64,000 nucleotides of DNA, taken from assembly GCA_015056495.1 (NCBI GenBank), contig SVGC01000003.1:62001-126000 (forward strand), in the 5' to 3' direction. The notes under the pieces were generated by a model. It worked only from the letters and a program-made list of their open reading frames with translations. It was not told the DNA's origin and did not search any database. The first letter of the stretch is position 1. Each line of letters opens with the position of its first letter. This document shows positions 1 to 64,000 of the stretch, one piece after another. Source of the stretch: Butyrivibrio sp. (lineage in GTDB: Bacteria > Bacillota > Clostridia > Lachnospirales > Lachnospiraceae). The translations under genes were made by a program, and so were the position numbers.

Positions 1-1474
1 CCCGCGCACGGCGGACTGATTCTTTCTCATGGATCACTACATCAAAGGAATGCTCTGCCCAGGGAAGAGTGCAGGTATCGAGGTCTCCCCAGGCCGTCTC
101 ATCAGCTACAGTGCACGCGATTCGAGCGGCAAAAGAGTTGACGCAGACTCCGCATACATAAGATTCAGGTAGTGCATGTTTAATAAAAGATGCATTAGCA
201 CCAAGGCCGCAGGAAAAATCAAGAATCCTCAATGGACGCTTTGCATCTTTTGCATAAGCTATTACTGCTGCTACTGCCTCGTCCCATTCAAGGCTATATT
301 TCCACGCATCAAAGCCCCATTTATTCTTGAATCTCTCTCTATTGATTTCAAAACAATCACTGTGACCTTCAAAACCTTCACCGCCATCGTGATATATAAA
401 ACTATTCGAGCAGACATATTGTCTATAGCCAAGAGCAGCCAATCTTATTCCAAGGTCATCATCTTCAAAATACCCTGGGGAATACTGTTCATCAAAGACC
501 TCCCCATCAGGAGCTACCTCTTTTAAAGCATCATTTAAAACAAGAAGTGCAAACCCCGTTAACCTGAATCGCCTTATACAGGACTTAAAGTCCGGAAAGC
601 TGTTATCTAAAGCATACCTATTAAATATGTCAAGACTCCTCTTAAAGCCCAGCTTCTTGTGCCATCCCGGCAAAAGCTCTTCTCCGACATATTTTTCAAA
701 TAAAGAAGGATCAATTTCCTGACGAGAAGCACTGTTGGACATAGCACTGCATGCCCCTACATTCCTATCCTCATATAGTCCCATCCTCAGATAGAACAGG
801 GCGTTTGGTGTAAGAACTGCATCGTTATTTAAAAATAATATATCATTAGCAGGGGCACAGTATTTATATCCAAGATTACTACCTTTCGGAAATCCCAGAT
901 TTTCATCACTTTCAATCAGCTTAAATCTGTAAGATGCGCTATCTCTTTTTCCTTTAAGATATTCTCTTACACCGCTCTGAGTTGATGCATTATCCACTAC
1001 CACAACTTCAAAAGAATTATCAGGGAGGCAACTCTCTATAGCTTCAATGCAAGACTTTAATATTTCAAGGTCGTTATAAGAAAGAATCTGAATGCTGACG
1101 TTTCTTACCCTCATTCCCGGAGAATTCTTAAGCTCATTAAAAGTTTCTTCAATTAAAGATTTATCCTCATTGTCACAATAAAAATAAGCCATTTCCATAC
1201 AAAGATATGCCTTATTAACATTTAAATTGCGATAATAAAGACCAAGCATGTAAAATAGCTCATAGTTTGTCGGGGCATATTTCATGCCCCTGGATATTGC
1301 TCCAAATTCTGCTGTAGCATCCCTTAGGCCTTCCCATAAAGAAGCCTCCAAAATGCAAAGTTTTGCAGCGCTTTCATTGTCCAACTCACCAGCATGATAG
1401 TATTGGTTTCGAAACTCATAGAGTGCTTCTTTATAATTTCCTTTTGTTAACAGGCTTTCAAGTTTTTCAAACAT
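1..1474 (-). CDS. Glycosyltransferase family 2 / SAM methyltransferase multidomain protein (partial)
   Basis: This frame is open from an ATG at 1474 through the left edge (491 codons, no stop), so the ORF track omits it; the 176..526 plus-strand entry is its shadow. I translated it codon by codon. Residues 1-110 are helical and TPR-like. Residues about 120-370 carry GT2 features: VVVVDNAS, an LFLNNDA DxD-region motif and YFEDDDLGIRL, as in rhamnosyltransferase-like enzymes. After about 420 there is a class I methyltransferase motif I (ILDFSCGLGANA). GGAGGAG lies 5 nt before the ATG. The likely role is modifying a surface polysaccharide or glycoprotein. It follows the MATE fusion gene by 29 nt on the same strand. 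Domain calls are good; the substrate is unknown. Confidence 0.85.
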   Translation of the reverse strand, partial: MFEKLESLLTKGNYKEALYEFRNQYYHAGELDNESAAKLCILEASLWEGLRDATAEFGAISRGMKYAPTNYELFYMLGLYYRNLNVNKAYLCMEMAYFYCDNEDKSLIEETFNELKNSPGMRVRNVSIQILSYNDLEILKSCIEAIESCLPDNSFEVVVVDNASTQSGVREYLKGKRDSASYRFKLIESDENLGFPKGSNLGYKYCAPANDILFLNNDAVLTPNALFYLRMGLYEDRNVGACSAMSNSASRQEIDPSLFEKYVGEELLPGWHKKLGFKRSLDIFNRYALDNSFPDFKSCIRRFRLTGFALLVLNDALKEVAPDGEVFDEQYSPGYFEDDDLGIRLAALGYRQYVCSNSFIYHDGGEGFEGHSDCFEINRERFKNKWGFDAWKYSLEWDEAVAAVIAYAKDAKRPLRILDFSCGLGANASFIKHALPESYVCGVCVNSFAARIACTVADETAWGDLDTCTLPWAEHSFDVVIHEKESVRRAR

Positions 1475-1503
1475 ATGCTCCTCCTAAAAGTCATATCCTT
1501 CTT

Positions 1504-3285
1504 TTACAACTTTATGGTTAGAACATTGAGCCCAAGGACATTCTGATAGGTAAAATCCTTGGAAATCCTATAGACCATGCGAAGTCCAATATTTTTGGTC
1601 TTATCTTCAGGATCAGCAATTCTCTGCCTCTGGACAGGGTCAAATGGCTGACAGTCATCCTTGATAGACAGGATAATATCCTCATCCTTTACTATTGCCC
1701 TGGCAGTAAGATTATGAGGCTTACTATCCATGGTAAACCCATGGCTAACAACGTTACCTGCCATCTCCTCGAGAGAGAGGCTGGCAAAATAAGCCCTTCT
1801 CTTGTCTATGCCCTTGTCTGTACAGAATCTCTGAACAACCTCTGAGATTTCTGTCACATCTTCCATCCTGTGGACATTAAATTCTATCCTGTGATTGTCA
1901 TCCACTCCAAAATCACCAGGTATTACCATGAGTTCGTCTATATTTCCCGGAATCTTTTTATTCTTGATGATTGAGTAAATAATAACAATTAACATGCAAA
2001 ATATACCGTTTAATACATTTGCATAATAAACTGCATTCATGCCATAGGATGGTATCAAAAAAGCCGTGAAGATACATACAAAGACAAATCCGTCCAGGAT
2101 TGCATACAGGTGCACCATAAACTGCTTGCCCGAGGCAAGAGCGTAACAGCTAAAGTGCATGAGCCATACAGAAAACGGCATGCAAATAGGCAGTATCCTG
2201 TATCCACACATGGTCATATCAAATACCGGCCCGGCAGGATTTTGAAAAAAAACCATGGTAAAAGGTTTTGCCATAAAGATGATAAATGCAGCAATTGCGC
2301 ATTGCAGCGGAATGAACCTGAACAGGGCTGTCCTCATGACATTGGCAAGAGTTGTCCTGTCCTCTTCACCGACGCTGACACTCATGAGCATCCTTGAGAC
2401 ATTTAACATCCCCGCGGGGATTGCCCAGAAAAAAGCCATTATGGCATTTGAAGCTGCAAACGCAGAAATACCTGCACTGCCCACGTAAGAAATGATAAGT
2501 CCGTTTACGATAAAGCCACGAATAGTCTGATAACCGTTACCTATAGCACCAAGGCTTCCTTTTTTCACCATTTCCTTTGCATCTTCCCATTTAAGTTCCT
2601 TAAACTTAAGCCTGATAGATGCCTTGGCTGAAAAGAAGTACTGAGCCTGGACCAGCATAAATACCCACATTCCAAGAGACGATGCCATAGCAAGTCCAAG
2701 AGCTTCAAGATGCATTACTTGCACAAAGATATAGTTAAATAAAAGATTGGCAATTATGTATATGATACTGGCCACGGTAGTCCTCATAGCTTTGTTTTCA
2801 AGTGAAAGAAATGCCGCCAGCTGATTGCCTATAAACAGAGGGAAAACACCAATAGCCTGCCCAAGCAAGAATCTGTTAAATACAATCCTTGTGGCCTGGT
2901 CAGGAGACATGGCGGTTGTCAAATCAAATATTCCCAAAATAAGCAAACCTACAACAATCACAGCAGATATGATGGTGCACAGAATTATATCCAATGTAAA
3001 GACATTCTGCATCTGATCAACCTGGTTCTTACCCATGTATTTTCCACATATCACCACTGCTCCAATCATGAGCAAGTTACTTATGCTGGTCACAAGGAAG
3101 TTTATAGGGTTATATAATCCCACGGCGCCCATAGCTGCTTCGCCAACATAGTTAGTAGCAAAAACGCCGGTTACAATTCCGTTTATTGTAATAATAGAGC
3201 TTAGAAGTATCTGCACAGGAAGGAGCCTGAACAATAGCTTGGCTGTCATCTTAAAGTTATAGCCGAAAGGATTTGTTTTATCCAT
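1504..3285 (-). CDS. MATE-family transporter fused to C-terminal RsbW-like histidine-kinase-type ATPase domain
   Basis: Residues 1 to about 445 form a 12-helix MATE/MOP flippase (start of helix 1: LFRLLPVQILLSS). Ordinary MATE proteins end near 450 residues. Here about 140 more follow, with GHKL/HATPase_c_2 motifs as in anti-sigma kinases: EEMAGNVVSHGF (N box), DDCQPFDP (G1-like) and KNIGLRMVYRIS (G2-like). The transporter would move drugs or lipid-linked substrates across the membrane; the cytoplasmic domain may bind ATP and signal or gate. The architecture is visible in the sequence; its function is inference. The downstream glycosyltransferase gene may be co-transcribed. Confidence 0.88.
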   Translation of the reverse strand: MDKTNPFGYNFKMTAKLLFRLLPVQILLSSIITINGIVTGVFATNYVGEAAMGAVGLYNPINFLVTSISNLLMIGAVVICGKYMGKNQVDQMQNVFTLDIILCTIISAVIVVGLLILGIFDLTTAMSPDQATRIVFNRFLLGQAIGVFPLFIGNQLAAFLSLENKAMRTTVASIIYIIANLLFNYIFVQVMHLEALGLAMASSLGMWVFMLVQAQYFFSAKASIRLKFKELKWEDAKEMVKKGSLGAIGNGYQTIRGFIVNGLIISYVGSAGISAFAASNAIMAFFWAIPAGMLNVSRMLMSVSVGEEDRTTLANVMRTALFRFIPLQCAIAAFIIFMAKPFTMVFFQNPAGPVFDMTMCGYRILPICMPFSVWLMHFSCYALASGKQFMVHLYAILDGFVFVCIFTAFLIPSYGMNAVYYANVLNGIFCMLIVIIYSIIKNKKIPGNIDELMVIPGDFGVDDNHRIEFNVHRMEDVTEISEVVQRFCTDKGIDKRRAYFASLSLEEMAGNVVSHGFTMDSKPHNLTARAIVKDEDIILSIKDDCQPFDPVQRQRIADPEDKTKNIGLRMVYRISKDFTYQNVLGLNVLTIKL

Positions 3286-3408
3286 AAAATTCCCTTACCT
3301 AATACAATAAAATTATGGCAGAATCAATAGTCCGACTCTACAATCATATTATTTGCCAATTGTAATAATCGTCTCGTTCTCCGTGGTCGTGTCTTGTTTC
3401 AACTCTCA

Positions 3409-3531
3409 TTATAATAATTCTTGTTCTAACAAAAGCACCCGATGCTTTTTGTATGAAGCAGCGTCGCTTAAAGGTTCTGCATCACCGTTATTTATTTTAT
3501 CCATTTCTTTTTCGATTTCAGAATAATTCAT
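3409..3531 (-). pseudogene. Small ORF of 40 codons, possible gene remnant
   Basis: An ATG at 3531 reads MNYSEIEKEMDKINNGDAEP and ends in HRVLLLEQELL before TAA. Composition looks protein-like (acidic, helical) and the frame stays open upstream of the ATG for about 16 codons, but no Shine-Dalgarno site precedes the ATG. It may be the 3' end of a decayed gene or a small protein. Family unknown. Confidence 0.25.
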
Positions 3532-3598
3532 TTTTTCGTATTTTTCAACAGAAGTAAAGTTACATTTCAGTTGTCGGCCAATGGCTCACTAACAAAGA

Positions 3599-3637
3599 CG
3601 ATGTGATCATGCACTCACATCGGCTTCCTATTTTTTT
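3599..3637 (+). terminator. Hairpin with downstream T-tract (weak terminator candidate)
   Basis: CGATGTGA and TCACATCG form an 8-bp perfect stem with an 8-nt loop, followed after 8 nt by seven T. The gap before the T-tract is long for an intrinsic terminator and no plus-strand gene ends upstream, so its role is unclear. Confidence 0.3.
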
Positions 3638-3836
3638 CTTTTTCTTCTTTTTCCTGTAGCGTTTCCGTTCAAAGATGTCTGATACTCTGTTGTATAAGTT
3701 TCCCTCTTCAAACTTTAGTGTATGAGATAAATTATAAAGCATTAAAACGCAGAAAATAAATCGGCAAAATGTTTATTTCAACTAAATACCTGAATGTTGT
3801 TAGGTTATATAAATCTATTATATGTTCGTTCTCACT

Positions 3837-3912
3837 TTAGTTGTTTTATACTCAACTAATAAGTTATTGTGAATGTGATATGTCTATGCAATAATTTTCC
3901 CAGAAGCTTCGA
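3837..3912 (+). promoter_or_regulatory. Promoter/operator region of the XRE regulator gene
   Basis: A 7-bp inverted repeat TTAGTTG/CAACTAA (3837-3859) lies just upstream of a promoter-like TTGTGA-17 nt-AATAAT. It is a candidate autoregulatory operator; this is inference from position. Confidence 0.3.
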
Positions 3913-3939
3913 AAATACCAAAAGAATTGAGGAATTATA

Positions 3940-5034
3940 ATGATAAAACTTAATGAGAACATAAAGAAATACCGCCAGCAAAAAAGCATGACACAATCTC
4001 AGCTTGCAGATGTTTTTAACGTTTCCGAACAGGCTATTAGCAGATGGGAAAATGGTAATACATATCCGGATATTACATTACTACCTGCTATTGCAGATTA
4101 TTTCCATGTAACAATTGACGAACTCATGGGCATGGAAAGCTATAAGGATGAACGCGAGATAGAAAAAGTCTTTGAACAATGCAGGGAAAATGATAGAAAA
4201 GGACATGTCCACAAAAGTGTAAAACTCCTTAAAGAGGCAGCCAAAAAGCATCCTACCAATTTCACCATTCTGATGCATCTAGTGAAGGAATTAAATTTTG
4301 AATACAATGATGATAACGCTAAGGAGCATGATAATTGTGAAATGGTAATAGACATAGCTTCAAGGGTTTTGAATGAATGCACTGATAGACAGATTTGTAA
4401 CAGTGTGATCAACGAGAAGATAATTGCACTTAGAAAACTCGGACGCATAGATGAAGCTATCGAAATATCAAAGGAACAGCCGTCTATATGGGAAACCAGT
4501 AGTTTCAGGCTTATAGAACTATTATCAGGAGAAGAATTAATAACACATTGCAAAAACACTGTTATGCAGTTTGTTCTGGCAACATATTCCACAATGGTTA
4601 AACTGGCAGATCTTGACTTTGCCAATGATAACATGACCATTCGGGAAAGAATAGATGTCATAAAAAAGATTCTTGAACTTCTTGATCTGATATATGAGGG
4701 TAATTTTGGATACGAAAGCAGGCTTGTAGCATGGATGCATCGTGCAATTGCAGCAATGGAAGTCCTTGAAGGCAATACTGAAGCAACACTTGAGCATCTT
4801 GAACAGACAGCAAAATACTCTATTATTTATGATACCCTTCCTGATAGATTTACATTGGATTCTACACTTCTGTCCGGAATTGAATGTAAGGATCATTACA
4901 GAAATTTTGATTGGACAGAGTGTACTGAATTTAACGAGAAACTCAGGCAGGAACGTTACGATATAGTAAGAAATACAGACAGATTCAAGGCTGTAGAAAA
5001 GGAAATTACACCATATGTTGTTACTAAAAACTAA
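3940..5034 (+). CDS. XRE-family transcriptional regulator with TPR-like C-terminal domain
   Basis: Residues 6-62 are a Cro/C1-type helix-turn-helix (MTQSQLADVFNVSEQAISRW, then NGNTYPDITLLPAIADYF). The remaining 300 residues are helical and repetitive in the manner of TPR domains. Such proteins bind DNA through the N-terminus and sense a ligand, peptide or protein through the C-terminus. A GAGGAA ribosome site precedes the ATG. Full length for the family (364 aa). Its position beside the leader-controlled methyltransferase suggests local regulation but no target can be proven. Confidence 0.85.
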   Translation: MIKLNENIKKYRQQKSMTQSQLADVFNVSEQAISRWENGNTYPDITLLPAIADYFHVTIDELMGMESYKDEREIEKVFEQCRENDRKGHVHKSVKLLKEAAKKHPTNFTILMHLVKELNFEYNDDNAKEHDNCEMVIDIASRVLNECTDRQICNSVINEKIIALRKLGRIDEAIEISKEQPSIWETSSFRLIELLSGEELITHCKNTVMQFVLATYSTMVKLADLDFANDNMTIRERIDVIKKILELLDLIYEGNFGYESRLVAWMHRAIAAMEVLEGNTEATLEHLEQTAKYSIIYDTLPDRFTLDSTLLSGIECKDHYRNFDWTECTEFNEKLRQERYDIVRNTDRFKAVEKEITPYVVTKN

Positions 5035-5225
5035 ACAATAAGAGAAGTAAATACCTCAAAGCCAAAAAGGAGTTTGTTAGGACTCGAACTAATGAAACAT
5101 TTGTTAAATTCTCCAATAACTCCTTGCATTTAATAAAACTAAATTATATAACCAAGGTTTCATGATTGACAAGCTTTATTTGCCTATGTAAGATTAAAAT
5201 CAATATAATTCAAAGAGGAAAGCAT

Positions 5226-5285
5226 ATGAACCAGCGTTACATGTACAACTACATGGAGATGATGTATAGGCATATTTGCTTATAG
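5226..5285 (+). CDS. Leader peptide (19 aa) of the methyltransferase attenuator
   Basis: The short frame MNQRYMYNYMEMMYRHICL starts 7 nt after AAAGAGG and ends at TAG. Five Met and four Tyr in 19 residues is unusual. It lies immediately upstream of a set of mutually exclusive hairpins ending in an intrinsic terminator before the methyltransferase gene. This is the layout of leader peptides that sense antibiotic-stalled or aminoacyl-tRNA-starved ribosomes. Too short for the ORF track. Confidence 0.6.
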   Translation: MNQRYMYNYMEMMYRHICL

Positions 5286-5296
5286 CAGTGGCATAG

Positions 5297-5400
5297 CCGC
5301 ACAGCTGTAAGCCGATAGGTCTTATCTGTCTGTGTGGTTTTATAGGATTTGGTTTTTAGAGCACACCGGACAGATTTATCAGCTGACCGATGTGCTTTTT
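5297..5400 (+). promoter_or_regulatory. Transcription attenuator (three competing hairpins) upstream of the methyltransferase
   Basis: Arm 1 CCGCACAG (5297-5304) pairs with arm 2 CTGTGTGG (5330-5337). Arm 2 extended (TCTGTCTGTGTG, 5325-5336) can instead pair with arm 3 CACACCGGACAGA (5362-5374). Arm 3 as AGCACACCGG (5360-5369) pairs with arm 4 CCGATGTGCT (5387-5396, one mismatch), followed by T5: an intrinsic terminator. A ribosome held near the end of the leader ORF would cover arm 1, freeing arm 2 to trap arm 3 and prevent termination. Pairings are visible; the mechanism is inferred. Confidence 0.65.
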
Positions 5401-5428
5401 CTTATGGAGAAAATAGGAGGGCTTGAAA

Positions 5429-6247
5429 ATGAGTATTGATGAAAAGGATTTGGAGAAGTCTTTTCAGGCGCAGTACGCAAATGGTCTTGAGGAAAAGAGA
5501 TTATTCTTTTCCAAAGCAAACAAAACCGAATATATCATAACCAAGCACTATATCAATAAGTACATTGGAAATGAAGCAAAGATTATTGATGTAGGCGCCG
5601 GAGCAGGTGCGTATGCAGCTGCACTAGCCAGGGAGGGACATTATGTTGATGCTTTGGATCTCCATCCAACCCATGTGGTCAAGATGAATGAAATCTTTAA
5701 GGGCTCTGACAAGGTAAGAGTGGGAAAAGCAGATGCACTGGATTTATCAGCATTTGAAAATAATTCCTATGATTTGGTTCTTGAACTTGGTCCCATTTAT
5801 CATATCCATAAGCTGGAAGACAGGATAAAAGCTATTAGTGAAGCTGTGAGGATTGCCAAAAAAGGAGCTCCGATTTTTGTAGCTTTCTGTCTTCAGGACG
5901 CTCCGCTTATCGAATGTATTTTCCAAAGCGATAATCCTGCAGAGGAAATAACTACTATAGGCTATGAAAGAGAAACAGGGATAGTGACAGAAAATACAGG
6001 TTCAGCCAGAGTTTTGGATACTATTACGACTGTAGATGAAGTGATAAACGAAGCTCTGAGTGAGCTTCCTGTCACAAAGGGTCCAAGATTTTCTCAGGAT
6101 GGATTGTCTCAGGTCATAAGAGACTATGTAAACAATATGTCTGATGAATCCTATATGGAGTGGATTCAGTACCTCATTGCAACAGCTGAGCGCCCTGATT
6201 TGATGGGATATTCCAACCATATAGTGCAGATACTGTTCAAGAATTGA
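5429..6247 (+). CDS. Class I SAM-dependent methyltransferase
   Basis: I chose the ATG at 5429 (MSIDEKDLEK; AGGAGGG 7 nt upstream) over the TTG used by the track; 272 aa. Motif I is IIDVGAGAGAYAAALA (about residues 50-65), followed by ALDLHP and an LVLELGPIYHI motif where many Rossmann methyltransferases have catalytic residues. The target is unknown: small molecule, rRNA or drug. It is clearly related to the C-terminal half of the fusion protein at 10361-11650 (shared LGPxYH and the C-terminal NH segment). It lies behind an attenuator and 27 nt before a GNAT gene. Confidence 0.85.
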   Translation: MSIDEKDLEKSFQAQYANGLEEKRLFFSKANKTEYIITKHYINKYIGNEAKIIDVGAGAGAYAAALAREGHYVDALDLHPTHVVKMNEIFKGSDKVRVGKADALDLSAFENNSYDLVLELGPIYHIHKLEDRIKAISEAVRIAKKGAPIFVAFCLQDAPLIECIFQSDNPAEEITTIGYERETGIVTENTGSARVLDTITTVDEVINEALSELPVTKGPRFSQDGLSQVIRDYVNNMSDESYMEWIQYLIATAERPDLMGYSNHIVQILFKN

Positions 6248-6274
6248 CAAGTTTAACTAAGCGAGGATAGAAAG

Positions 6275-6742
6275 ATGAGCGTAGAACTAAGAAAAGCTGA
6301 AAAAGAAGACATGCATAAACTTTGGGAGATGCAGGTAGAGGCATTTAAAGGGCTTCTGGATAAATATCATGACTATGATATGAACCCAGCTGCCGAGAGC
6401 TATGAGCGAATTCTTCAAAAGTATGATTTTGGAGGAACCACTTACTATTTCATTGTTGCAGATGGAACGGATGTTGGCGGAATCAGGATCATTGATAAGA
6501 AAGACGGCAGCAGAAAACGAATCTCTCCATTATGGATAATGCCTGAATTTAGAAATAAAGGCTATGCTCAGCAGGCTATATTTGCTGCAGAACAGCTCTA
6601 TGGGATTGATAACTGGAAGCTTGACACTATTCTTCAGGAAGAAGGTAATATCCATCTCTATGAAAAGCTTGGCTACAAAAGAACCGGAAAAATCGAAAAG
6701 ATAAACGATGTAATGGATATTATATACTTTGAAAAAAATTGA
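6275..6742 (+). CDS. GNAT-family N-acetyltransferase
   Basis: 155 aa, full length for a single GNAT domain. It has the acetyl-CoA loop region PEFRNKGYAQQAI and the C-terminal YEKLGYKRTG motif. It transfers an acetyl group to an amine on an unknown substrate. A GAGGATAG ribosome site precedes the ATG. It sits 27 nt after the methyltransferase, so both probably share one attenuated transcript, mirroring the GNAT-methyltransferase fusion 4 kb downstream. Confidence 0.85.
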   Translation: MSVELRKAEKEDMHKLWEMQVEAFKGLLDKYHDYDMNPAAESYERILQKYDFGGTTYYFIVADGTDVGGIRIIDKKDGSRKRISPLWIMPEFRNKGYAQQAIFAAEQLYGIDNWKLDTILQEEGNIHLYEKLGYKRTGKIEKINDVMDIIYFEKN

Positions 6743-6880
6743 GTTAGTAATTTACGATTTTGGACATAAAAAGAACCCGACGCATCAAGTTCTTCCAGGT
6801 GTAATCCGAAGATGTCCACCGCAATTCTTAACTATAATATACTACTATCAAAGGTTCATGCAAGCAATCACGCCTATCTA

Positions 6881-6909
6881 TTGACGAAAACTTACTTTAA
6901 CCATATAAT
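6881..6909 (+). promoter_or_regulatory. Sigma-A-type promoter upstream of the Abi_2 remnant
   Basis: TTGACG (6881-6886), exactly 17 nt, TATAAT (6904-6909). Initiation would fall near 6916, just before the GC-rich structured segment. Confidence 0.6.
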
Positions 6910-6920
6910 TTTTTCAACAG

Positions 6921-6970
6921 AACCCGACACGCCTCTCATTATGATGCGGACCACGCCGGGTCATTTTTTT
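6921..6970 (+). ncRNA. Candidate structured RNA before the Abi_2 gene (possibly an abiF-motif RNA)
   Basis: A GC-rich 40-nt segment in an AT-rich spacer opens with ACCCGACACGCC, closes with CCACGCCGGGTC and is followed by seven T. ACCCG/CGGGT closes the structure. It lies directly downstream of a near-perfect promoter and just upstream of an Abi_2-type gene. From memory, abiF-associated RNAs have this position and a similar CACGCCGGGTC end; I could not run a covariance model. Confidence 0.45.
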
Positions 6971-6985
6971 ATAAGGAAGCACAAC

Positions 6986-7299
6986 ATGGCAGAGACATTA
7001 AAAAACATCAGCAGGCTATGACCATAGATGAGCAGATAGCTAATCTAAAAGCTATTGGCTTACAGATAGATAATGAAGATTACGCCAGAAGAATACTCGG
7101 AGATATTTCATATTTCAGACTTATTAATCGTATTTTTGCGGTATTACTTTGCATAAGCCATATAGTAGATCATGACGGTCACTGGGATAAGCTTCTTGAC
7201 GATATTGAAGACCTAATCGCAAAGTATTCAAATATTGATATTAGCTCTATGGGATTTCCTAAGAACTGGAAGGAATTATTAAATCCACAAGATAACTAA
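6986..7299 (+). pseudogene. Degraded Abi_2-family (AbiD/AbiF-like) abortive-infection gene
   Basis: The probable original start is the ATG at 6986 (AAGGAAG upstream). Read through a run of six A it would give MAETLKK and then HQQAMTIDEQIANLKAIGL, but a one-base shift in the run sends translation to a stop at 7021. The track ORF starts at the later ATG, 7018. Its first 35 residues match the Abi_2 N-terminus (TIDEQI..LK..G, then YFRL) and the last 50 match the family C-terminus (NRIFAVLL, SSMGFPKNWKELL). Roughly 190-200 residues between are missing, compared with about 300 aa usual. Likely inactive. Confidence 0.7.
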
Positions 7300-7386
7300 C
7301 GCAATGGATAATAGGTAATAGTCTTAGAAGGCTAAATACCTTGCTATAAAAAAGAAAGAGAAGCGCCTCAGGGCAAGTGATGAATA

Positions 7387-7418
7387 AAGGAAGATGTGCA
7401 TCGGTACATCTTCCTTTT
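7387..7418 (+). terminator. Intrinsic terminator downstream of the Abi remnant
   Basis: AAGGAAGATGT and ACATCTTCCTT form an 11-bp perfect stem around an 8-nt loop, with a short T run. It can work on either strand, between the convergent Abi remnant and GNAT gene. Confidence 0.65.
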
Positions 7419-7491
7419 ACGTTAATTGTGTGTATAACAAGGTAGACAACTTGGAAACCCGCATGTTTCCTATTTTATATGTGACGTGAGC

Positions 7492-7932
7492 TCAATTCAA
7501 AAATTTTCCCATCATTACAAAATTTTTTGTCTCATAATAAGAAAGTTTTGAATAGAAGTGTTTGTGCATCTCATCATTTACACTATTTAGCTCTATGATA
7601 GAAGCACCTTTCTTTTGAACCTCATGTTCCAGTTTCTTTAAAAAATCTGTTCCATAACCATTTCCTTGAAAGCCCTTAAATATAACAATTTCTTCAAGGA
7701 AGTATCCTATTATGTCATCAAATTCTTTGAAATATCCCATTAAATAGCCTGTTATAGTATTATTGGCATCAAGCTGGACCATACACATGGAATCTTCCAT
7801 TGTTAATACTTGATGAATTCTCTTATACGCTTTTTCAAATGTCCAGCAGCAATCTTCAACGGTGTTATAGTATTCAATGTTCTTTTCGACAACATAATTT
7901 AGATCTTTTTCTGTCATTATTCTGTAATTCAT
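7492..7932 (-). CDS. GNAT-family N-acetyltransferase
   Basis: 146 aa with the GNAT core: ITGYLMGYF beta strands, FKGFQGNGYGTDFLKKL (acetyl-CoA pyrophosphate loop) and FYSKLSYYETKNFVMMGK at the end. Substrate unknown. It is transcribed leftward, opposite to its neighbours. AAAGGAAAG precedes the ATG. Upstream lies a small reading frame overlapping a terminator, suggesting attenuation as for three other genes in this region. Confidence 0.85.
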   Translation of the reverse strand: MNYRIMTEKDLNYVVEKNIEYYNTVEDCCWTFEKAYKRIHQVLTMEDSMCMVQLDANNTITGYLMGYFKEFDDIIGYFLEEIVIFKGFQGNGYGTDFLKKLEHEVQKKGASIIELNSVNDEMHKHFYSKLSYYETKNFVMMGKFLN

Positions 7933-7939
7933 AAGTTAT

Positions 7940-8014
7940 TTACTTTCCTTTAGATAAAAAAAGAATGGATATACCATTCTTAATCCCGCTAATGGAATAA
8001 TTGGATTCAGGCAT
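7940..8014 (-). CDS. Leader peptide candidate (24 aa) for the minus-strand GNAT gene
   Basis: An ATG at 8014, two nt after AAGGG, opens a 24-codon frame beginning MPESNYSISGIKNG and ending at TAA, 7 nt before the GNAT ATG. The frame runs through a terminator hairpin, so translation would directly affect its folding. It could be fortuitous; no homologue is known to me. Confidence 0.4.
   Translation of the reverse strand: MPESNYSISGIKNGISILFLSKGK
7964..7991 (-). terminator. Attenuator-like terminator in the GNAT leader (minus strand)
   Basis: On the minus strand AAGAATGG-TATAT-CCATTCTT is followed directly by a T7 run, an intrinsic terminator lying upstream of the gene. An alternative pairing ATTCCATT/AATGGTAT (one mismatch), using the segment just upstream, would break it. 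Confidence 0.55.
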
Positions 8015-8155
8015 TACCCTTGCCTTCCTACGGTCTAATTAAAAGATAACACTATTTTGTTTGATTTTCATTAATTTTTTTCTAGATACATCTGCGTATC
8101 TTGATTAATTTCGTGGTTCACTTGAAATCCCTTAAGCTATACAGCAATAATAATA

Positions 8156-8183
8156 TTGACTTTACACTTAACTATAATGTTAA
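8156..8183 (+). promoter_or_regulatory. MerR-type operator/promoter
   Basis: TTGACT (8156-8161) is followed by the perfect palindrome TTAAC-TATAAT-GTTAA (8168-8183). A dyad inside a stretched promoter spacer is how MerR-family regulators control promoters. It sits 26 nt before the MerR gene start, consistent with autoregulation. Confidence 0.55.
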
Positions 8184-8209
8184 AACTGTTTCAGAAGGAG
8201 ATGCGAGGT

Positions 8210-9028
8210 ATGACAATAAAGGAGTTTTCTAATCTGTGCGGTTGTAACCCGCAGACAATACGATATTATGATCGCATGAATTTGCTGAAACCGGTTAAAG
8301 TAGATGATTGGACAGGATATCGCTTTTATGATGAAAGGCAGGCTCTTGATTTTGTAAAGATAAAGAATCTTCAAACTGCTGGTTTCACAATCGATGAGAT
8401 AAGACAACTTCTCGATGCAGATAATGAAGCTATTTATGAAGCATTTTCAAAGAAAATCAAGGAGCAGAAGGACAAACTTAATGCAATGCTTGAGATTCAG
8501 AAGTCATACCAGAGCGAACTAACAGAAATGGCCAAAACAATTGAAGAAGTCCGAGGTGAGGTCAAAAAGCGCATGGACGATTACAATCCAAGCCTGGAAT
8601 TTGGAATTGATAACGCCACATATGATCAGATGAAGGGAAATGTAGATGATTTTTTTGACAACATTATAAAAAGCTGTGAATATGACAAATTTAAATATCT
8701 TAATAATGGTGAGAATAGCAAAGAATTTGAACAAGATTTATTGAATAATCCAAATTTAGTAACTTGTTATGAAAAGCATGGTTGGGATGCAGTAAAAGAC
8801 TTTTATGATGAATTTTCCGTTTTAGAAGATGGTCAGGAATACAAGCTTCTTTTTGAACTTGCATCTGATAAAGCAAACTGGACAGGCTTTGCAAATACCA
8901 TCCTGGGAATGCTGATTTTGAAGAACAAGGGAAGAAAAAGAAGGCTTGGCTGCAAGATCGACAGTTCTAAAGATGGATATAATCACTTCTGGCTTTTAAA
9001 AAGAAAAAATGACGAGATAGGAAAATAA
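8210..9028 (+). CDS. MerR-family transcriptional regulator
   Basis: The ATG at 8210 (MTIKEFSNLCGCNPQTIRYY) is the real start; the track start lies inside the promoter. Residues 1-70 are a MerR winged HTH with the YYDRMNLLKPV and GYRFYDERQ signatures, followed by a coiled-coil dimerisation helix (about 75-125). The last 140 residues match no effector domain I recognise (TWGF/DNA-twisting ligand domain not evident). No cysteine cluster suggests a metal sensor. It ends 1 nt before the next gene, so the two are coupled. Confidence 0.85.
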   Translation: MTIKEFSNLCGCNPQTIRYYDRMNLLKPVKVDDWTGYRFYDERQALDFVKIKNLQTAGFTIDEIRQLLDADNEAIYEAFSKKIKEQKDKLNAMLEIQKSYQSELTEMAKTIEEVRGEVKKRMDDYNPSLEFGIDNATYDQMKGNVDDFFDNIIKSCEYDKFKYLNNGENSKEFEQDLLNNPNLVTCYEKHGWDAVKDFYDEFSVLEDGQEYKLLFELASDKANWTGFANTILGMLILKNKGRKRRLGCKIDSSKDGYNHFWLLKRKNDEIGK

Positions 9029-9029
9029 A

Positions 9030-10079
9030 ATGGGGAAATACAACTTAGAAGAGCTTTATAATCAGGTAACAGAAGCTATTGCAACATTAGATTTTGATCA
9101 GATATGGGAGGGTTTCAAACCGCTGAAATTTGCACTCTATGATGATGAGAAGTGCTATTGTAATGGTGAATATATAGAAAAAACAGCGGATTTTTGCGCT
9201 AATACGGCTATAGAGTATCATGGTGAGACAATAGCTATTTGGAATATTTCAGAAAAACCTGATCCAACTATATTAACATCAGAAATAGTACATGAAATGT
9301 TCCATGCATTTCAGATGATGCAAGGGTGGAATTGCTGGGCAAAAGAACTCGAAGCACTGTACAAATATCAGTATAGTGCTGAAAATCTAAGCCTAAAGCG
9401 TTATGAGAACAAGATTTTACTGAACATTCTGGTTGATTACAACGAAGCTAAATACGAAGAGCTCATGTCTATAAGAAAATACCGTAGTGAAGCATTTCCA
9501 TATGAATTTTCTTACGAAACAAAGGTGGAAGAGATAGAGGGAACAGCAACTTATGTTGAGTGGCAGGTATTGAAGCAGTTAGATGAAAAAAAGGCTTATG
9601 AATTTACAGAAAAGATGAAAAAAGTAATGACTCAGCCAAAGTATTTTTTCCCTATTAGAATTTCAAGTTATAATACCGGTGCTCTTATGATTCATGCCAT
9701 GAGGTGTGCTGGTAACTATCCTTTTGCGACAAGCGAAAGACCTGTAATAAGATCCTTACTTAAAAATATATTGCCCAAGGAGTTTGAGCCTGATAATAAG
9801 GTCATAGATACTGATGTTGAGAAAGCTCTTTCTGATTTTAATGAAGAATCCAAAAATATTATAGAATCTGCTATTGCCCGTAATGAGGTTGTTTTGACAG
9901 GACCTTTGGAGCTGGAAAGCTTAAATATATATGATGCCAGGTGCTACAAAGGATTTCTTACCTCCAGGTTTTTCATATTGTACAAGGAAAATGGTGAAAC
10001 AAAGATGTTTAATGGGGATGTAGTCATCCGCATGAAGGATGAGAATACTATTGATACTGTTTACAGATGGGTATCTTAA
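9030..10079 (+). CDS. Putative zinc metallopeptidase coupled to the MerR regulator
   Basis: 349 aa with an HEMFH zinc motif at residues 88-92 (HExxH), preceded by SEIV as in zincin active-site helices. A second conserved-looking segment, EGTATYVEW at about 170-178, could supply the third ligand (glutamate zincin style). No signal peptide or membrane helix, so probably cytoplasmic. Exact family not recognised. Start 2 nt after the MerR stop implies translational coupling. It could be a target or a processing partner of the regulator; this is inference. Confidence 0.65.
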   Translation: MGKYNLEELYNQVTEAIATLDFDQIWEGFKPLKFALYDDEKCYCNGEYIEKTADFCANTAIEYHGETIAIWNISEKPDPTILTSEIVHEMFHAFQMMQGWNCWAKELEALYKYQYSAENLSLKRYENKILLNILVDYNEAKYEELMSIRKYRSEAFPYEFSYETKVEEIEGTATYVEWQVLKQLDEKKAYEFTEKMKKVMTQPKYFFPIRISSYNTGALMIHAMRCAGNYPFATSERPVIRSLLKNILPKEFEPDNKVIDTDVEKALSDFNEESKNIIESAIARNEVVLTGPLELESLNIYDARCYKGFLTSRFFILYKENGETKMFNGDVVIRMKDENTIDTVYRWVS

Positions 10080-10088
10080 AAAAGAGTA

Positions 10089-10117
10089 TTGACACCATTT
10101 TGTCTGTAAATTATACT
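10089..10117 (+). promoter_or_regulatory. Promoter of the GNAT-methyltransferase leader
   Basis: TTGACA (10089-10094), 17 nt, TATACT (10112-10117): close to a consensus sigma-A promoter. Initiation near 10124 gives a leader of about 235 nt. Confidence 0.65.
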
Positions 10118-10152
10118 AACAACTAACAATTTTCAGAAAGTAGAGAACTGCC

Positions 10153-10263
10153 GTGTTAAATATCAGACTCATCAATTCAACTACACCATCAAATAATCAG
10201 CCCGTGAATAATAATCAGGGGTTTATTGGTGTTATGTATGATGAGGAAAGCGGTAATGCATAG
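10153..10263 (+). CDS. Leader ORF 1 (36 codons, GTG start) of the second attenuator
   Basis: The GTG frame begins V/M-LNIRLINSTTP and ends at TAG (10261-10263). The ribosome site is weak. Codons 5-8 overlap the first attenuator arm, so a ribosome stalled there would mask that arm. An Asn/Gln-rich middle is unusual. Whether it is translated is unproven. Confidence 0.4.
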   Translation: MLNIRLINSTTPSNNQPVNNNQGFIGVMYDEESGNA

Positions 10264-10334
10264 TTATGAAAATGCAAATCAGATAAGAGATTAAGCCTCA
10301 TCAGACTTACAAAAAGGTTTGATGAGGTTTTTTT
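10168..10334 (+). promoter_or_regulatory. Four-arm transcription attenuator upstream of the GNAT-methyltransferase gene
   Basis: Arm A CTCATCA (10168-10174), arm B TGATGAGG (10239-10246), arm C CCTCATCA (10296-10303), arm D TGATGAGG (10320-10327) followed by T7. A:B plus C:D gives termination; B:C gives antitermination. A lies in leader ORF 1 and B overlaps the ribosome site of leader ORF 2, so translation could set the choice. Duplication of both arms is directly visible; mechanism is inference. Confidence 0.7.
10256..10294 (+). CDS. Leader ORF 2 (12 codons) of the second attenuator
   Basis: MHSYENANQIRD follows GAGGAAAG by 5 nt and stops 1 nt before the terminator stem. Its Shine-Dalgarno overlaps attenuator arm B, so arm A:B pairing would hide it. 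Confidence 0.45.
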   Translation: MHSYENANQIRD

Positions 10335-10360
10335 ATATTCAAAACCAGGAGGAGAAGATT

Positions 10361-11650
10361 ATGGAACTTATCAGAGTGCAGGATTCAGACTACAGAAAGA
10401 CTTACGAGCTTTATATGTCTTTTCCTGAAAATGAAAATGGCTATATGAACAATTTATATGGCTATGATTATGAGCAGTTTTTGGAATGGATTGAGAAAAA
10501 GCGCAACTGGTCCCTGGGAAAAGAGTTGCCGGAGGGATTTGTACCGGATACAACTTATGTTTTGGTTGATGGAGATGTTTATGTTGGAGTTTTCAATCTG
10601 CGCCATTGTTTGAATGATTTTCTCAGGGAAGGCCCAGGCCACATAGGCTATTGTATATCAAAAAAGTTTAGAGGAAGAGGATATGCCACAAAAGGACTGG
10701 AGCTGGCTTTGGAAAAAGCAAGACAGATGTGTATCCATGAAGTTTATATGTCTGTGAATAAGGATAATCCTGCTAGCCTGCGTGTCCAAATTAAAAATGG
10801 AGCATACATTCACCATGAAAATGACACAGAGTATTTTACTAGGATAGATCAGATAACAGAGGGTGCTTCAAGAGAAGAAATTGTGACCAAATTCTATTCC
10901 CAGTATGAAGAAGATGGTCGCCTTGAAAGGTCGGTCCATGGAAGGCTGGAATATGCTACAACTATGAATTACATCCATAGATTTGCTGATAAAAATTCTA
11001 AGGTGCTTGAAATTGGTGCCGGTACCGGAAGATATTCAATAGCTCTTGCTAAAGAGGGAATGGATGTAACAGCAGTTGAACTGGTTGAGAAGAATCTTGA
11101 GGTGCTAAGGGCTCATAGTAAAGAGCTCCTTAACCTTCATTCTATCCAGGGAGATGCCACAAATCTTCAATCTTTGGCTAGCAATACCTTTGATGTCACT
11201 CTTGTTTTGGGCCCACTATATCATTTGTACGAATCAAATGAAGTGAACAGAGCAATAGATGAGGCCATTAGGGTAACAAAACCTGGTGGAGTTATTATGT
11301 TTGCGTTCATATCAGTTTACGCAATCATGTATTCTAACTACTTCTATGGAAACTGGGCTTTGGGACAGGAAGAAAATTTTACAAAAGATTATCGAATCAG
11401 GCACTTTAAGGAACAGCTTTTTACAGGTTATGACATTACTGAGTTTGAGCAGCTCTTTAAAGAAAAAGATGTTTTCTGGATAACCACAACGGGTGTGGAC
11501 GGACTTTTGGAACCACTAGAACAAAGAGTTGATTTTGAAGTTTCTGATGAAGATTTCAACAAGTTATTCGAGTGGTACCTGCAATTTTCTGAAAAGAGGG
11601 AACTCTTGGGCAACACAAACCATCTGCTCTATATATGTAAAAAGCAATAA
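10361..11650 (+). CDS. GNAT acetyltransferase-SAM methyltransferase fusion protein
   Basis: Start ATG 10361 (AGGAGGAG upstream); the track start lies inside the terminator. 429 aa. Residues 1-175 are GNAT: GHIGYCISKKFRGRGYATKGL and a C-terminal NPASLRVQIKNGA. Residues about 190-429 are a class I methyltransferase: VLEIGAGTGRYSIALA motif I, VLGPLYHLYE and terminal LGNTNHLLYI. The methyltransferase half is a paralogue of the protein at 5429-6247, whose neighbour is also a GNAT. The two activities probably act on the same compound or pathway. Product and substrate unknown. Confidence 0.85.
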   Translation: MELIRVQDSDYRKTYELYMSFPENENGYMNNLYGYDYEQFLEWIEKKRNWSLGKELPEGFVPDTTYVLVDGDVYVGVFNLRHCLNDFLREGPGHIGYCISKKFRGRGYATKGLELALEKARQMCIHEVYMSVNKDNPASLRVQIKNGAYIHHENDTEYFTRIDQITEGASREEIVTKFYSQYEEDGRLERSVHGRLEYATTMNYIHRFADKNSKVLEIGAGTGRYSIALAKEGMDVTAVELVEKNLEVLRAHSKELLNLHSIQGDATNLQSLASNTFDVTLVLGPLYHLYESNEVNRAIDEAIRVTKPGGVIMFAFISVYAIMYSNYFYGNWALGQEENFTKDYRIRHFKEQLFTGYDITEFEQLFKEKDVFWITTTGVDGLLEPLEQRVDFEVSDEDFNKLFEWYLQFSEKRELLGNTNHLLYICKKQ

Positions 11651-11697
11651 AAGAGTAGACCAGCGCATGTTTTAAGATATATGATTTAAAAAAATGT

Positions 11698-11703
11698 TAC
11701 TAT
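11698..11703 (+). promoter_or_regulatory. Extended -10 promoter candidate before the esterase gene
   Basis: TG-T-TACTAT. The same TACTAT -10 with upstream TG occurs before the ABC-F leader (12485-12493), and TACTAT before the response regulator near 14256. No good -35 is visible. Confidence 0.35.
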
Positions 11704-11728
11704 TAAGCATGGTTGGAGGGAAAAGAGA

Positions 11729-12475
11729 ATGTATATTGATTGTGACGGCATAAAACTAAATGCTTATCTAGATATGCCGAAGAATAATTCAGATAAATGT
11801 CCATTGTGTATCATAATCCATGGTTTTACAGGACATAGTGAAGAAAGACATATTGTTGCGGTTCAGGAAACACTTAATGAAATCGGGGTGGCAACACTTC
11901 GCGCAGACATGTATGGACATGGAAAGAGCGACGGAAAGTTTGAAGATCACACGCTTTTCAAGTGGCTTACAAATATCCTTGCAGTAGTTGACTATGCCAA
12001 GAAGCTTGATTTTGTTACAGACATCTACATGGCAGGACACTCTCAGGGCGGACTTTCTGTAATGCTTGCTGCAGCGATGGAAAGAGATATTGTCAAGGCA
12101 CTTATTCCATTATCACCTGCTGCAATGATCCCTGAAATAGCCAAAACCGGAGAACTTCTCGGAATTAAATTTGATCCGGAGAATATTCCCGATGAACTTG
12201 ATGCCTGGGATGGAAGAAAGCTAAAAGGCAACTATGTCAGAGTTGCTCAGACTATCAGGGTTGAAGATTTTGTGGATAAATACACAAAGCCAGTACTTAT
12301 AGTTCATGGTGATCAGGATGAAGCAGTTCCTTATGAGTCCTCCGTGATTTTTTCTAAGTTGTATAAGAACTGTAAATTAGTAACTATTCTCGGAGATACT
12401 CACTGTTATGATCACCATCTTGAGCTTGTCACTGAAGCGGTAAAAGAATTTATGCTTGAGCAGATTGCTAAATAA
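11729..12475 (+). CDS. Alpha/beta hydrolase, feruloyl/cinnamoyl esterase-like
   Basis: 248 aa. It has an oxyanion-loop HGFTGHSEE, RADMYGHGKSDG, nucleophile elbow GHSQGG (Ser about 106), acid region VHGDQDEAVPY and a C-terminal GDTHCYDHH histidine. This pattern follows cinnamoyl esterases such as Est1E of Butyrivibrio proteoclasticus, which release ferulate from plant cell walls. No signal peptide, so intracellular. GGAGGG precedes the ATG. It has its own likely promoter. The exact substrate is inferred. Confidence 0.8.
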   Translation: MYIDCDGIKLNAYLDMPKNNSDKCPLCIIIHGFTGHSEERHIVAVQETLNEIGVATLRADMYGHGKSDGKFEDHTLFKWLTNILAVVDYAKKLDFVTDIYMAGHSQGGLSVMLAAAMERDIVKALIPLSPAAMIPEIAKTGELLGIKFDPENIPDELDAWDGRKLKGNYVRVAQTIRVEDFVDKYTKPVLIVHGDQDEAVPYESSVIFSKLYKNCKLVTILGDTHCYDHHLELVTEAVKEFMLEQIAK

Positions 12476-12537
12476 TTATATGTATGCTACTATTCAATTT
12501 AGAAAAAGAAAGGGCGATTTTTCGCAGAGGTGACTGA

Positions 12538-12552
12538 ATGATTATTAGATAA
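12538..12552 (+). CDS. Tiny leader ORF (MIIR) before the ABC-F leader
   Basis: ATG ATT ATT AGA TAA, preceded by GAGGTG at 5 nt, a very strong ribosome site for so short a frame. It lies in the 5' arm of the hairpin that encloses the main leader ORF. Confidence 0.35.
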   Translation: MIIR

Positions 12553-12568
12553 TTTGATTTAGGTGAAC

Positions 12569-12616
12569 ATGTTGATACGGCTGCTGCGTATGTGGCGGCT
12601 TAATGTGTACGCTTAA
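12569..12616 (+). CDS. ABC-F leader peptide (15 aa)
   Basis: MLIRLLRMWRLNVYA follows AGGTG by about 4 nt. Arg occurs every third residue (4, 7, 10). Arg-rich short leaders are known upstream of macrolide-inducible methylases and ABC-F genes, although the strict Arg-X-Arg stalling motif is absent here. It lies in the loop between two complementary arms and before a terminator. Too short for the ORF track. Confidence 0.6.
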   Translation: MLIRLLRMWRLNVYA

Positions 12617-12768
12617 ATTGGATTATCATGCATTCAGAGCCTATTTTATTCATATATAGGTCTATTTGTGTGAGTCTATTTTGCGTACGCAGGGTAGACT
12701 CATTTTATTGGAAAAAATGGATTTTCTTTCAATAAATATTTCTGACTGATAGACAAGGGGGCTTATAT

Positions 12769-14241
12769 ATGACTAGAAGATTACTAATACAAGCAGAGAA
12801 TATAGTTCATTCCTATGGAGAACAGACAGTCCTTGATTTTGACAGATTTTATCTGTACGAAGGTGAGAAAGTAGGACTGGTTGGAATGAATGGTGCAGGT
12901 AAGAGTACGCTGCTTAAGCTATTGGCAGGAGAGATAGAACCTACGTCAGGAACAATCTCCAGCAAATGCACTCCTTTTTATTTTGAACAGTTTGGATCTG
13001 ATGTTACATATGTTGAAACTGACTATGCAGAGGCAGGAAAAATGGGAGTGGCAGACCGACTCTGGCAGGAAAAGGTCAGTGGCGGAGAAGATACCAGAAT
13101 AAGGCTTGCACAGCTCTTTTCAAGCACGCATGCGGTGGCATTTCTGGACGAACCAACTTCAAATCTGGATTTCGAAGGCGTTGAAATGCTCAAAAAGAGA
13201 CTAAAAGAAATAGATACATTTGTCATGATCAGCCATGACAGGTCTGTTCTAAATGATCTATGTGACAGGATCGTAGAAATATCTTTTGGGAAACTGCATA
13301 GTTACAGCGGAAATTACGATGAATATGTAGTCCAGAAAGAAGAACTGATTAAAACACAGCAGGCAGAATATGAGAATTATCAGGCTGAGAAAAAGAGACT
13401 AAGAAACGTCTACATAGATAAAAAAGTCAAGGCAAAGACTGTCGAAAAGAAGCCGAAGAATTTATCAGCAAGTGAAGCAAAGGCAATTTCTTTTTGTGGC
13501 AATAGAAAACCAGAGGACAAGGCGCGAGGAATAGAAAGAAGTGCTGCAAACGTTCTTAAACGAATTGAGCATATGGAGGTAAAAGAAAAACCAAAAGAAG
13601 AACCAACTTTAAGGCCGGATTTCAGGCTTACTAATCCACCAAGAAATCCCATTGTGATCCGCGGAGAGCATATTTCTTTTGCCTATGATGATCATGTTGT
13701 CTTTGACGATGCCAATTTTATGATAAAAAACGGAAGTAAGGTGGCCTTACTTGGCTGTAACGGTGCAGGAAAGACTACCTTGCTTGAACTTATCAACCAG
13801 CGGGAAAGCATATATGTGGTTCCGGGAGTCAAAATAGGGTATGCCAAGCAGAATATGTCACAGATAGAACTTGATAAAACTGTTCTTGAAAATGTTCGCA
13901 GAGTCAGCATTCAGAGTGAGAGCCTTTCCAGGATAATATTGGCACGTCTTTTGCTATCTGAAAGAGATATGCACAAAAAGGCATCAGAGCTTTCTGGTGG
14001 TGAGAGGATGAAGCTGTCTTTTGCAATGCTTTTTGTGTCAGATGTAAATTTGCTTATATTGGATGAACCAACGAACTATCTTGATATCCCATCTGTTGAG
14101 GCTTTAGAAAAAATGCTGAAAGAGTATGAAGGAACACTTGTGTTTACTTCACATGATAAAGTTTTTGTGGACAGGATCGCAACAGAGAGGCTTTATCTAG
14201 GTAACGGGAAGATTAGAGAATGTGACAAAACTGTAATGTAA
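12769..14241 (+). CDS. ABC-F family ATPase, probable ribosomal protection protein
   Basis: 490 aa with two nucleotide-binding domains and no membrane segments. Walker A GMNGAGKST and GCNGAGKTT; signatures VSGGEDTRI and LSGGERMKL; Walker B with FLDEPTSNLD and ILDEPTNYLD. Between them is a charged linker (about 185-290, KKRLRNVYIDKKVKAK), the part that reaches the ribosomal exit-site region in Vga/Lsa/Msr-type proteins. It likely dislodges drugs from 50S or rescues stalled ribosomes. The upstream leader and terminator support a drug-inducible role. Spectrum cannot be predicted. Confidence 0.85.
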   Translation: MTRRLLIQAENIVHSYGEQTVLDFDRFYLYEGEKVGLVGMNGAGKSTLLKLLAGEIEPTSGTISSKCTPFYFEQFGSDVTYVETDYAEAGKMGVADRLWQEKVSGGEDTRIRLAQLFSSTHAVAFLDEPTSNLDFEGVEMLKKRLKEIDTFVMISHDRSVLNDLCDRIVEISFGKLHSYSGNYDEYVVQKEELIKTQQAEYENYQAEKKRLRNVYIDKKVKAKTVEKKPKNLSASEAKAISFCGNRKPEDKARGIERSAANVLKRIEHMEVKEKPKEEPTLRPDFRLTNPPRNPIVIRGEHISFAYDDHVVFDDANFMIKNGSKVALLGCNGAGKTTLLELINQRESIYVVPGVKIGYAKQNMSQIELDKTVLENVRRVSIQSESLSRIILARLLLSERDMHKKASELSGGERMKLSFAMLFVSDVNLLILDEPTNYLDIPSVEALEKMLKEYEGTLVFTSHDKVFVDRIATERLYLGNGKIRECDKTVM

Positions 14242-14303
14242 AAGCTTCATGGATGTACTATGATGATATTTATAGAGTTGTAGAATAATCTGAGGAGTAC
14301 ATT

Positions 14304-15011
14304 ATGAGACTATTCTTGTTAGAAGATGATGATGCCATTGGGATGGGGCTTAAATATTCATTGGAAAAAGAGAATTATGAGGTAGTTCATGTCAGAACCA
14401 AGAGTGAAGCTCTTGAAACATTTAGCGAAAAGAGTGTTGACCTATGCATATTGGACATAAACCTTCCGGACGGAAATGGCTACGATGTCTGCAGATATAT
14501 CAAGGAAAAAGAGGATGTGCCTGTAATTTTCTTAACTGCCAGTGATGCAGAGGTTAACGTAGTCATGGGGCTCGAGATGGGAGCGGATGACTATGTGTGT
14601 AAGCCGTTTAGGATAAATGAGCTTATGGCAAGGATAAAGACTGTACTAAGAAGAAGCGGACGAGGCAGCGAAAATAATGCTTCCGAGACAGAAGGAATCC
14701 TTGAAATCCAAAATGTCCGCATACACTTAAGTGAAGCCAAGGTTGGAATAGTTGATGAGATAACAGGGAAAGAAACAACAGCCGACCTGACAGCCCTTGA
14801 GTACAGGCTTTTACTTGCTTTTTGCAATAACAGAGGAAACGTTATGTCCAGAAATCAGCTCCTTGAAGATATGTGGGATGTAAATGGAGACTTTGTCAAT
14901 GATAATACGCTGACAGTTTATATCAAGAGATTACGAGATAAAATAGAAAAAGATCCTGCAAATCCGCAGATCATAAGGACTGTACGCGGCCTTGGCTATA
15001 TTGTTAAGTGA
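14304..15011 (+). CDS. OmpR/PhoB-family response regulator
   Basis: 235 aa. Receiver domain 1-120 with acidic pair DD at 8-9, phosphoacceptor Asp in LCILDINLPDGNG (about 52) and the switch lysine in VCKPF. C-terminal winged helix 130-233 ending with the TVYIKRLRDKIE and RTVRGLGYI motifs. It controls the downstream ABC transporter with the kinase that follows. GAGGAG precedes the ATG. Its TGA stop overlaps the first bases of a palindromic repeat inserted before the kinase gene. Confidence 0.93.
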   Translation: MRLFLLEDDDAIGMGLKYSLEKENYEVVHVRTKSEALETFSEKSVDLCILDINLPDGNGYDVCRYIKEKEDVPVIFLTASDAEVNVVMGLEMGADDYVCKPFRINELMARIKTVLRRSGRGSENNASETEGILEIQNVRIHLSEAKVGIVDEITGKETTADLTALEYRLLLAFCNNRGNVMSRNQLLEDMWDVNGDFVNDNTLTVYIKRLRDKIEKDPANPQIIRTVRGLGYIVK

Positions 15012-15055
15012 GTCAGCGGGGACAAAGAGCCAATCTGATACGTCCCCACTGATTC
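15010..15055. repeat. Diverged copy of the GGGGACGTATCA palindromic repeat
   Basis: GAGTCAGCGGGGAC ... TGATACGTCCCCACTGATTC. The right half matches the perfect palindrome at 19535 with two changes; the left arm is cut after GGGGAC. It lies between response regulator and kinase in one operon. Confidence 0.75.
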
Positions 15056-15078
15056 AAAACAACTGGGGAGAAACGAAT

Positions 15079-16077
15079 ATGCTAAAAAATAAGGAATCAA
15101 GAATAATGATATTTGTTGCCACTGTGATTACAGTAGTAGCTTCAATATGCGGATATGCATTATGTGGCATATCCGCATTTCTTCTATTATTGCTGGTAGG
15201 AATAGCTATTACAGGCGGATTTGTCTACATAACAAAAAGAAGATATGAAGACATCAGTGCGCTCAGTTCTTATCTTGAGAAGGTCCTTGCAGGTGGAGAG
15301 GTCCCTAATATCCTGGATCAGGAGGAAGGTGAGCTGTCCATATTAAAAACTAATATCTACAAAGCTACATCTACCTTGTGCCACCAAAAAGAGCTTTTGT
15401 CAAAAGATAAAGTGGCTATGGCCAATGCCATTGCAGATATCAGCCATCAGCTCAAAACTCCCCTTACATCAATGATAGTAATGAATGATCTTCTCATGAC
15501 TGAAGAGGATATTCAAAAGAGAAATGAATTCCTCAAAACACAGTCAAATCAGCTTGATAGGATGAACTGGCTCATACAGACTCTTTTAAAATTATCCAAG
15601 ATCGATGCAGGGACTATCACTATGAACCCGGAAAATGAAAAAGCGGATGAGCTGATAAGCGAAGTGATGAGGCCTTTTGAAATACAGATGGAATTAAAAA
15701 ATATTACATATCGCTATAGAGCTGCCAATACAGTCATAAAGTGCGATAAAAACTGGACTATAGAAGCTCTTCAGAATATTGTGAAAAACTGCATTGAACA
15801 TATAGATGAAGGTGGAAAACTTGAAATCACCACAACTGAAACCAACATTTACTCGGAAATAGTTATAGAAGATAATGGCTGTGGTATTCCGGAGAATGAA
15901 CTGCCACATATTTTTGAAAGATTTTACAAAGGCAGTAATGCAGGAAAAGACAGTGTAGGAATTGGACTGGCGCTTTCTAATTCGATAATCACAAGTCAGC
16001 ATGGGGAAATCATTGTAGAGAGCAGTGAAGGAGAAGGAACCAGGTTTAAGGTAAGGTTCTATAAGACAATCCTGTGA
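15079..16077 (+). CDS. Sensor histidine kinase, BceS-like
   Basis: I start at ATG 15079 (MLKNKESRIM, GGGGAGAAA upstream), not at the track's 14992, which would run through the repeat. 332 aa. Two transmembrane helices (about 10-55) with almost no external loop, as in intramembrane-sensing kinases. HisKA ADISHQLKTPLTSM with the phosphoacceptor His, then ATPase motifs NCIEH, EDNGCGIPE, HIFERFYKG and GIGLALS. Such kinases sense peptides through their partner ABC permease. It pairs with the preceding regulator. Confidence 0.92.
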   Translation: MLKNKESRIMIFVATVITVVASICGYALCGISAFLLLLLVGIAITGGFVYITKRRYEDISALSSYLEKVLAGGEVPNILDQEEGELSILKTNIYKATSTLCHQKELLSKDKVAMANAIADISHQLKTPLTSMIVMNDLLMTEEDIQKRNEFLKTQSNQLDRMNWLIQTLLKLSKIDAGTITMNPENEKADELISEVMRPFEIQMELKNITYRYRAANTVIKCDKNWTIEALQNIVKNCIEHIDEGGKLEITTTETNIYSEIVIEDNGCGIPENELPHIFERFYKGSNAGKDSVGIGLALSNSIITSQHGEIIVESSEGEGTRFKVRFYKTIL

Positions 16078-16109
16078 AAAAAATAGGCTAGTGTATGCTA
16101 AGAACAAAG

Positions 16110-16200
16110 TTTTGCCCTATGTGACAAAATTGTAATTAAAAAGTCATCAGATAGTAAGGTTGAGGCGATAATCTATTCTCAAAGCAGGAATTAAAGATAC
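16110..16200 (+). promoter_or_regulatory. Intergenic region with candidate response-regulator site
   Basis: GTGACAAAATTGTAA (about 16121-16135) is an imperfect dyad upstream of the ABC ATPase gene, a plausible binding site for the adjacent response regulator. Assignment by position only. Confidence 0.3.
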
Positions 16201-16240
16201 TTGTATTTGAAGTTACCTGCAATGAGAAAGGGGCATGAAT

Positions 16241-16936
16241 ATGAATATTTTGGAAATCAGAAATTTATGCAAAGTATATGGTCAGGGGGAGACAAGAGTT
16301 GATGCTCTGAAAAATGTTTCTTTTGACGTAGAACAGGGAGAATTTGTGGCAATTGTAGGTCCTTCAGGATCAGGTAAGTCAACACTTCTTCATATATTGG
16401 GCGGAGTAGATGTACCGACATCAGGAACCTGCAATATAGCCGGAACTGACATAGGTAAACTTGATGAAACAAAGCTTGCAATCTTCCGAAGAAGGAACAT
16501 TGGGCTTATCTACCAGTTTTATAACCTTATTCCAATCCTGAATGTGGAGGAGAACTTAACACTTCCTATTCTTCTTGATGGCAAAAAACCGGATAAGGCT
16601 CTTCTTAATGACCTTGTGGAAAAGCTTGGATTAAAGAGCAGACTCTCTCACCTTCCAAACCAGCTATCAGGTGGGCAGCAACAGAGAGTATCCATCGGGC
16701 GTGCGCTTATGAATCACCCGGCTCTCCTTCTTGCAGACGAGCCTACCGGCAACCTTGATTCTGAGAACAGCAAGGAGATCATCTCACTTCTTCGCAAGTT
16801 CAACAAGGAAAATAATCAGACGGTTATCATTATTACGCATGATGAGAGAATAGCTCTTTCTGCTGACAGAGTGATTACAATTGAAGATGGTCAGATTACC
16901 AGGGATTCAGGGAAAGCCGGGGTGATCGCATCATGA
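16241..16936 (+). CDS. ABC transporter ATP-binding protein, BceA/LolD-like
   Basis: About 231 aa from ATG 16241 (AAGGGG 7 nt upstream; an ATG at 16235 is also possible). Walker A GPSGSGKST, Q-loop YQFYNLIP, signature LSGGQQQRVSIGRAL, Walker B LLLADEPTGNLD and H-loop ITHDERIA. It energises the FtsX-type permease encoded next, with a 4-bp overlap. With the kinase and regulator it forms a peptide-antibiotic detoxification or lipoprotein-release type module. Confidence 0.93.
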   Translation: MNILEIRNLCKVYGQGETRVDALKNVSFDVEQGEFVAIVGPSGSGKSTLLHILGGVDVPTSGTCNIAGTDIGKLDETKLAIFRRRNIGLIYQFYNLIPILNVEENLTLPILLDGKKPDKALLNDLVEKLGLKSRLSHLPNQLSGGQQQRVSIGRALMNHPALLLADEPTGNLDSENSKEIISLLRKFNKENNQTVIIITHDERIALSADRVITIEDGQITRDSGKAGVIAS

Positions 16937-19524
16937 ATATCATATCGAAGTTAACACTAAGGCATCTTTTGGATAATAAGAAAAGATCTGTAGTAACAAT
17001 TCTTGGAATAGCTACTTCAACTGCACTTATCAGTGCTATTCTTCTTGGCGTTTTTTCCTTCTTTAGCTTTTTTGGATACATTTCAGTTCAGACTTCAGGA
17101 GCTGCCCACGCTGATTTTGAGAAGGTGTCAAGAGAGCAGTATGAGTCCCTTCTTGCTGATGAAACGCTGGAAACAGTAGGGCTTAGAGAGGTTGAAGAAG
17201 AAAAGACAGGTGTAAGGCTGCTAACAGACACGGAGGAAAGATTCAGAGTCGGGAACATCGATCACGCGACACAGGAAGATTTTGAAATGAGAGTTGTTTC
17301 AGACTACGATGGTACTTTGCCTTCAAACTCGTCAGAAATTGCTGTTGAAGAAAATTTCCTTACAGATAATGGTCTTGATCTCAAAGTAGGAGATACACTT
17401 ACATTTGAAGAGGGATATAGGTTTATTGATAACGAACTTGAAGGCTTTGCCTACCTAGGAGGTACCTATAGGTCTGATGAGCAATTTGAAGTAAGGTCTA
17501 CAGATACCTGCACCATTACAGCTATTTTGCATGGAAATCGAGCAACTAAAGACTGGGATATCCTTCGGGGAATGGATGATAGCTACTATCCTGATCAGGA
17601 GAAAGCTTTTGTTTCTATAATGCTTAAAAAATGTGACAGTTCATCGATCAAGCAGATAAAGGCTCTGGTCAAGAAGTACGGAATAGAAAAGTACACGATA
17701 AATACTGAGTATCTTCTTAGCAGGTTCGCTTTTGAAGGTAGCGCAGGTTCTTACAAAAGATTTTTTGTCCTGATGGGAATAGCTCTGGCTATTGTAGTTG
17801 CAACTTCAGTTATCCTTATATTTAACTCTATAGGAATGTCGCTTACTGAGAGAATGAGATATCTGGGAATGCTGGCAAGTGTTGGTGCCACGGCACGTCA
17901 AAAGAGATTTTCAATCTACTACGAAGGTCTCGTGCTTGGGCTGATAGGTATTCCGCTTGGACTTCTCTTTGGATATATAGGAACAAAGATTACGCTGGCT
18001 ATACTGGGAAGAAGGATTCTTGAGGCAGATATCATTGTTGGAGCTGAAGGCATGCGTGGAACAATTCCTATAGTAGTTCAGTGGCCTGTGATTGCAGCTA
18101 TTATTATCTTTTCTGCCCTTACAATATTGATTTCTGTTTTGGTGCCGGGAATTAAGGCAGCCAGGATCATGCCTATAGATGCCCTCAGACAGAGCACAAC
18201 CATCAAGGTTAAGGCAAGACAATTACGCGTCAATCCGCTTATCAGAAAGATATTTGGTTATGAGGGAGAGCTTGCTTACAAGAATATTAAGAGAAATGGA
18301 GTTAAAGGAAAGGTGATTACAATATCCATTGCGGTTTCTATAATTCTTTTCCTGACTCTTAATTTCTTTTGCAGATCAATAGCAAGAGCTAATAGCTACG
18401 ATATTGATATTCCTTATCAGATAATCGCCTCTTGTGCTCTTAATGAAAGTGACAGATTAAGAGATGCAATCAGTGAAATGGCGGGAGTAAACGATGTCTA
18501 TTGTTCTGGACTGATCCATTTCTCATTTAAAAAGGAGCAAGATGACCCATATACAACTCTTGCAAACACAGATATAGCAGATAGGAGCTTTTTGACAGAG
18601 AGTTTTAGAGAAAAGGCTGATGCCTTTGATCTGTATACTATGGCTGTAGAAATAGTTGATGATGAAGATTTTGACAAGATACTGGATGAGAACGGGCTTT
18701 CAAGGGATGATTATTATTCAGGGACACTTAGAGGAGTTCTCCTAAACAGTTATTTCCATGAGGTAAATGATGCCCCTGTATTTAATGAAGGCATCATAGG
18801 TCAGAGCCTTCATTATGATGAGGTCATGGGCTTCCCACCTGCAATTGAAGTGGCGGCACTGGTTCCATATACAGCTGACAATAAGGTTTTTGACTATATA
18901 CCAAGGGGAACTATGACTGTTTTTGTTCCCAGGTCAGTTTATTATGAGAAGGCAAAAGAGGTACTTCCTGAGGATGAACTAACGCTTGATCTGGCAGTTG
19001 AGACTACAGATAATAAAGCAGTTTATTCAAAAATCTATCAGCTTCTGATGGAAGATGGCTATCACAACTATTATTGTACAGACCTTACAGATTCGCTGAA
19101 AATCATGGATACCATTACACTTATGCTCAACACAGCTATGTATGGCTTTTCTACATTATTGACCCTTATAGCCATTGCAAATATTGTGAATACTATTTCT
19201 ACCGGCGTTCTTTTAAGGCGGAAAGAGTTTGCTATGTATAAGTCTGTAGGTCTTGATAATAGGGGCTTTAAAAAAATGATATGGTTGGAGGTATTCCTTT
19301 ATGGCTTTAAGGCTTTGCTTTGGGGAATTCCAATATCTCTTTTTCTCAGTTTCATGATGTATCGCTCATTTGACTCTGCGTTGTATACCTTTAGTCCAAA
19401 CCTTGCCTTTTATGGCGTAGTAATAGTTGCAGTATTTGGAATACTGGGAATTAGCATGGGACTAAGCGTCCATAAGATCAAGGACGACAATATCATAGAA
19501 GCTCTTAAAGAAGATGCAGTGTAA
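16933..19524 (+). CDS. Large FtsX-type ABC transporter permease
   Basis: 863 aa, ATGA-coupled to the ATPase gene. One N-terminal helix (about 18-50), a large outside domain, three helices (about 275-410), a second N-type helix (about 450-475), another outside domain and three final helices: a duplicated FtsX/MacB-permease layout with about 8 helices. True BceB proteins have about 650 residues and 10 helices, so this is a relative with two extracellular domains. Likely senses or expels peptides at the membrane. It ends 10 nt before the 78-bp palindrome. Confidence 0.88.
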   Translation: MNIISKLTLRHLLDNKKRSVVTILGIATSTALISAILLGVFSFFSFFGYISVQTSGAAHADFEKVSREQYESLLADETLETVGLREVEEEKTGVRLLTDTEERFRVGNIDHATQEDFEMRVVSDYDGTLPSNSSEIAVEENFLTDNGLDLKVGDTLTFEEGYRFIDNELEGFAYLGGTYRSDEQFEVRSTDTCTITAILHGNRATKDWDILRGMDDSYYPDQEKAFVSIMLKKCDSSSIKQIKALVKKYGIEKYTINTEYLLSRFAFEGSAGSYKRFFVLMGIALAIVVATSVILIFNSIGMSLTERMRYLGMLASVGATARQKRFSIYYEGLVLGLIGIPLGLLFGYIGTKITLAILGRRILEADIIVGAEGMRGTIPIVVQWPVIAAIIIFSALTILISVLVPGIKAARIMPIDALRQSTTIKVKARQLRVNPLIRKIFGYEGELAYKNIKRNGVKGKVITISIAVSIILFLTLNFFCRSIARANSYDIDIPYQIIASCALNESDRLRDAISEMAGVNDVYCSGLIHFSFKKEQDDPYTTLANTDIADRSFLTESFREKADAFDLYTMAVEIVDDEDFDKILDENGLSRDDYYSGTLRGVLLNSYFHEVNDAPVFNEGIIGQSLHYDEVMGFPPAIEVAALVPYTADNKVFDYIPRGTMTVFVPRSVYYEKAKEVLPEDELTLDLAVETTDNKAVYSKIYQLLMEDGYHNYYCTDLTDSLKIMDTITLMLNTAMYGFSTLLTLIAIANIVNTISTGVLLRRKEFAMYKSVGLDNRGFKKMIWLEVFLYGFKALLWGIPISLFLSFMMYRSFDSALYTFSPNLAFYGVVIVAVFGILGISMGLSVHKIKDDNIIEALKEDAV

Positions 19525-19534
19525 AAAAGTCAGT

Positions 19535-19612
19535 GGTTGAGTCAGCGGGGACGTATCAAAATGACTCATTGTGCACAATGAGTCATTTTGATACGTCCCC
19601 GCTGACTCAACC
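19535..19612. repeat. Perfect 78-bp palindrome (REP-like repeat)
   Basis: Two 39-nt arms match exactly with no loop; the centre is GTG|CAC and each arm contains GTCAGCGGGGACGTATCA. It fills the gap between the convergent permease and AraC genes and ends 5 nt before the AraC stop. Related copies at 15010 and 24993. The GGGGAC...GTCCCC ends resemble repeats mobilised by REP-associated Y1 transposases; no transposase gene is in the window. It may also act as a bidirectional terminator. Confidence 0.9.
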
Positions 19613-19617
19613 TTGAT

Positions 19618-20463
19618 TTAAATATACAATTTCCTGTATTCCCTGGGAGAATATCCGGTTATCTCATGGAAAGCCTTGTTAAATGTAGTAGTAGACTGAA
19701 AACCTGATAAAAATGCACATTCAGTTATTGAAATATTAGGGTCTAAGAGCAGTGATGCAGCTTTTTGAACCCTGATATTAGATAGATATTTTGGAAATGA
19801 CATGTGCATATATTGTTTAAAGAGTTTGGAAAAATAAAAGTAGTTAAGTCCCACATGGTCAGCTACATCTATCTGAGAGATATCTTCAGCTGCATTTTCA
19901 ACTATGTAAGTGCAGGCATCACGAATATAATTCCATTGCTGCCCATTGATTTTGCTGATATCAATTCCTTGCTGGGCAAGGGAGATAGAGTATTCTCCTA
20001 TTTTGATAAGAATATCGTATATGCATAGTTTGCATCTGGTCTCAGCAAAAATATCTGATGAATCATAAATTGTCTGAATTTCCCAAAATTTGTCATTGAT
20101 AAATTCTGCCAATGCAGGGTATTTTCCAGCACGTATGAGATGGCAGTCGAACATGAAACTTGAAGCGGAAATAATGTCCAGATTATTTTCGAGAATAGAT
20201 GAAGGAAACTGTATGAACATAGCTCCGCCGTGGGGTATATGTACGGTCTCATGTATCTGCTGAGGCCATACTAATAGGATATCTCCGGCATTTAGAGTAT
20301 AGATGCTGTCGTTGATTCTGTACCGGCAATCATCTTTTAAGATCAGAGTGAATTCTGCAGCATTGTGCCAATGCAGCGGGAAAGTCTCTGGACCTTTCTC
20401 TCCAACCACAATAAGCGAAGATGGTGTATTAAAATTGATTTTTTCCTTAATAATCTTATTCAT
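19618..20463 (-). CDS. AraC-family transcriptional regulator
   Basis: I use ATG 20463 (MNKIIKEKIN); the track's earlier ATG at 20490 lies inside a promoter-like TTGACA...TATTAT region on the minus strand. 281 aa. Residues 10-90 form a cupin sensor (PLHWHNAAEFTLIL, GDILLVWPQQIHE). C-terminal double HTH at about 180-281: ISQIDVADHVGLNYFYFSKLF and FQSTTTFNKAFHEITGYSPREYR. Usually senses a sugar. It is divergent from the MATE-reductase-glycosidase-like genes and probably regulates them. Confidence 0.9.
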   Translation of the reverse strand: MNKIIKEKINFNTPSSLIVVGEKGPETFPLHWHNAAEFTLILKDDCRYRINDSIYTLNAGDILLVWPQQIHETVHIPHGGAMFIQFPSSILENNLDIISASSFMFDCHLIRAGKYPALAEFINDKFWEIQTIYDSSDIFAETRCKLCIYDILIKIGEYSISLAQQGIDISKINGQQWNYIRDACTYIVENAAEDISQIDVADHVGLNYFYFSKLFKQYMHMSFPKYLSNIRVQKAASLLLDPNISITECAFLSGFQSTTTFNKAFHEITGYSPREYRKLYI

Positions 20464-20596
20464 ATAATCATAATAACAAAAAATGGGCAATTTTTGTCAA
20501 ATATAAGTTATTATTTCCACCAGCCAATCAATATAATGCAATTAGTAAAATAAAAATGGCATTTTGTCACTGATTTTAGGGGAAAATGGAATTATA

Positions 20597-22003
20597 ATGA
20601 ATAATAGATCACTAAATGTTTCAAACAAGAAGGAGATTGATTTTACACAGGGCTCTCCTTCAAAACTTATACTTTCTTTTTATTGGCCACTGCTACTGAC
20701 AAGCATGCTGCAGCAATTATACAATTTCGCAGATACATGGATAGTTGGAAAAGGACTCGGAGATAATGCCCTTGCTGCAGTAGGAAATATGGGGTCACTC
20801 TTTTTTCTCATAGTAGGATTTTCCTTTGGACTAGCCAATGGCTTCGGTGTGCTGATTGCACAGAGTTATGGTGCAAAAGACATTGAGACTTTAAGGCACA
20901 GGTTTGCAGGTGTTATTGAGCTGGGCGCTGTTCTTGCAGTAACACTTTCTATAGGAAGTGTAATGTTTCTCCCGCATGCACTTAGGCTATTAAGGACTGA
21001 CGAGCTTATCATGGCAGATAGTTTAAAGTATGGATATATAGTATTCGGAGGTCTTGCGACAGGAATCTGCTACAATATCGGAGCTTCCGTCTTAAGAGCT
21101 CTTGGAGATAGCAGGACTCCGCTAAAGGCAATCATTGCTTCATCTATCATAAATGTAGTACTCAATTACTTTTTCATTTTTACACTTCATATGGGAGTAG
21201 AAGGAGTTGCAATTGCAACTATTATTGCGCAGATCGTTTCATCAATCATATGCATTAGAAGGCTAAGAGAGATTGATGAGATCAGGCTTGAGAAAAAATA
21301 TTTTGCCAATGAGAATAGAGTTTTCCTTGAACTGCTGGGAAATGGACTTCCTATGGCCTTTATGAATTCAATAACTGCGGTAGGTTGTATGGTGGTTCAA
21401 TATTTTGTCAATGGCTTTGGCGTTGTTTATACAGCAGCATATGCAGCTTGCAGTAAATACCTTAATCTGTTTATGAATCCTGCTGCAACTGCCGGAAATG
21501 CCATGTCTGCATACACCAGTCAAAATTATGGAGCGGGTAAATATAAGAGGATTCTGGAGGGTATGAAGGTATGTTTGGGAATATCACTGACTTCGTATTT
21601 TCTCTTGGGAGCACTTATGGTTCTGGCGCCAGAGTTTCTCGCCGGAATACTGCTATCAGGGCAGGAACAGATAGATCTTGTGTGTATATTTTTACCGCGA
21701 TGTGGAGTGATGATGGTATTTCTCAATATTCTTTTTGTAGTAAGAAGTTGCGTCCAGGGAATGGGAAAACCAATGCTTCCAATGATTTCAGGTATTTTAG
21801 AGATGTTCATAAGGACTTTTGTAATTGCATTCTTTATCGGCAAAATCGGTTTCAAGGCAACAGCATATACAGAAATAGGTGCCTGGATAGGCGCATTGGC
21901 TATAAATGCATACGCTTTTTACATAGCAATGTATGGGATTCTTTTAAAAGAGAAAAATGATTTTCAGCAAAATAAAGAATTAAACAGGAGGGTTACAACG
22001 TGA
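20597..22003 (+). CDS. MATE-family efflux transporter
   Basis: Start at ATG 20597 (MNNRSLNVSNKKEIDF, AGGGGAA upstream); the track begins at an upstream TTG. 468 aa, 12 membrane helices. Hallmarks: PLLLTSMLQQLYNFADTWIVG and QNYGAGKYKR. It exports cationic compounds or metabolites by ion antiport. It overlaps the next gene's GTG by 4 nt, so its role is probably tied to the reductase/epimerase and glycosidase-like proteins that follow. Confidence 0.9.
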   Translation: MNNRSLNVSNKKEIDFTQGSPSKLILSFYWPLLLTSMLQQLYNFADTWIVGKGLGDNALAAVGNMGSLFFLIVGFSFGLANGFGVLIAQSYGAKDIETLRHRFAGVIELGAVLAVTLSIGSVMFLPHALRLLRTDELIMADSLKYGYIVFGGLATGICYNIGASVLRALGDSRTPLKAIIASSIINVVLNYFFIFTLHMGVEGVAIATIIAQIVSSIICIRRLREIDEIRLEKKYFANENRVFLELLGNGLPMAFMNSITAVGCMVVQYFVNGFGVVYTAAYAACSKYLNLFMNPAATAGNAMSAYTSQNYGAGKYKRILEGMKVCLGISLTSYFLLGALMVLAPEFLAGILLSGQEQIDLVCIFLPRCGVMMVFLNILFVVRSCVQGMGKPMLPMISGILEMFIRTFVIAFFIGKIGFKATAYTEIGAWIGALAINAYAFYIAMYGILLKEKNDFQQNKELNRRVTT

Positions 22004-23037
22004 AAGCACTATTTATTGGTGGAACGGGAACAATCAGCATGGGGATCATAAGAGCGCTGGCCAAGGATCCGCTTTGGGAAGTGTATCTTCTCAATAGGGG
22101 TAACCGCAAGGATGAAGTACCAGAGGGGATTCATCAGATCATTGCAGATATCAATGATGAAGCTGATGTGGCAGGCAAACTGGAGTCCATGACATTTGAT
22201 GTAGTCAGTGATTTTATTGCATTTGGGGTAGAGGCAGTAGAACGTGACTATAGATTGTTCAAGGGTAAAACAAAACAGTATATTTTTATAAGTTCAGCAT
22301 CAGCATACAACAAGCCTGCGGCAAGTTATGTGATCACTGAAGGAACAACACTTGCCAATCCATATTGGGAATATTCCAGAAATAAGATCGCCTGTGAAGA
22401 ATTTCTTATGGAAAAATACAGAACAGAAGGTTTTCCGGTTACTATTGTAAGACCTAGCCATACCTATGATGAGAGAAGCATTCCCCTTGGAGTTCATGGC
22501 AATAAAGGATTCTATCAGGTCATAAAGCGCATGCAGCAGGGAAAGCCTGTTATCATACAGGGAGATGGCACTTCGCTCTGGGCACTGACATTTAACAGCG
22601 ATTTTGCCATAGGCTATACAGCTCTAATGGGCAACAGGCACGCTATCGGAGAGGCTTTCCAGATTACCGGCGATGAGATACTTACATGGAATCAGATATA
22701 CCAGACAATCACAGACGCGTTAGGAGTAGAGCTCAAGCCATATTATGTTTCTTCAGAGTTTTTAGCTGATGTGGGAGAAAAATATGGTTATGATTTCAGA
22801 GGCGGCATAATTGGAGATAAATCTGTGTCAGTTGTATTTGATAATAGTAAATTAAAGAGACTGGCACCTAATATGACAACTAATATTCCATTTCATAAGG
22901 GAGTGCGCATAGCTCTGGATTATTGTATGTCTCATGAGGATAGATATGAGCTTGATCCGGAATTTGATAGCTTTTGCGATATTGTAATAGAGAGTCTTGA
23001 AAAGGCAAAAGCTGATATTATTGCAAAAAAACAATGA
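22000..23037 (+). CDS. NAD(P)-dependent epimerase/reductase (extended SDR-like)
   Basis: 345 aa with GTG start overlapping the MATE stop (GTGA) and AGGAGG upstream. N-terminal Rossmann motif GGTGTISMGI is an atypical glycine pattern; ISSASAYN and YSRNKIACEEFL give the Ser/Tyr-x3-Lys catalytic residues. Family members act on nucleotide sugars or related carbonyl compounds. Context (AraC, MATE, glycosidase-like) suggests carbohydrate processing; substrate unknown. Confidence 0.8.
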   Translation: MKALFIGGTGTISMGIIRALAKDPLWEVYLLNRGNRKDEVPEGIHQIIADINDEADVAGKLESMTFDVVSDFIAFGVEAVERDYRLFKGKTKQYIFISSASAYNKPAASYVITEGTTLANPYWEYSRNKIACEEFLMEKYRTEGFPVTIVRPSHTYDERSIPLGVHGNKGFYQVIKRMQQGKPVIIQGDGTSLWALTFNSDFAIGYTALMGNRHAIGEAFQITGDEILTWNQIYQTITDALGVELKPYYVSSEFLADVGEKYGYDFRGGIIGDKSVSVVFDNSKLKRLAPNMTTNIPFHKGVRIALDYCMSHEDRYELDPEFDSFCDIVIESLEKAKADIIAKKQ

Positions 23038-23133
23038 ATTCTGGCAGACAAAAGTTGAAATAGCCAGTAAGAATCCTGTATTCGGCAGGATATGTGCTGT
23101 AAGCATATTATTATACATTATCAGGAGGTTAAC

Positions 23134-24882
23134 ATGGGGCATTTTAATAACTTTAAATTAACTGTATATTGTGTTGCTCAGATCCTTGAGAGAATGGATC
23201 TGGATACTCTTGAGAAGCAGTATGATTTTATTGAAAAATATGTAGGGCTGGATAAGGTATATCTGGAGCCTTACAGAGATGGCCACTGGGTAGATAAAGG
23301 CAAAATGAAGGAGTTCATAGACTTTTTCAAAAGCAAAAATGTTGAAGTGGCTGGCGGTTTTACAACTGTAGTACCTGATATTGATGAAGAGGATAGCAAG
23401 AGGCAGCGACTATTTGGAACTTTCTGCTATTCCAATCCTAAGATGAGAGATTATATCAAGATAGTTTCTGAATATTGCGCAGAGCAGTTTGATGAAGTGA
23501 TCCTGGATGATTTCTATTTTACAAATTGTACTTGCGAAGAATGTATCAGGAAAAAGGGTGACAGGACATGGGTTGAATTCAGAAAAGACCTTATGAAGGA
23601 TGTTTCTGAAAACCTTGTTGTGGGTCCTGCCAAAAAGATAAATCCAAATATCAAGATGATCATCAAGTTCCCTAACTGGCGAGAGTCATATCATGCTACA
23701 GGTTACAGACCGGATGTGGAAAAAGATATCTTTGATATGGTCTACACAGGAACAGAAACGAGAGCTAGTGCATATCAGGATCAGCATCTGCCAACGTACC
23801 TTAGCTACAGCCTTGTAAGATGGATGGACAAGGCTTCAGGCGGAAAAAATCATGGAACATGGTTTGATACATATCAATGCTGGCCGGTTGATGACTATCT
23901 TGAACAGGGCTATCTTTCAGCATTTGCCAAGCCGGAAGAGATAACTCTTTTCCAGTGGACTGATTTATACGAAAATAAGCTGGTAACACCGCTGGGACTG
24001 CAGCTTTCAAGAATTGACAAAATGCTTGATAAGGCAGGGGCGCCAGTAGGTATACCTGCTTATATATCCTATGCGTCGGAAGGAGAGAATCATATAGAAG
24101 ACTTCCTTGGAATGCAAGGCTTTGCCTTAAATCCAACGCCTATTTTTCCTGAAAAAGGCAGTGTACTTTTGACTCAGAGTTCGCTTACTGATGAAAATAT
24201 TTTTGATAAGCTAAAAGCTTTTTTGATAGAAGGCGGAAAAGCGTTTGTAACTCCGGGATTTATAGCGAACGCACCACAAAAAGACTGGAAAGATCTAAGC
24301 AGTGCTTATTTAACAGGAAGAAAGCTTGCTGTAACAAGATATTATAAGACTGATGATCCTGCAGGATACCTTGAAGATAATCAGCCGGTACTGTTTGCTG
24401 ATATACAGCATTCCAACAATATGTCATGGTCGCTTTTAAATGGAGGAGAGGGTGAATATCATTCCACTCTTTTCCTAAAGGATACTTATGGAAAAGGACA
24501 AATGTATCTCATAAATGTTCCGGAGAATCCATCTGATCTGACCAAAATACCGGAGTGGGCATATGATGCGATAAAGCCGGTATTTAATTATGAAGGCTTG
24601 TATGTTTCAGCCCGCAATGTGTCAGTATTTCATTATGATAATGACGTAATGATACTGTACGCACATGTTACTGGAAAAGCGCATCCTGTCCATGCAAGGA
24701 TACATATACAGAATGAAGAAGCCAGGCTTATTCAGTACTTTGCACGTTTTTCTCCAAATGGTGAAAAGGAGCTTGAATTAAGAAAACAGGATATTTTCTA
24801 CGATTTCCAGAAAAAGACGGAGCTGGTCTGCGATGTGATCCTTAATCCGGGTGAATTTTATGAATTTAAGGTTCAGCGGTAA
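23134..24882 (+). CDS. Putative glycoside-hydrolase-like protein (TIM-barrel type), family not recognised
   Basis: Start ATG 23134 (AGGAGG 6 nt upstream; the track start is earlier). 582 aa, no signal peptide. Residues 10-300 have barrel-like features: VYLEPYRDGHWVDKGKMKEF, DEVILDDFYFTNCTCEECIR (an acidic DD pair plus CxxC) and FQWTDLYENK. The second half resembles glutamine-amidotransferase-like and beta-sandwich domains that follow some glycosidase barrels. Likely an intracellular carbohydrate-acting enzyme. It follows the SDR gene at 96 nt. The class is tentative. Confidence 0.55.
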   Translation: MGHFNNFKLTVYCVAQILERMDLDTLEKQYDFIEKYVGLDKVYLEPYRDGHWVDKGKMKEFIDFFKSKNVEVAGGFTTVVPDIDEEDSKRQRLFGTFCYSNPKMRDYIKIVSEYCAEQFDEVILDDFYFTNCTCEECIRKKGDRTWVEFRKDLMKDVSENLVVGPAKKINPNIKMIIKFPNWRESYHATGYRPDVEKDIFDMVYTGTETRASAYQDQHLPTYLSYSLVRWMDKASGGKNHGTWFDTYQCWPVDDYLEQGYLSAFAKPEEITLFQWTDLYENKLVTPLGLQLSRIDKMLDKAGAPVGIPAYISYASEGENHIEDFLGMQGFALNPTPIFPEKGSVLLTQSSLTDENIFDKLKAFLIEGGKAFVTPGFIANAPQKDWKDLSSAYLTGRKLAVTRYYKTDDPAGYLEDNQPVLFADIQHSNNMSWSLLNGGEGEYHSTLFLKDTYGKGQMYLINVPENPSDLTKIPEWAYDAIKPVFNYEGLYVSARNVSVFHYDNDVMILYAHVTGKAHPVHARIHIQNEEARLIQYFARFSPNGEKELELRKQDIFYDFQKKTELVCDVILNPGEFYEFKVQR

Positions 24883-24937
24883 AGGCGAGCTTTCTTTTTC
24901 GAGAGTCAGTGAGAATATCAATTGCAAAAAGGAACTA

Positions 24938-24979
24938 AAAAACCTTCGCATATCAGCAACGTGGTATGCGAAGGTTTTT
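24938..24979. terminator. Strong bidirectional terminator
   Basis: AAAAACCTTCGCATA and TATGCGAAGGTTTTT, a 15-bp perfect stem with a 12-nt loop, between the convergent glycosidase-like and EEP genes. Confidence 0.9.
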
Positions 24980-24992
24980 AAGATAAGTCAAA

Positions 24993-25014
24993 TTGATACG
25001 TCCCCGGTGACTCA
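24993..25014. repeat. Half copy of the GGGGACGTATCA repeat
   Basis: TTGATACGTCCCCGGTGACTCA matches the right arm of the palindrome at 19535 with one change. The left arm is absent. It lies 4 nt from the stop of the EEP gene. Confidence 0.75.
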
Positions 25015-25018
25015 CAAC

Positions 25019-26113
25019 TTAGTTATGCAAGGTTACAGACAGAACTACAGGGTTATGATCTGAGTTAACAAAATCAAGGTCCTGAGTATCGCAGGAGTTG
25101 ATTGAAATATTGTTTGATACGATAAATCCGTCTATTACGTAGTACTGGAAGGTATCTTTATCAGCTCCGAGGTAGACTTTATCAAGTGAACGGCAGGTTG
25201 GAACAGTACTGTCTGTTATAAATGTAAAGTCATTGCCAAAATCAGAAATATCAATGCTTCCTGGCTGCCAGAGACCTTCATACACAGGGTAGGCAGCTGT
25301 ATCAGTATTTGAGAATACCTGATTGAAATCACCACCTGCAATTACATAATTACCGGCGTTAACTTCTGCCTGCAGAACTTCTCTGAGCATATTGGTCTGA
25401 GCAATCTTACCTTCTCCGCTGTCATAGGCTTCAAGATGAAGATTTATAAGTACCAGTTCACTGTCAGTTCCCTGAACAGGAATCCTTGTTACATCAAGAC
25501 ATTTTTTGAAATTGCAGGTACTTACCGGCCATTTAAATGGGACTGGCAGTGATAATCTTGTTGAAGAAGAGGCATTATAAGCTGACAATGTCTGTATTCC
25601 GACTTTGACTCTTCCAATTGGTGGGATTGGATAAGGGATAAAGAGGGCATCCATATTTAAGGCATAGGAGCTTACTTTATCAGGGTTACTATCTGCAAAA
25701 AATGCTACTTCATCGATCTTATGTGATCTGTCAGCTGTTTTATCAACTTCCTGTAAAAATACTACGTCTGGATTGATCAGATTGATCTCGGTAGCCATGG
25801 CTTCAAGGTTTTCTCTTACTCTGCCTTCGTCAGCAGTAGTGACCATAGTACCGCCATCCATGAAGAAATCAGCATTATCACCTAGTGCTCCGTATCCTGT
25901 GTTCCAGGTCATTACTGTCAGAGTATCCCCGGCAGATAGAGTTTTAGTAGCAGTACCAGTAAGTTCGATCGCTTCTTCATCAGCTGGTCTGTATTCAAAA
26001 ATAGTTAGAATACCAAGTCCGACTACAATAAATATCAGCAACGCGATCACGATGCGTAATAATATTTTTCCAATTGTTTTTAAAGGGCTTTTACTGTTGT
26101 TGTCCTTTGACAT
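25019..26113 (-). CDS. Membrane-anchored endonuclease/exonuclease/phosphatase-family protein
   Basis: 364 aa with an N-terminal helix (about 15-40) and the rest outside the membrane. EEP-fold motifs in order: TVMTWNTGYG, VVFLQEVD (metal Glu), INLHLEAYD, AGGDFNQ and a C-terminal SDHNPVVL (catalytic Asp-His). Such surface members are usually phosphodiesterases (nucleic acid, sphingomyelin or inositol phosphate) rather than DNA repair enzymes. Substrate unknown. Confidence 0.88.
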   Translation of the reverse strand: MSKDNNSKSPLKTIGKILLRIVIALLIFIVVGLGILTIFEYRPADEEAIELTGTATKTLSAGDTLTVMTWNTGYGALGDNADFFMDGGTMVTTADEGRVRENLEAMATEINLINPDVVFLQEVDKTADRSHKIDEVAFFADSNPDKVSSYALNMDALFIPYPIPPIGRVKVGIQTLSAYNASSSTRLSLPVPFKWPVSTCNFKKCLDVTRIPVQGTDSELVLINLHLEAYDSGEGKIAQTNMLREVLQAEVNAGNYVIAGGDFNQVFSNTDTAAYPVYEGLWQPGSIDISDFGNDFTFITDSTVPTCRSLDKVYLGADKDTFQYYVIDGFIVSNNISINSCDTQDLDFVNSDHNPVVLSVTLHN

Positions 26114-26219
26114 TAAAATGTATCCTCCTGTAATTATCTTGAATGAATTTACTAATAATACTTCAAGAAATAATGCTATTTAATTATAAGTTTTTTTCAG
26201 CTTTTTTGAAGTTCTTTTT

Positions 26220-27089
26220 TTATTTATAGTTATGGCTCAACTGATATTCTTTTGGCGACATACCGTATTCTTTTTTGAAAGCCTTGAAAAAGCTGGAATA
26301 GTCTTTAAAACCATATTGTTCAAAGGTCTTAGTGATATTATCACCATTCCTCAGGGCTGAGCTTATGGCACTCAAACGCTTTTTGGTAATGTATCTGTGT
26401 ATTGATATTCCGGTGTTATCCTGAAAAAGATGAGCAATATAGTATTTACTCAGGTAGAAATGTTCTGAAATACTATCAAGCGTAAGGTCTTCATCCAGAT
26501 GATCATTGATATAACTGGAGATTGAATGATAGGTATTTGAACTTTCATTTTCATTTTGTTTATTTTTCTGTTCATAGACACTTCGATTGATCTGTAGGAT
26601 CAGCTCTTCAGCAGAAAGTGCTACCTTAGCATCTTTTCCAAAACGATCAGAATGGATCTCATCTAGCAGGGTGAATAGCCTTGACTGCAGCGCACTGAAC
26701 TCTATAACATCAAAATGATATATGTATTCCTTGCTGGTGATGGCATGCTGCATAAGATATATGTAGTCAGGTGATTTTGTCAGCAGATCATTACAATACT
26801 GCTGGCTGATCCAGAAGACAAAACGTCTATAGGGTTTATCATTGTCCTTTATTATGGCATGGTGCGCCACTCCGGGTGGCATGAGCATCAGATCACCAGG
26901 CTTAATGGACATCTCTTTTCCTGCAATGACCATACTTACATCGCCCTCAAGGAAAAAATAAAACTCGTAATAGTCATGGGAGTGTTCAGGCACTGCCTTG
27001 AAATGCAGATCGCTGTAATAATATACTTCAAAGTCTTTGGAAAGCATATATTGCCTTGTATTAAAGGCTGAGCGTAGTTCCTTCTTCAT
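26220..27089 (-). CDS. AraC-family regulator, probable controller of uxuAB
   Basis: I choose ATG 27089 (MKKELRSAFN, GAGGT 9 nt upstream); the track adds 11 residues. 289 aa. N-terminal cupin: EHSHDYYEFYFFLEG, GDLMLMPPGVAHH. C-terminal HTH pair with LTLDSISEHFYLSKYYIAHLF and YGFKDYSSFFKAFKKEYGMSPKEY. It is divergent from uxuA with a 190-nt spacer containing two direct ATGCAACAA repeats. Likely activates hexuronate genes in response to a uronate; this is inference from position. Confidence 0.88.
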   Translation of the reverse strand: MKKELRSAFNTRQYMLSKDFEVYYYSDLHFKAVPEHSHDYYEFYFFLEGDVSMVIAGKEMSIKPGDLMLMPPGVAHHAIIKDNDKPYRRFVFWISQQYCNDLLTKSPDYIYLMQHAITSKEYIYHFDVIEFSALQSRLFTLLDEIHSDRFGKDAKVALSAEELILQINRSVYEQKNKQNENESSNTYHSISSYINDHLDEDLTLDSISEHFYLSKYYIAHLFQDNTGISIHRYITKKRLSAISSALRNGDNITKTFEQYGFKDYSSFFKAFKKEYGMSPKEYQLSHNYK

Positions 27090-27141
27090 AATAAAAACCT
27101 CATAAAAATTTTCATTAATCATACAGCAACTTTTGCAATGT

Positions 27142-27224
27142 ATGCAACAATTCTATCAATGTTTATTTTGAATTCCATTATGTAGAATAAAAACATCTCT
27201 AAAAGATATAAACAAATGCAACAA
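27142..27224. promoter_or_regulatory. Direct repeats ATGCAACAA between the AraC gene and uxuA
   Basis: Two identical 9-bp copies (27142-27150 and 27216-27224), 74 bp apart (about seven helical turns), in the shared divergent control region. Candidate AraC half-sites. Confidence 0.4.
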
Positions 27225-27279
27225 CGCAAGACATTAACAGAACATTTATTATTTTTTATAAAGAAAGAGGTATTTCAAT

Positions 27280-28356
27280 ATGGAAATGACACTTCGCTGG
27301 TATGGCAGCAAATTCGACACAGTTACACTAGAACAGATCAGACAGATCCCTGGAGTTAAGGGAGTTATCACAACTCTGTATGACACACAGCCAGGTGAAG
27401 TATGGAGCAGAGAGCGCATCCGTGCCATGAAGGCAGAAGTTGAGGCAGCAGGTCTTCACGTATCAGGTATTGAAAGTGTAAATGTACATGACGCTATCAA
27501 GGTAGGCACACCAGACAGAGATCAGTATATTGCTAACTACATCGAGACTCTTGAGAATCTTGGTCAGGAAGACATCCATCTTGTTTGCTACAATTTCATG
27601 CCTGTATTTGACTGGACAAGAACAGAGCTGGCAAGAAAGAGACCTGACGGATCTACAGTACTTGCTTATACTCAGGCAGCAGTTGATGCACTTGATCCTG
27701 AAAAGATGTTTGAATCAATTGCCGGTGATACAAATGGTTCAGTTATGCCAGGTTGGGAGCCTGAACGTATGGCTAGAGTAAAAGAACTCTTTGAGATGTA
27801 CAAAGACGTTGATGATGAAAAGCTCTTTGCAAATCTTGTTTATTTCCTTGAGAAGATCATGCCTGTATGTAATAAATATGACATTAAGATGGCTATCCAT
27901 CCGGATGATCCGGCATGGAGCGTATTTGGTCTTCCTCGTATCATCATCAATAAAAAGAATATCCTTAGAATGATGCAGGCTGTAGATGATGTGCACAACG
28001 GTGTAACATTCTGCTCAGGTTCTTATGGAACAAACCTTGAGAATGACCTTCCTGATATGATCAGATCACTTAAGGGCAGAATCCACTTTGCGCACGTACG
28101 TAACCTTAAATTCAATTCTCCTGATGATTTTGAAGAGTCAGCTCATCTTTCATCAGATGGAACATTTGATATGTATGAGATCATGAAAGCTCTTTATGAG
28201 ATTGGCTTTGATGGCCCTATCCGTCCAGACCACGGTCGTATGATCTGGGGCGAGAAGGCAATGCCTGGATATGGTCTCTATGACAGAGCACTTGGTGCAA
28301 CATATCTTAATGGTCTTTGGGAAGCAATTGATAAGAGCCAGACAAGAGGTCTTTGA
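27280..28356 (+). CDS. uxuA: Mannonate dehydratase
   Basis: 358 aa, the family length. It converts D-mannonate to 2-keto-3-deoxygluconate in glucuronate breakdown, in the cytoplasm with a divalent metal. Recognisable segments: TLRWYGSKFDTVTLEQIRQI, CYNFMPVFDWTRT, HPDDPAW, and RPDHGRMIWGE near the end. AAAGAGG precedes the ATG. It is followed by uxuB 57 nt later, giving the standard pathway pair for plant xylan glucuronosyl groups. Confidence 0.95.
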   Translation: MEMTLRWYGSKFDTVTLEQIRQIPGVKGVITTLYDTQPGEVWSRERIRAMKAEVEAAGLHVSGIESVNVHDAIKVGTPDRDQYIANYIETLENLGQEDIHLVCYNFMPVFDWTRTELARKRPDGSTVLAYTQAAVDALDPEKMFESIAGDTNGSVMPGWEPERMARVKELFEMYKDVDDEKLFANLVYFLEKIMPVCNKYDIKMAIHPDDPAWSVFGLPRIIINKKNILRMMQAVDDVHNGVTFCSGSYGTNLENDLPDMIRSLKGRIHFAHVRNLKFNSPDDFEESAHLSSDGTFDMYEIMKALYEIGFDGPIRPDHGRMIWGEKAMPGYGLYDRALGATYLNGLWEAIDKSQTRGL

Positions 28357-28413
28357 TCATAAGCTTTTTATAAATGATAGATCAGAATTGTAAATGGAAA
28401 GAGAAGGTTGAAG

Positions 28414-30045
28414 ATGAGTAAGTTAGTTTTAAATGAAACAGGATTACAAAATAAAGCAGATTGGGAAAATGCTGGATATAAGCTTCCTTCATTTGACAGA
28501 GCCAAAGTCAAAGAAGAAACCAGAAAAAATCCGCAGTGGATACATTTTGGTGCCGGTAATATCTTCAGAGCATTTCAGGCAAACGTATGCCAGAAGATGA
28601 TTGAAAATGGAGATATGAGCACAGGTCTTGTAGTAGCTGAAGGTTTTGACTATGAGATAATTGAAAAGAGCTATCGTCCACAGGACAATTACTCAGTGCT
28701 TGTTACACTTAAGGCTGATGGAAATATAGAAAAGACAGTTATCGGAAGTATTGTAGAATCATGCATACTTGATTCTGAAAATGATGTTGAGTATAGCAGA
28801 TTAAAAGAGATTTTTGAGAATGATTCACTCCAGATGGCAAGCTTTACCATCACAGAAAAGGGTTATAGCCTTGTAAATGGTAAGGGAGAAGAGCTTCCTT
28901 CAGTTACAGCAGATATGGCAAATGGCCCTGAGAAGCCAGAAAGCTACATTGGAAAGGTTGTATCACTTTTATACGCAAGATATAAAAAGAGTGCTACTCC
29001 AATAGCTATGGTCAGCATGGATAACTGCTCTCACAATGGAGAAAAACTTTTTGCAGCAATAGATGCATTTGCAAAAGGATGGAATAAGAACGGTCTTGTA
29101 GAAGATGGTTTTGTAGCATACATTGAGGATGAGAGTAAGGTAAGCTTCCCATGGAGCATGATAGACAAAATAACTCCAAGACCTGATGCTTCAGTAGAAG
29201 ATATCCTTAAAAAAGATGGACTTGAAGGCTTAGATCCTGTTATCACTTCAAAAAAGACTTATGTTGCGCCATTTGTTAATGCTGAAGAAAGCGAATATCT
29301 TGTAATCGAGGATAAGTTCCCTAACGGAAGACCAGCTCTTGAAAAGGCAGGACTTATCTTTACAGATAGAGAAACAGTAAATAAAGTTGAAAAGATGAAG
29401 GTATGCACATGCCTTAATCCTCTTCATACAGCCCTTGCAGTATATGGTTGTCTGCTTGGATACACCAAGATTGCAGATGAGATGAAGGATGAGACACTTC
29501 TTCAGATGGTCAAGACAATTGGCTATAAGGAAGGGCTTCCGGTTGTTGTTAATCCTGGAGTTATTGATCCTAAGGAGTTCATAGATACAGTTGTAAATGT
29601 AAGAATCCCTAACCCATTTATGCCTGACACACCACAGCGTATTGCAACTGATACTTCACAGAAGCTTTCTATCAGATTTGGCGAGACTATCAAGGCTTAT
29701 GCTGCATCAAGTGAACTAGATGTACAGGACCTTAAGCTGATTCCGCTTGTATTTGCTGGATGGCTCAGATATCTCATGGCAGTAGATGATGAAGGAAATG
29801 CTTTTGAACTTAGTGCAGATCCTCTTATTGATACTGTTAAGCCTGTTGTGGACAAGATCAATCTTGGAAGCAATATCAGTGCAAAAGAAGCAGAAGAAAT
29901 CTTAAGACCAGTTATGTCAAATAAAGCTATCTTCGGAGTTGATCTGTTTGAAGCAGGATTGTCCGATACAGTAATTGGATATTTCCTTGAACTCATTGCT
30001 GGAAAAGGTGCTGTAAGAAATACTCTTGTTAAATACGTAAAATAA
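28414..30045 (+). CDS. uxuB: Fructuronate reductase (mannitol dehydrogenase family)
   Basis: 543 aa from ATG 28414 (GAAGG upstream; the track uses TTG 28408). It reduces D-fructuronate to D-mannonate with NADH. The NAD domain has WIHFGAGNIFRAFQA; the C-terminal domain has CTCLNPLHTALAVYGCLLGY, typical of the family. Long members like this are uronate reductases, and the position after uxuA supports that over mannitol dehydrogenase. A strong terminator follows. Confidence 0.92.
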   Translation: MSKLVLNETGLQNKADWENAGYKLPSFDRAKVKEETRKNPQWIHFGAGNIFRAFQANVCQKMIENGDMSTGLVVAEGFDYEIIEKSYRPQDNYSVLVTLKADGNIEKTVIGSIVESCILDSENDVEYSRLKEIFENDSLQMASFTITEKGYSLVNGKGEELPSVTADMANGPEKPESYIGKVVSLLYARYKKSATPIAMVSMDNCSHNGEKLFAAIDAFAKGWNKNGLVEDGFVAYIEDESKVSFPWSMIDKITPRPDASVEDILKKDGLEGLDPVITSKKTYVAPFVNAEESEYLVIEDKFPNGRPALEKAGLIFTDRETVNKVEKMKVCTCLNPLHTALAVYGCLLGYTKIADEMKDETLLQMVKTIGYKEGLPVVVNPGVIDPKEFIDTVVNVRIPNPFMPDTPQRIATDTSQKLSIRFGETIKAYAASSELDVQDLKLIPLVFAGWLRYLMAVDDEGNAFELSADPLIDTVKPVVDKINLGSNISAKEAEEILRPVMSNKAIFGVDLFEAGLSDTVIGYFLELIAGKGAVRNTLVKYVK

Positions 30046-30061
30046 ATAACGGCCATTTTTG

Positions 30062-30096
30062 GATCCCCTGTCAGTGACTAGCAGGGGATCTTTTTT
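30062..30096 (+). terminator. Terminator of uxuAB
   Basis: GATCCCCTG and CAGGGGATC stem with an 11-nt loop, followed by T6. Confidence 0.9.
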
Positions 30097-30233
30097 CGTT
30101 AAAAACAGGAAACTCAGTGAGGAAGTGGGTTTCATTCAGTTTATGATTATTTTATAATTTTGCACAATTTATTTGTGCAAAAATGTGATAAGATTGAAAA
30201 AGGCTTTGTATTAATAAAATATGTCGAAAAATA

Positions 30234-30286
30234 TTGACAATAGAAGGTTTCAGTAATAATGTATTATTGTACTATTTAAATAATAC
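30234..30286 (+). promoter_or_regulatory. Promoter and operator-like dyad of the MacAB-like operon
   Basis: TTGACA (30234-30239), 17 nt, TAATGT (30257-30262). Overlapping the expected transcription start is an inverted repeat GTATTATT/AATAATAC (30261-30268 and 30279-30286), a likely repressor site. Confidence 0.5.
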
Positions 30287-30344
30287 AAGAGCATGAGAGA
30301 TGAAGTAATCTCTATTTAGTGAAAAGGTGTCATGGAGGAGAGAA

Positions 30345-31871
30345 ATGGAAACTGAGAAAAAGTCATTCTTTGGTAAGCTCAAAGGGTTTGTAAAAAAACA
30401 CAAAAAGCTTACTATTGCATTAGTCGTTATATTGATAATCATCATAGCACTTAGAGCATGTGTTAACAGCGTAGATACAAGTGCTCTCTATTCACAGGAT
30501 ACTGCCCAGGTAAGAGATATTGTAAATTATCATACATTTTCAGGCACAATAACTCCTGTAGATCAAAAGAAAGTCATGTCTGAAGTTACCGGAACAAAGG
30601 TATCACAGGTACTTGTTGAAGAAGGTGATGAAGTTAAGGCAGGGGATGTTCTTGTCATTTTCGATACATCTACAATTGAAGAAAATATCAAAGAGCAGGA
30701 AGTTACACTTGAATCAGGCAAGGTATCACTTCAGCAGGCTCAGGCTACATACAACAATTATGTAAGAGACAGAAATGATGGACTTAATACTTCTATACAG
30801 AGTGCTCAGTCTGGTATTGATAGTGCCTATGCACAGCTCTTATCAGCGCAAAATGCCTATAATGATGAAGTAACTCTTAATAATAAGAATATGAGCCAGA
30901 CCATAATGACAGCAATGAATAATGTTACAAGCGCTTATTATGGAATGCTCAGTGCGCAGAATTCATCAGACATTACTACATATAACAATAATAATAGCCT
31001 TGCAAGTGATGAATATAAGGATTTGACAGCTGAATCATCAGAGTTATCTCTTGAAAGTGCTCAGGCATCATATTCTCAGGCGCTCACAAGTTATGAAGCT
31101 GCCAAGCTCAATGAAGAGAGCAGTCTGACCAAGCTTTTTGACAATCTGATCCAGGCTCAGGAAGCATACTTATCAGCTATTGACAGTTATAATGCAGCAG
31201 TCAGAACTGCTGATGAGACAGCGCAGAACTATGCTCTTCAGGTTCAGTCCAGCGAACTTACAAACCAGTTAAATGAGCTGAGACTTGAGAATTATAAATC
31301 ACAGCTTGAAAAGTACACTGTAACAGCACCTATGGACGGAACAGTTACCTCTCTGAGCGCGACAGTTGGAGAGATCCCTACAAACACAACACTGGCAGTT
31401 GTCACCAGCTTTGATCAGATGAAGGTTGATATCAAGATCAATGAATATGACATTCTTGGTGTGGAAGATGGCAAAGAAGTAGATATATATGTATCTGCTC
31501 TTGATAAGACATATACAGGAACAATTGAAAATATCGATAAGGTAGCAACAATTGACAACGGAGTATCATATTTTGGAGCAGAAGTTAATTTTGACGCTGA
31601 TGAGTACGCAAGAAGCGGTATGAGCGTAGAAGTTAAGCTTGTAGTCAGTGATGTTGAGGATGCATTGTGTGTCTTATCAGATGCTATTCAGTCAGAAAAA
31701 GATGGATCATCCTACGTACTTACCTATGACGAATCCGGTAAAAATATGATCCATAAGCCTGTTACTATCGGCGTTACAGATGGTACATATACTCAGGTAA
31801 CAGAAGGATTAAGTGAAGGCGATACAGTTCTTTATTTCTCATCAGCTCTCACTTATACCGTAAGTTATTGA
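30345..31871 (+). CDS. HlyD/MacA-like membrane fusion (adaptor) protein
   Basis: 508 aa from ATG 30345 (GGAGGAG upstream). One N-terminal helix (about 22-42), then a biotinyl-lipoyl-like half (VLVEEGDEVKAGDVLVIFD, about 90-110), a long alpha-helical coiled coil rich in Gln/Ser/Ala (about 115-310), the second lipoyl half (YTVTAPMDGTVTSLSATVGE) and a beta-barrel. In Gram-positives such adaptors work with a MacB-like ABC exporter, encoded next. Confidence 0.92.
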   Translation: METEKKSFFGKLKGFVKKHKKLTIALVVILIIIIALRACVNSVDTSALYSQDTAQVRDIVNYHTFSGTITPVDQKKVMSEVTGTKVSQVLVEEGDEVKAGDVLVIFDTSTIEENIKEQEVTLESGKVSLQQAQATYNNYVRDRNDGLNTSIQSAQSGIDSAYAQLLSAQNAYNDEVTLNNKNMSQTIMTAMNNVTSAYYGMLSAQNSSDITTYNNNNSLASDEYKDLTAESSELSLESAQASYSQALTSYEAAKLNEESSLTKLFDNLIQAQEAYLSAIDSYNAAVRTADETAQNYALQVQSSELTNQLNELRLENYKSQLEKYTVTAPMDGTVTSLSATVGEIPTNTTLAVVTSFDQMKVDIKINEYDILGVEDGKEVDIYVSALDKTYTGTIENIDKVATIDNGVSYFGAEVNFDADEYARSGMSVEVKLVVSDVEDALCVLSDAIQSEKDGSSYVLTYDESGKNMIHKPVTIGVTDGTYTQVTEGLSEGDTVLYFSSALTYTVSY

Positions 31872-31907
31872 TAATATCCTTTCATTAGTGTTTTGGTGGA
31901 GAAAAAA

Positions 31908-32612
31908 ATGAGTGAAGAAAGAGAAGAAATACTCCGCATGAAGGGCATTGTCAAAGACTACAATGTTGGCGGAGAGATTTCCAGAGTTTTAAAGGGAATA
32001 GATCTTAGCGTAAGGCGAGGTGAATTCCTTGCGATACTTGGACCATCAGGTTCAGGTAAATCAACCCTTATGAATATAATCGGTTGTCTGGATGTTCCTA
32101 CTGAAGGTGAATATGAGCTTTCAGGAAGGGTAATTGCTAATCAGGATGAGGCTACATTGGCTCATATAAGAAATCATGAGATTGGCTTTATATTTCAGTC
32201 CTTTCACCTTCTTCAGAAGCAGACAGCTTTTGACAATGTGGAACTTCCTTTAATTTATGCCAATATGCCTGAAAAGCAGCGCAAAGAACGTGTAGAAGAG
32301 ATGCTTAAAAGAGTTAATCTCTCAGATAAAATGAGACATTATCCAAATATGTTATCAGGTGGACAGCAGCAGAGAGTTGCAATTGCAAGGGCGATTGCTA
32401 CTAATCCTACGATCCTGCTTGCAGATGAGCCAACAGGTGCTCTGGATCAAAAGACTGGAGCTCAGGTCATGGAACTGTTCCATGAGCTTAATAATGAAGG
32501 AAGAACTATCATAATGATCACGCACGATGCCAAAATAGCATCACATGCATCCAGGATAGTTCGTATCCTTGATGGCAATCTGCTTGAAGGCGGCGGTCTT
32601 GAGGATGCATAA
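31908..32612 (+). CDS. ABC transporter ATP-binding protein, MacB-type
   Basis: 234 aa from ATG 31908 (GGTGGAG upstream). Walker A GPSGSGKST, Q-loop FQSFHLLQK, signature LSGGQQQRVAIARAI, Walker B ILLADEPTGALD, H-loop ITHDAKIA. Hydrolyses ATP to drive the permease encoded 11 nt downstream. Operon adaptor-ATPase-permease exports peptides, toxins or drugs. Confidence 0.94.
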   Translation: MSEEREEILRMKGIVKDYNVGGEISRVLKGIDLSVRRGEFLAILGPSGSGKSTLMNIIGCLDVPTEGEYELSGRVIANQDEATLAHIRNHEIGFIFQSFHLLQKQTAFDNVELPLIYANMPEKQRKERVEEMLKRVNLSDKMRHYPNMLSGGQQQRVAIARAIATNPTILLADEPTGALDQKTGAQVMELFHELNNEGRTIIMITHDAKIASHASRIVRILDGNLLEGGGLEDA

Positions 32613-32623
32613 GGGAGGACAAA

Positions 32624-33814
32624 ATGGATATTTTTAAACAGAGCTTTAAGATGTCTATTCAGAACATCAAAGGTAATAAGATGCGTTCTTTCCTGACTAT
32701 GTTGGGTATTGTGATCGGTGTTGCGGCAGTTATCGGACTCATCACCCTTGTTCAGGGTGTTTCAGATCAGATATTATCTGAGTTTTCAGGACTTGGCGCA
32801 GGTACGATCTCTGTAAATGCAATTGGCACAGCTATGAAGAGCGGTCTTACCAATAATGATATAGAGACACTTAAACAGATAGATGGTGTATCAGGAATAT
32901 CGCCTACTGTATCTTTAAATTCTACAGCAGTTATGAACAACGAAGTATATGACAAGGTCACTGTAGAAGGCAAGGCAGTTGTTTATTTTCTGGAAAATGA
33001 TGCAATAGATTCAGGAAGAGCTTTTTCAGAAGCAGACATGGATGGTAATTCCAGAGTATGTATTGTGGATGAAACATTTATCAATAAAGTATTACAGGGA
33101 CAGCAGGTAATTGGCAATACTGTAAGGATAGGCGGATATGAGTATCTGATCGTCGGTATCAGCAAGGCAGACAATAGCATTTTTTCACAGATGAGTGATT
33201 CCAGTGATAGTGATGGAACAGTGCTTATTCCATACAAGAATGCTCTTAGAATGGCTGGAAAAGAGAATATACAGAGCTTTGAAGTGTATATAGAAGAAGG
33301 CTATTCTACTTCAGATGTAGAGAATAGTCTGAGAACAGCGCTGGATGCCATATACAATCAGGCAGACAACAGTTACAGCATCCTAAATATGGAAAGTCTT
33401 ATGGATACAATGGATTCAATTCAGGGTATGATGAGTACAATGCTTGGAGGCATTGCATCCATAGCTCTTCTCGTAGGTGGTATAGGTATTATGAATATGA
33501 TGCTGGTATCTGTTACAGAGCGTACAAAGGAAATTGGTCTTAGAAAAGCACTGGGTGCTGAACCTTCAAGAATACAGGCGCAGTTCCTCATTGAGTCTGT
33601 TGTTTTGTCAGTAATAGGCGGAATCATAGGTGTTATCCTGGGACTTCTCATTGCATTTATTGCAGCTATGGCACTGGATAGTCAGTTCTCAATATCATTT
33701 TCAGCTATAGCCCTTGGCGTAGGATTTTCACTGGCTGTAGGTATCATATTTGGTTGGGCACCTGCAAGAAGGGCTTCAAAGCTCAATCCTATCGATGCTC
33801 TTAGGAGTGAATGA
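32624..33814 (+). CDS. ABC transporter permease, MacB/FtsX-type
   Basis: 396 aa, four helices: one at about 20-42, then a large extracellular MacB_PCD domain (about 50-265), then three helices (about 275-385). Motifs FLTMLGIVIGVAAVIGL and ERTKEIGLRKALGAEPSRI are characteristic. GGGAGGA lies upstream. Completes the tripartite exporter. Confidence 0.94.
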   Translation: MDIFKQSFKMSIQNIKGNKMRSFLTMLGIVIGVAAVIGLITLVQGVSDQILSEFSGLGAGTISVNAIGTAMKSGLTNNDIETLKQIDGVSGISPTVSLNSTAVMNNEVYDKVTVEGKAVVYFLENDAIDSGRAFSEADMDGNSRVCIVDETFINKVLQGQQVIGNTVRIGGYEYLIVGISKADNSIFSQMSDSSDSDGTVLIPYKNALRMAGKENIQSFEVYIEEGYSTSDVENSLRTALDAIYNQADNSYSILNMESLMDTMDSIQGMMSTMLGGIASIALLVGGIGIMNMMLVSVTERTKEIGLRKALGAEPSRIQAQFLIESVVLSVIGGIIGVILGLLIAFIAAMALDSQFSISFSAIALGVGFSLAVGIIFGWAPARRASKLNPIDALRSE

Positions 33815-33872
33815 TATCAGTAAATTTAGAGTTGAATAATGGATCTTTTGAAAAAATAGAAAGGCAGAAGGT

Positions 33873-34514
33873 ATGAAGAAAGTATTAGATAAAAAGGTAA
33901 TGATCAAAACAGCTGCAGCAGTTATGTGCGCTGCATTTACAATCACAGCAGTACCAACGGGTCAGGCAGAGGCTGCTGCATATAATTCCAAATATACAAG
34001 CACATACTCCTGGGAAGATCTTATTTTGCCGGCTCTTAAAAAGCAGACAGATGCTAATGGAGTATATAGACAGCTCAAGCTCAGTCTTGAATATGGCACA
34101 TTAAATGAAGGAAATATCAGACATCTCTATGAACAGTCCGGAGTTAATATCCAGTTGGAAGTAATCCTTAAGCTGTATCAGGATGGCCTTGTATCATCCT
34201 ATCTGTACAAGGATCTTGCAGGTCTGTCCATGGATGCCAACGATCTGGCACCAATCTTTAATGCAGATTACTACTATAATGCCAATCCTGATTTGCAGGC
34301 TGTTATAGGATATGACCCTGCTAAACTGTTTGAGCATTTTGTAACTTATGGAATGAATGAGGGCAGAGTTGCCAGTAGCACATTTAATATCAATTATTAT
34401 AAGAGTAACTACCCAGCTATAGTGGCTGAATATGGTAGCAATAATGCCTCATATTATGACCACTATATGGCATATGGAAGATTTGAAAACAGAGTTGCCA
34501 ATAAGAAAAAATAA
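33873..34514 (+). CDS. Secreted protein with two tandem NPD/EGR-type repeats
   Basis: 213 aa. Signal peptide to about 34 (KTAAAVMCAAFTITAVPTGQ, then AEAAA). A helical middle follows. The C-terminus has two copies of a repeat: FNADYYYNANPDLQAV ... HFVTYGMNEGR and FNINYYKSNYPAIVAEY ... HYMAYGRFENR. This repeat occurs in surface and secreted proteins of Lachnospiraceae; function unknown. 58 nt after the exporter permease, so it may belong to that operon and be a cargo or accessory. Confidence 0.7.
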   Translation: MKKVLDKKVMIKTAAAVMCAAFTITAVPTGQAEAAAYNSKYTSTYSWEDLILPALKKQTDANGVYRQLKLSLEYGTLNEGNIRHLYEQSGVNIQLEVILKLYQDGLVSSYLYKDLAGLSMDANDLAPIFNADYYYNANPDLQAVIGYDPAKLFEHFVTYGMNEGRVASSTFNINYYKSNYPAIVAEYGSNNASYYDHYMAYGRFENRVANKKK

Positions 34515-34517
34515 CTA

Positions 34518-34991
34518 TCATTGCCTGTTGTAATATGCATAGCTGGCATAGTAATAGGTTCTTATATAACCATCAGTTGAGACAACCACAAATTCTTTCG
34601 TGTCCTTGATGTAGTAGATATCATCCCCATCTTCTTTTTCATATTTGTGAAGAGCGTTTGGGTTGTTTACTACAGCGTTGGCAGCAGCAAGGTATTCTTC
34701 TGGTGAGTCAAAACCCATATCTACGCCATGCTTTTCATAATGGCTCTGAAGAAGATTGTCATAGCGGAAGGTGTATTCTTTATAAATAGCACGTTCTGTT
34801 GATGCAGATGCATCAGCAATTGCATAATATGAAGCATACTCGTCAGCTGGATAAGTCCAGTCATCGCTATCTTCCTGTGCACCCTCTCCAAAGCGTGTTA
34901 AGAGAGATCCTATTACAAAGACTGCGATAACAACTATAAAACCGTAGTAAAAAGATGGATTATTTTTTTTATTTGGTAATTTAAATTTCAT
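34518..34991 (-). CDS. Hypothetical membrane-anchored protein
   Basis: 157 aa. A single helix (FYYGFIVVIAVFVIGSLL, about 14-32), then an acidic, Tyr-rich outside domain (DEYASYYAIADASASTERA). No family recognised. It converges on the repeat protein with only 3 nt between stop codons and no visible terminator. Confidence 0.65.
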   Translation of the reverse strand: MKFKLPNKKNNPSFYYGFIVVIAVFVIGSLLTRFGEGAQEDSDDWTYPADEYASYYAIADASASTERAIYKEYTFRYDNLLQSHYEKHGVDMGFDSPEEYLAAANAVVNNPNALHKYEKEDGDDIYYIKDTKEFVVVSTDGYIRTYYYASYAYYNRQ

Positions 34992-35068
34992 ATTTTTTCA
35001 CCTGAGAAAAAGTATTTTTTAAAATAATTATACCTAGCAAAAACGTGAATTAAAAGACGGAGACAGAA

Positions 35069-35521
35069 ATGACAGATTATAATTTGATCAAAGAACAAAT
35101 GAAAGCCCTTATAGAATCAGATAATTGGTATGTTCCTGTAATGTCCAATTTATCAGCACTTCTATATGAGTCAATGGACAGGCTTAACTGGGCAGGTTTT
35201 TATATTGTAAAAGAGGATACTCTTGTACTTGGACCTTTTCAGGGAAAAGTAGCATGTATCCACATTCCAAGTGGAAAAGGTGTCTGTGGAACAGCATTTA
35301 AGGAGGATAAGACTCAGCTTGTAGTCAATGTCCATGATTTTCCCGGACACATTGCCTGTGACAGTGCATCCAATTCTGAAATTGTAGTACCGATCCACAA
35401 GGATGGAAAAGTAGTAGCAGTTCTGGATATCGACAGCCCGGAGATTGGAAGATTTACAGAGTCTGATCGAGATGGCCTTGAGATGGTCGTTAGAGAGCTG
35501 GAAAAACATATCAGTTTCTGA
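35069..35521 (+). CDS. msrC: GAF-domain free methionine-(R)-sulfoxide reductase
   Basis: 150 aa, a single GAF domain. The cysteines of the fRMsr family are in place: VACIHIPSGKGVCGTA and HIACDSASNSEIVVPI. It reduces free Met-R-sulfoxide with thioredoxin, in oxidative-stress repair. GGAGACAG precedes the ATG. It is followed by the ileS T-box leader, which has its own promoter. Confidence 0.9.
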   Translation: MTDYNLIKEQMKALIESDNWYVPVMSNLSALLYESMDRLNWAGFYIVKEDTLVLGPFQGKVACIHIPSGKGVCGTAFKEDKTQLVVNVHDFPGHIACDSASNSEIVVPIHKDGKVVAVLDIDSPEIGRFTESDRDGLEMVVRELEKHISF

Positions 35522-35553
35522 GATGGCAATGAATAGAAAATAAATAATACTAC

Positions 35554-35583
35554 TTGACATAACAGAGAATCTTGCACTAGAAT
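35554..35583 (+). promoter_or_regulatory. Promoter of the ileS T-box leader
   Basis: TTGACA (35554-35559), 18 nt, TAGAAT (35578-35583). Confidence 0.6.
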
Positions 35584-35611
35584 TATTGAAATATAAGACA
35601 ATTTATAAAGG

Positions 35612-35857
35612 CAATGACGAAGAGAGTAGATTATCTTGGAAAGCTTTAGAGAGCCAGTGGTTGGTGCAAACTGGTGCGAGTACTGATATTTGAAAATCAC
35701 TTCTGAGCTGCAAAGTCGAAATGATCAGTAGACTGCGACGTATTCTTCGCGTTAGGAAGAGCCGTATGAAACTTATTTAAGGAAGTACGTGTAAAACAGG
35801 TGGTTAAGCGTGGTAAATTTTGCCTCGTCCTTTTTTACGAAAGGACGAGGCTTTTTT
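35612..35857 (+). promoter_or_regulatory. T-box riboswitch of ileS
   Basis: A 250-nt leader with Stem I-type GACGAAGAGAGTAGA and GAGAGCCAGTGG elements, an AGGTGGTTAAGCG T-box bulge (35798-35810) and a terminator GCCTCGTCCTTT/AAAGGACGAGGC followed by T6 (35822-35857). Uncharged tRNA would pair with the specifier and the bulge to favour the antiterminator. An ATC near 35695 could be the isoleucine specifier; I could not fold Stem I to prove this. Confidence 0.85.
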
Positions 35858-35879
35858 CATAGTAGGAAAGGAGTAAGAG

Positions 35880-38800
35880 ATGTACAACAAGGTCACTACA
35901 GACATGAACTTTGTCGACAGAGAAAAAGAAGTTGAAAAGTTCTGGAAAGATAATGACATCTTCCAGAAGTCTATCGACAACCGCAAGGAGGGCGAAACAT
36001 ATACTTTTTATGATGGACCGCCTACAGCAAATGGTAAGCCACATATAGGTCACGTTCTTACACGTGCAATCAAGGATATGATTCCTCGTTACCGCACTAT
36101 GAAGGGATATAACGTTCCTCGTAAGGCAGGTTGGGATACACATGGACTTCCTGTTGAGCTTGAAGTTGAGAAGCTCCTTGGTCTTGATGGTAAGGAACAG
36201 ATTGAAGAATATGGTATGGAGCCATTCATCAAGAAGTGTAAGGAAAGCGTTTGGAAATACAAAGGTATGTGGGAAGATTTCTCAGGTACAGTTGGTTTCT
36301 GGGCTGATATGGATAACCCATATGTTACATATGATGACAACTTCATCGAGTCAGAATGGTGGGCTCTTAAGACTATCTACGACAAAGGCCTTTTATATAA
36401 GGGATTTAAAGTAGTTCCATATTGTCCTCGTTGTGGCACACCTCTTTCATCTCACGAGGTTGCACAGGGTTATAAGACTGTAAAAGAGCGCTCTGCTGTT
36501 GCACGTTTCAAAGTAGTTGGTGAAGATGCATATATCCTTGCATGGACAACAACACCTTGGACACTTCCATCTAACGTTGCCCTCTGCGTAAACCCTGAAG
36601 AGACATACGCTAAGGTAAAGGCAGCTGATGGCAATACATATTACATGGCACAGGCACTTCTTGACAAAGTTCTTTCTCCACTTGCAAAAGAAGAAGGACA
36701 GGCAGCTTATGAAGTACTTGAGACAATGAAGGGAACAGACCTTGAGTACAAGGAATATGAGCCACTTTATGATGGAGCTAAGGATATAATTGCAAAGCAG
36801 CGTAAGAAGGCTCACTTTGTAGTATGTGACGATTATGTAACTATGACAGATGGTACTGGTGTAGTTCATATTGCTCCTGCATTCGGTGAAGATGATGCCA
36901 AGGTTGGACGCAAGTACGACCTTCCTTTTGTACAGCTTGTTGATGAAAAAGGTGAGATGACAAAGGAAACACCTTTTGCAGGCAAGTTTGTAAAAGATGC
37001 TGATCCACTTGTTATCAAAGATCTGAGTGAGAGAAAGCTCCTTTTTGATGCACCTAAATTTGAACATGAATATCCACACTGCTGGAGATGTAATACACCA
37101 CTTATCTACTATGCTCGTTCAACATGGTTCATTAAGATGACTGCTGTAAAGGATCAGCTTGTAGAAGGTAATAAGAAAATCAACTGGATCCCACAGTCAA
37201 TTGGTGAAGGAAGATTTGGTAACTGGCTTGAAAACATTCAGGACTGGGGTATCTCACGTAACCGTTATTGGGGAACTCCTCTCAATATCTGGGAATGTGA
37301 GGATTGTGGTCATCTGACATCAGTTGGAAGCCGTAAGGAACTTGCTGAATTAACAGGTGATGACAGCGCTCTTACAACAGAGCTTCACAGACCATATATT
37401 GATAAGTTTGTGATCAAGTGTCCTGAATGTGGTAAGGAAATGCACAGAGTTCCAGAAGTTATCGACTGCTGGTTTGACTCAGGTGCTATGCCATTTGCTC
37501 AGCATCACTATCCATTTGAGAACAAGGAATTATTTGAGAAACAGTTCCCTGCAGCATTTATTTCAGAGGCTGTCGACCAGACAAGAGGATGGTTCTACTC
37601 ATTACATGCAGAATCAACACTTCTTTTTGGAAAGCCATGTTATGAAAATGTTATCGTTCTTGGTCTTGTACAGGATGAGAATGGTCAGAAGATGAGTAAG
37701 AGTAAGGGTAATGCAGTAGACCCATTTGATGCTCTTAAGAACTATGGTGCAGATGCTATCAGATGGTACTTCTATACTAACTCAGCTCCATGGCTTCCTA
37801 GCCGTTTCTATGGCAAGGCAGTTCAGGAAGGACAGAGAAAGTTCCTTGGAACATTGTGGAATACATATGCATTCTTCGTACTGTACGCTAATATCGATGG
37901 CTTCAACGCTGCTGATTACAAGCTTGAGCCTGAGAAGCTTACAGTTATGGATAAGTGGCTCTTGTCTAAGCTTAACAGCATGGTAAAAGATGTAGACTCT
38001 AACCTTGAGAACTACAGGATCCCGGAAGCTGGTAAGGCTCTTGATAAGTTTGTTGATGATATGAGTAACTGGTATGTTCGTCGTAGCCGTGAGCGTTTCT
38101 GGGCTAAGGGAATGGAACAGGATAAGATCTCTGCATACATGACTCTGTATACAGCACTTGTTACAGTAGCTAAGGCAGCAGCTCCTATGGTTCCATTTAT
38201 GACAGAAGAAATCTATCAGAACCTTGTAAGAAACAGCTTTGCTGATGCTCCAGAAAGTATCCACCTCTGCGATTATCCTACAGTTGATGAGAGCATGATC
38301 GACAAGCAGCTTGAGCAGGATATGGATGAAGTTCTTGATATCGTTGTACTTGGACGTGCATGCAGAAATGCAGCTAACATCAAGAACCGTCAGCCAATCG
38401 GACAGATGTATGTAAAGGCAGAGCATACAGTTGGTGAATTCTATCAGGATATCATCACAGATGAGCTTAATGTTAAGAAGGTTGCATTTACTGATGATGT
38501 AAGAGACTTTACAAGCTATACATTCAAGCCACAGCTCAAGACAGTAGGACCTAAGTATGGTAAGTCACTTGGTGCTATCAAGGAATACCTTGGCAATCTT
38601 GATGGCAATGCAGCTATGGATGAGCTTAACAATAATGGTGCTCTTAAGTTTGATGCTAACGGAACAGAAGTAGAACTTACTAAGGAAGATCTCCTCATTG
38701 ATATGACTCAGAAGGAAGGCTTTATGTCTCAGGAAGACTATGGTATTACAGTAGTTCTTGATACTAACCTTACAGAAGAGCTTCTGAATGAAGGATTTGT

Positions 38801-39038
38801 ACTTGAAGTAATCAGTAAGGTCCAGACAATGCGTAAGGATAGCGGCTTTGAGGTAATGGATCACATTAAAGTATCCATTAATGGCAACGATAAGCTTGCT
38901 GGTATTGTTCAGAACAATTCTGATGCGATCTCAACTAAGGTACTTGCTAATGAAATCGTCTATGGCAGTGACGTAGCAAATGCTAAAGAATGGGATATCA
39001 ACGGCGAGAAAGTAACAATCGGTGTTGAAAAGGTGTGA
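35880..39038 (+). CDS. ileS: Isoleucyl-tRNA synthetase
   Basis: 1052 aa. Class I motifs: HIGH at PTANGKPHIGHV (about 48-60) and KMSKSKGN (about 602). An editing (CP1) domain lies between, with TTPWTLPSN. The length of about 1050 and the lack of a C-terminal Cys4 zinc tail match type II (eukaryote-like) IleRS, a class that often tolerates mupirocin; that is inference from family knowledge. AAAGGAG upstream. Controlled by the T-box. Confidence 0.96.
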   Translation: MYNKVTTDMNFVDREKEVEKFWKDNDIFQKSIDNRKEGETYTFYDGPPTANGKPHIGHVLTRAIKDMIPRYRTMKGYNVPRKAGWDTHGLPVELEVEKLLGLDGKEQIEEYGMEPFIKKCKESVWKYKGMWEDFSGTVGFWADMDNPYVTYDDNFIESEWWALKTIYDKGLLYKGFKVVPYCPRCGTPLSSHEVAQGYKTVKERSAVARFKVVGEDAYILAWTTTPWTLPSNVALCVNPEETYAKVKAADGNTYYMAQALLDKVLSPLAKEEGQAAYEVLETMKGTDLEYKEYEPLYDGAKDIIAKQRKKAHFVVCDDYVTMTDGTGVVHIAPAFGEDDAKVGRKYDLPFVQLVDEKGEMTKETPFAGKFVKDADPLVIKDLSERKLLFDAPKFEHEYPHCWRCNTPLIYYARSTWFIKMTAVKDQLVEGNKKINWIPQSIGEGRFGNWLENIQDWGISRNRYWGTPLNIWECEDCGHLTSVGSRKELAELTGDDSALTTELHRPYIDKFVIKCPECGKEMHRVPEVIDCWFDSGAMPFAQHHYPFENKELFEKQFPAAFISEAVDQTRGWFYSLHAESTLLFGKPCYENVIVLGLVQDENGQKMSKSKGNAVDPFDALKNYGADAIRWYFYTNSAPWLPSRFYGKAVQEGQRKFLGTLWNTYAFFVLYANIDGFNAADYKLEPEKLTVMDKWLLSKLNSMVKDVDSNLENYRIPEAGKALDKFVDDMSNWYVRRSRERFWAKGMEQDKISAYMTLYTALVTVAKAAAPMVPFMTEEIYQNLVRNSFADAPESIHLCDYPTVDESMIDKQLEQDMDEVLDIVVLGRACRNAANIKNRQPIGQMYVKAEHTVGEFYQDIITDELNVKKVAFTDDVRDFTSYTFKPQLKTVGPKYGKSLGAIKEYLGNLDGNAAMDELNNNGALKFDANGTEVELTKEDLLIDMTQKEGFMSQEDYGITVVLDTNLTEELLNEGFVLEVISKVQTMRKDSGFEVMDHIKVSINGNDKLAGIVQNNSDAISTKVLANEIVYGSDVANAKEWDINGEKVTIGVEKV

Positions 39039-39121
39039 TCTACCACCTTAAAAAGTAGTGTTTATTTTGGGAATTTATGAAAAAAGTTATTGGAAAAAGG
39101 TAGGAAGATAACATATAAATG

Positions 39122-39173
39122 AAAAGTACCATGTGCAGTAAGGGAAACATGTACGGCACATGGTACTTTTTTT
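39122..39173 (+). terminator. Terminator of ileS
   Basis: AAAAGTACCATGTGC and GCACATGGTACTTTT form a 15-bp perfect stem, T-tract TTTTTTT. Confidence 0.9.
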
Positions 39174-39211
39174 AATGCAATATATTATCGATCAATATCA
39201 ATTATTTTTTA

Positions 39212-40267
39212 TCAGCAGGTATAACCAACAAGGAGCTTCAGCGTATTTTCAGCACCATCTCTGTGACTGCGCTCATAACCATGTGAAGCATATACGCCTG
39301 CACCGATCAGACCGTGTTTTACGTCAGCACCGGCACGAAGAGTAGCTTCTACGTCTGAACCATAGTGTGGGTAAACATCAACAGCATAGTCTGCGTTCAT
39401 CTTTTTAGCTGCTTCAATAAGTCCCTTAACAACTGAGTATGCATAAGGGCCGCCGCTGTCTTTTGCACAGATAGAAACCTGTCTCTCTGTACATGTAAGA
39501 CCTTCACCTACACAGCCCATATCTACAGATATTGCTTCTGTAACGCCAGCTGGTACAGATGCGCATCCGCCGTGACCTACTTCTTCAAATACTGTTATGT
39601 GAGCATAGAGAGCACGGGCTGGAGTGATCTTGTTGTCAGCCAGGTATTTAGCAAATCCAAGAAGAATACCAACTGAGAGTTTATCATCAAGGAATCTGCT
39701 CTTGATATAGCCGCTCTTGGTGATGCGTGTATTTGGTTCAAAACATACGATATCACCAATGCTGATGCCAAGCTTAAGAGCATCTTCTTTAGATTTAACG
39801 TCTTCATCAAGTACTACTTCACAACTGTCAAAAGTTCTCTTTGTATCGTTATAATCACCATTTACATGAATAGAAGCGTTTGTAAGCTGGAAGGTTCCTT
39901 CATAGTCACCATCAAATTTAGTAACGACTCTGACATTTTCAGTCTCGGCGTTATTAGCATTCATACCGCCAAGAGGTGTTACAACAAGGCGTCCGGTAGA
40001 TTTGATGCTGGAAACCATGCCTCCCAGTGTGTCTGTATGAGCTTCAAGGAATAGACCGTCTTTTTTGTCTTTGCCACCAAGAGTTACAAGGACTCCGCCC
40101 TTTCCTGTTATCTCAGCCTTATATCCAAGTGATTCAAATTCCTTTTTTACCCATGCTGCAGCTTCATCTGTGTAGCCTGTTGGAGAATCGATGCTCAGAA
40201 GCTTCACTGTTTTTTCCATGATAAAATCAGTGTATTTACTAAAATCTATTTTCTTTTGTCTAGCCAT
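39212..40267 (-). CDS. M42-family metallo-aminopeptidase
   Basis: 351 aa. Di-metal peptidase ligands in order: LEAHTDTLGG (H77, D79), RFLDDK (D about 195), catalytic and metal Glu pair VFEEVGHGG (228-229), VDMG (Asp) and SHGYERSH (His near 330). Cytosolic tetrahedral aminopeptidases of this family trim peptides for amino-acid recycling. Start ATG 40267 has GAAAGAGGAAA upstream on the minus strand. Convergent with ileS. Confidence 0.9.
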   Translation of the reverse strand: MARQKKIDFSKYTDFIMEKTVKLLSIDSPTGYTDEAAAWVKKEFESLGYKAEITGKGGVLVTLGGKDKKDGLFLEAHTDTLGGMVSSIKSTGRLVVTPLGGMNANNAETENVRVVTKFDGDYEGTFQLTNASIHVNGDYNDTKRTFDSCEVVLDEDVKSKEDALKLGISIGDIVCFEPNTRITKSGYIKSRFLDDKLSVGILLGFAKYLADNKITPARALYAHITVFEEVGHGGCASVPAGVTEAISVDMGCVGEGLTCTERQVSICAKDSGGPYAYSVVKGLIEAAKKMNADYAVDVYPHYGSDVEATLRAGADVKHGLIGAGVYASHGYERSHRDGAENTLKLLVGYTC

Positions 40268-40445
40268 AGCTATTTCCTCTTTCTGCTGAATTATCAGCCT
40301 TTGTTAGTATAGCACACTCCCGATAATAATTAAAAAATAATAAAAACAATAAAACGCTCATTAATCTATGGAATTAAAATTCAACAAGCGGTAAAATAGA
40401 TTATATCGTGGTTTTGACACAATTAGAGCACCATTGGAGGACTAA

Positions 40446-42911
40446 ATGAAGAAAAAGAAACTATCTTTTGACAAGGATTTATTCACAAGAAGCGTGCTAT
40501 ACAATGTTAAGACGCTTTATCGCAGGACGCTGGAGGAAGCTACTCCGCAGCAGATATATCAGGCATCGGCTTACGCTATCAAGGATGCCATTATTGACCA
40601 TTGGATGGATACACAGAAAGCAGTAGAGGAACAGGATCCAAAGATTGTTTATTACATGTCCATGGAATTCCTCATGGGTAGAGCACTTGGTAATAACCTG
40701 ATCAATCTTCAGGCATATAAGGATGTAAAAGATGCCCTTGAAGAATTGGGCGTTGATATCAATCTTATAGAAGATCAGGAGCATGATCCCGCTCTTGGAA
40801 ATGGTGGTCTTGGAAGACTTGCAGCTTGTTTCCTTGATTCACTTTCTACTCTTGGTTATGTAGCGTATGGATGTGGTATCAGATATAGATATGGCATGTT
40901 CAAGCAGAAGATCGTCGATGGTTATCAGGTAGAAGCTCCGGATAACTGGCTGGAAAATGGAAATCCATTTGAGCTCAGAAGACCTGAGTATGCCAAGGAA
41001 GTTAAATTCGGCGGTTATGTCACAATGTACACAGATGATCATGGCCGTACAATGTTCAGACAGGAAGGCTATCAGGTAGTACGTGCTGTTCCTTATGATC
41101 TGCCAGTGCTTGGATATGGTAATGGTGTTGTTAATACACTTAGGATATGGGATGCAGAGCCGATACAGTGCTTCCAGCTGGATTCTTTTGACAAGGGTGA
41201 TTATCAAAAGGCAGTTGAGCAGGATAATCTTGCTTCTCAGATATGTGAAGTCCTATATCCTAATGACAATCATATTGCAGGAAAAGAGCTTAGACTTAAA
41301 CAGCAGTATTTCTTTATTTCTGCATCAGTTCAGACAGCTCTTCAGAGATATTTGAAAAATCATAAAGACATCCGTAAATTCGGTGAAAAGACAGTATTCC
41401 AGATGAATGATACACATCCAACGGTTACTGTGGCTGAGCTTATGAGACTGCTTATGGATGAATATTATCTTTCATGGGATGATGCATGGGAAGTTACAAC
41501 ACATACCTGTTGCTATACTAACCACACAATTATGTCAGAGGCATTGGAAAAGTGGCCTATGGATCTGTTCCAGAGACTTCTTCCACGTATATTCCAGATT
41601 GTGGATGAGATCAACAGACGTTTCTGCGACAGGATCATGCAGCAGTATACCAATAATGCTCAGGACAAGATCAGGAGCATGGCAATACTGTATGATAATC
41701 AGGTTAAGATGGCTCATCTTGCGATCATTGGCAGTTATTCTGTAAATGGTGTTGCAAGACTTCATACTGAGATCTTAAAGCAGAGAGAGCTTAAGGATTT
41801 CTATGAACTTGAACCTTCCAAGTTTAATAACAAGACTAACGGTATTACCCAGAGAAGATTTATCATGCACGCCAACCCTCTTCTTGCAGACTGGCTCACA
41901 GAAAAGGTCGGAGAAGATTGGATCACAGATCTGAGCAAGGTATCAGCAATTAAGGAATTGGTTGATGATAAGAAAGCTCAGAAAGAGTTCATGGATATTA
42001 AGCTGGAAAATAAGAAGCGTCTGGCTAAATACATTAAGGAAAATAATGGCATCAAGGTTGATCCTAAGTCCATATTTGACTGCCAGGTCAAGAGATTGCA
42101 TGAGTATAAGCGTCAGCTCATGAACATTTTGCAGGTAATATATTTATATGATTTCTTTAAGAAAAATCCGGATAAGGATTTTTATCCAAAGACATATATC
42201 TTTGGAGCCAAGGCAGCAGCTGGTTATGAGACAGCCAAGCTTACTATCAAGCTGATCAATTCAGTGGCTGATGTAGTTAATAATGATCCTGATATCAACG
42301 GCAAGTTGAAAGTTGTATTTATAGAAGACTATCGTGTATCTAATGCAGAACTTATTTTTGCGGCAGCAGATATTTCCGAGCAGATATCTACAGCAAGTAA
42401 GGAAGCTTCCGGTACAGGTAATATGAAGATGATGGCTAACGGAGCGGTAACTATAGGAACTCTTGATGGTGCCAACGTTGAGATGCTTGAAGAAGTAGGC
42501 GAAGAGAATATGTTCATCTTTGGCCTTACATCACAGCAGGTAATCGATTATGAGAAAAATGGTGGCTATAATCCAAGAGATCTCTACAACAGCAATCCTA
42601 AGGTAAAACTTGTTGTGGACAAACTTGTAGATGGAACCTTTAGTTCAGACAAGGAGCTCTTCAGACCAATATACAACTCACTGCTCAATGAAGTAAAAGG
42701 CAATAAGGCTGATAAATACTTTATCCTTAGAGACTTTGAAGATTATCTTAATACACAGAAAAAGATATCTGAAGCCTATACTGATAAGAAAAAGTGGGCT
42801 AGAATGGCCATGATGAACACAGCCTGTGTAGGAAAGTTCAGCTCAGACAGAACTATCCAGGAATATGTGGATGATATATGGCATTTGGACAAGATCACTA
42901 TTCAGAAATGA
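40446..42911 (+). CDS. glgP: Glycogen/maltodextrin phosphorylase
   Basis: 821 aa, full length. It releases glucose-1-phosphate from alpha-1,4-glucan. Markers: YYMSMEFLMGRALGNNLINL, EHDPALGNGGLGRLAACFLDS and the pyridoxal-phosphate loop ASKEASGTGNMKMMANGA (Lys near 661). GGAGGAC upstream. Monocistronic, closed by a terminator 14 nt after the stop. Shows intracellular glycogen use. Confidence 0.97.
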   Translation: MKKKKLSFDKDLFTRSVLYNVKTLYRRTLEEATPQQIYQASAYAIKDAIIDHWMDTQKAVEEQDPKIVYYMSMEFLMGRALGNNLINLQAYKDVKDALEELGVDINLIEDQEHDPALGNGGLGRLAACFLDSLSTLGYVAYGCGIRYRYGMFKQKIVDGYQVEAPDNWLENGNPFELRRPEYAKEVKFGGYVTMYTDDHGRTMFRQEGYQVVRAVPYDLPVLGYGNGVVNTLRIWDAEPIQCFQLDSFDKGDYQKAVEQDNLASQICEVLYPNDNHIAGKELRLKQQYFFISASVQTALQRYLKNHKDIRKFGEKTVFQMNDTHPTVTVAELMRLLMDEYYLSWDDAWEVTTHTCCYTNHTIMSEALEKWPMDLFQRLLPRIFQIVDEINRRFCDRIMQQYTNNAQDKIRSMAILYDNQVKMAHLAIIGSYSVNGVARLHTEILKQRELKDFYELEPSKFNNKTNGITQRRFIMHANPLLADWLTEKVGEDWITDLSKVSAIKELVDDKKAQKEFMDIKLENKKRLAKYIKENNGIKVDPKSIFDCQVKRLHEYKRQLMNILQVIYLYDFFKKNPDKDFYPKTYIFGAKAAAGYETAKLTIKLINSVADVVNNDPDINGKLKVVFIEDYRVSNAELIFAAADISEQISTASKEASGTGNMKMMANGAVTIGTLDGANVEMLEEVGEENMFIFGLTSQQVIDYEKNGGYNPRDLYNSNPKVKLVVDKLVDGTFSSDKELFRPIYNSLLNEVKGNKADKYFILRDFEDYLNTQKKISEAYTDKKKWARMAMMNTACVGKFSSDRTIQEYVDDIWHLDKITIQK

Positions 42912-42924
42912 TATAAATCTGATC

Positions 42925-42954
42925 ATGGCGCGGCTTTATGGTCGCGCCATTTTA
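42925..42954 (+). terminator. Terminator of glgP
   Basis: ATGGCGCG and CGCGCCAT stem with a 10-nt loop, then TTTT. Confidence 0.8.
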
Positions 42955-43068
42955 AAAAAATCAACACTTTAACAAAGTAATGCAAAAAAGTACTACACAC
43001 AGATATTTTTTTATGATAAAATAGCGCAATAAAGTAAGATTGCATTCTTGTATACAGGAGGAGAGTTA

Positions 43069-45369
43069 ATGGTAAAGTCATATGAAAGTGGATGCTACCT
43101 TGTAAATGGCACAGAGATAGTGATGGATGCTTCTGATGCCCAGACAGCAGTAGCTTCCAAGACAGGTAAAACTGTTACAAAGGAAGAAGCAAAAAAAGGC
43201 ACTATCGCTTATGGTATATTACAGGCGCATAATACATCAGGCAATGCAGATAAATTGGAGATCAAGTTTGATAAGCTGACTTCTCATGATATTACATTTG
43301 TAGGTATCATTCAGACAGCCAGAGCTTCAGGACTTGAGAAATTCCCTATTCCATATGTACTTACAAACTGCCACAATTCTCTCTGTGCTGTTGGTGGCAC
43401 TATCAATGAAGATGATCACATGTTTGGTCTTACAGCTGCACAGAAATACGGCGGAATCTATGTACCACCTCATCAGGCAGTTATCCACCAGTTTGCAAGA
43501 GAAGTACTGGCAACTGGCGGTGGTATGATCCTTGGATCTGATTCACATACAAGATATGGTGCTCTTGGAACAATGGCAGTAGGTGAAGGTGGCCCTGAGC
43601 TTGTAAAGCAGCTCCTGAGCCAGACTTATGATATCAAGATGCCTGAGGTTGTTGCTATCTATCTTGAAGGTGATGTTAATAAAGGGGTGGGTCCACAGGA
43701 CGTTGCACTTGCAATCATTGGAGAAGTATTTGCTTCAGGATATGTAAAAAATAAAGTAATGGAATTTGTTGGACCTGGTGTTAAGAATCTTAGTGCTGAC
43801 TTCCGTATCGGCGTTGATGTAATGACAACAGAGACAACTTGTCTTTCATCTATCTGGCAGACAGATAGCGAGATTGAAGAATTCTATGATATACATGGCA
43901 GAAAGGGAGACTATAAGGAACTTAGACCATCTGATGTTGCTTATTATGACGGTCTTGTAAAAGTGGATCTCTCAACTGTTAAGCCTATGATCGCTATGCC
44001 ATTCCATCCAAGTAACACTTACGAGATAGAAGAGGTTAATGCCAACCTGGAAGATATCATCGCAGATGTTGAGAAGCGTGCAAAAGTAAGCTTTGGCGAT
44101 AAGATCGAATATTCTCTTAGAGATAAGATCAAAAATGGTAAGTTCCATGTTGATCAGGGAATCATCGCAGGCTGTGCAGGTGGTGGATTTGAGAATATCT
44201 GCAGCGCAGCTGATATCTTAAAGGGCAGCTATATTGGAAACGACAGGTTTACACTCAGCGTATATCCTGCTTCTACACCTATATATATGGAGATAATCAA
44301 GAATGGCGTTGCTGCAACACTTATGGAGACAGGCGCTATACTTAAGACAGCATTTTGCGGACCTTGCTTTGGTGCTGGAGATACTCCTGCAAACAATGCA
44401 TTTAGTATCAGACATTCAACACGTAACTTCCCTAACCGTGAGGGATCTAAGGTACAGAATGGTCAGATAGCATCAGTTGCACTTATGGATGCTCGTTCAA
44501 TAGCAGCAACTGCAGCAAATAAAGGCGTGTTAACACCTGCAACTGATTTTGACGGAACAATCAATAAATACAAATACCACTTTGATTCAAAGATTTATGC
44601 AAATAGAGTATTTGATTCTAAGGGTGTTGCTAATCCGGATGTTGAGTTGCAACTTGGTCCAAATATCAAGGATTGGCCAAAGATGGTAGCACTTACTGAT
44701 AATCTTTTATTAAAGGTTGTATCAGAAATCCATGATCCTGTTACTACTACAGATGAGCTTATCCCATCAGGTGAGACATCATCCTACAGATCCAATCCTA
44801 TTGGACTTGCAGAATTTACTTTATCAAGAAAAGATCCGGAGTACGTTGGAAGAGCCAAAGAAGTTCATGCTGAGGAAGTAAAGAGAGAAAATGATGTTCC
44901 ATTTACTGAGATGAGTGATGAGATCCAGAATGCAGTTAAGACTGTTCTGGAGAAATATCCGGATGTTACAGCTCAGAATACTGGAATAGGTTCAACAATT
45001 TTTGCTGTAAAGCCGGGTGATGGTTCAGCAAGAGAACAGGCAGCTTCATGTCAGAAGGTTCTTGGAGGATGGGCTAATATTGCAAATGAATATGCAACTA
45101 AGAGATATCGTTCCAACCTTATTAACTGGGGTATGCTTCCATTTGTAATTGATGAAGGAGAGCTTCCATTTACAAATCTGGATTATGTATTTTTACCTGG
45201 AATCAGAGCTGCTGTAGAAAATAAGTCAGATGAGATCAAGGCAGTAGCAGTATCAGGCGACAGCATGAAAGAATTTACTCTTCGTCTTGGAGATCTGACT
45301 GATACAGAGAGAGAGATCATCCTTGATGGATGTCTTATCAACTATAATAGAGCTGGTAAAAAAGCTTGA
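43069..45369 (+). CDS. Aconitase-family hydratase (YbhJ-like)
   Basis: 766 aa from ATG 43069 (AGGAGGAG upstream; the track uses TTG 43048). Iron-sulfur ligands: one Cys in [10 protein letters not shown] and the CxxC in [28 protein letters not shown] supplies substrate contacts. The swivel domain follows ([10 protein letters not shown]). It resembles the uncharacterised E. coli YbhJ group more than AcnA or AcnB, with [20 protein letters not shown] as in that group. It may be a true aconitase for glutamate synthesis or a hydratase of another acid; not resolved. Confidence 0.85.
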
Positions 45370-45413
45370 ATCACTTTAAAGTAATAAGAATGTATAATAT
45401 AACGTGAAATAAA

Positions 45414-45464
45414 CCGGTCAAGAGCTTATAATAAATAAAGAGGCTTTTGACCGGAATTTTTTTA
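45414..45464 (+). terminator. Terminator of the hydratase gene
   Basis: CCGGTCAA and TTGACCGG stem (plus inner GAGC/GCTT pairing), followed by a T7 run. Confidence 0.8.
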
Positions 45465-45488
45465 CAATATAGATAAGAGAGAATAGAT

Positions 45489-47051
45489 ATGAGTGGGGAC
45501 TATTATTTATTTAAAAGAGCTACAGCCGTGATACTGATGGCCGTGATGTTGACTGGATGCAGCAAGGCAGAAACAGAAAATTTAGAATTACTTATAGAGC
45601 AGGATCAACCAGAAACAGTTGACCCTGCTCTTGATATGTCTTATGAGGTACCTGTGGATACTCCTGAGATTTTGATAGATCAATGTGGATACGAGGCTGA
45701 TTCGGAGAAAGTTGCTGTATTTAGGGGAACGGATATTGATGGCACATTTGAAGTAAGGAATCTTGAAACAGATGAAGTAGTGTATGTTGGAGAAGTTAGA
45801 AGATCCAAGTACAACAAAGAACTGGAAGAATACGACAGCTGCGGGTATTTTACAGAGCTTACCACTGAGGGCGACTATTACATATATAACAGGACTTTGG
45901 GAAGTTCCTATGCTTTTTCAATAAAAGAAAATATATATTCAGATATGTTTGATGAGGCTGGAAAGATATTTTATCTAAATCGTTGCGGATACACAATCAT
46001 GGAACAATACGCCGGTGAAAATGCTCATGCAGCCTGTCATGTAGGTAATGCATATCTAGAAGATAAAACAACTCAGATAGATGTGACAGGTGGCTGGCAT
46101 CTTGATGAAAAGGCCAACAGAGATGTGGTAGATGGTTGTAACATAGCGCAAAATCTTCTTTTGGCTTATGAGCTGAACAAGGACGTTTTTTCGGATGATA
46201 CTGACATACCTGAAAGTAATGATGGTATTGCTGACATACTTAATGAGGTCAAAGTTGAAGTGGACTGGCTGTTAAAGATGCAGGACGAAAAGACTGGTGG
46301 TGTCTATGCATCAGCTCTTACACAGCAGTCTGGTATAACCGATCTGTCCAATGCTGATGTTGAGGTTACGCCAATCACAATGGAGGCGACGATCTCTTTT
46401 GCAGCGCTCCTTGCCAAGTTCAGCTACCTGTATCAGAGTATCGATTCTTCTTTTGCCACTGACTGCTTAAGGGCAGCGGACAGAGCATGGAAGTGTTACA
46501 GTAAAAATGAAAATGCGGGTAATGACGGAAGATATTTTCAGGCAGCAGCCGAGTTATACAGAGCAACCGGATCTTCTACCTATAATAGTGTGCTGGATAC
46601 ATTTTTTTCACAGGACGGCTTTATTGAAGGTTTTGTAAATGAAGATGCGACATTCCTTGGAGGGATCACTTATTTGTCCACCAAGCAGGATGTAAGCAAA
46701 ACAGTATGTAATGAAATGATGAGCGTATTGCTCAGCTCTGCAGAGGAGATTGCAAATAAGGCCAACAACTCAACCTTTTTTGTAACCAGTTGCCTGGGGG
46801 AAGACCTTTTAGACAAGATGTTTGATGATCTTAGGTGTCTGACGGTTACCAACTATATCATTTATAACCATGAGTATACGACAATAATAGAGAATCACAT
46901 TCATTTCCTTATGGGTGTCAATCCGGATGCTATTAATTATGTAACTGACAGTACAGAGAACAGCTATGCCTTATATGAGGAGGCTAACAGCATTATGAGT
47001 AACCCGGTATATATATCAAAATTCATGATAATGCTAAGCGTGGTACAGTAA
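45489..47051 (+). CDS. Lipoprotein with CelD-type Ig domain and degenerate GH9 domain
   Basis: 520 aa. Lipobox MLTGC at about 18-22. Ig-like N-domain ILIDQCGYEADSEKVAVF (about 57-130) as in GH9 cellulases. The (alpha/alpha)6 domain starts near 155. In active GH9 enzymes GGW is followed by H/Y-DAGD with the catalytic base; here the segment is GGWHLDEKANRDVVDG, so the DAGD pair is missing. The C-terminal HHR motif and the acid Glu context (NE) are not recognisable either. Probably a non-catalytic glucan-binding or structural lipoprotein. Confidence 0.75.
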   Translation: MSGDYYLFKRATAVILMAVMLTGCSKAETENLELLIEQDQPETVDPALDMSYEVPVDTPEILIDQCGYEADSEKVAVFRGTDIDGTFEVRNLETDEVVYVGEVRRSKYNKELEEYDSCGYFTELTTEGDYYIYNRTLGSSYAFSIKENIYSDMFDEAGKIFYLNRCGYTIMEQYAGENAHAACHVGNAYLEDKTTQIDVTGGWHLDEKANRDVVDGCNIAQNLLLAYELNKDVFSDDTDIPESNDGIADILNEVKVEVDWLLKMQDEKTGGVYASALTQQSGITDLSNADVEVTPITMEATISFAALLAKFSYLYQSIDSSFATDCLRAADRAWKCYSKNENAGNDGRYFQAAAELYRATGSSTYNSVLDTFFSQDGFIEGFVNEDATFLGGITYLSTKQDVSKTVCNEMMSVLLSSAEEIANKANNSTFFVTSCLGEDLLDKMFDDLRCLTVTNYIIYNHEYTTIIENHIHFLMGVNPDAINYVTDSTENSYALYEEANSIMSNPVYISKFMIMLSVVQ

Positions 47052-47141
47052 GCGGGGGCTGGGGCGTAAATTTTATTTCTTATATATTTATGCTATTATA
47101 TATTCTTGAAAAAAGCATGGTCGGCAATATAGAGGTTTTTA

Positions 47142-47930
47142 ATGAATACAGAAATAGATGGTTTAAATATCAATTATAGAGAAGAAGGCAGAGGACCGCT
47201 TCTGGTAATGCTCCACGGATGGGGAGCCAATATAGAGCTTTTTAACGGCATCTTTAATTTTGCTAGTAGTAAGTATCACGTTGTAGCAATGGATATGCCT
47301 GGATTTGGCAAAAGTGATGAGCCGGATTTTGCATATTCTGTGGATGACTATATTTCATTTGTGGTCAAGTTTGTCAAAAAGCTTTTTCCAGAAGATAAGG
47401 AAATCATATTCCTTGGCCATTCTCATGGCGGAAGGGTAAGCATCAAAATGGCTGCGCGTTCTGCAACAGAGGATTTTGGATTCAAGATCAAGAGTCTTGT
47501 ACTTGTGGATAGCGCCGGAGTAATTGCGGTTAAGACACCGGCTCAGCTCAAGAGACAGAAAAAATATAAGTTTTATAAGAAGTTGATAACAGGCTCAGGA
47601 ATATTAAAGATATATCCTGGTGCATTGGATAAATTACAGAAAAAATTTGGCTCAGCAGATTATAGTGCGGCGAGTCCAACAATGAGGGCAAGCATGGTCA
47701 AGGTGGTAAATGAAGATATGGTGCCATATATGCCTAAGGTAACAATGCCGGTGCTTTTGATATGGGGCAAAAATGACACTGCAACACCTCTTTCTGATGG
47801 TCAGAAGATGGAAGAACTTATGCCGGAAGCAGGTCTTGCACCAATTGATAATGCAGGACATTACTCATTCCTGGATCAGCCGTATATATTCTATAGGATA
47901 CTGGGAAGCTTTTTGAAAATAGATATGTGA
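47142..47930 (+). CDS. Alpha/beta hydrolase
   Basis: 262 aa. HGWGAN oxyanion loop, DMPGFGKSDEP, nucleophile elbow GHSHGG (Ser about 101), acid in LLIWGKNDTATP (Asp about 210) and His in NAGHYSFLDQP. No signal peptide. Substrate unknown. It stands 64 nt before the MurF-like gene and the Ddl-like gene, and the trio may act together in envelope metabolism (inference). Confidence 0.85.
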   Translation: MNTEIDGLNINYREEGRGPLLVMLHGWGANIELFNGIFNFASSKYHVVAMDMPGFGKSDEPDFAYSVDDYISFVVKFVKKLFPEDKEIIFLGHSHGGRVSIKMAARSATEDFGFKIKSLVLVDSAGVIAVKTPAQLKRQKKYKFYKKLITGSGILKIYPGALDKLQKKFGSADYSAASPTMRASMVKVVNEDMVPYMPKVTMPVLLIWGKNDTATPLSDGQKMEELMPEAGLAPIDNAGHYSFLDQPYIFYRILGSFLKIDM

Positions 47931-47994
47931 TATGTGTTAGTAACCATAAACATTTGTGGATAACAAATCATAAAAAAGAAAAAGTGGTGGAAAA

Positions 47995-49602
47995 ATGATC
48001 ATAAAGATAGTGGTTATAATCGAATTATTAGTACTAATAGCAATGATGATTATGGGAACAAGATTTTATTCTCATATGCTGCAGCTTTCATCTTATCAGT
48101 TTCAGGGCTATTTCAGATTCCTGAGAACTTCAAATATCAAGAAGAATCTGATACATCTGCTAATGGGCGTAGTATTACTGGTACTTATGCTTACAACAGA
48201 TTATAAGTATGTGGTGATAGTTTCCATAGTGTTTGGGATCATATGTCTTATAATGTATCGTCCACAGAAAGCCAAGAAGAAATTTGCTGTAACCAAAAGA
48301 GTTGAAAGACTATTTGTTACAGATGGAATTATTTTTGCAATTATCGTAGGGATCATAGCTGCGAATCAGTTTTCAGAGTCACATCTTTTAGTAGCTAATA
48401 TTTTGTCAGTAGTATTTTTTACATTATTCCCACTTATTACTGCCTTGGCTAATCTGATAAATAAGCCGGTGGAAAAGCAGGTAAATCAGTACTATATCAA
48501 TGATGCCAAGAGAATACTCAGAGAACATCCAAATCTCAGGATCATAGGTGTAACAGGCAGTTATGGTAAGACAAGTGTGAAGTATTATCTGAATACTCTT
48601 TTGTCAGAGGGATTTAGAGTACTTATAACACCGGAGAGCTTTAATACACCAATGGGAGTAGTAAGGACTATCAGAGGCGACTTAAAGAACACACATGAGA
48701 TATTTGTATGTGAAATAGGTGCCCGCCATGTGGGAGATATCAAGGAAATATGCGATATTGTGCATCCTGATGACGGAATAGTGACATCTATTGGACCTCA
48801 GCACCTTGAAACTTTCCATAATCAGCAGAATATTATCAATACCAAGTATGAACTTCTAGATGCAGTAGAAGAAAAGAAAACAAGTGATGACGCAGCTGGA
48901 AAACATCTTAAGTGGGTCAACTTCGATAACGATTTTATCCACGACAATATGAAATACAGTGATGCGATCACATATGGAACAAGAGAAGGAGCTGCTTACA
49001 GAGCAACTGATGTCTCTGTCTCAAGAGCAGGAACATCATTTACTGTAACAACTCCAAGTGGTGAGTCAGAAGAATTTACAACCAAGCTTATAGGACCTCA
49101 TAATGTTCAAAATGTTGTTGGTGCGATCGCGGTAGCCAATTCACTGGGTATTCCAATGAATAAGCTCAAGATGGCTGTCAGACGACTTCAACCTGTATCC
49201 CACAGGCTTGAGCTGATACAGCGTGGTAGTGTTACTATCCTTGATGATGCTTATAATTCCAATCCTGCTGGTGCCAAGACTGCTATTGATACATTGGCTC
49301 TTTTTACAGATTCAGTCAAAGTCCTTGTTACACCTGGAATGGTTGAGCTTGGAGAAAAAGAAAATGAGCTGAACATGGAATTTGGCCGTCAGGCTGCCAA
49401 GGTATGTGATTATATTATCCTTGTTGGTGAGAAGCAGACTGAATACATCAAGAAGGGTGCTCTTGAAGAAGGATTTTCTGAGCAAAAACTTTTTGTTAAA
49501 AATACTCTGAATGAAGCAACAGCGCTCATGTATGAACTTGATGCTGGAAAAGAGAAAGTAATATTACTTGAAAATGATCTTCCAGATAACTATACTAAGT
49601 AA
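47995..49602 (+). CDS. Membrane-anchored Mur ligase (MurF-like)
   Basis: 535 aa. The first 150 residues contain about five membrane helices (IIKIVVIIELLVLIAMMIMG at the start), absent from standard MurF. Then ATP loop GVTGSYGKTSVKYYL (about 180), GPHNVQNVVGAIAVANSLG (central to C-domain) and DDAYNSNPAGAKTAIDTL, a MurF hallmark. It would add a D-Ala-D-Ala-type dipeptide or another amino group to a muropeptide at the membrane. Paired with a Ddl-like gene 39 nt downstream. Normal murF would lie in a division cluster elsewhere. Confidence 0.85.
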   Translation: MIIKIVVIIELLVLIAMMIMGTRFYSHMLQLSSYQFQGYFRFLRTSNIKKNLIHLLMGVVLLVLMLTTDYKYVVIVSIVFGIICLIMYRPQKAKKKFAVTKRVERLFVTDGIIFAIIVGIIAANQFSESHLLVANILSVVFFTLFPLITALANLINKPVEKQVNQYYINDAKRILREHPNLRIIGVTGSYGKTSVKYYLNTLLSEGFRVLITPESFNTPMGVVRTIRGDLKNTHEIFVCEIGARHVGDIKEICDIVHPDDGIVTSIGPQHLETFHNQQNIINTKYELLDAVEEKKTSDDAAGKHLKWVNFDNDFIHDNMKYSDAITYGTREGAAYRATDVSVSRAGTSFTVTTPSGESEEFTTKLIGPHNVQNVVGAIAVANSLGIPMNKLKMAVRRLQPVSHRLELIQRGSVTILDDAYNSNPAGAKTAIDTLALFTDSVKVLVTPGMVELGEKENELNMEFGRQAAKVCDYIILVGEKQTEYIKKGALEEGFSEQKLFVKNTLNEATALMYELDAGKEKVILLENDLPDNYTK

Positions 49603-49641
49603 GCGTGATTATTAATATATGGATATTTTTTGGAGGCAAAA

Positions 49642-50847
49642 ATGAAACTGAAGATAGCAGTTCTATTTGGTGGAAATAGTACAGAACACGAGATATCAAT
49701 CATATCTGCTATTCAGGCTATGGGTTACATCAATAGAGATAAATATGATGTAATTCCTGTTTATATAACCAAGAACAGCGATTATTATGTAGGAGAATTT
49801 ATAGACAAGATCGAAGAATATACACATATTCCAGATCTTCTTAAAAAGAGCACTAAAGTAGTATGGATCAAGGATGGAGATAAGGTAAGTCTTGTCAGAT
49901 ATCCTATGAAGAAATTTGGCAATAACGTTATTTCTGATATTGATATTGCATTTCCAATCGTACATGGTACTAACGTTGAAGATGGTGTACTTCAGGGATT
50001 TTTACAGACACTTGGACTTCCTGTAGTAGGCTGCGATGTATTATCATCTGCAGTTGGAATGAACAAATATGTTATGAAGACAGTTCTCAAGGACAATGGT
50101 ATACCTGTTCTTGATTGCCTTTGCTTTACTTGGAAGGATTACGAAGACAGCGAAGCTCTTATAAATAAGATCGAGGCTAAGTTATCTTATCCTGTAATTG
50201 TAAAACCAGTTAACCTTGGATCAAGTATCGGTATCAGCAAGGCTAAAAATCAGGAAGAGCTTAAAGAAGCTCTTGATACAGCATTTGAATTTGCTAAGAG
50301 AGTACTTGTTGAGCCAGCTATTACCAATCTTAAGGAAATCAACTGTTCAGTACTTGGAGATTATGAAAGTGCACAGGCTTCTGAATGCGAAGAGCCTGTT
50401 AATGCCAGCGATATCTTAAGCTTTGAAGATAAGTACATGAAGGGCGGTAAGGGCGCTAAAGGTGCCAAGACTGGTGGCAGCAAGGGTATGGCATCTCTTT
50501 CAAGAAAGATCCCTGCTGATATCAGTAGCGAGACTCGTGAGCAGATCAGAACTATGGCAGTAGAAGCTTTCAAATGCCTTGAGTGCTCTGGCGTATCACG
50601 TATTGACTTTATGATCGATATGGATACAAATAAGATATATTTAAATGAGATCAATACTATTCCTGGTTCACTTTCCTTCTATTTATGGGAACCACTTGGA
50701 ATGAAATATGAAGAACTTTTGGAAAAAATGATCCAGATTGCATTGAAACAGGATAGAGAAAACCACAAGGTTGTATTCTCTTTTGAGACTAACGTTCTTG
50801 AAGGAGTTAAACTTGGCGGCGGATCAAAGACTGGTAGCAAGATGTAA
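49642..50847 (+). CDS. D-alanine-D-alanine ligase-like ATP-grasp protein
   Basis: 401 aa from ATG 49642 (GGAGGC upstream; the track uses TTG 49630). N-terminal LFGGNSTEHEISIISA, ATP-grasp VKPVNLGSSIGISKA, metal site NEINTIPGSLSFYLWEPLG. Two oddities: a Gly/Lys insert KGGKGAKGAKTGGSKGM (about 265-283) where Ddl has its short omega loop, and a GGGSKTGSK tail. It makes D-Ala-D-Ala or a related depsipeptide/dipeptide for the MurF-like partner. The specificity residue pattern differs from PGFT-type Ddl. Confidence 0.85.
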   Translation: MKLKIAVLFGGNSTEHEISIISAIQAMGYINRDKYDVIPVYITKNSDYYVGEFIDKIEEYTHIPDLLKKSTKVVWIKDGDKVSLVRYPMKKFGNNVISDIDIAFPIVHGTNVEDGVLQGFLQTLGLPVVGCDVLSSAVGMNKYVMKTVLKDNGIPVLDCLCFTWKDYEDSEALINKIEAKLSYPVIVKPVNLGSSIGISKAKNQEELKEALDTAFEFAKRVLVEPAITNLKEINCSVLGDYESAQASECEEPVNASDILSFEDKYMKGGKGAKGAKTGGSKGMASLSRKIPADISSETREQIRTMAVEAFKCLECSGVSRIDFMIDMDTNKIYLNEINTIPGSLSFYLWEPLGMKYEELLEKMIQIALKQDRENHKVVFSFETNVLEGVKLGGGSKTGSKM

Positions 50848-50854
50848 AAAAATT

Positions 50855-50886
50855 AGGGTTGTCACATTTTATAATGTGGCAACCCT
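50855..50886. terminator. Bidirectional terminator between ddl-like and plsC
   Basis: AGGGTTGTCACATT and AATGTGGCAACCCT (one G-T pair), loop of 4 nt. The T-tract is stronger on the minus strand (TTTTTTT after AA). Confidence 0.85.
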
Positions 50887-50905
50887 TTGTTGTGCTTAGG
50901 ATTTA

Positions 50906-51640
50906 TCAGATAAGTGATTTATTAGCCTGATATTTTTCAAGGATGATAGTACGTACATAATCATCAATATTTTTAAGCTCTTCTTTTGAAAGTTCATTTA
51001 AGTAAATAGGTTTGCAATATTCAACCACAACATGAGCAGGTCTTATAGCCCATGGATGAGCTTCAAAGATGTCATCTGTATTATTTACTACGACAGGAAT
51101 AATAGGGCAGCCCGCTTTTTGAGCTATTTTAAATGAACCCTTGTGGAAATCAATAAGGTCCTGATCTGTTCTGTTTCTGGTTCCTTCAGGATAGATGGTC
51201 ATTGATGTTCCGTTTTTTACCTGATCAATTGCTGTAAGAATGATCTGCAGACCCTGACGGATATCGTCTCTATCAAGGAACAGACAGTCAAGATATTTCA
51301 TCCAGCGGCTCAGGATAGGAACTTTTGTCATTTCTTTTTTGGCAATATAACCTGTGAGTCTAGGAACTCTTGAATAGGTGATGACGATATCAAAATAACT
51401 GCGGTGGTTACCAACATATAAAACAGGTGTATCTGTCGGAACATTTTCTTCTCCGCGGATATCGATCTTGGCTCCAGTCAGGAACAGGATGCATTTGAAT
51501 CCCCACTGTACAAAAGAAAGTGATATTTCTTTTGCTTTCTTAAGCTGGGATTTACTCATTATGAAGAGCACCAACTGGATTGGAAGACTTACTAATAAAT
51601 AAATGACTAAATAAAGTACTATGATAATTAACCGAAGCAT
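50906..51640 (-). CDS. plsC: 1-acyl-sn-glycerol-3-phosphate acyltransferase
   Basis: 244 aa. N-terminal membrane helix (LIIIVLYLVIYLLVSLPIQL). Motif I VGNHRSYFDI (HX4D) near 78 and motif III YPEGTRNR near 152. It acylates lysophosphatidate to phosphatidate in the membrane. Starts with ATG 51640, GGAGAAAAT upstream on the minus strand. Divergent from pyrC. Confidence 0.9.
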   Translation of the reverse strand: MLRLIIIVLYLVIYLLVSLPIQLVLFIMSKSQLKKAKEISLSFVQWGFKCILFLTGAKIDIRGEENVPTDTPVLYVGNHRSYFDIVITYSRVPRLTGYIAKKEMTKVPILSRWMKYLDCLFLDRDDIRQGLQIILTAIDQVKNGTSMTIYPEGTRNRTDQDLIDFHKGSFKIAQKAGCPIIPVVVNNTDDIFEAHPWAIRPAHVVVEYCKPIYLNELSKEELKNIDDYVRTIILEKYQANKSLI

Positions 51641-51743
51641 ATTTTCTCCATTGTTTAGAATAAATTTTTTAGGTACAATCGGGTATAGTATACGAGTAAT
51701 ATTTGTACATTACAATTATAATCTACAAAAAGGAGTTTAGAAA

Positions 51744-53012
51744 GTGTATCTGATCAGAAATGGTTACATGATAGACCCTGCAAGTGGTACAGAGGGTGTA
51801 AGGGATATCGTTATTGAAGATGGAAAAATAGCAAAGATCACTAGTCACTATGATGGCACAGTATATGAAGAAATTGATGCTACAGGAAAAGTAGTGGCAC
51901 CGGGACTTGTAGATGGGCATGTTCATTTTAGAGATCCGGGATTTACATATAAAGAAGACATATATTCAGGAGCTGCAGCTGCCGCAAAAGGCGGTTTTAC
52001 CAGCGTTGTAATGATGGGCAATACAGAGCCGCATATGGATAATCCACAGACTCTAGAAGAGGTTTTGAAAAAAGGCGCAGAGACAGGGATAAAGGTCTAT
52101 GCATGTGCGAATGTTACTAGAGATATGAAGGGCCAGGAGCTTGTGGACATGCAGCAGATGATAGATGCCGGAGCAGTTCTTTTTACTGATGATGGCAAGC
52201 CTGTTATGAGTGAAGAGATCATGAAAAAAGCATGTGCTCAGGCTGCAAAAGTTGGAAAAGTCATCAGTCTTCATGAGGAAGATCCTCAATATATAACTGA
52301 TAATGGTATCAATGCTGGTCCTGTAGCAGAAAAGCTTGGTATAACAGGCTCTCCACGCCAGGCAGAGATATCAATGGTTGAGAGAGATATCAAGATTGCC
52401 ACGGAGAGCGGTGCAGAGATCACAATCCAGCACATTAGTGCGGCTGAGTCCGTAGAACTTATAAGACAGGCCAGAAAGAAATATCCTGGAATCCATGCAG
52501 AAGCAACTCCTCATCATTTTACACTTACTCAGGAAGCAGTATTAAAATATGGCACATTGGCCAAAATGAATCCGCCTCTTAGGGAAGAAAGTGACAGACA
52601 GGCTATCATTGAAGGCCTAAAGGATGGAACGATAGAGATGATCGCAACAGATCATGCTCCGCATGCATCATATGAAAAAGAAAAAGGAATAAAGGAAGCT
52701 CCAAGTGGCATCACAGGTCTCGAAACCTCACTTGGTCTTGGCGTCAGAGAACTGGTAAATACAGGCAGATTGACAATGATGGAACTTTTGACAAGAATGA
52801 CTATTGGACCGGCCAGAGTATACGGACTTGATGCAGGACAGATAAAAGAAGGCGGTGCGGCAGATCTTGTTATTTTTGATCCTAAAGAAAGCGAGATTTA
52901 TTCTAATAGTTTATCAAAGTCAACAAATACACCATTTTTATCACAGGAAATTCCTGCAGTGATATATTATACTATATGCGACGGTAACATAGTTTACAGT
53001 AAGAAACTATGA
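51744..53012 (+). CDS. pyrC: Dihydroorotase
   Basis: 422 aa with a GTG start after AAAAGGAG. Zinc ligands in GHVHFRDPGFTYKED (about 58-72); further ligands His in ISLHEEDP and IQHISAAE; catalytic Asp in MIATDHAPH (about 305). It closes carbamoyl-aspartate to dihydroorotate. First gene of pyrC-pyrK-pyrD. Confidence 0.95.
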   Translation: MYLIRNGYMIDPASGTEGVRDIVIEDGKIAKITSHYDGTVYEEIDATGKVVAPGLVDGHVHFRDPGFTYKEDIYSGAAAAAKGGFTSVVMMGNTEPHMDNPQTLEEVLKKGAETGIKVYACANVTRDMKGQELVDMQQMIDAGAVLFTDDGKPVMSEEIMKKACAQAAKVGKVISLHEEDPQYITDNGINAGPVAEKLGITGSPRQAEISMVERDIKIATESGAEITIQHISAAESVELIRQARKKYPGIHAEATPHHFTLTQEAVLKYGTLAKMNPPLREESDRQAIIEGLKDGTIEMIATDHAPHASYEKEKGIKEAPSGITGLETSLGLGVRELVNTGRLTMMELLTRMTIGPARVYGLDAGQIKEGGAADLVIFDPKESEIYSNSLSKSTNTPFLSQEIPAVIYYTICDGNIVYSKKL

Positions 53013-53036
53013 TCAAATAACCAATTGGAGAAAAAT

Positions 53037-53831
53037 ATGGCAAAGAAGAAAAAAATTGAAGCACTAGTTATGTCACAAAAGATGCTTGCTGATGGCATCC
53101 TCGATATGTGGATAGCTACTCCACTGGCTGAACATGCAAGACCTGGTCAGTTCATAGGAATATATCCTATCGATCAGACCAAGCTACTTCCAAGACCTAT
53201 CAGTATCTGCGAGATAAGTGCAGAGAAGGATGCTATGAGGCTTGTCTACAGGATCAGTGGAAAAGGAACTGCAGAATTTGCTCTTTATCAGCAGGGACAG
53301 CATGTTCAGATAATAGGCATACTTGGAGACAATGGATTTCCTGTTGAAGAAGCAGATGGAAAAAAGGTGCTCATAATGGGTGGAGGTATAGGCGTTCCAC
53401 CACTTCTTGAATTGTCAAAACAGATAAATTCAAAGGGCAATGCCAAGTCTATTGATATTGTCATGGGATATAGAAACAGTGATACTTTCCTTGGAGAGGA
53501 TTTTAAACAATATGGACAGCTCCATATTGCTACAGAAGACGGTAGTGTTGGAACTAAAGGCAATGTATTAGATGCTGTAAGGGAAGAAATGATCGATGCA
53601 GACATCATCTATGCATGTGGTCCAATGCCTATGCTCAGAGCTATCAAAGTTTATGCGGCAGAAAAAGACATAAAGGCATTCATATCTCTTGAAGAGAGAA
53701 TGGCTTGTGGAGTTGGAGCATGCCTTGGATGTGTATGCAAGACAACCAAAAAAGATGAACACTCACATGTTAATAATGCTAGGATCTGTACTGACGGACC
53801 AGTGTTTGATGCACTTGACGTTGAGATTTAA
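53037..53831 (+). CDS. pyrK: Dihydroorotate dehydrogenase electron transfer subunit
   Basis: 264 aa from ATG 53037 (GGAG upstream). FAD segment LLPRPISICEI, NAD segment GGGIGVPPLLELSKQ, and 2Fe-2S ligands MACGVGACLGCVCKT plus a later Cys in ARICTDGPVF. It passes electrons from PyrDB to NAD+. Located between pyrC and pyrD. Confidence 0.95.
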   Translation: MAKKKKIEALVMSQKMLADGILDMWIATPLAEHARPGQFIGIYPIDQTKLLPRPISICEISAEKDAMRLVYRISGKGTAEFALYQQGQHVQIIGILGDNGFPVEEADGKKVLIMGGGIGVPPLLELSKQINSKGNAKSIDIVMGYRNSDTFLGEDFKQYGQLHIATEDGSVGTKGNVLDAVREEMIDADIIYACGPMPMLRAIKVYAAEKDIKAFISLEERMACGVGACLGCVCKTTKKDEHSHVNNARICTDGPVFDALDVEI

Positions 53832-53846
53832 GATGGAGGAATTTTA

Positions 53847-54755
53847 GTGAATACATCAGTAAATATAGCCGGAGTTTCATTTAAAAATCCAGTAACAACA
53901 GCATCTGGAACTTTTGGATCAGGAATTGAATATTCTGAATTTGTAGACTTAAACAGATTGGGAGCAGTAGTGACCAAGGGTGTTGCCAATGTTCCGTGGC
54001 CTGGAAATCCAACGCCAAGAGTTACAGAGACATACGGTGGTATGTTAAATGCAATTGGCCTTCAGAATCCAGGTGTTGACGTAATGATAGAGCGTGACCT
54101 TCCGTTTCTTGAACAGTTTGATACGAGAGTAATTGTAAATGTTTGTGGAAAAACAGTTGAAGATTATCTTGAGGTTGTGGATAAACTCGCTGATCAGAAA
54201 GTCGATATGCTTGAGATCAATGTATCCTGTCCTAATGTAAAAGAGGGTGCTATTGCCTTTGGACAGAATGCAGATGCTCTTTATAATATTACAAAAGAGA
54301 TCAAAAAGCATGCAAAGCAGCCAGTTATCATGAAGCTGAGTCCAAATGTTACCAGCATAGCAGAGATGGCCAAAGCTGCTGAGGCAGCTGGCGCAGATGC
54401 CATATCCCTTATTAATACGATTACCGGAATGCAGATTGACATCTATAGAAAGAAATTCGTTCTTGCAAATAAGACAGGAGGTCTTTCAGGACCAGCAATC
54501 AAGCCGGTTGCTGTACGAATGGTCTATGAAGCAGCTCATGCAGTTAATATTCCTATTATTGGAATGGGCGGTATCTGTAATGCAGAAGATGCCATTGAGT
54601 TCATCATGGCTGGAGCTACTATGGTAGCAGTAGGTGCCATGAATTTCCATGATCCATATGCAACTATAAAAGTTGTTGAAGGTATAGAGAAATATATGCA
54701 GGAGTATGGCGTAGAGGATATATCTGATCTTAGACTTATAGTTGATAAGCAGTGA
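53847..54755 (+). CDS. pyrD: Dihydroorotate dehydrogenase, NAD-linked catalytic subunit
   Basis: 302 aa, GTG start after GGAGG. Class 1B: catalytic Cys in EINVSCPNVKEG (about 131), FMN site NKTGGLSGPAIKP and GMGGICNAEDAIEF. Works with PyrK to make orotate. Confidence 0.96.
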   Translation: MNTSVNIAGVSFKNPVTTASGTFGSGIEYSEFVDLNRLGAVVTKGVANVPWPGNPTPRVTETYGGMLNAIGLQNPGVDVMIERDLPFLEQFDTRVIVNVCGKTVEDYLEVVDKLADQKVDMLEINVSCPNVKEGAIAFGQNADALYNITKEIKKHAKQPVIMKLSPNVTSIAEMAKAAEAAGADAISLINTITGMQIDIYRKKFVLANKTGGLSGPAIKPVAVRMVYEAAHAVNIPIIGMGGICNAEDAIEFIMAGATMVAVGAMNFHDPYATIKVVEGIEKYMQEYGVEDISDLRLIVDKQ

Positions 54756-54795
54756 AATACTATGGTATCAGATCATAGTGTAAATGAGGAATGAA

Positions 54796-55665
54796 ATGAT
54801 AGTTAAAAAAGCATATGCAAAGATAAATCTGGGCCTGGATGTACTTGGCAGACGTGATGACGGATATCATATCGTTAAGATGATCATGCAGACAGTAGAT
54901 CTTCACGATGTACTTACTTTTGAAAAAAGAGATGATGGTCAGATAGTTTTTGAATCCGGTTCAGATAAGATACCAAATGATGAAAGTAATCTGGTATGGA
55001 AAGTAGCAAAGCTCTTAAAGGACAAATATAATGCTTCTTTTGGAGTGACGATGACCCTTGAAAAAAATATTCCTGTGGCAGCAGGTATGGCTGGCGGAAG
55101 TACAGACGCTGCAGCTGCGTTTATTGCCCTTAATGAATTATGGAGTCTGAATCTCTCTACAAAAGACCTGTGCGATGATGCTGTGGCTCTCGGAGCAGAT
55201 ATTCCATATTGTATTATTGGTGGAACAGCCCTTGCAGAGGGCATTGGTGAAGAACTGACAATATTGCCGGATATGCCTGAATGTAAGATCGTAATAGCCA
55301 AGCCTGCTATCGATGTATCTACAGGATGGGTTTACAAAACTCTGGATAGCAAAGAGATAGAGGATCATCCTGATATTGATGGAATGATAGAAGCTATTAA
55401 GAAGGGCAGTTTGTCCGGAATCACTGAAAAAATGGGAAATGTACTGCAGACTGTAACAGTTCCGGAGTATCCTGTAATTTCAGATATCAAGAACATCATG
55501 AATGAAAACGGCGCTATGGAAGCTATGATGAGTGGTAGCGGACCGACAGTATTTGGAATATTTGATAGTGAAGAAAAAGCTCGTAGAGCGTATGATGCCA
55601 TAAAGGAAAGCTCTCTTGCACCTGAACTACATATGTCTGCACCTATCAATCCTAATAAGATTTAA
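54796..55665 (+). CDS. ispE: 4-diphosphocytidyl-2-C-methyl-D-erythritol kinase
   Basis: 289 aa from ATG 54796 (GAGGA 5 nt upstream; the ATG at 54784 overlaps that site). GHMP kinase: KAYAKINLGLDVLGRRDDGYH at the N-terminus and PVAAGMAGGSTDAAAAFIALN; C-terminal MSGSGPTVFG. MEP isoprenoid pathway. Same operon as the pyr genes. Confidence 0.95.
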   Translation: MIVKKAYAKINLGLDVLGRRDDGYHIVKMIMQTVDLHDVLTFEKRDDGQIVFESGSDKIPNDESNLVWKVAKLLKDKYNASFGVTMTLEKNIPVAAGMAGGSTDAAAAFIALNELWSLNLSTKDLCDDAVALGADIPYCIIGGTALAEGIGEELTILPDMPECKIVIAKPAIDVSTGWVYKTLDSKEIEDHPDIDGMIEAIKKGSLSGITEKMGNVLQTVTVPEYPVISDIKNIMNENGAMEAMMSGSGPTVFGIFDSEEKARRAYDAIKESSLAPELHMSAPINPNKI

Positions 55666-55680
55666 ATTGGAGATTATATT

Positions 55681-56127
55681 TTGAAAAGAGAAGTACAGAT
55701 AATACTTAAAAGTAGGCATGATAGAGCAGGTGAAGCACCTGAGATATCAGAAATAACTGCCAGAGGCTTTTATGAGATAACTGCCGATGGAATCCACCGG
55801 ATCATTTATGATGAGAGTCAGCAGGTTCAGGATGAGAAAGGCAATATTGTTACTGTTAATGCTCAGAATACAGTTCAGATATTTGAACAGAAGGTCGAGA
55901 TCACAAGAAGTGGCGATGCTACTTCTCACATGATCTTTAGCCAGGGCAATACACATCCATTAAAGTACAATACGCCTTATGGAATCATCGAGATGGAGAT
56001 TACTACTAATAATCTTGATAAATCCATCAATGAAAAGGTCATCAGACTGAAAGTTGACTATGATCTGAATATGGAAAATCAGACATTATCCAGATCTAGC
56101 ATTGAATATAATATTGATATTCTATGA
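55681..56127 (+). CDS. DUF1934 (YwiB-like) beta-barrel protein
   Basis: 148 aa, TTG start after GGAG (8 nt), no better ATG. The pattern is that of small calycin-like DUF1934 proteins: VQIFEQKVEITRSGD, PYGIIEMEITTNNL and a final LSRSSIEYNIDI. Function unknown; cytoplasmic. 15 nt after ispE and last in the operon. Confidence 0.8.
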   Translation: MKREVQIILKSRHDRAGEAPEISEITARGFYEITADGIHRIIYDESQQVQDEKGNIVTVNAQNTVQIFEQKVEITRSGDATSHMIFSQGNTHPLKYNTPYGIIEMEITTNNLDKSINEKVIRLKVDYDLNMENQTLSRSSIEYNIDIL

Positions 56128-56149
56128 CATCATTGAATAAATAGTATAA

Positions 56150-56196
56150 AAAAACCATCTAGTCACAAATAGTGTTTCTAGATGGTTTTTGTTTTT
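56150..56196. terminator. Terminator at the end of the pyr-ispE operon
   Basis: AAAAACCATCTAG and CTAGATGGTTTTT, a 13-bp stem, loop 15 nt, then GTTTTT. Bidirectional, also serving the minus-strand gene. Confidence 0.85.
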
Positions 56197-56211
56197 GCTA
56201 TTAAATTATTA

Positions 56212-56709
56212 TTACTTAACTGGTTTAGCACCTGCTTTTTCCTGAGCTTTAGAAATAAGATTTGACCAGAAACCTTTTTTCTTTTCAGGAATGATCACTT
56301 TACCGTGAAGTGCACGAACTTCTGTTACGTAGATACCGCTGATTGAAGCCTTAACTTCCTTCTTAACAGGAACCTGATCAAAAATGTTATCAGCACAGAT
56401 AAGGCTCATAACCTGATTTCCGATTCTTACTTTAAGGATTGGGAGCTTGGATCTGCGAAGAAGCTTTGGAGTCTGTTCAATGACAGCCTGAGGAAGACCG
56501 GCATCTTTCATTCTCATTTTTTTCTTGTCGATGATGAGCATTGTGACAGACTGTTTCATAGCTTCAATCTGTGCCTGCTGTTCATCCTGCTTTTTCTGTG
56601 CTCTTTTTCCTAAAAAGTATAAAAGACCAAAAACAGCTATGATGATAACTGCAATAACAACAATAGTAATAAGTGCTGAAGTACTCAACTTAAAACCCTC
56701 CATATTCAT
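56212..56709 (-). CDS. Conserved membrane protein of unknown function
   Basis: 165 aa. One helix (LITIVVIAVIIIAVFGLLYFL, about 13-33), then a short charged coiled coil (KRAQKKQDEQQAQIEAMKQ) and a small soluble domain with VKASISGIYVTEVRALHGK, ending in a basic tail. No known family; the topology is cytoplasmic. Confidence 0.7.
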   Translation of the reverse strand: MNMEGFKLSTSALITIVVIAVIIIAVFGLLYFLGKRAQKKQDEQQAQIEAMKQSVTMLIIDKKKMRMKDAGLPQAVIEQTPKLLRRSKLPILKVRIGNQVMSLICADNIFDQVPVKKEVKASISGIYVTEVRALHGKVIIPEKKKGFWSNLISKAQEKAGAKPVK

Positions 56710-56860
56710 ATTTCATGAAATGTATTGTAGCATTCTTTAAAACTGTAAGCAACTTAATAACGAATAAAATACTTTAAACTAATTTGAAGGTATGGTAGTA
56801 TAAAAATGCTGTTTTTATAACTTAAAAGCAGGGGGATATTAAGTAAGGAGAAGATATAAA

Positions 56861-58072
56861 ATGAAAAAGAAATTGGTAATGTTATTGGTTGCTGCAATGA
56901 GCGTTTCAATGCTGGCAGCTTGTTCAAACAATTCTGAAGATACTAGCGATACATCAGATTCAGCAGCATCTGCAGAGGCAAGTGCAGAGGCAAGTGCTGA
57001 GACTACAGAGACAGAAGAAGTAGTAGAATTTGGTGATGAGGCTTATTTAAAGGCTTACACAGCTTCAGATTATGTTACTCTCGGGGAGTATCAGGGAATT
57101 GAAGTTGAGGCAGAGACTCCAGAAGTTACAGAAGAAGAGTTGCAGGAGTACATTGATTATGTTTTATCTCAGGAACTTCAGGAAGTAACAGACAGAGCAG
57201 TTCAGACAGGTGATACTGTTGATATTGATTATGTAGGTAAATATGCTGATACTGGTGAAGCATTTGATGGCGGTTCAGCTGAGGGATATCAGCTTGAAAT
57301 TGGATCAGGTACATTCATCGATGGATTTGAAGATGGACTTATTGGTGCTGAAACTGGTGAAGTAAGAGACCTTGAGCTCACTTTCCCTGAAGACTATTCA
57401 TCAACAGATCTTGCAGGCAAAGCTGTAGTATTTACAGTTACAGTTAATCAGATACTTGCTCCAGTAGAAGAGCTGACAGATGAGTATTGTGCAAATCTTG
57501 GAATCGAGAATGTTAGCGATATTGCAAGCTTTAAGGAATATTTAACAGGCCTTATGCTTGAGAATGAGCAGTCAACATATGATTCTACAGTTCAGAATGC
57601 AGTACTTGAAGCTGTTTTTGATGCTAGTGAATTCAAGGATGTTCCACAGGAAATGGTTGATAGATACCTCTACCTTTACAACAATCAGCTTGATACACTT
57701 GCAAGATATTACACAGCTATGTATGGAACAGAATATACAGCAGACAGCGTATTATCACAGATCATGGCTTCAGAAGGCTATACAGGTGATGGAGAGACAT
57801 ATTTAAATGAGCTTGCAGTAAAGACTGTTCAGGAACTGTTAATGGCACAGGCAATTGCTGATGAGCTTGAGATCACAGTTTCAGATGATGAAGTAATGGA
57901 AGCAATTACTGAATCAATGGCTGGTGCTGCATCATCATATGCAGATGTTGAAGATTATATTTCACAGAATTCTATTGATCTTGAGGCATACAAAGAGAGT
58001 CTCATGCATGATAAGGTAGTAGAGTATCTTGCAGAAAATGCAAGTGTTGTTGAACCGGAAAGCGAGGAATAA
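56861..58072 (+). CDS. Lipoprotein with trigger-factor-like FKBP and chaperone domains
   Basis: 403 aa. Lipobox MLAAC (about 17-21), then a Ser/Ala/Glu-rich linker. FKBP-type proline isomerase at about 110-195: VQTGDTVDIDYVGKYAD, FIDGFEDGLIGAETGE. The C-terminal 200 residues resemble the arm domain of trigger factor. The ribosome-binding N-domain is absent. It is probably an extracellular foldase on the outer membrane face, like PrsA in role. 3 nt before asnS. Confidence 0.88.
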   Translation: MKKKLVMLLVAAMSVSMLAACSNNSEDTSDTSDSAASAEASAEASAETTETEEVVEFGDEAYLKAYTASDYVTLGEYQGIEVEAETPEVTEEELQEYIDYVLSQELQEVTDRAVQTGDTVDIDYVGKYADTGEAFDGGSAEGYQLEIGSGTFIDGFEDGLIGAETGEVRDLELTFPEDYSSTDLAGKAVVFTVTVNQILAPVEELTDEYCANLGIENVSDIASFKEYLTGLMLENEQSTYDSTVQNAVLEAVFDASEFKDVPQEMVDRYLYLYNNQLDTLARYYTAMYGTEYTADSVLSQIMASEGYTGDGETYLNELAVKTVQELLMAQAIADELEITVSDDEVMEAITESMAGAASSYADVEDYISQNSIDLEAYKESLMHDKVVEYLAENASVVEPESEE

Positions 58073-58075
58073 AAA

Positions 58076-59467
58076 ATGGAACTTACAGACATTAAGGACT
58101 TGTTTCAGAGCCCGGAAAAATATACTGACCAGAAGGTTACAGTAGGCGGATGGATTAGAAATATACGTGATTCTAAGACAATTGGATTCATTGTGCTTAA
58201 TGATGGTACATTTTTTACACCTCTTCAGGTAGTATATACAGATGCACTTTCTAATTTTGCTGAGATCAGCAAGTTAAATGTTGGTGCAGCTATAATTGCA
58301 ACAGGTACAATTGTTGCAACACCAAATGCAAAGCAGCCTTTCGAAATGCAGGCTGAAAAAGTTGAGATTGAAGGTGTTTCATCACCTGATTATCCACTTC
58401 AGGCTAAGAGACATACTCTTGAGTATTTAAGAACAATACCTCATCTTCGTGCAAGAACAAACACATTTGAGGCAGTATTCAGAGTTAGATCTGTTGCTGC
58501 ATATGCAATCCATACTTTCTTCCAGGAGAGAGGATTTACATATGTTCATACACCACTTATCACAGGCAGTGACTGTGAAGGTGCTGGTGAAATGTTCCAG
58601 GTTACTACAATGGATCTGAACAATGTTCCTAAGACAGAGGATGGACAGGTTGATTACTCAAAAGATTTCTTTGGCAAGCCTGTAAATCTTACAGTTAGCG
58701 GACAGCTTAATGTTGAGACATATGCTTTTGCATTTAAGAATGTTTATACATTTGGACCTACATTCAGAGCCGAAAATTCAAATACAACAAGACATGCAGC
58801 TGAGTTCTGGATGATTGAGCCTGAGCTTTGTTTTGCAGATCTTAAAGACGATTGTGATGTTGCAGAAGCTATGCTTAAGTTTGTTATCAACTATGTACTT
58901 GAGCACTGTCCTGCTGAAATGGAATTCTTTAACCAGTTTATCGATAAGGGTCTTATAGAAAGACTTCATAACGTAGCTGATAACGAATTTGGCAGGATAA
59001 CATATACAGATGCTATAAAGCTCCTTGAAGAACATAACGATGAGTTTGACTTTAAAGTATCATGGGGATGCGATCTTCAGACAGAGCATGAGCGTTATCT
59101 TACAGAGAAGATTTTCAAGAAGCCTGTATTTGTAACAGACTATCCAAAGGACATCAAGGCATTTTACATGAAACTCAATCCAGATGGAAAGACAGTTGCT
59201 GCAGCAGATTGTCTTGTGCCAGGAATTGGTGAGATCATTGGTGGTAGCCAGAGAGAAGATATCCTTGAAGTTCTTGAGAATCGTATGGATGAGCTTGGAC
59301 TTAAGAAGGATGATTACCAGTTCTATCTTGATCTTAGAAGATATGGTTCTGTAAGACATTCAGGATTTGGTCTTGGATTTGAGAGATGCGTAATGTATCT
59401 GACAGGTATGGGCAACATCAGAGATGTTGAGTCATTCCCAAGAACTGTTGGTAACTGCGATTTATAA
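58076..59467 (+). CDS. asnS: Asparaginyl-tRNA synthetase
   Basis: 463 aa. OB-fold N-domain [21 protein letters not shown]; class II motif 2 [21 protein letters not shown]; motif 3 [16 protein letters not shown]. Starts 3 nt after the lipoprotein stop, so it is co-transcribed and perhaps translationally coupled. Confidence 0.96.
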
Positions 59468-59583
59468 AAAGTTCAGCATTTGCCCTGTGCATATTATGAT
59501 ATAATTTATGTATGAAATGATATTATTTTCATGTACAGAGTAAGTTTTGTTGGACTTCTTGATCAAGTCGTGGGGAGACAGTA

Positions 59584-60906
59584 ATGAAGAAATTTTTATA
59601 TACATCAATAAGTATCATCATGACATTGATTACCTTCCTAGTGGCAGTCCCTTCTTGGGCTGCCACTAGTTCTGATTTAGAGAAAAAGCAACAGCAGCTG
59701 GAAGAAGAAAAGAATAAACTTGAAACTGAGAAAAGCAATCTGCAGAACGAGAAAAATGCCAGCCAGAATGCGCTGAATGAAGCAAACAGTAATATAAACA
59801 GTATTTCTGAATCTCAAAGTGAAGTTGGAGATCAGATTGATGAAGCACAGGCAACGATTACTGACCTTTTGACCAGTATTAATTTGATAGAAATCGATAT
59901 ATCAAATAAGCAGACAGAAATAGAAAAGACTCAGGCTGAGTATGAGGCTGCCAAAGAGCAGGAAGAGACCCTTTATAATGCAATGTGTGAACGTATCAAG
60001 TTCATGTATGAAAAAGGTGAAATGTCCTACGCCATGATACTTATGCAGGCAGAAAGCATTAATGATATATTGAACAAGGCTACATATGTAGAAAAGCTTT
60101 ACGAATATGATAGAGAACAGCTTGGAAAATATGTAACTGCCAAAAATGAAGCTCAGGAATATGGTGAACAGCTGGAAGAAGAAAAATCAGAGCTGGAGAC
60201 TTCACAGTATGAGCTGGAAGAAGAACAGGCCTATATGGAGGAACTTCTTGCTCAGTACGAAGCTCAGTACGATAATTTCTCTGTTCAGTTGACACAGGCG
60301 AAACAAAGCGCTGCTGTTTATACAGCGCAGCTCCAAAAACAGACAGAAGAGTTAAAACAGTTACAGGCAAGTATTGATGCCAAGCAGAAAGAAGTTGATG
60401 CTGCAGCAGCAGAAGTTAGCAGTGCTAAGGCCGCAGAAGCAGCAGAAGAAAAAGCCAAGTCTGAGTCTGAAAGCCAAACTACAACAACAACTACTACCAA
60501 TAATACTAATAACTCAAGTAATTCAAGCGGAAACAGTAATAAGACTATTTCAGCTCCAGGATCGGCTACTGGACAAAACGTTGCCAATTTTGCCTGTCAG
60601 TTTGTGGGATATCCATATGTTGCAGGTGGAACAAGCCTTACTGAGGGATGCGATTGTTCCGGATTTGTATACGCAGTCTATAAATCTTTTGGCATTACAG
60701 TTCCAAGAACATCTTTTTCTCAGGCTGCATATGGTACAGAAGTATCATATGCTAACGCTCAGCCTGGAGATGTGATATACTATGGTGGTCATGTTGGTAT
60801 ATACATAGGCAACGGTCAGATTGTTCATGCCAGCACCGCCAAGACTGGTATTAAATATTCAAGTGCAACATATAGAACGATAATTACCGTTAGAAGATTT
60901 TTGTAA
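59584..60906 (+). CDS. Secreted NlpC/P60 peptidoglycan hydrolase with coiled coil
   Basis: 440 aa. Signal peptide to about 26 (LITFLVAVPSWAA). Residues 27-270 form a long coiled coil, as in PcsB/CwlO-type proteins that FtsEX gates. A low-complexity Ser/Thr/Asn linker follows. NlpC/P60 domain at about 325-440: catalytic Cys in CDCSGFVYAVYKSFG, His in GGHVGIYIG, third residue HAS. Cuts peptide stems at division or growth. Confidence 0.92.
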   Translation: MKKFLYTSISIIMTLITFLVAVPSWAATSSDLEKKQQQLEEEKNKLETEKSNLQNEKNASQNALNEANSNINSISESQSEVGDQIDEAQATITDLLTSINLIEIDISNKQTEIEKTQAEYEAAKEQEETLYNAMCERIKFMYEKGEMSYAMILMQAESINDILNKATYVEKLYEYDREQLGKYVTAKNEAQEYGEQLEEEKSELETSQYELEEEQAYMEELLAQYEAQYDNFSVQLTQAKQSAAVYTAQLQKQTEELKQLQASIDAKQKEVDAAAAEVSSAKAAEAAEEKAKSESESQTTTTTTTNNTNNSSNSSGNSNKTISAPGSATGQNVANFACQFVGYPYVAGGTSLTEGCDCSGFVYAVYKSFGITVPRTSFSQAAYGTEVSYANAQPGDVIYYGGHVGIYIGNGQIVHASTAKTGIKYSSATYRTIITVRRFL

Positions 60907-60954
60907 TTTCAAAGTGAAAAAGTTGAGGGGGTTAAGGATTATTTAGGAGGAACA

Positions 60955-62409
60955 ATGCAGAGTATGGAATGGAATAAACTGCTATGTCCTGATCGTATAA
61001 GAATATACTCCAAGCCAGTTTCAACAAGAGATAAAAGATCGGAATTTGAAAAAGATTATCATAGAATCATAAGTAGTGCATCTTTTAGACGTTTGCAGGA
61101 CAAGACGCAGGTATATCCATTGGATGAGTCAGATTTTGTAAGAACCAGACTGACCCATTCACTGGAGGTATCCTCTTTTTGTAAATCTCTAGGGCAAACA
61201 ATTTCCAGAAGAATTATAAATGAATTGAAAGATGAGTCTTTTTTGCCAGAGTATCAGCAGTATATGTGCGATATATTGCAGTGTGCAGGACTTATTCATG
61301 ATATAGGAAATCCACCCTTTGGACATTTTGGAGAAAATGTTATTCGTAAGTGGTTTAAAGAGAATATATCAAAGCTTGAGTATCCTAAAGAGTTACTTGA
61401 GGAAGGCGGAGAGGGATACGTTTCTGTCGATGAATTATTATCAGAACAGATGAAAGCGGATTTCTTCAATTTTGAAGGCAATACACAGGCACTAAGAGTG
61501 GTCACTAAGCTTCACTATCTGGTGGATGCCCATGGAATGAACCTGACAAAAGCTCTTTTATCCACTATTATCAAATACCCCGTTTCATCCCTTGAGGTTG
61601 ATAAGGATAGTGAAGATATCAGAAAGCATAAGATGGGATATTACTATGCTGATAAAGAAGCTTTTGACGATATCGAAGAATCCCTTGGATTAAATGGTAA
61701 CAGAAATCCTCTTACACTTATTTTAGAGGCTGCTGATGATACGGCATATCTTACTGCAGATATTGAGGATGCATTTAAAAAGGGATTACTCAGTTATGAG
61801 CAGCTTTTATATGAACTTGAAGCACATAAGTATAAAGATGCATCTGAAGATGATGAATATTATGAGCTTGTAGAATTGTTAAAGCAGCTCCACGATAAGG
61901 GGCAGGAATATGGCGCAAGCGGTGCTGACAGCTATGCAATACAGAACTGGATCATAAATGTCCAGGGTAAGCTTATATTTGATGCCACAGATAGCTTTAT
62001 AAATAATTATGATTCAATAATGGCAGGTACTTATCTTAAGGAATTATTGGATGGAACAGAAGGAAAGCATATTACTGAAATATTGGGTGATATAGCCTAT
62101 AGATATGCTTTTTTGTCTAAACCAAAGATAAGTATGGAAGCTATGGCTGATGATATGATGTCAGATATTTTAGATGCATTTATTCCTGCAGTGTTGTATT
62201 ATGATACGGGTAGAAAATTAGATGAGAAGTCACAGCTTCTTGTCGATAAAATATCTGAAAACTATAAGGCTATATATCATATATATTCGAAAGATAAGCC
62301 TGAAGCTGAAAAGTTATATTTAAGGCTCATGTTAGTAACAGATTATGTATGCGGCATGACAGATAGTTACACCAAGAGGTTGTGCCAGGAATTAAAGGAA
62401 TTGAAGTAA
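60955..62409 (+). CDS. dgt: dGTPase-type dNTP triphosphohydrolase
   Basis: 484 aa, AGGAGG upstream. HD-domain residues: [11 protein letters not shown] (His about 66), [15 protein letters not shown] (His-Asp about 115) and [17 protein letters not shown]. It splits dGTP (or other dNTPs) to nucleoside and triphosphate. 19 nt before guaA, linking guanine nucleotide supply and degradation. Confidence 0.9.
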
Positions 62410-62428
62410 AAAGATCATAGGAGGAAAC

Positions 62429-64000
62429 ATGGCAAGAGAAACAGTCATTGTTATAGACTTTGGCGGTCAGTACAATCAGCTGGTAGCTCGTAGAGTACGT
62501 GAATGTAACGTTTACTGTGAAATATATTCATATCGTACTCCACTAGACAAGATACTGGCAATGAATCCTAAGGGCATCATCTTAACAGGTGGTCCTAATA
62601 GCGTATATGAAGAAGGCGCAGCAACCTGTGGAAAAGAGTTATTTGAAACGGGTATTCCTGTACTGGGATTATGCTATGGCGCGCAGCTTATGAGCCACGT
62701 CCTTGGAGGCGAAGTTAAACGTGCTGAAAATAGAGAATATGGAAAGACGGAGACATTTTTTGATACAACATCCCCTCTGTTTAAAGATCTTCCAGATAAA
62801 AACATTGTTTGGATGAGCCATTTCGATTATATCAGCAAGCTTGCACCAGGATTTACTTCTGTAGCACATACTGCTAGTACTCCAGTAGCTGCTGCTCAGA
62901 ACGTAGACAAAAAGCTGTATGCTATCCAGTTCCATCCAGAAGTACTGCATACAGAAAATGGAACTAAGATGCTCTACAATTTTGTAAGAAATATCTGCGG
63001 ATGTGCTGGCGATTGGAAGATGGATTCATTTGTAGAGACAGCCATAGCTGATATCAGAGCAAAGGTTGGAAATGGTAAAGTATTATGTGCTTTATCAGGT
63101 GGTGTAGATTCATCTGTTGCAGCTGTTCTTCTGTCAAAGGCTGTAGGTAAACAGCTCACTTGCGTATTTGTAGACCATGGTCTTCTTAGAAAAAATGAAG
63201 GTGATGAAGTTGAAGCAGTATTTGGTCCAGATGGTCCATATGAGCTTAATTTTATCAGAGTAAATGCAAAAGATCGTTATTATTCCAAGCTTGCAGGCGT
63301 AGCCGAGCCTGAGAAGAAGCGTAAGATAATAGGCGAAGAGTTCATCCGTGTATTTGAGGAAGAAGCAAAAAAGATTGGCAGTGTTGACTACCTTGTTCAG
63401 GGTACTATTTATCCTGACGTTGTAGAAAGTGGTCTTGGCGGTGAGTCAGCTGTCATCAAATCTCACCACAATGTAGGTGGACTTCCTGAACACGTTGATT
63501 TCAAGGAAATCATTGAGCCACTTCGTGACCTGTTTAAGGATGAAGTAAGAAAAGCTGGTCTTGAGCTTGGTATTCCTGAATATCTTGTATATCGTCAGCC
63601 ATTCCCAGGTCCTGGCCTTGGAATCCGTATCATTGGAGAGGTTACAGCAGATAAGGTAAGAATCGTACAGGATGCTGATGCTATCTATCGTGAAGAAGTA
63701 GGTAAGGCAATTGACGAGTACAAGGCTAAAAATGGCGGAGCAGAGCCAAAATGGATGCCGAATCAGTACTTTGCAGCTCTTACAAATATGCGTAGCGTAG
63801 GTGTAATGGGCGATGAGCGTACCTATGATTATGCAGTTGCTCTTAGAGCAGTAAACACAATCGATTTCATGACTGCTGAAGCAGCCAATATTCCTTGGGA
63901 AGTACTTCAGACAGTAATGAGTCGTATCATAAACGAGGTTAGAGGAGTTAATCGTGTATTCTACGATCTGACTTCTAAGCCACCGGGAACTATAGAGATG
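62429..64000 (+). CDS. guaA: GMP synthase (glutamine-hydrolysing), cut by the window edge
   Basis: 524 codons to the window end, lacking only the last residues after PPGTIEM. Start ATG 62429 after GGAGG; absent from the ORF track because it is open. Glutamine amidotransferase GLCYGAQL (Cys about 81) with FHPEV; PP-loop LSGGVDSSV (about 216); GMP-binding C-terminus. Makes GMP from XMP. Confidence 0.96.

Follow-up and report, generated by a model that had tools for sequence, protein, structure and literature searches.

A recurrent leader family of Lachnospiraceae with the features of a ribosome-mediated attenuator, probably responsive to charged asparagine tRNA

In the 64-kb stretch of DNA from a rumen Butyrivibrio analysed here (the window), a gene for a fused GNAT acetyltransferase-methyltransferase is preceded by a leader that very probably belongs to a multi-copy, previously undescribed attenuator family of Lachnospiraceae. 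The family probably switches genes on when charged asparagine tRNA runs short. The reading that we favour, with some reserve, is that of a codon-specific, ribosome-mediated attenuator that responds to Asn-tRNA and has been reused to induce predicted protection genes. Attenuation by a leader peptide is a known kind of control, and what is new is the family itself, the number of its copies and its deployment before unrelated genes.

Results

The leader and its surroundings in the window

Four motifs were found in order on the plus strand between 10168 and 10327 by inspection of the sequence (Table 1), as a sequence-only reading of this DNA had stated, and the leader folds far more stably than its shuffles (z -5.4). 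The motif TGATGAGG occurs nine times in the 64 kb against 3.4 expected, a count reached by no shuffle, and three of the nine occurrences fall inside the 90 bases of the leader arms. Both the promoter and the intrinsic terminator lie 5' of the gene and on its own strand, the arrangement expected of an attenuator, and the terminator, with its 16 pairs, is the strongest terminator-like site across 7-15 kb.

Table 1. Positions of the leader elements and of the controlled gene in the window
Feature	Position	Strand	Basis or remark
Promoter, TTGACA-17-TATACT	10089-10117	+	11 of 12 consensus matches
Leader ORF1, GTG start, 36 aa, (M)LNIRLINSTTPSNNQPVNNNQGFIGVMYDEESGNA	10153-10263	+	Comparative evidence of coding
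Arm 1, CTCATCA	10168-10174	+	Inside ORF1 codons 6-8; pairs with arm 2
Predicted sensor codons 8-15	10174-10197	+	Asn-rich in the GNAT-methyltransferase leader class
Nested helix P2, ACACCA (10183-10188) with TGGTGT (10227-10232)	10183-10232	+	Covaries in the family
Hairpin P3, CCC-G-UGA...UCA-G-GGG, inside ORF1, encoding PVNNNQG	10201-10221	+	Conserved; closing pairs covary
Arm 2, TGATGAGG	10239-10246	+	Alternative partner of arm 1 and arm 3
Small hairpin in the loop between arms 2 and 3	10257-10276	+	Fold of the window; counterpart in relatives
Intrinsic terminator: arm 3, loop, arm 4, U-tract	10293-10335	+	Fold; covariation
Arm 3, CCTCATCA	10296-10303	+	5' side of the terminator
Arm 4, TGATGAGG	10320-10327	+	3' side of the terminator
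Shine-Dalgarno of the downstream gene, AGGAGGAG	10347-10354	+	Sequence
Controlled gene, GNAT-methyltransferase fusion, 429 aa	10361-11650	+	Pfam

Searches against Rfam 15, run over the whole window and permissively over the leader, assigned the leader to no family at the gathering score and gave no T-box (RF00230) match for it. The sole T-box of the window (RF00230) lies at 35605-35835, upstream of a 1052-aa ORF at 35880. On the promoter side of the leader, a 349-aa ORF with an HEMFH motif (9030-10079) adjoins a MerR-type regulator gene (8156-9028) and matched nothing in Pfam or NCBIfam. An ABC-F resistance-type gene (Vga/Msr-like) lies at 12769, 1.1 kb downstream of the GNAT-methyltransferase gene, and its own, unrelated leader (12563-12769) contains the short ORF MLIRLLRMWRLNVYA (12569), long hairpins and a terminator-like site at 12670-12703, an appearance typical of a drug-induced attenuator.

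Conservation and covariation of the arms

Relatives of the GNAT-methyltransferase gene were gathered from public genomes and their upstream regions compared. Promoter, ORF, hairpins and terminator recur upstream of the gene in many Butyrivibrio members. Of 86 related leaders, 75 have a promoter with at least 10 of 12 consensus matches at about the same distance, where 3% would be expected in shuffles, although such leader counts are not independent because the leaders are related.

Taken together, the 1:2, P2, P3 and terminator helices of the 86 leaders hold 159 cells with two-sided changes that keep the pair, compared with 49 in shuffles (a control that ignores descent), and pairing is lost when the helix partners are slid. 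Arms 1 and 2 are paired in 94% of cells, with two-sided changes at five pairs and a covariation score that is by itself above every shuffle. For P2 the corresponding share is 75%, all four pairs having two-sided changes; for P3 it is 97%, with covariation at the closing pairs; and for the terminator it is also 97%, 8 of its 14 pairs showing two-sided changes. The small hairpin between arms 2 and 3 has a counterpart with a compensated change, ACAATAT-ATATTGT in L009 and L010 versus ACAGTAT-ATACTGT in L014.

Pairing of arms 2 and 3 holds in 96% of cells and includes a few compensated swaps; their covariation is on its own modest because the arm is nearly invariant. The strongest support for this predicted pairing is the replacement of whole arms in two leaders, namely GATAAGGTC with GACCTTATC in L089 and TGATAGGG with CCCTATC in L196, the fourth arm matching in each. 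The 1:2, 2:3 and 3:4 pairings are mutually exclusive, and all three are conserved.

ORF1 is conserved and ORF2 is not

Of 82 distinct leaders, 81 have at least 28 uninterrupted codons in the frame of ORF1, compared with 0 and 1 of 82 for the other two frames, and ORF1 starts with ATG in 80 of the 82, the window having GTG. On this comparative evidence, ORF1, which overlaps arm 1, is taken to be a real coding leader. The earlier claim that arm 1 lies on Arg-Leu-Ile codons was right as to Leu and Ile, since the arm sits on Leu6-Ile7-(Asn8); Arg5 falls immediately before it and is not conserved among leaders. The Arg-Leu-Ile codons are thus not likely to be the sensor, and the Asn-rich codons that follow arm 1 appear to be the informative ones.

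The second frame, ORF2 (ATG, 10241-10294), has 17 codons in the window and overlaps arm 2. In 20 of 78 related leaders its ATG shares the frame of ORF1; in those where it does not, the length of ORF2 lies anywhere between 2 and 33 codons. No Shine-Dalgarno was present in the bases preceding that ATG. As neither its frame, its length nor its ribosome site is conserved, ORF2 was rejected as a gene, and its ATG simply arises from the arm sequence TGATGAGG. Of the two overlapping leader ORFs that had been proposed, only the first therefore survives comparison, and the proposals that arm 2 covers a ribosome site and that ORF2 is under translational control are set aside with the second.

Folding and the proposed switch

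In the window transcript up to arm 3, the predicted probability is 0.86 for the 1:2 pairing and 0.11 for 2:3. When the first 36 nt were masked, which mimics a ribosome halted just past arm 1, the latter rose to 0.99. Across the family the antiterminator exceeded 0.5 in 78 of 78 leaders with arm 1 masked versus 20 of 78 left free, and arm 2 lost most of its pairing with the 5' part (0.66 before, 0.06 after) when the first 45 nt were shuffled. A few leaders have no clear 1:2 pairing in the fold. At full-length equilibrium the terminator wins, with a mean antiterminator probability of 0.02; the mechanism therefore needs the 2:3 helix to be formed before arm 4 is made. The formation of an antiterminator before the last arm has been made is standard for attenuators.

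These predictions suggest the following switch. An uninhibited ribosome would read ORF1 through arm 1 and past P3 and end on or beside arm 2, leaving the 3:4 terminator to form, and in the absence of translation arms 1 and 2 would pair, so that 3:4 again terminates. A ribosome halted in the codons right after arm 1, which would be the sensor, is expected to mask that arm and let arms 2 and 3 pair before arm 4, whereupon RNA polymerase would continue into the gene. A shortage of charged Asn-tRNA, whether from inhibition of asparaginyl-tRNA synthetase or from asparagine starvation, would in this manner induce a gene that relieves the shortage. With the pairings and ORF1 both conserved, a ribosome-mediated transcription attenuator upstream of the GNAT-methyltransferase gene is strongly supported as a prediction from sequence, and the part of the sequence-only reading in which the position of the ribosome on ORF1 decides between 2:3 and 3:4 holds. 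The stalling on ORF1, and asparagine as the signal in the window, are inferences.

Sensor codons and linked synthetase genes

In a neighbouring genus the leader precedes an asparaginyl-tRNA synthetase gene, asnS, in about 21 loci (NCBIfam asparagine--tRNA ligase, E 6e-206). In ten distinct asnS leaders, of which MAFTSMLNNLNNNNNNSVNNNQGI and MSRSFVINNNNNNNNNSVNNNQGI are examples, Asn fills 71 of 80 positions at codons 8-15, about 90% compared with a background of 5%. The GNAT-methyltransferase leaders have Asn at 69 of 176 of these positions (39%, where 11% is expected), compared with 19.7 +- 4.0 in nucleotide shuffles and a maximum of 34 in 2000 of them. In the other leaders the count is 78 of 392, with 31 expected.

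A second match concerns alanine. L147 (G365:C43) has the leader IAANARPVNAQG with four Ala codons before a second AlaRS of 607 aa, the 893-aa housekeeping enzyme of that genome lying at a separate locus; no other leader exceeds one Ala in the sensor stretch, and the case is one leader type in two near-identical copies. The short second AlaRS could be an inhibitor-resistant copy. The leader of L139, which stands before an unrelated MFS transporter, is 96% identical to that of L147, and this pair is the only one that we counted as reuse of a leader; apparent reuse across GNAT and nucleosidase genes was left out of that count, since the two are often adjacent and one may be lost.

Codon content thus appears to follow the controlled gene where its amino acid is known. 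Codon sensing is well supported by sequence comparison for the asnS leaders and suggestive for the leader of the second alaS gene. The sensor stretch of the window is a mix of N, T, S and P with no pure Asn run, and Thr is also elevated, at 20% of sensor residues. Given Asn before asnS, Ala before alaS and the richness in Asn of the GNAT-methyltransferase class, the switch in the window most likely senses the charging of Asn-tRNA, and we regard an Asn sensor in its own leader as fairly probable. No one residue dominates in the leaders of stand-alone GNAT and nucleosidase genes, and the sensor there may therefore be less specific.

Two further leaders have other compositions. That of L206, MSKRNLNNNMLNYKPVYYYIQGSDFAYLMRSC, contains a run of Tyr, precedes a kinase-like P-loop gene and is possibly tuned to tyrosine, and that of L148, TTTETVTTTSVNTVQG, is Thr-rich and possibly tuned to threonine; the 271-aa protein downstream of the latter resembles nucleotidyltransferases by eye and had no Pfam match. 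The window also has an asparaginyl-tRNA synthetase gene (58076-59467), 77% identical to its asnS counterpart in the neighbouring genus. It lies directly behind an upstream ORF, and no leader of the Asn-rich family was found there.

Distribution of the family

Of 79 genomes in the genus, 50 gave matches to a first covariance model, built from 13 leaders, with a maximum of 8 in one genome. A second model, built from 86 leaders, gave strong matches in nearly all genomes of one neighbouring genus (26 of 29) and in scattered further genera of Lachnospiraceae, and none beyond those Lachnospiraceae in a sample of the class. Weak matches (E 1e-5 to 1e-3), those from outside the Lachnospiraceae among them, were rejected; those inspected were ordinary terminators without a leader ORF of the ORF1 type. 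A search of plasmid DNA with the leader gave no match, and a search of viral contigs with the GNAT-methyltransferase protein gave no relative.

The leader has been partly or entirely lost upstream of some relatives of the gene. In L003, L015 and L021 the terminator is retained and the leader is mostly or entirely gone; in L012, L017 and L019 the gene follows the promoter directly, which gives the impression that regulation was dropped. A literature search, mostly of open-access papers, for a leader peptide of asnS or an attenuator in Butyrivibrio found nothing relevant.

The controlled genes

The gene in the window encodes a GNAT acetyltransferase domain at residues ~3-148 (Pfam PF13302/PF00583) and a class I SAM methyltransferase domain at ~210-320 (PF08241/PF13649). 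A sequence search of the PDB returned only generic methyltransferases and spermidine acetyltransferases, the GNAT domain matching the latter and not MccE, and the AlphaFold model of the fusion is weak (mean pLDDT 63.8). Leaders of the family also precede methyltransferases, several GNAT families, phosphorylase-superfamily nucleosidases and a P-loop protein. In L162 and L163 a gene for an S66 peptidase, closest to MccC/MccF proteins (4e94, E 1e-145), follows the GNAT gene under a family leader. The GNAT MccE and the peptidase MccF inactivate microcin C, an inhibitor of aspartyl-tRNA synthetase (PMC9239234). With this precedent for the combination of a GNAT and an MccF-type peptidase, a shared role against synthetase-targeting toxins can reasonably be proposed, and a protective role may be supposed for the enzyme of the window.

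Discussion

The alternative with the most in its favour is a drug-arrest attenuator of the Erm/ABC-F kind, in which a ribosome-binding antibiotic stalls ORF1 by acting on a specific nascent chain, the induced enzyme modifies the drug or the ribosome, and asnS is a side branch with an acquired Asn run. The architecture is that of the vmlR, bmrCD and msrD attenuators (PMC9226507, PMC4191407, PMC10314930), the downstream genes are mostly enzymes able in principle to modify drugs, an ABC-F resistance-type gene with its own leader is close by, and the residues L-[IV]-N and PVN..QG are conserved. However, the conservation of PVN..QG coincides with the paired bases of P3 and can be explained by RNA pairing, so it need not mark an arrest peptide. 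Moreover, the sensor stretch remains rich in Asn although its individual residues change place, which is what codon sensing would predict, and the linkages to aminoacyl-tRNA synthetases match codon content. We consider drug arrest unlikely.

Less likely again is a general sensor of slow translation, by which any block to ORF1 elongation, from several drugs or from starvation, would cause antitermination with no amino-acid specificity. The mixture of sensor residues in leaders of stand-alone GNAT, nucleosidase and kinase genes and the smaller Asn excess outside the asnS and GNAT-methyltransferase classes would suit it, but the asnS and second alaS leaders carry matching codons, and the share of Asn in the GNAT-methyltransferase leaders is twice that of the rest. 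Two readings are very improbable: a two-step switch, in which stalling in ORF1 controls both ORF2 translation and read-through, has the ATG frame over arm 2 in its favour and is contradicted by the unconserved frame, length and start context of ORF2, while an RNA-only or protein-binding attenuator without translation would account for the strong, conserved P3 but not for the open ORF1 or for the frame-specificity of the Asn excess.

If codon-specific attenuation in response to Asn-tRNA is accepted, a broader proposal can be made, more tentatively. Rumen Lachnospiraceae might possess a modular alarm, an attenuator that exists in many copies per genome with retuned sensor codons, responds to failing tRNA charging (chiefly of Asn) and induces synthetases together with dispersed enzymes that inactivate synthetase-targeting toxins. 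If true, the leaders would make up a regulatory RNA family, hitherto undescribed, that signals tRNA-charging stress and is tied to dispersed predicted protection genes. It would also point to natural rumen toxins, probably directed against asparaginyl-tRNA synthetase or other synthetases, and the leader could serve as a sequence marker for genes that resist them.

Several known systems resemble parts of this arrangement. The vmlR, bmrCD and msrD leaders likewise combine a leader ORF, alternative hairpins and a terminator before a putative resistance gene, but they respond to ribosome-binding drugs, whereas the linked synthetases here point to codon sensing. In microcin C self-immunity (MccE and MccF; PMC9239234), the GNAT and S66 MccC/MccF-type classes are those also found under the Lachnospiraceae leader, a resemblance of enzyme class only, the GNAT of the window being closer to spermidine acetyltransferases in the PDB than to MccE. 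Histidine leader peptides precede hisS*/hisZ in bacilli (Naville and Gautheret 2010, PMC2965389). They are likewise codon-specific and linked to a synthetase paralogue, in a phylum (Firmicutes) in which T-boxes are the usual device, but with His codons rather than Asn or Ala. As far as we know their sequence is unrelated, and we know of no reported reuse before detoxification genes.

A parallel in logic is found in Streptomyces coelicolor, for which Vecchione and Sello (2010, cited in PMC4787780) reportedly described ribosome-mediated attenuation of the gene for an auxiliary, antibiotic-resistant TrpRS. Codons of that leader are reported to sense the failure of tRNA charging, and read-through to induce the auxiliary synthetase, the same logic as for the second AlaRS of L147. 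The two differ in amino acid, phylum and RNA, and the Lachnospiraceae leader also precedes many enzymes that are not synthetases.

Follow-up and report, generated by a model that had tools for sequence, protein, structure and literature searches.

A candidate ribosome-sensing leader RNA family with a conserved mini-ORF precedes several classes of ABC-F genes in Lachnospiraceae

Mutation of very short upstream open reading frames (uORFs) has tied them to drug induction of ABC-F genes: altering the uORF start abolished induction by lincomycin in the vmlR leader of Bacillus subtilis (uORF MIN; PMC9226507), and induction by lincomycin and retapamulin in the cplR leader of C. difficile (uORF MRI, MR[I/M] in clostridia; PMC10201436). 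The layout of such leaders is proved in both vmlR (PMC9226507) and cplR (PMC10201436). In Are5sc, lincosamides, pleuromutilins and streptogramin A hold ribosomes at the uORF start codon, and erythromycin does not have this effect (PMC12421871). Whether drugs of the peptidyl-transferase centre (PTC) read the sequence of these minimal peptides was a question raised for vmlR and left open (PMC9226507, PMC10201436).

The window, a 64,000-nucleotide stretch of Butyrivibrio sp. DNA, carries a leader of similar design upstream of an ABC-F gene. Its parts are as follows:

12465-12493, + strand: promoter with a -35-like TTGCTA, a 17-nt spacer and an extended -10, TGCTACTAT (read from sequence)
12526-12533, + strand: Shine-Dalgarno (SD) sequence of the mini-ORF, AGAGGTGA, just 5' of it (read from sequence)
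12538-12552, + strand: mini-ORF ATG ATT ATT AGA TAA, encoding MIIR, the putative conserved sensor (an ORF of 2-4 codons is kept in relatives)
12548-12570, + strand: 5' arm of the anti-antiterminator, taking in the mini-ORF stop codon (folding, consensus structure)
12569-12616, + strand: 15-codon ORF, MLIRLLRMWRLNVYA followed by a stop codon (start site kept in one clade, peptide unconserved; possible second stall site)
12603-12627, + strand: 3' arm of the anti-antiterminator, doubling as 5' strand of the antiterminator (comparative folding, duplex fits)
12604-12624 with 12673-12691, + strand: antiterminator pairing, the second segment being the 5' half of the terminator (duplex energy)
12652-12665, + strand: strand that can pair with the start and ribosome-binding site of the ABC-F gene, putatively adding translational control in window-type leaders (duplex at -22.0 kcal/mol; z -4.0 relative to shuffles)
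12670-12709, + strand: intrinsic terminator with U-rich tail (terminator-like hairpin, comparative folding)
12749-12771, + strand: ABC-F ribosome-binding site AAGGGGG and start codon, paired with 12652-12665 (duplex with the internal strand)
12769-14241, + strand: ABC-F gene of ribosomal-protection type, window class, Vga/Msr-like (NCBIfam NF000355, above cutoff)

Transcription is predicted to start at about 12501, and a -10-like hexamer or extended -10 was found upstream in 73 of 84 leaders. Butyrivibrio-type leaders have [AG]GGTG before the start codon at a constant, short spacing. The window leader folds at -103 kcal/mol against -60 ± 4.5 kcal/mol for dinucleotide shuffles (z -9.6, 0/200), so its structure is far beyond chance; the first hairpin, terminator and antiterminator have energies of -38.6, -19.9 and -17.9 kcal/mol, respectively. 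An earlier note on this DNA had described the same two ORFs, and the sequence confirms both exactly as given, along with its placement of the mini-ORF in the 5' arm of a hairpin (the mini-ORF lies at and in that arm of the large hairpin) and its terminator, which is present as a terminator-like hairpin with a U-rich tail. Conservation in relatives backs the mini-ORF, the hairpin and the terminator, and does not back the 15-residue peptide. Searching Rfam, both at the gathering threshold and with E up to 10, gave no match at the leader.

The encoded ABC-F protein has two nucleotide-binding domains and scores 454 bits with NF000355 (cutoff 380). It reaches 457 of 725 bits with the Vga model and 431 of 680 with the Msr model, both below the curated cutoffs, and the CplR model likewise matches below its cutoff. 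Its best solved relative is the Vga-type structure 7nhl, followed by 5zlu and 7nhn. Right after the gene, 14304-19524 encodes an OmpR-type response regulator, a histidine kinase, a LolD/MacB-like ATPase and an 863-residue permease-like ORF, a set that resembles a peptide-antibiotic sensing and detoxification module. Elsewhere in the window, a T-box leader at 35605-35835 reaches the gathering score.

A DNA search of the same genome returned a second copy of the leader (74% identity, E 1.5e-26), which precedes a different ABC-F gene whose product is 26% identical to that of the window. This copy keeps the mini-ORF (as MSIR) and loses the ATG of the 15-codon ORF, and so reveals which part is conserved. 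An exact-pattern scan of 84,980 genomes found 38 loci, all in Lachnospiraceae; this pattern prescribes 25 bases of the 3' arm, and the conservation seen in that arm is therefore partly a product of how the scan loci were chosen, which does not apply to loci fetched by protein. Genus orthologues and the scan together provided 41 alignable full leaders, and a covariance model built from these matched 41 of 397 sampled Lachnospiraceae genomes (38 of 334 genera), as well as leaders in two further families of the order. Weak matches to the model in L115, L117 and L121 were rejected as ordinary terminators.

In 84 of 85 leaders we find a start codon, only one to three sense codons and a stop. The mini-ORF has four codons in 76 leaders, three in seven and two in one; it starts with ATG in 83 and TTG in one, and ends with TAA (63), TAG (12) or TGA (9), the stop never being lost. 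Manual reading was used for three of the mini-ORFs. There is free variation at codons 2 and 3, and the fourth is AGA in 68 leaders, CGA in seven and AAA in one, giving Arg in 75 of the 76 four-codon forms and Lys in the other. Most peptides are of the type MIIR, MINR, MSIR or MFIR, without Arg-X-Arg; some are MRMR, MRNR or MRIR, and forms without the fourth-codon Arg are MFI, MRI, MRY, MKF, MIF and MK. Part of this conservation is explained by the second and third bases of codon 4 being paired within the stem. The first base is unpaired and can be A, C or, in some three-codon forms where it belongs to the stop, T; G never occurs here, a sign that the residue is also under selection. A mini-peptide that ends in a near-invariant basic residue appears to be new.

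The 15-codon ORF has a different history. The earlier note had pointed to its periodic arginines as reminiscent of arginine-dependent macrolide arrest peptides: Arg is indeed present at positions 4, 7 and 10 without Arg-X-Arg, and the wider motif Arg/Lys-X-Arg/Lys is also absent. Of the 12 leaders in the window's clade, 11 have its ATG, which is missing from the window-type leaders L016, L022 and L066 and from leaders of other ABC-F classes. The frame reads for 9 to 47 residues across leaders, and in the nearest relative (L004) it reads MLIWLLLMRRLNVYA, with the arginine spacing broken. We rejected it as an arrest peptide: sequence, length and arginines are unconserved and the ORF is lost outside one clade. 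By descent the 15-mer thus appears to be no arrest peptide, and the core of the leader, judged by what is kept, is the MIIR mini-ORF and not the arginine-rich 15-mer.

Comparative folding supports a model of three mutually exclusive helices: an anti-antiterminator that holds the mini-ORF stop, an intrinsic terminator, and an antiterminator that bridges the two. The anti-antiterminator and terminator are backed by an RNAalifold consensus and by counts for named structures on 28 divergent leaders. For these two helices, 88.9% of cells are paired (no more than 46% after sliding), 20 of the 41 pairs show changes in both partners, and the covariation score is 0.340, compared with 0.236 ± 0.008 in shuffles (0/500). 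For the antiterminator, 91.1% are paired (at most 66% when slid), five pairs changed on both sides and seven of 500 shuffles scored as high; per-column shuffles equal its paired percentage, and the column test alone is therefore modest. The stronger evidence comes from the two strands themselves. The duplex is at -16.2 kcal/mol within leaders, -14.4 kcal/mol between leaders and -6.3 kcal/mol with shuffled arms, and none of 10,000 permutations of swapped arms was as good as the cognate set, in a test which leaves relatedness uncorrected. One leader group has also replaced both strands, GCCGAA together with UUCGGC. Masking of the ABC-F SD has z of about -2 to -5 in most leaders of the window-type clade, and is unsupported by the duplex test in class b leaders. 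Three features of attenuators of the vmlR/cplR kind are found here: a uORF of a few codons that has a ribosome-binding site of its own, an exclusive set of anti-antiterminator, antiterminator and terminator, and a resistance-type ABC-F gene downstream.

Folds with a ribosome footprint blocked were computed at equilibrium for 41 leaders, ignoring co-transcriptional order. The antiterminator dominates neither in any of the free RNAs nor in any RNA given a control block. With a ribosome at successive positions, the first on the AUG and the last on codon 4, it dominates in 4, 11, 15 and 29 of the 41 leaders. By these folds, the stall that matters is therefore on codon 4, the site of the basic residue, or close to it. 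The window leader is among the most stable: with a single ribosome on codon 4 neither it nor its nearest relative flips in these folds (antiterminator 0.0 of 8; terminator 12.8 in the window). To flip, both need either a footprint that extends to +30 or a ribosome at each of the two start codons, which are 31 nt, or about one ribosome, apart; with the second arrangement, the window leader reaches an antiterminator value of 6.8 of 8 and a terminator value of 1.2.

We consider it very probable that the leader is a ribosome-sensing transcription attenuator in which drug-stalled ribosomes on the mini-ORF prevent termination. In the absence of drug, the four-codon ORF would be translated fast, its stop codon and the next bases would pair as the anti-antiterminator, and the terminator would fold 5' of the ABC-F gene. 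A drug at the peptidyl-transferase centre, most likely a lincosamide, pleuromutilin or streptogramin A, would stall the mini-ORF ribosome and cover the 5' arm; the freed 3' arm could then pair with the 5' half of the terminator as antiterminator and allow read-through. In window-type leaders, a second helix would mask the ABC-F ribosome-binding site too. What the analysis shows is the anatomy of the leader, its conservation and covariation, its association with ABC-F genes and the switch in constrained folds; stalling, drug class and induction are the elements we infer. A stall on the start codon, the known effect of lincosamides and pleuromutilins, opens just four of 41 leaders in the folds, which counts against this scheme. 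A further, tentative proposal, to which we give less than even weight, is that M-X-X-R/K is a four-residue drug-dependent arrest peptide whose fourth-codon basic residue is itself the sensor, with the stall occurring as Arg or Lys enters or has just been added, and that the leader is a mobile cassette captured by at least three ABC-F classes.

Other readings of the same RNA differ in what the ribosome, if any, responds to. Ribosomes stalled in tandem at the starts of the mini-ORF and the 15-codon ORF might together open the hairpin of window-type leaders, the sequence of the 15-mer being irrelevant. We hold this to be possible and on balance doubtful: the two-ribosome block flips the window leader and 12 of 13 clade leaders, and the second start is the part of the 15-codon ORF that the clade keeps, yet this arrangement is absent from every other class, the second ATG lies in a helix whose pairing may explain its conservation, its SD spacing is short, and the case comes from equilibrium folds only. 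The view of the 15-mer as a macrolide arrest peptide that depends on arginine has the three arginines of the window copy in its favour and is very improbable, since it lacks Arg-X-Arg and neither its sequence, length nor arginines are kept even in the closest relative, quite apart from its restriction to one clade. The earlier note had also spoken of layered control. Attenuation by a uORF with a terminator is supported. Layering gains some support from the pairing of an internal strand with the ABC-F ribosome-binding site in window-type leaders and from the 15-mer start as a possible second stall site; a role for the 15-mer peptide is unsupported. Given the SD-masking strand and the flip with two occupied starts, layered control is plausible in the window's clade, though not through that peptide.

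The near-invariant Arg at codon 4 would also suit an arginine-starvation attenuator, with ribosomes pausing there for want of charged tRNA-Arg; we rate this as highly unlikely, since there is just one Arg codon, several leaders lack it, and the targets are ABC-F genes and not arginine genes. A riboswitch for a small molecule or protein, with an incidental mini-ORF, would fit a highly conserved structured RNA absent from Rfam, but start codon, SD and stop are kept while the inner codons vary, and all three stop codons are used without the stop ever being lost, so we see little chance of it.

The earlier note had suggested looking for the leader upstream of ABC-F genes in related genomes, and there it recurs: an ABC-F gene lies downstream in 76 of 85 leaders, many of which were found from the RNA alone. 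Fifteen of these genes are window-type, 19 Lsa-like (603 bits to the Lsa model; Lsa(A) structure 7nhk, E 1e-110) and 42 of a divergent class b (282 bits against the NF000355 cutoff of 380). The other nine leaders have no ABC-F gene downstream, at least two of them at contig ends. A quick tree of 75 leaders, with many weak branches, requires 10 changes of ABC-F class against a minimum of two; window-type leaders are nested together with Butyrivibrio class b leaders, and the class b and class c leaders of one genome are sisters (SH-aLRT 96). Because so many branches are weak, we claim only that leaders appear to have been exchanged between classes more than once. A single leader family which serves three ABC-F classes and has apparently moved between them is, as far as the sequences indicate, new. 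One genome of another order carries the leader, and its downstream ABC-F is 72% identical to class b and so was probably transferred. With blastn, the window leader matched no plasmids or phages and two divergent leaders matched no plasmids; these collections thus give no hint of spread by plasmids.

Not every member of the window ABC-F class has the leader: R1 matches are absent from the upstream stretches fetched for orthologues in MFS-ABC-F operons and for other leaderless loci. In L018-L021, L024 and L025, the window ABC-F orthologue comes right after a transporter-like gene, apparently in one operon, with no R1 leader in the stretches checked. L027 (170-460) has a window-type ABC-F of 56% identity behind a leader with MINR, a stop and a complementary downstream strand, without an R1 match; it may be a diverged or a convergent version. 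In L062 (155-473), unrelated sequence replaces the terminator region, and through this loss the ABC-F would be constitutive.

Several leaders have other neighbours. Intact leaders (MRMR, MEIR) precede an ABC-2 exporter operon instead of an ABC-F gene in L050 (4642-8000), L061 and L030; in L050 and L061 that operon is preceded by a uracil-DNA-glycosylase-like gene, and the L050 genome has a second, 5'-truncated copy 2.4 kb upstream. The L038 leader (1998-2753, minus strand) lies directly 5' of a GNAT acetyltransferase gene, and because a similar acetyltransferase follows a deleted ABC-F in L031, L038 may have lost its ABC-F. The L092 leader (910-1704, minus strand; mini-ORF MIF) precedes a DJ-1/PfpI family gene. 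In L002 (1433-2615, minus strand), the second leader of the genome and its class b ABC-F are directly 3' of a gene that by eye is REP-associated-transposase-like, with repeated CCCCTGGGG palindromes between them.

The family would represent an inducible resistance-type regulon for Lachnospiraceae, a dominant gut and rumen family, and comes with a covariance model ready for annotation. It predicts that class b ABC-F proteins, which fall below the curated ribosome-protection cutoff, are antibiotic-responsive resistance factors, and its dozens of natural mini-ORF variants offer material for testing if drugs aimed at the PTC recognize the sequence of a peptide four residues long.

A literature search, with subscription-only papers outside its reach, found no paper describing this leader. 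The vmlR leader (PMC9226507) shares with it a uORF of only a few codons at or within the first stem-loop, an anti-antiterminator, antiterminator and terminator, an ABC-F gene downstream and, as regards most window-type leaders, an SD-masking helix; we see no sequence relation between the two, and here the uORF has four codons ending in Arg or Lys and three ABC-F classes are served. The cplR leader (PMC10201436) likewise combines a short uORF, terminator and ABC-F gene, with SD masking as in most window-type leaders, and one of our leaders (L016) encodes MRI; there, however, the uORF has three codons and translational attenuation alone suffices. The cplR leader is not known to be related in sequence to this RNA family. 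The lsaA leader (PMC10201436) has a four-codon uORF before an Lsa-type ABC-F, but its MAGN lacks a terminal basic residue; the likeness is one of uORF and gene. The MsrD, ErmDL and HflXr leaders (PMC10314930, PMC6310831) also couple ribosomes to resistance-gene control through Arg-X-Arg peptides, which the MRMR, MRNR and MRIR mini-ORFs recall, whereas most mini-ORFs here, and the 15-mer, lack Arg-X-Arg. In layout and logic the leader matches those of vmlR and cplR, and it appears to be a separate RNA family of the same kind as the vmlR, cplR and Are5sc leaders.
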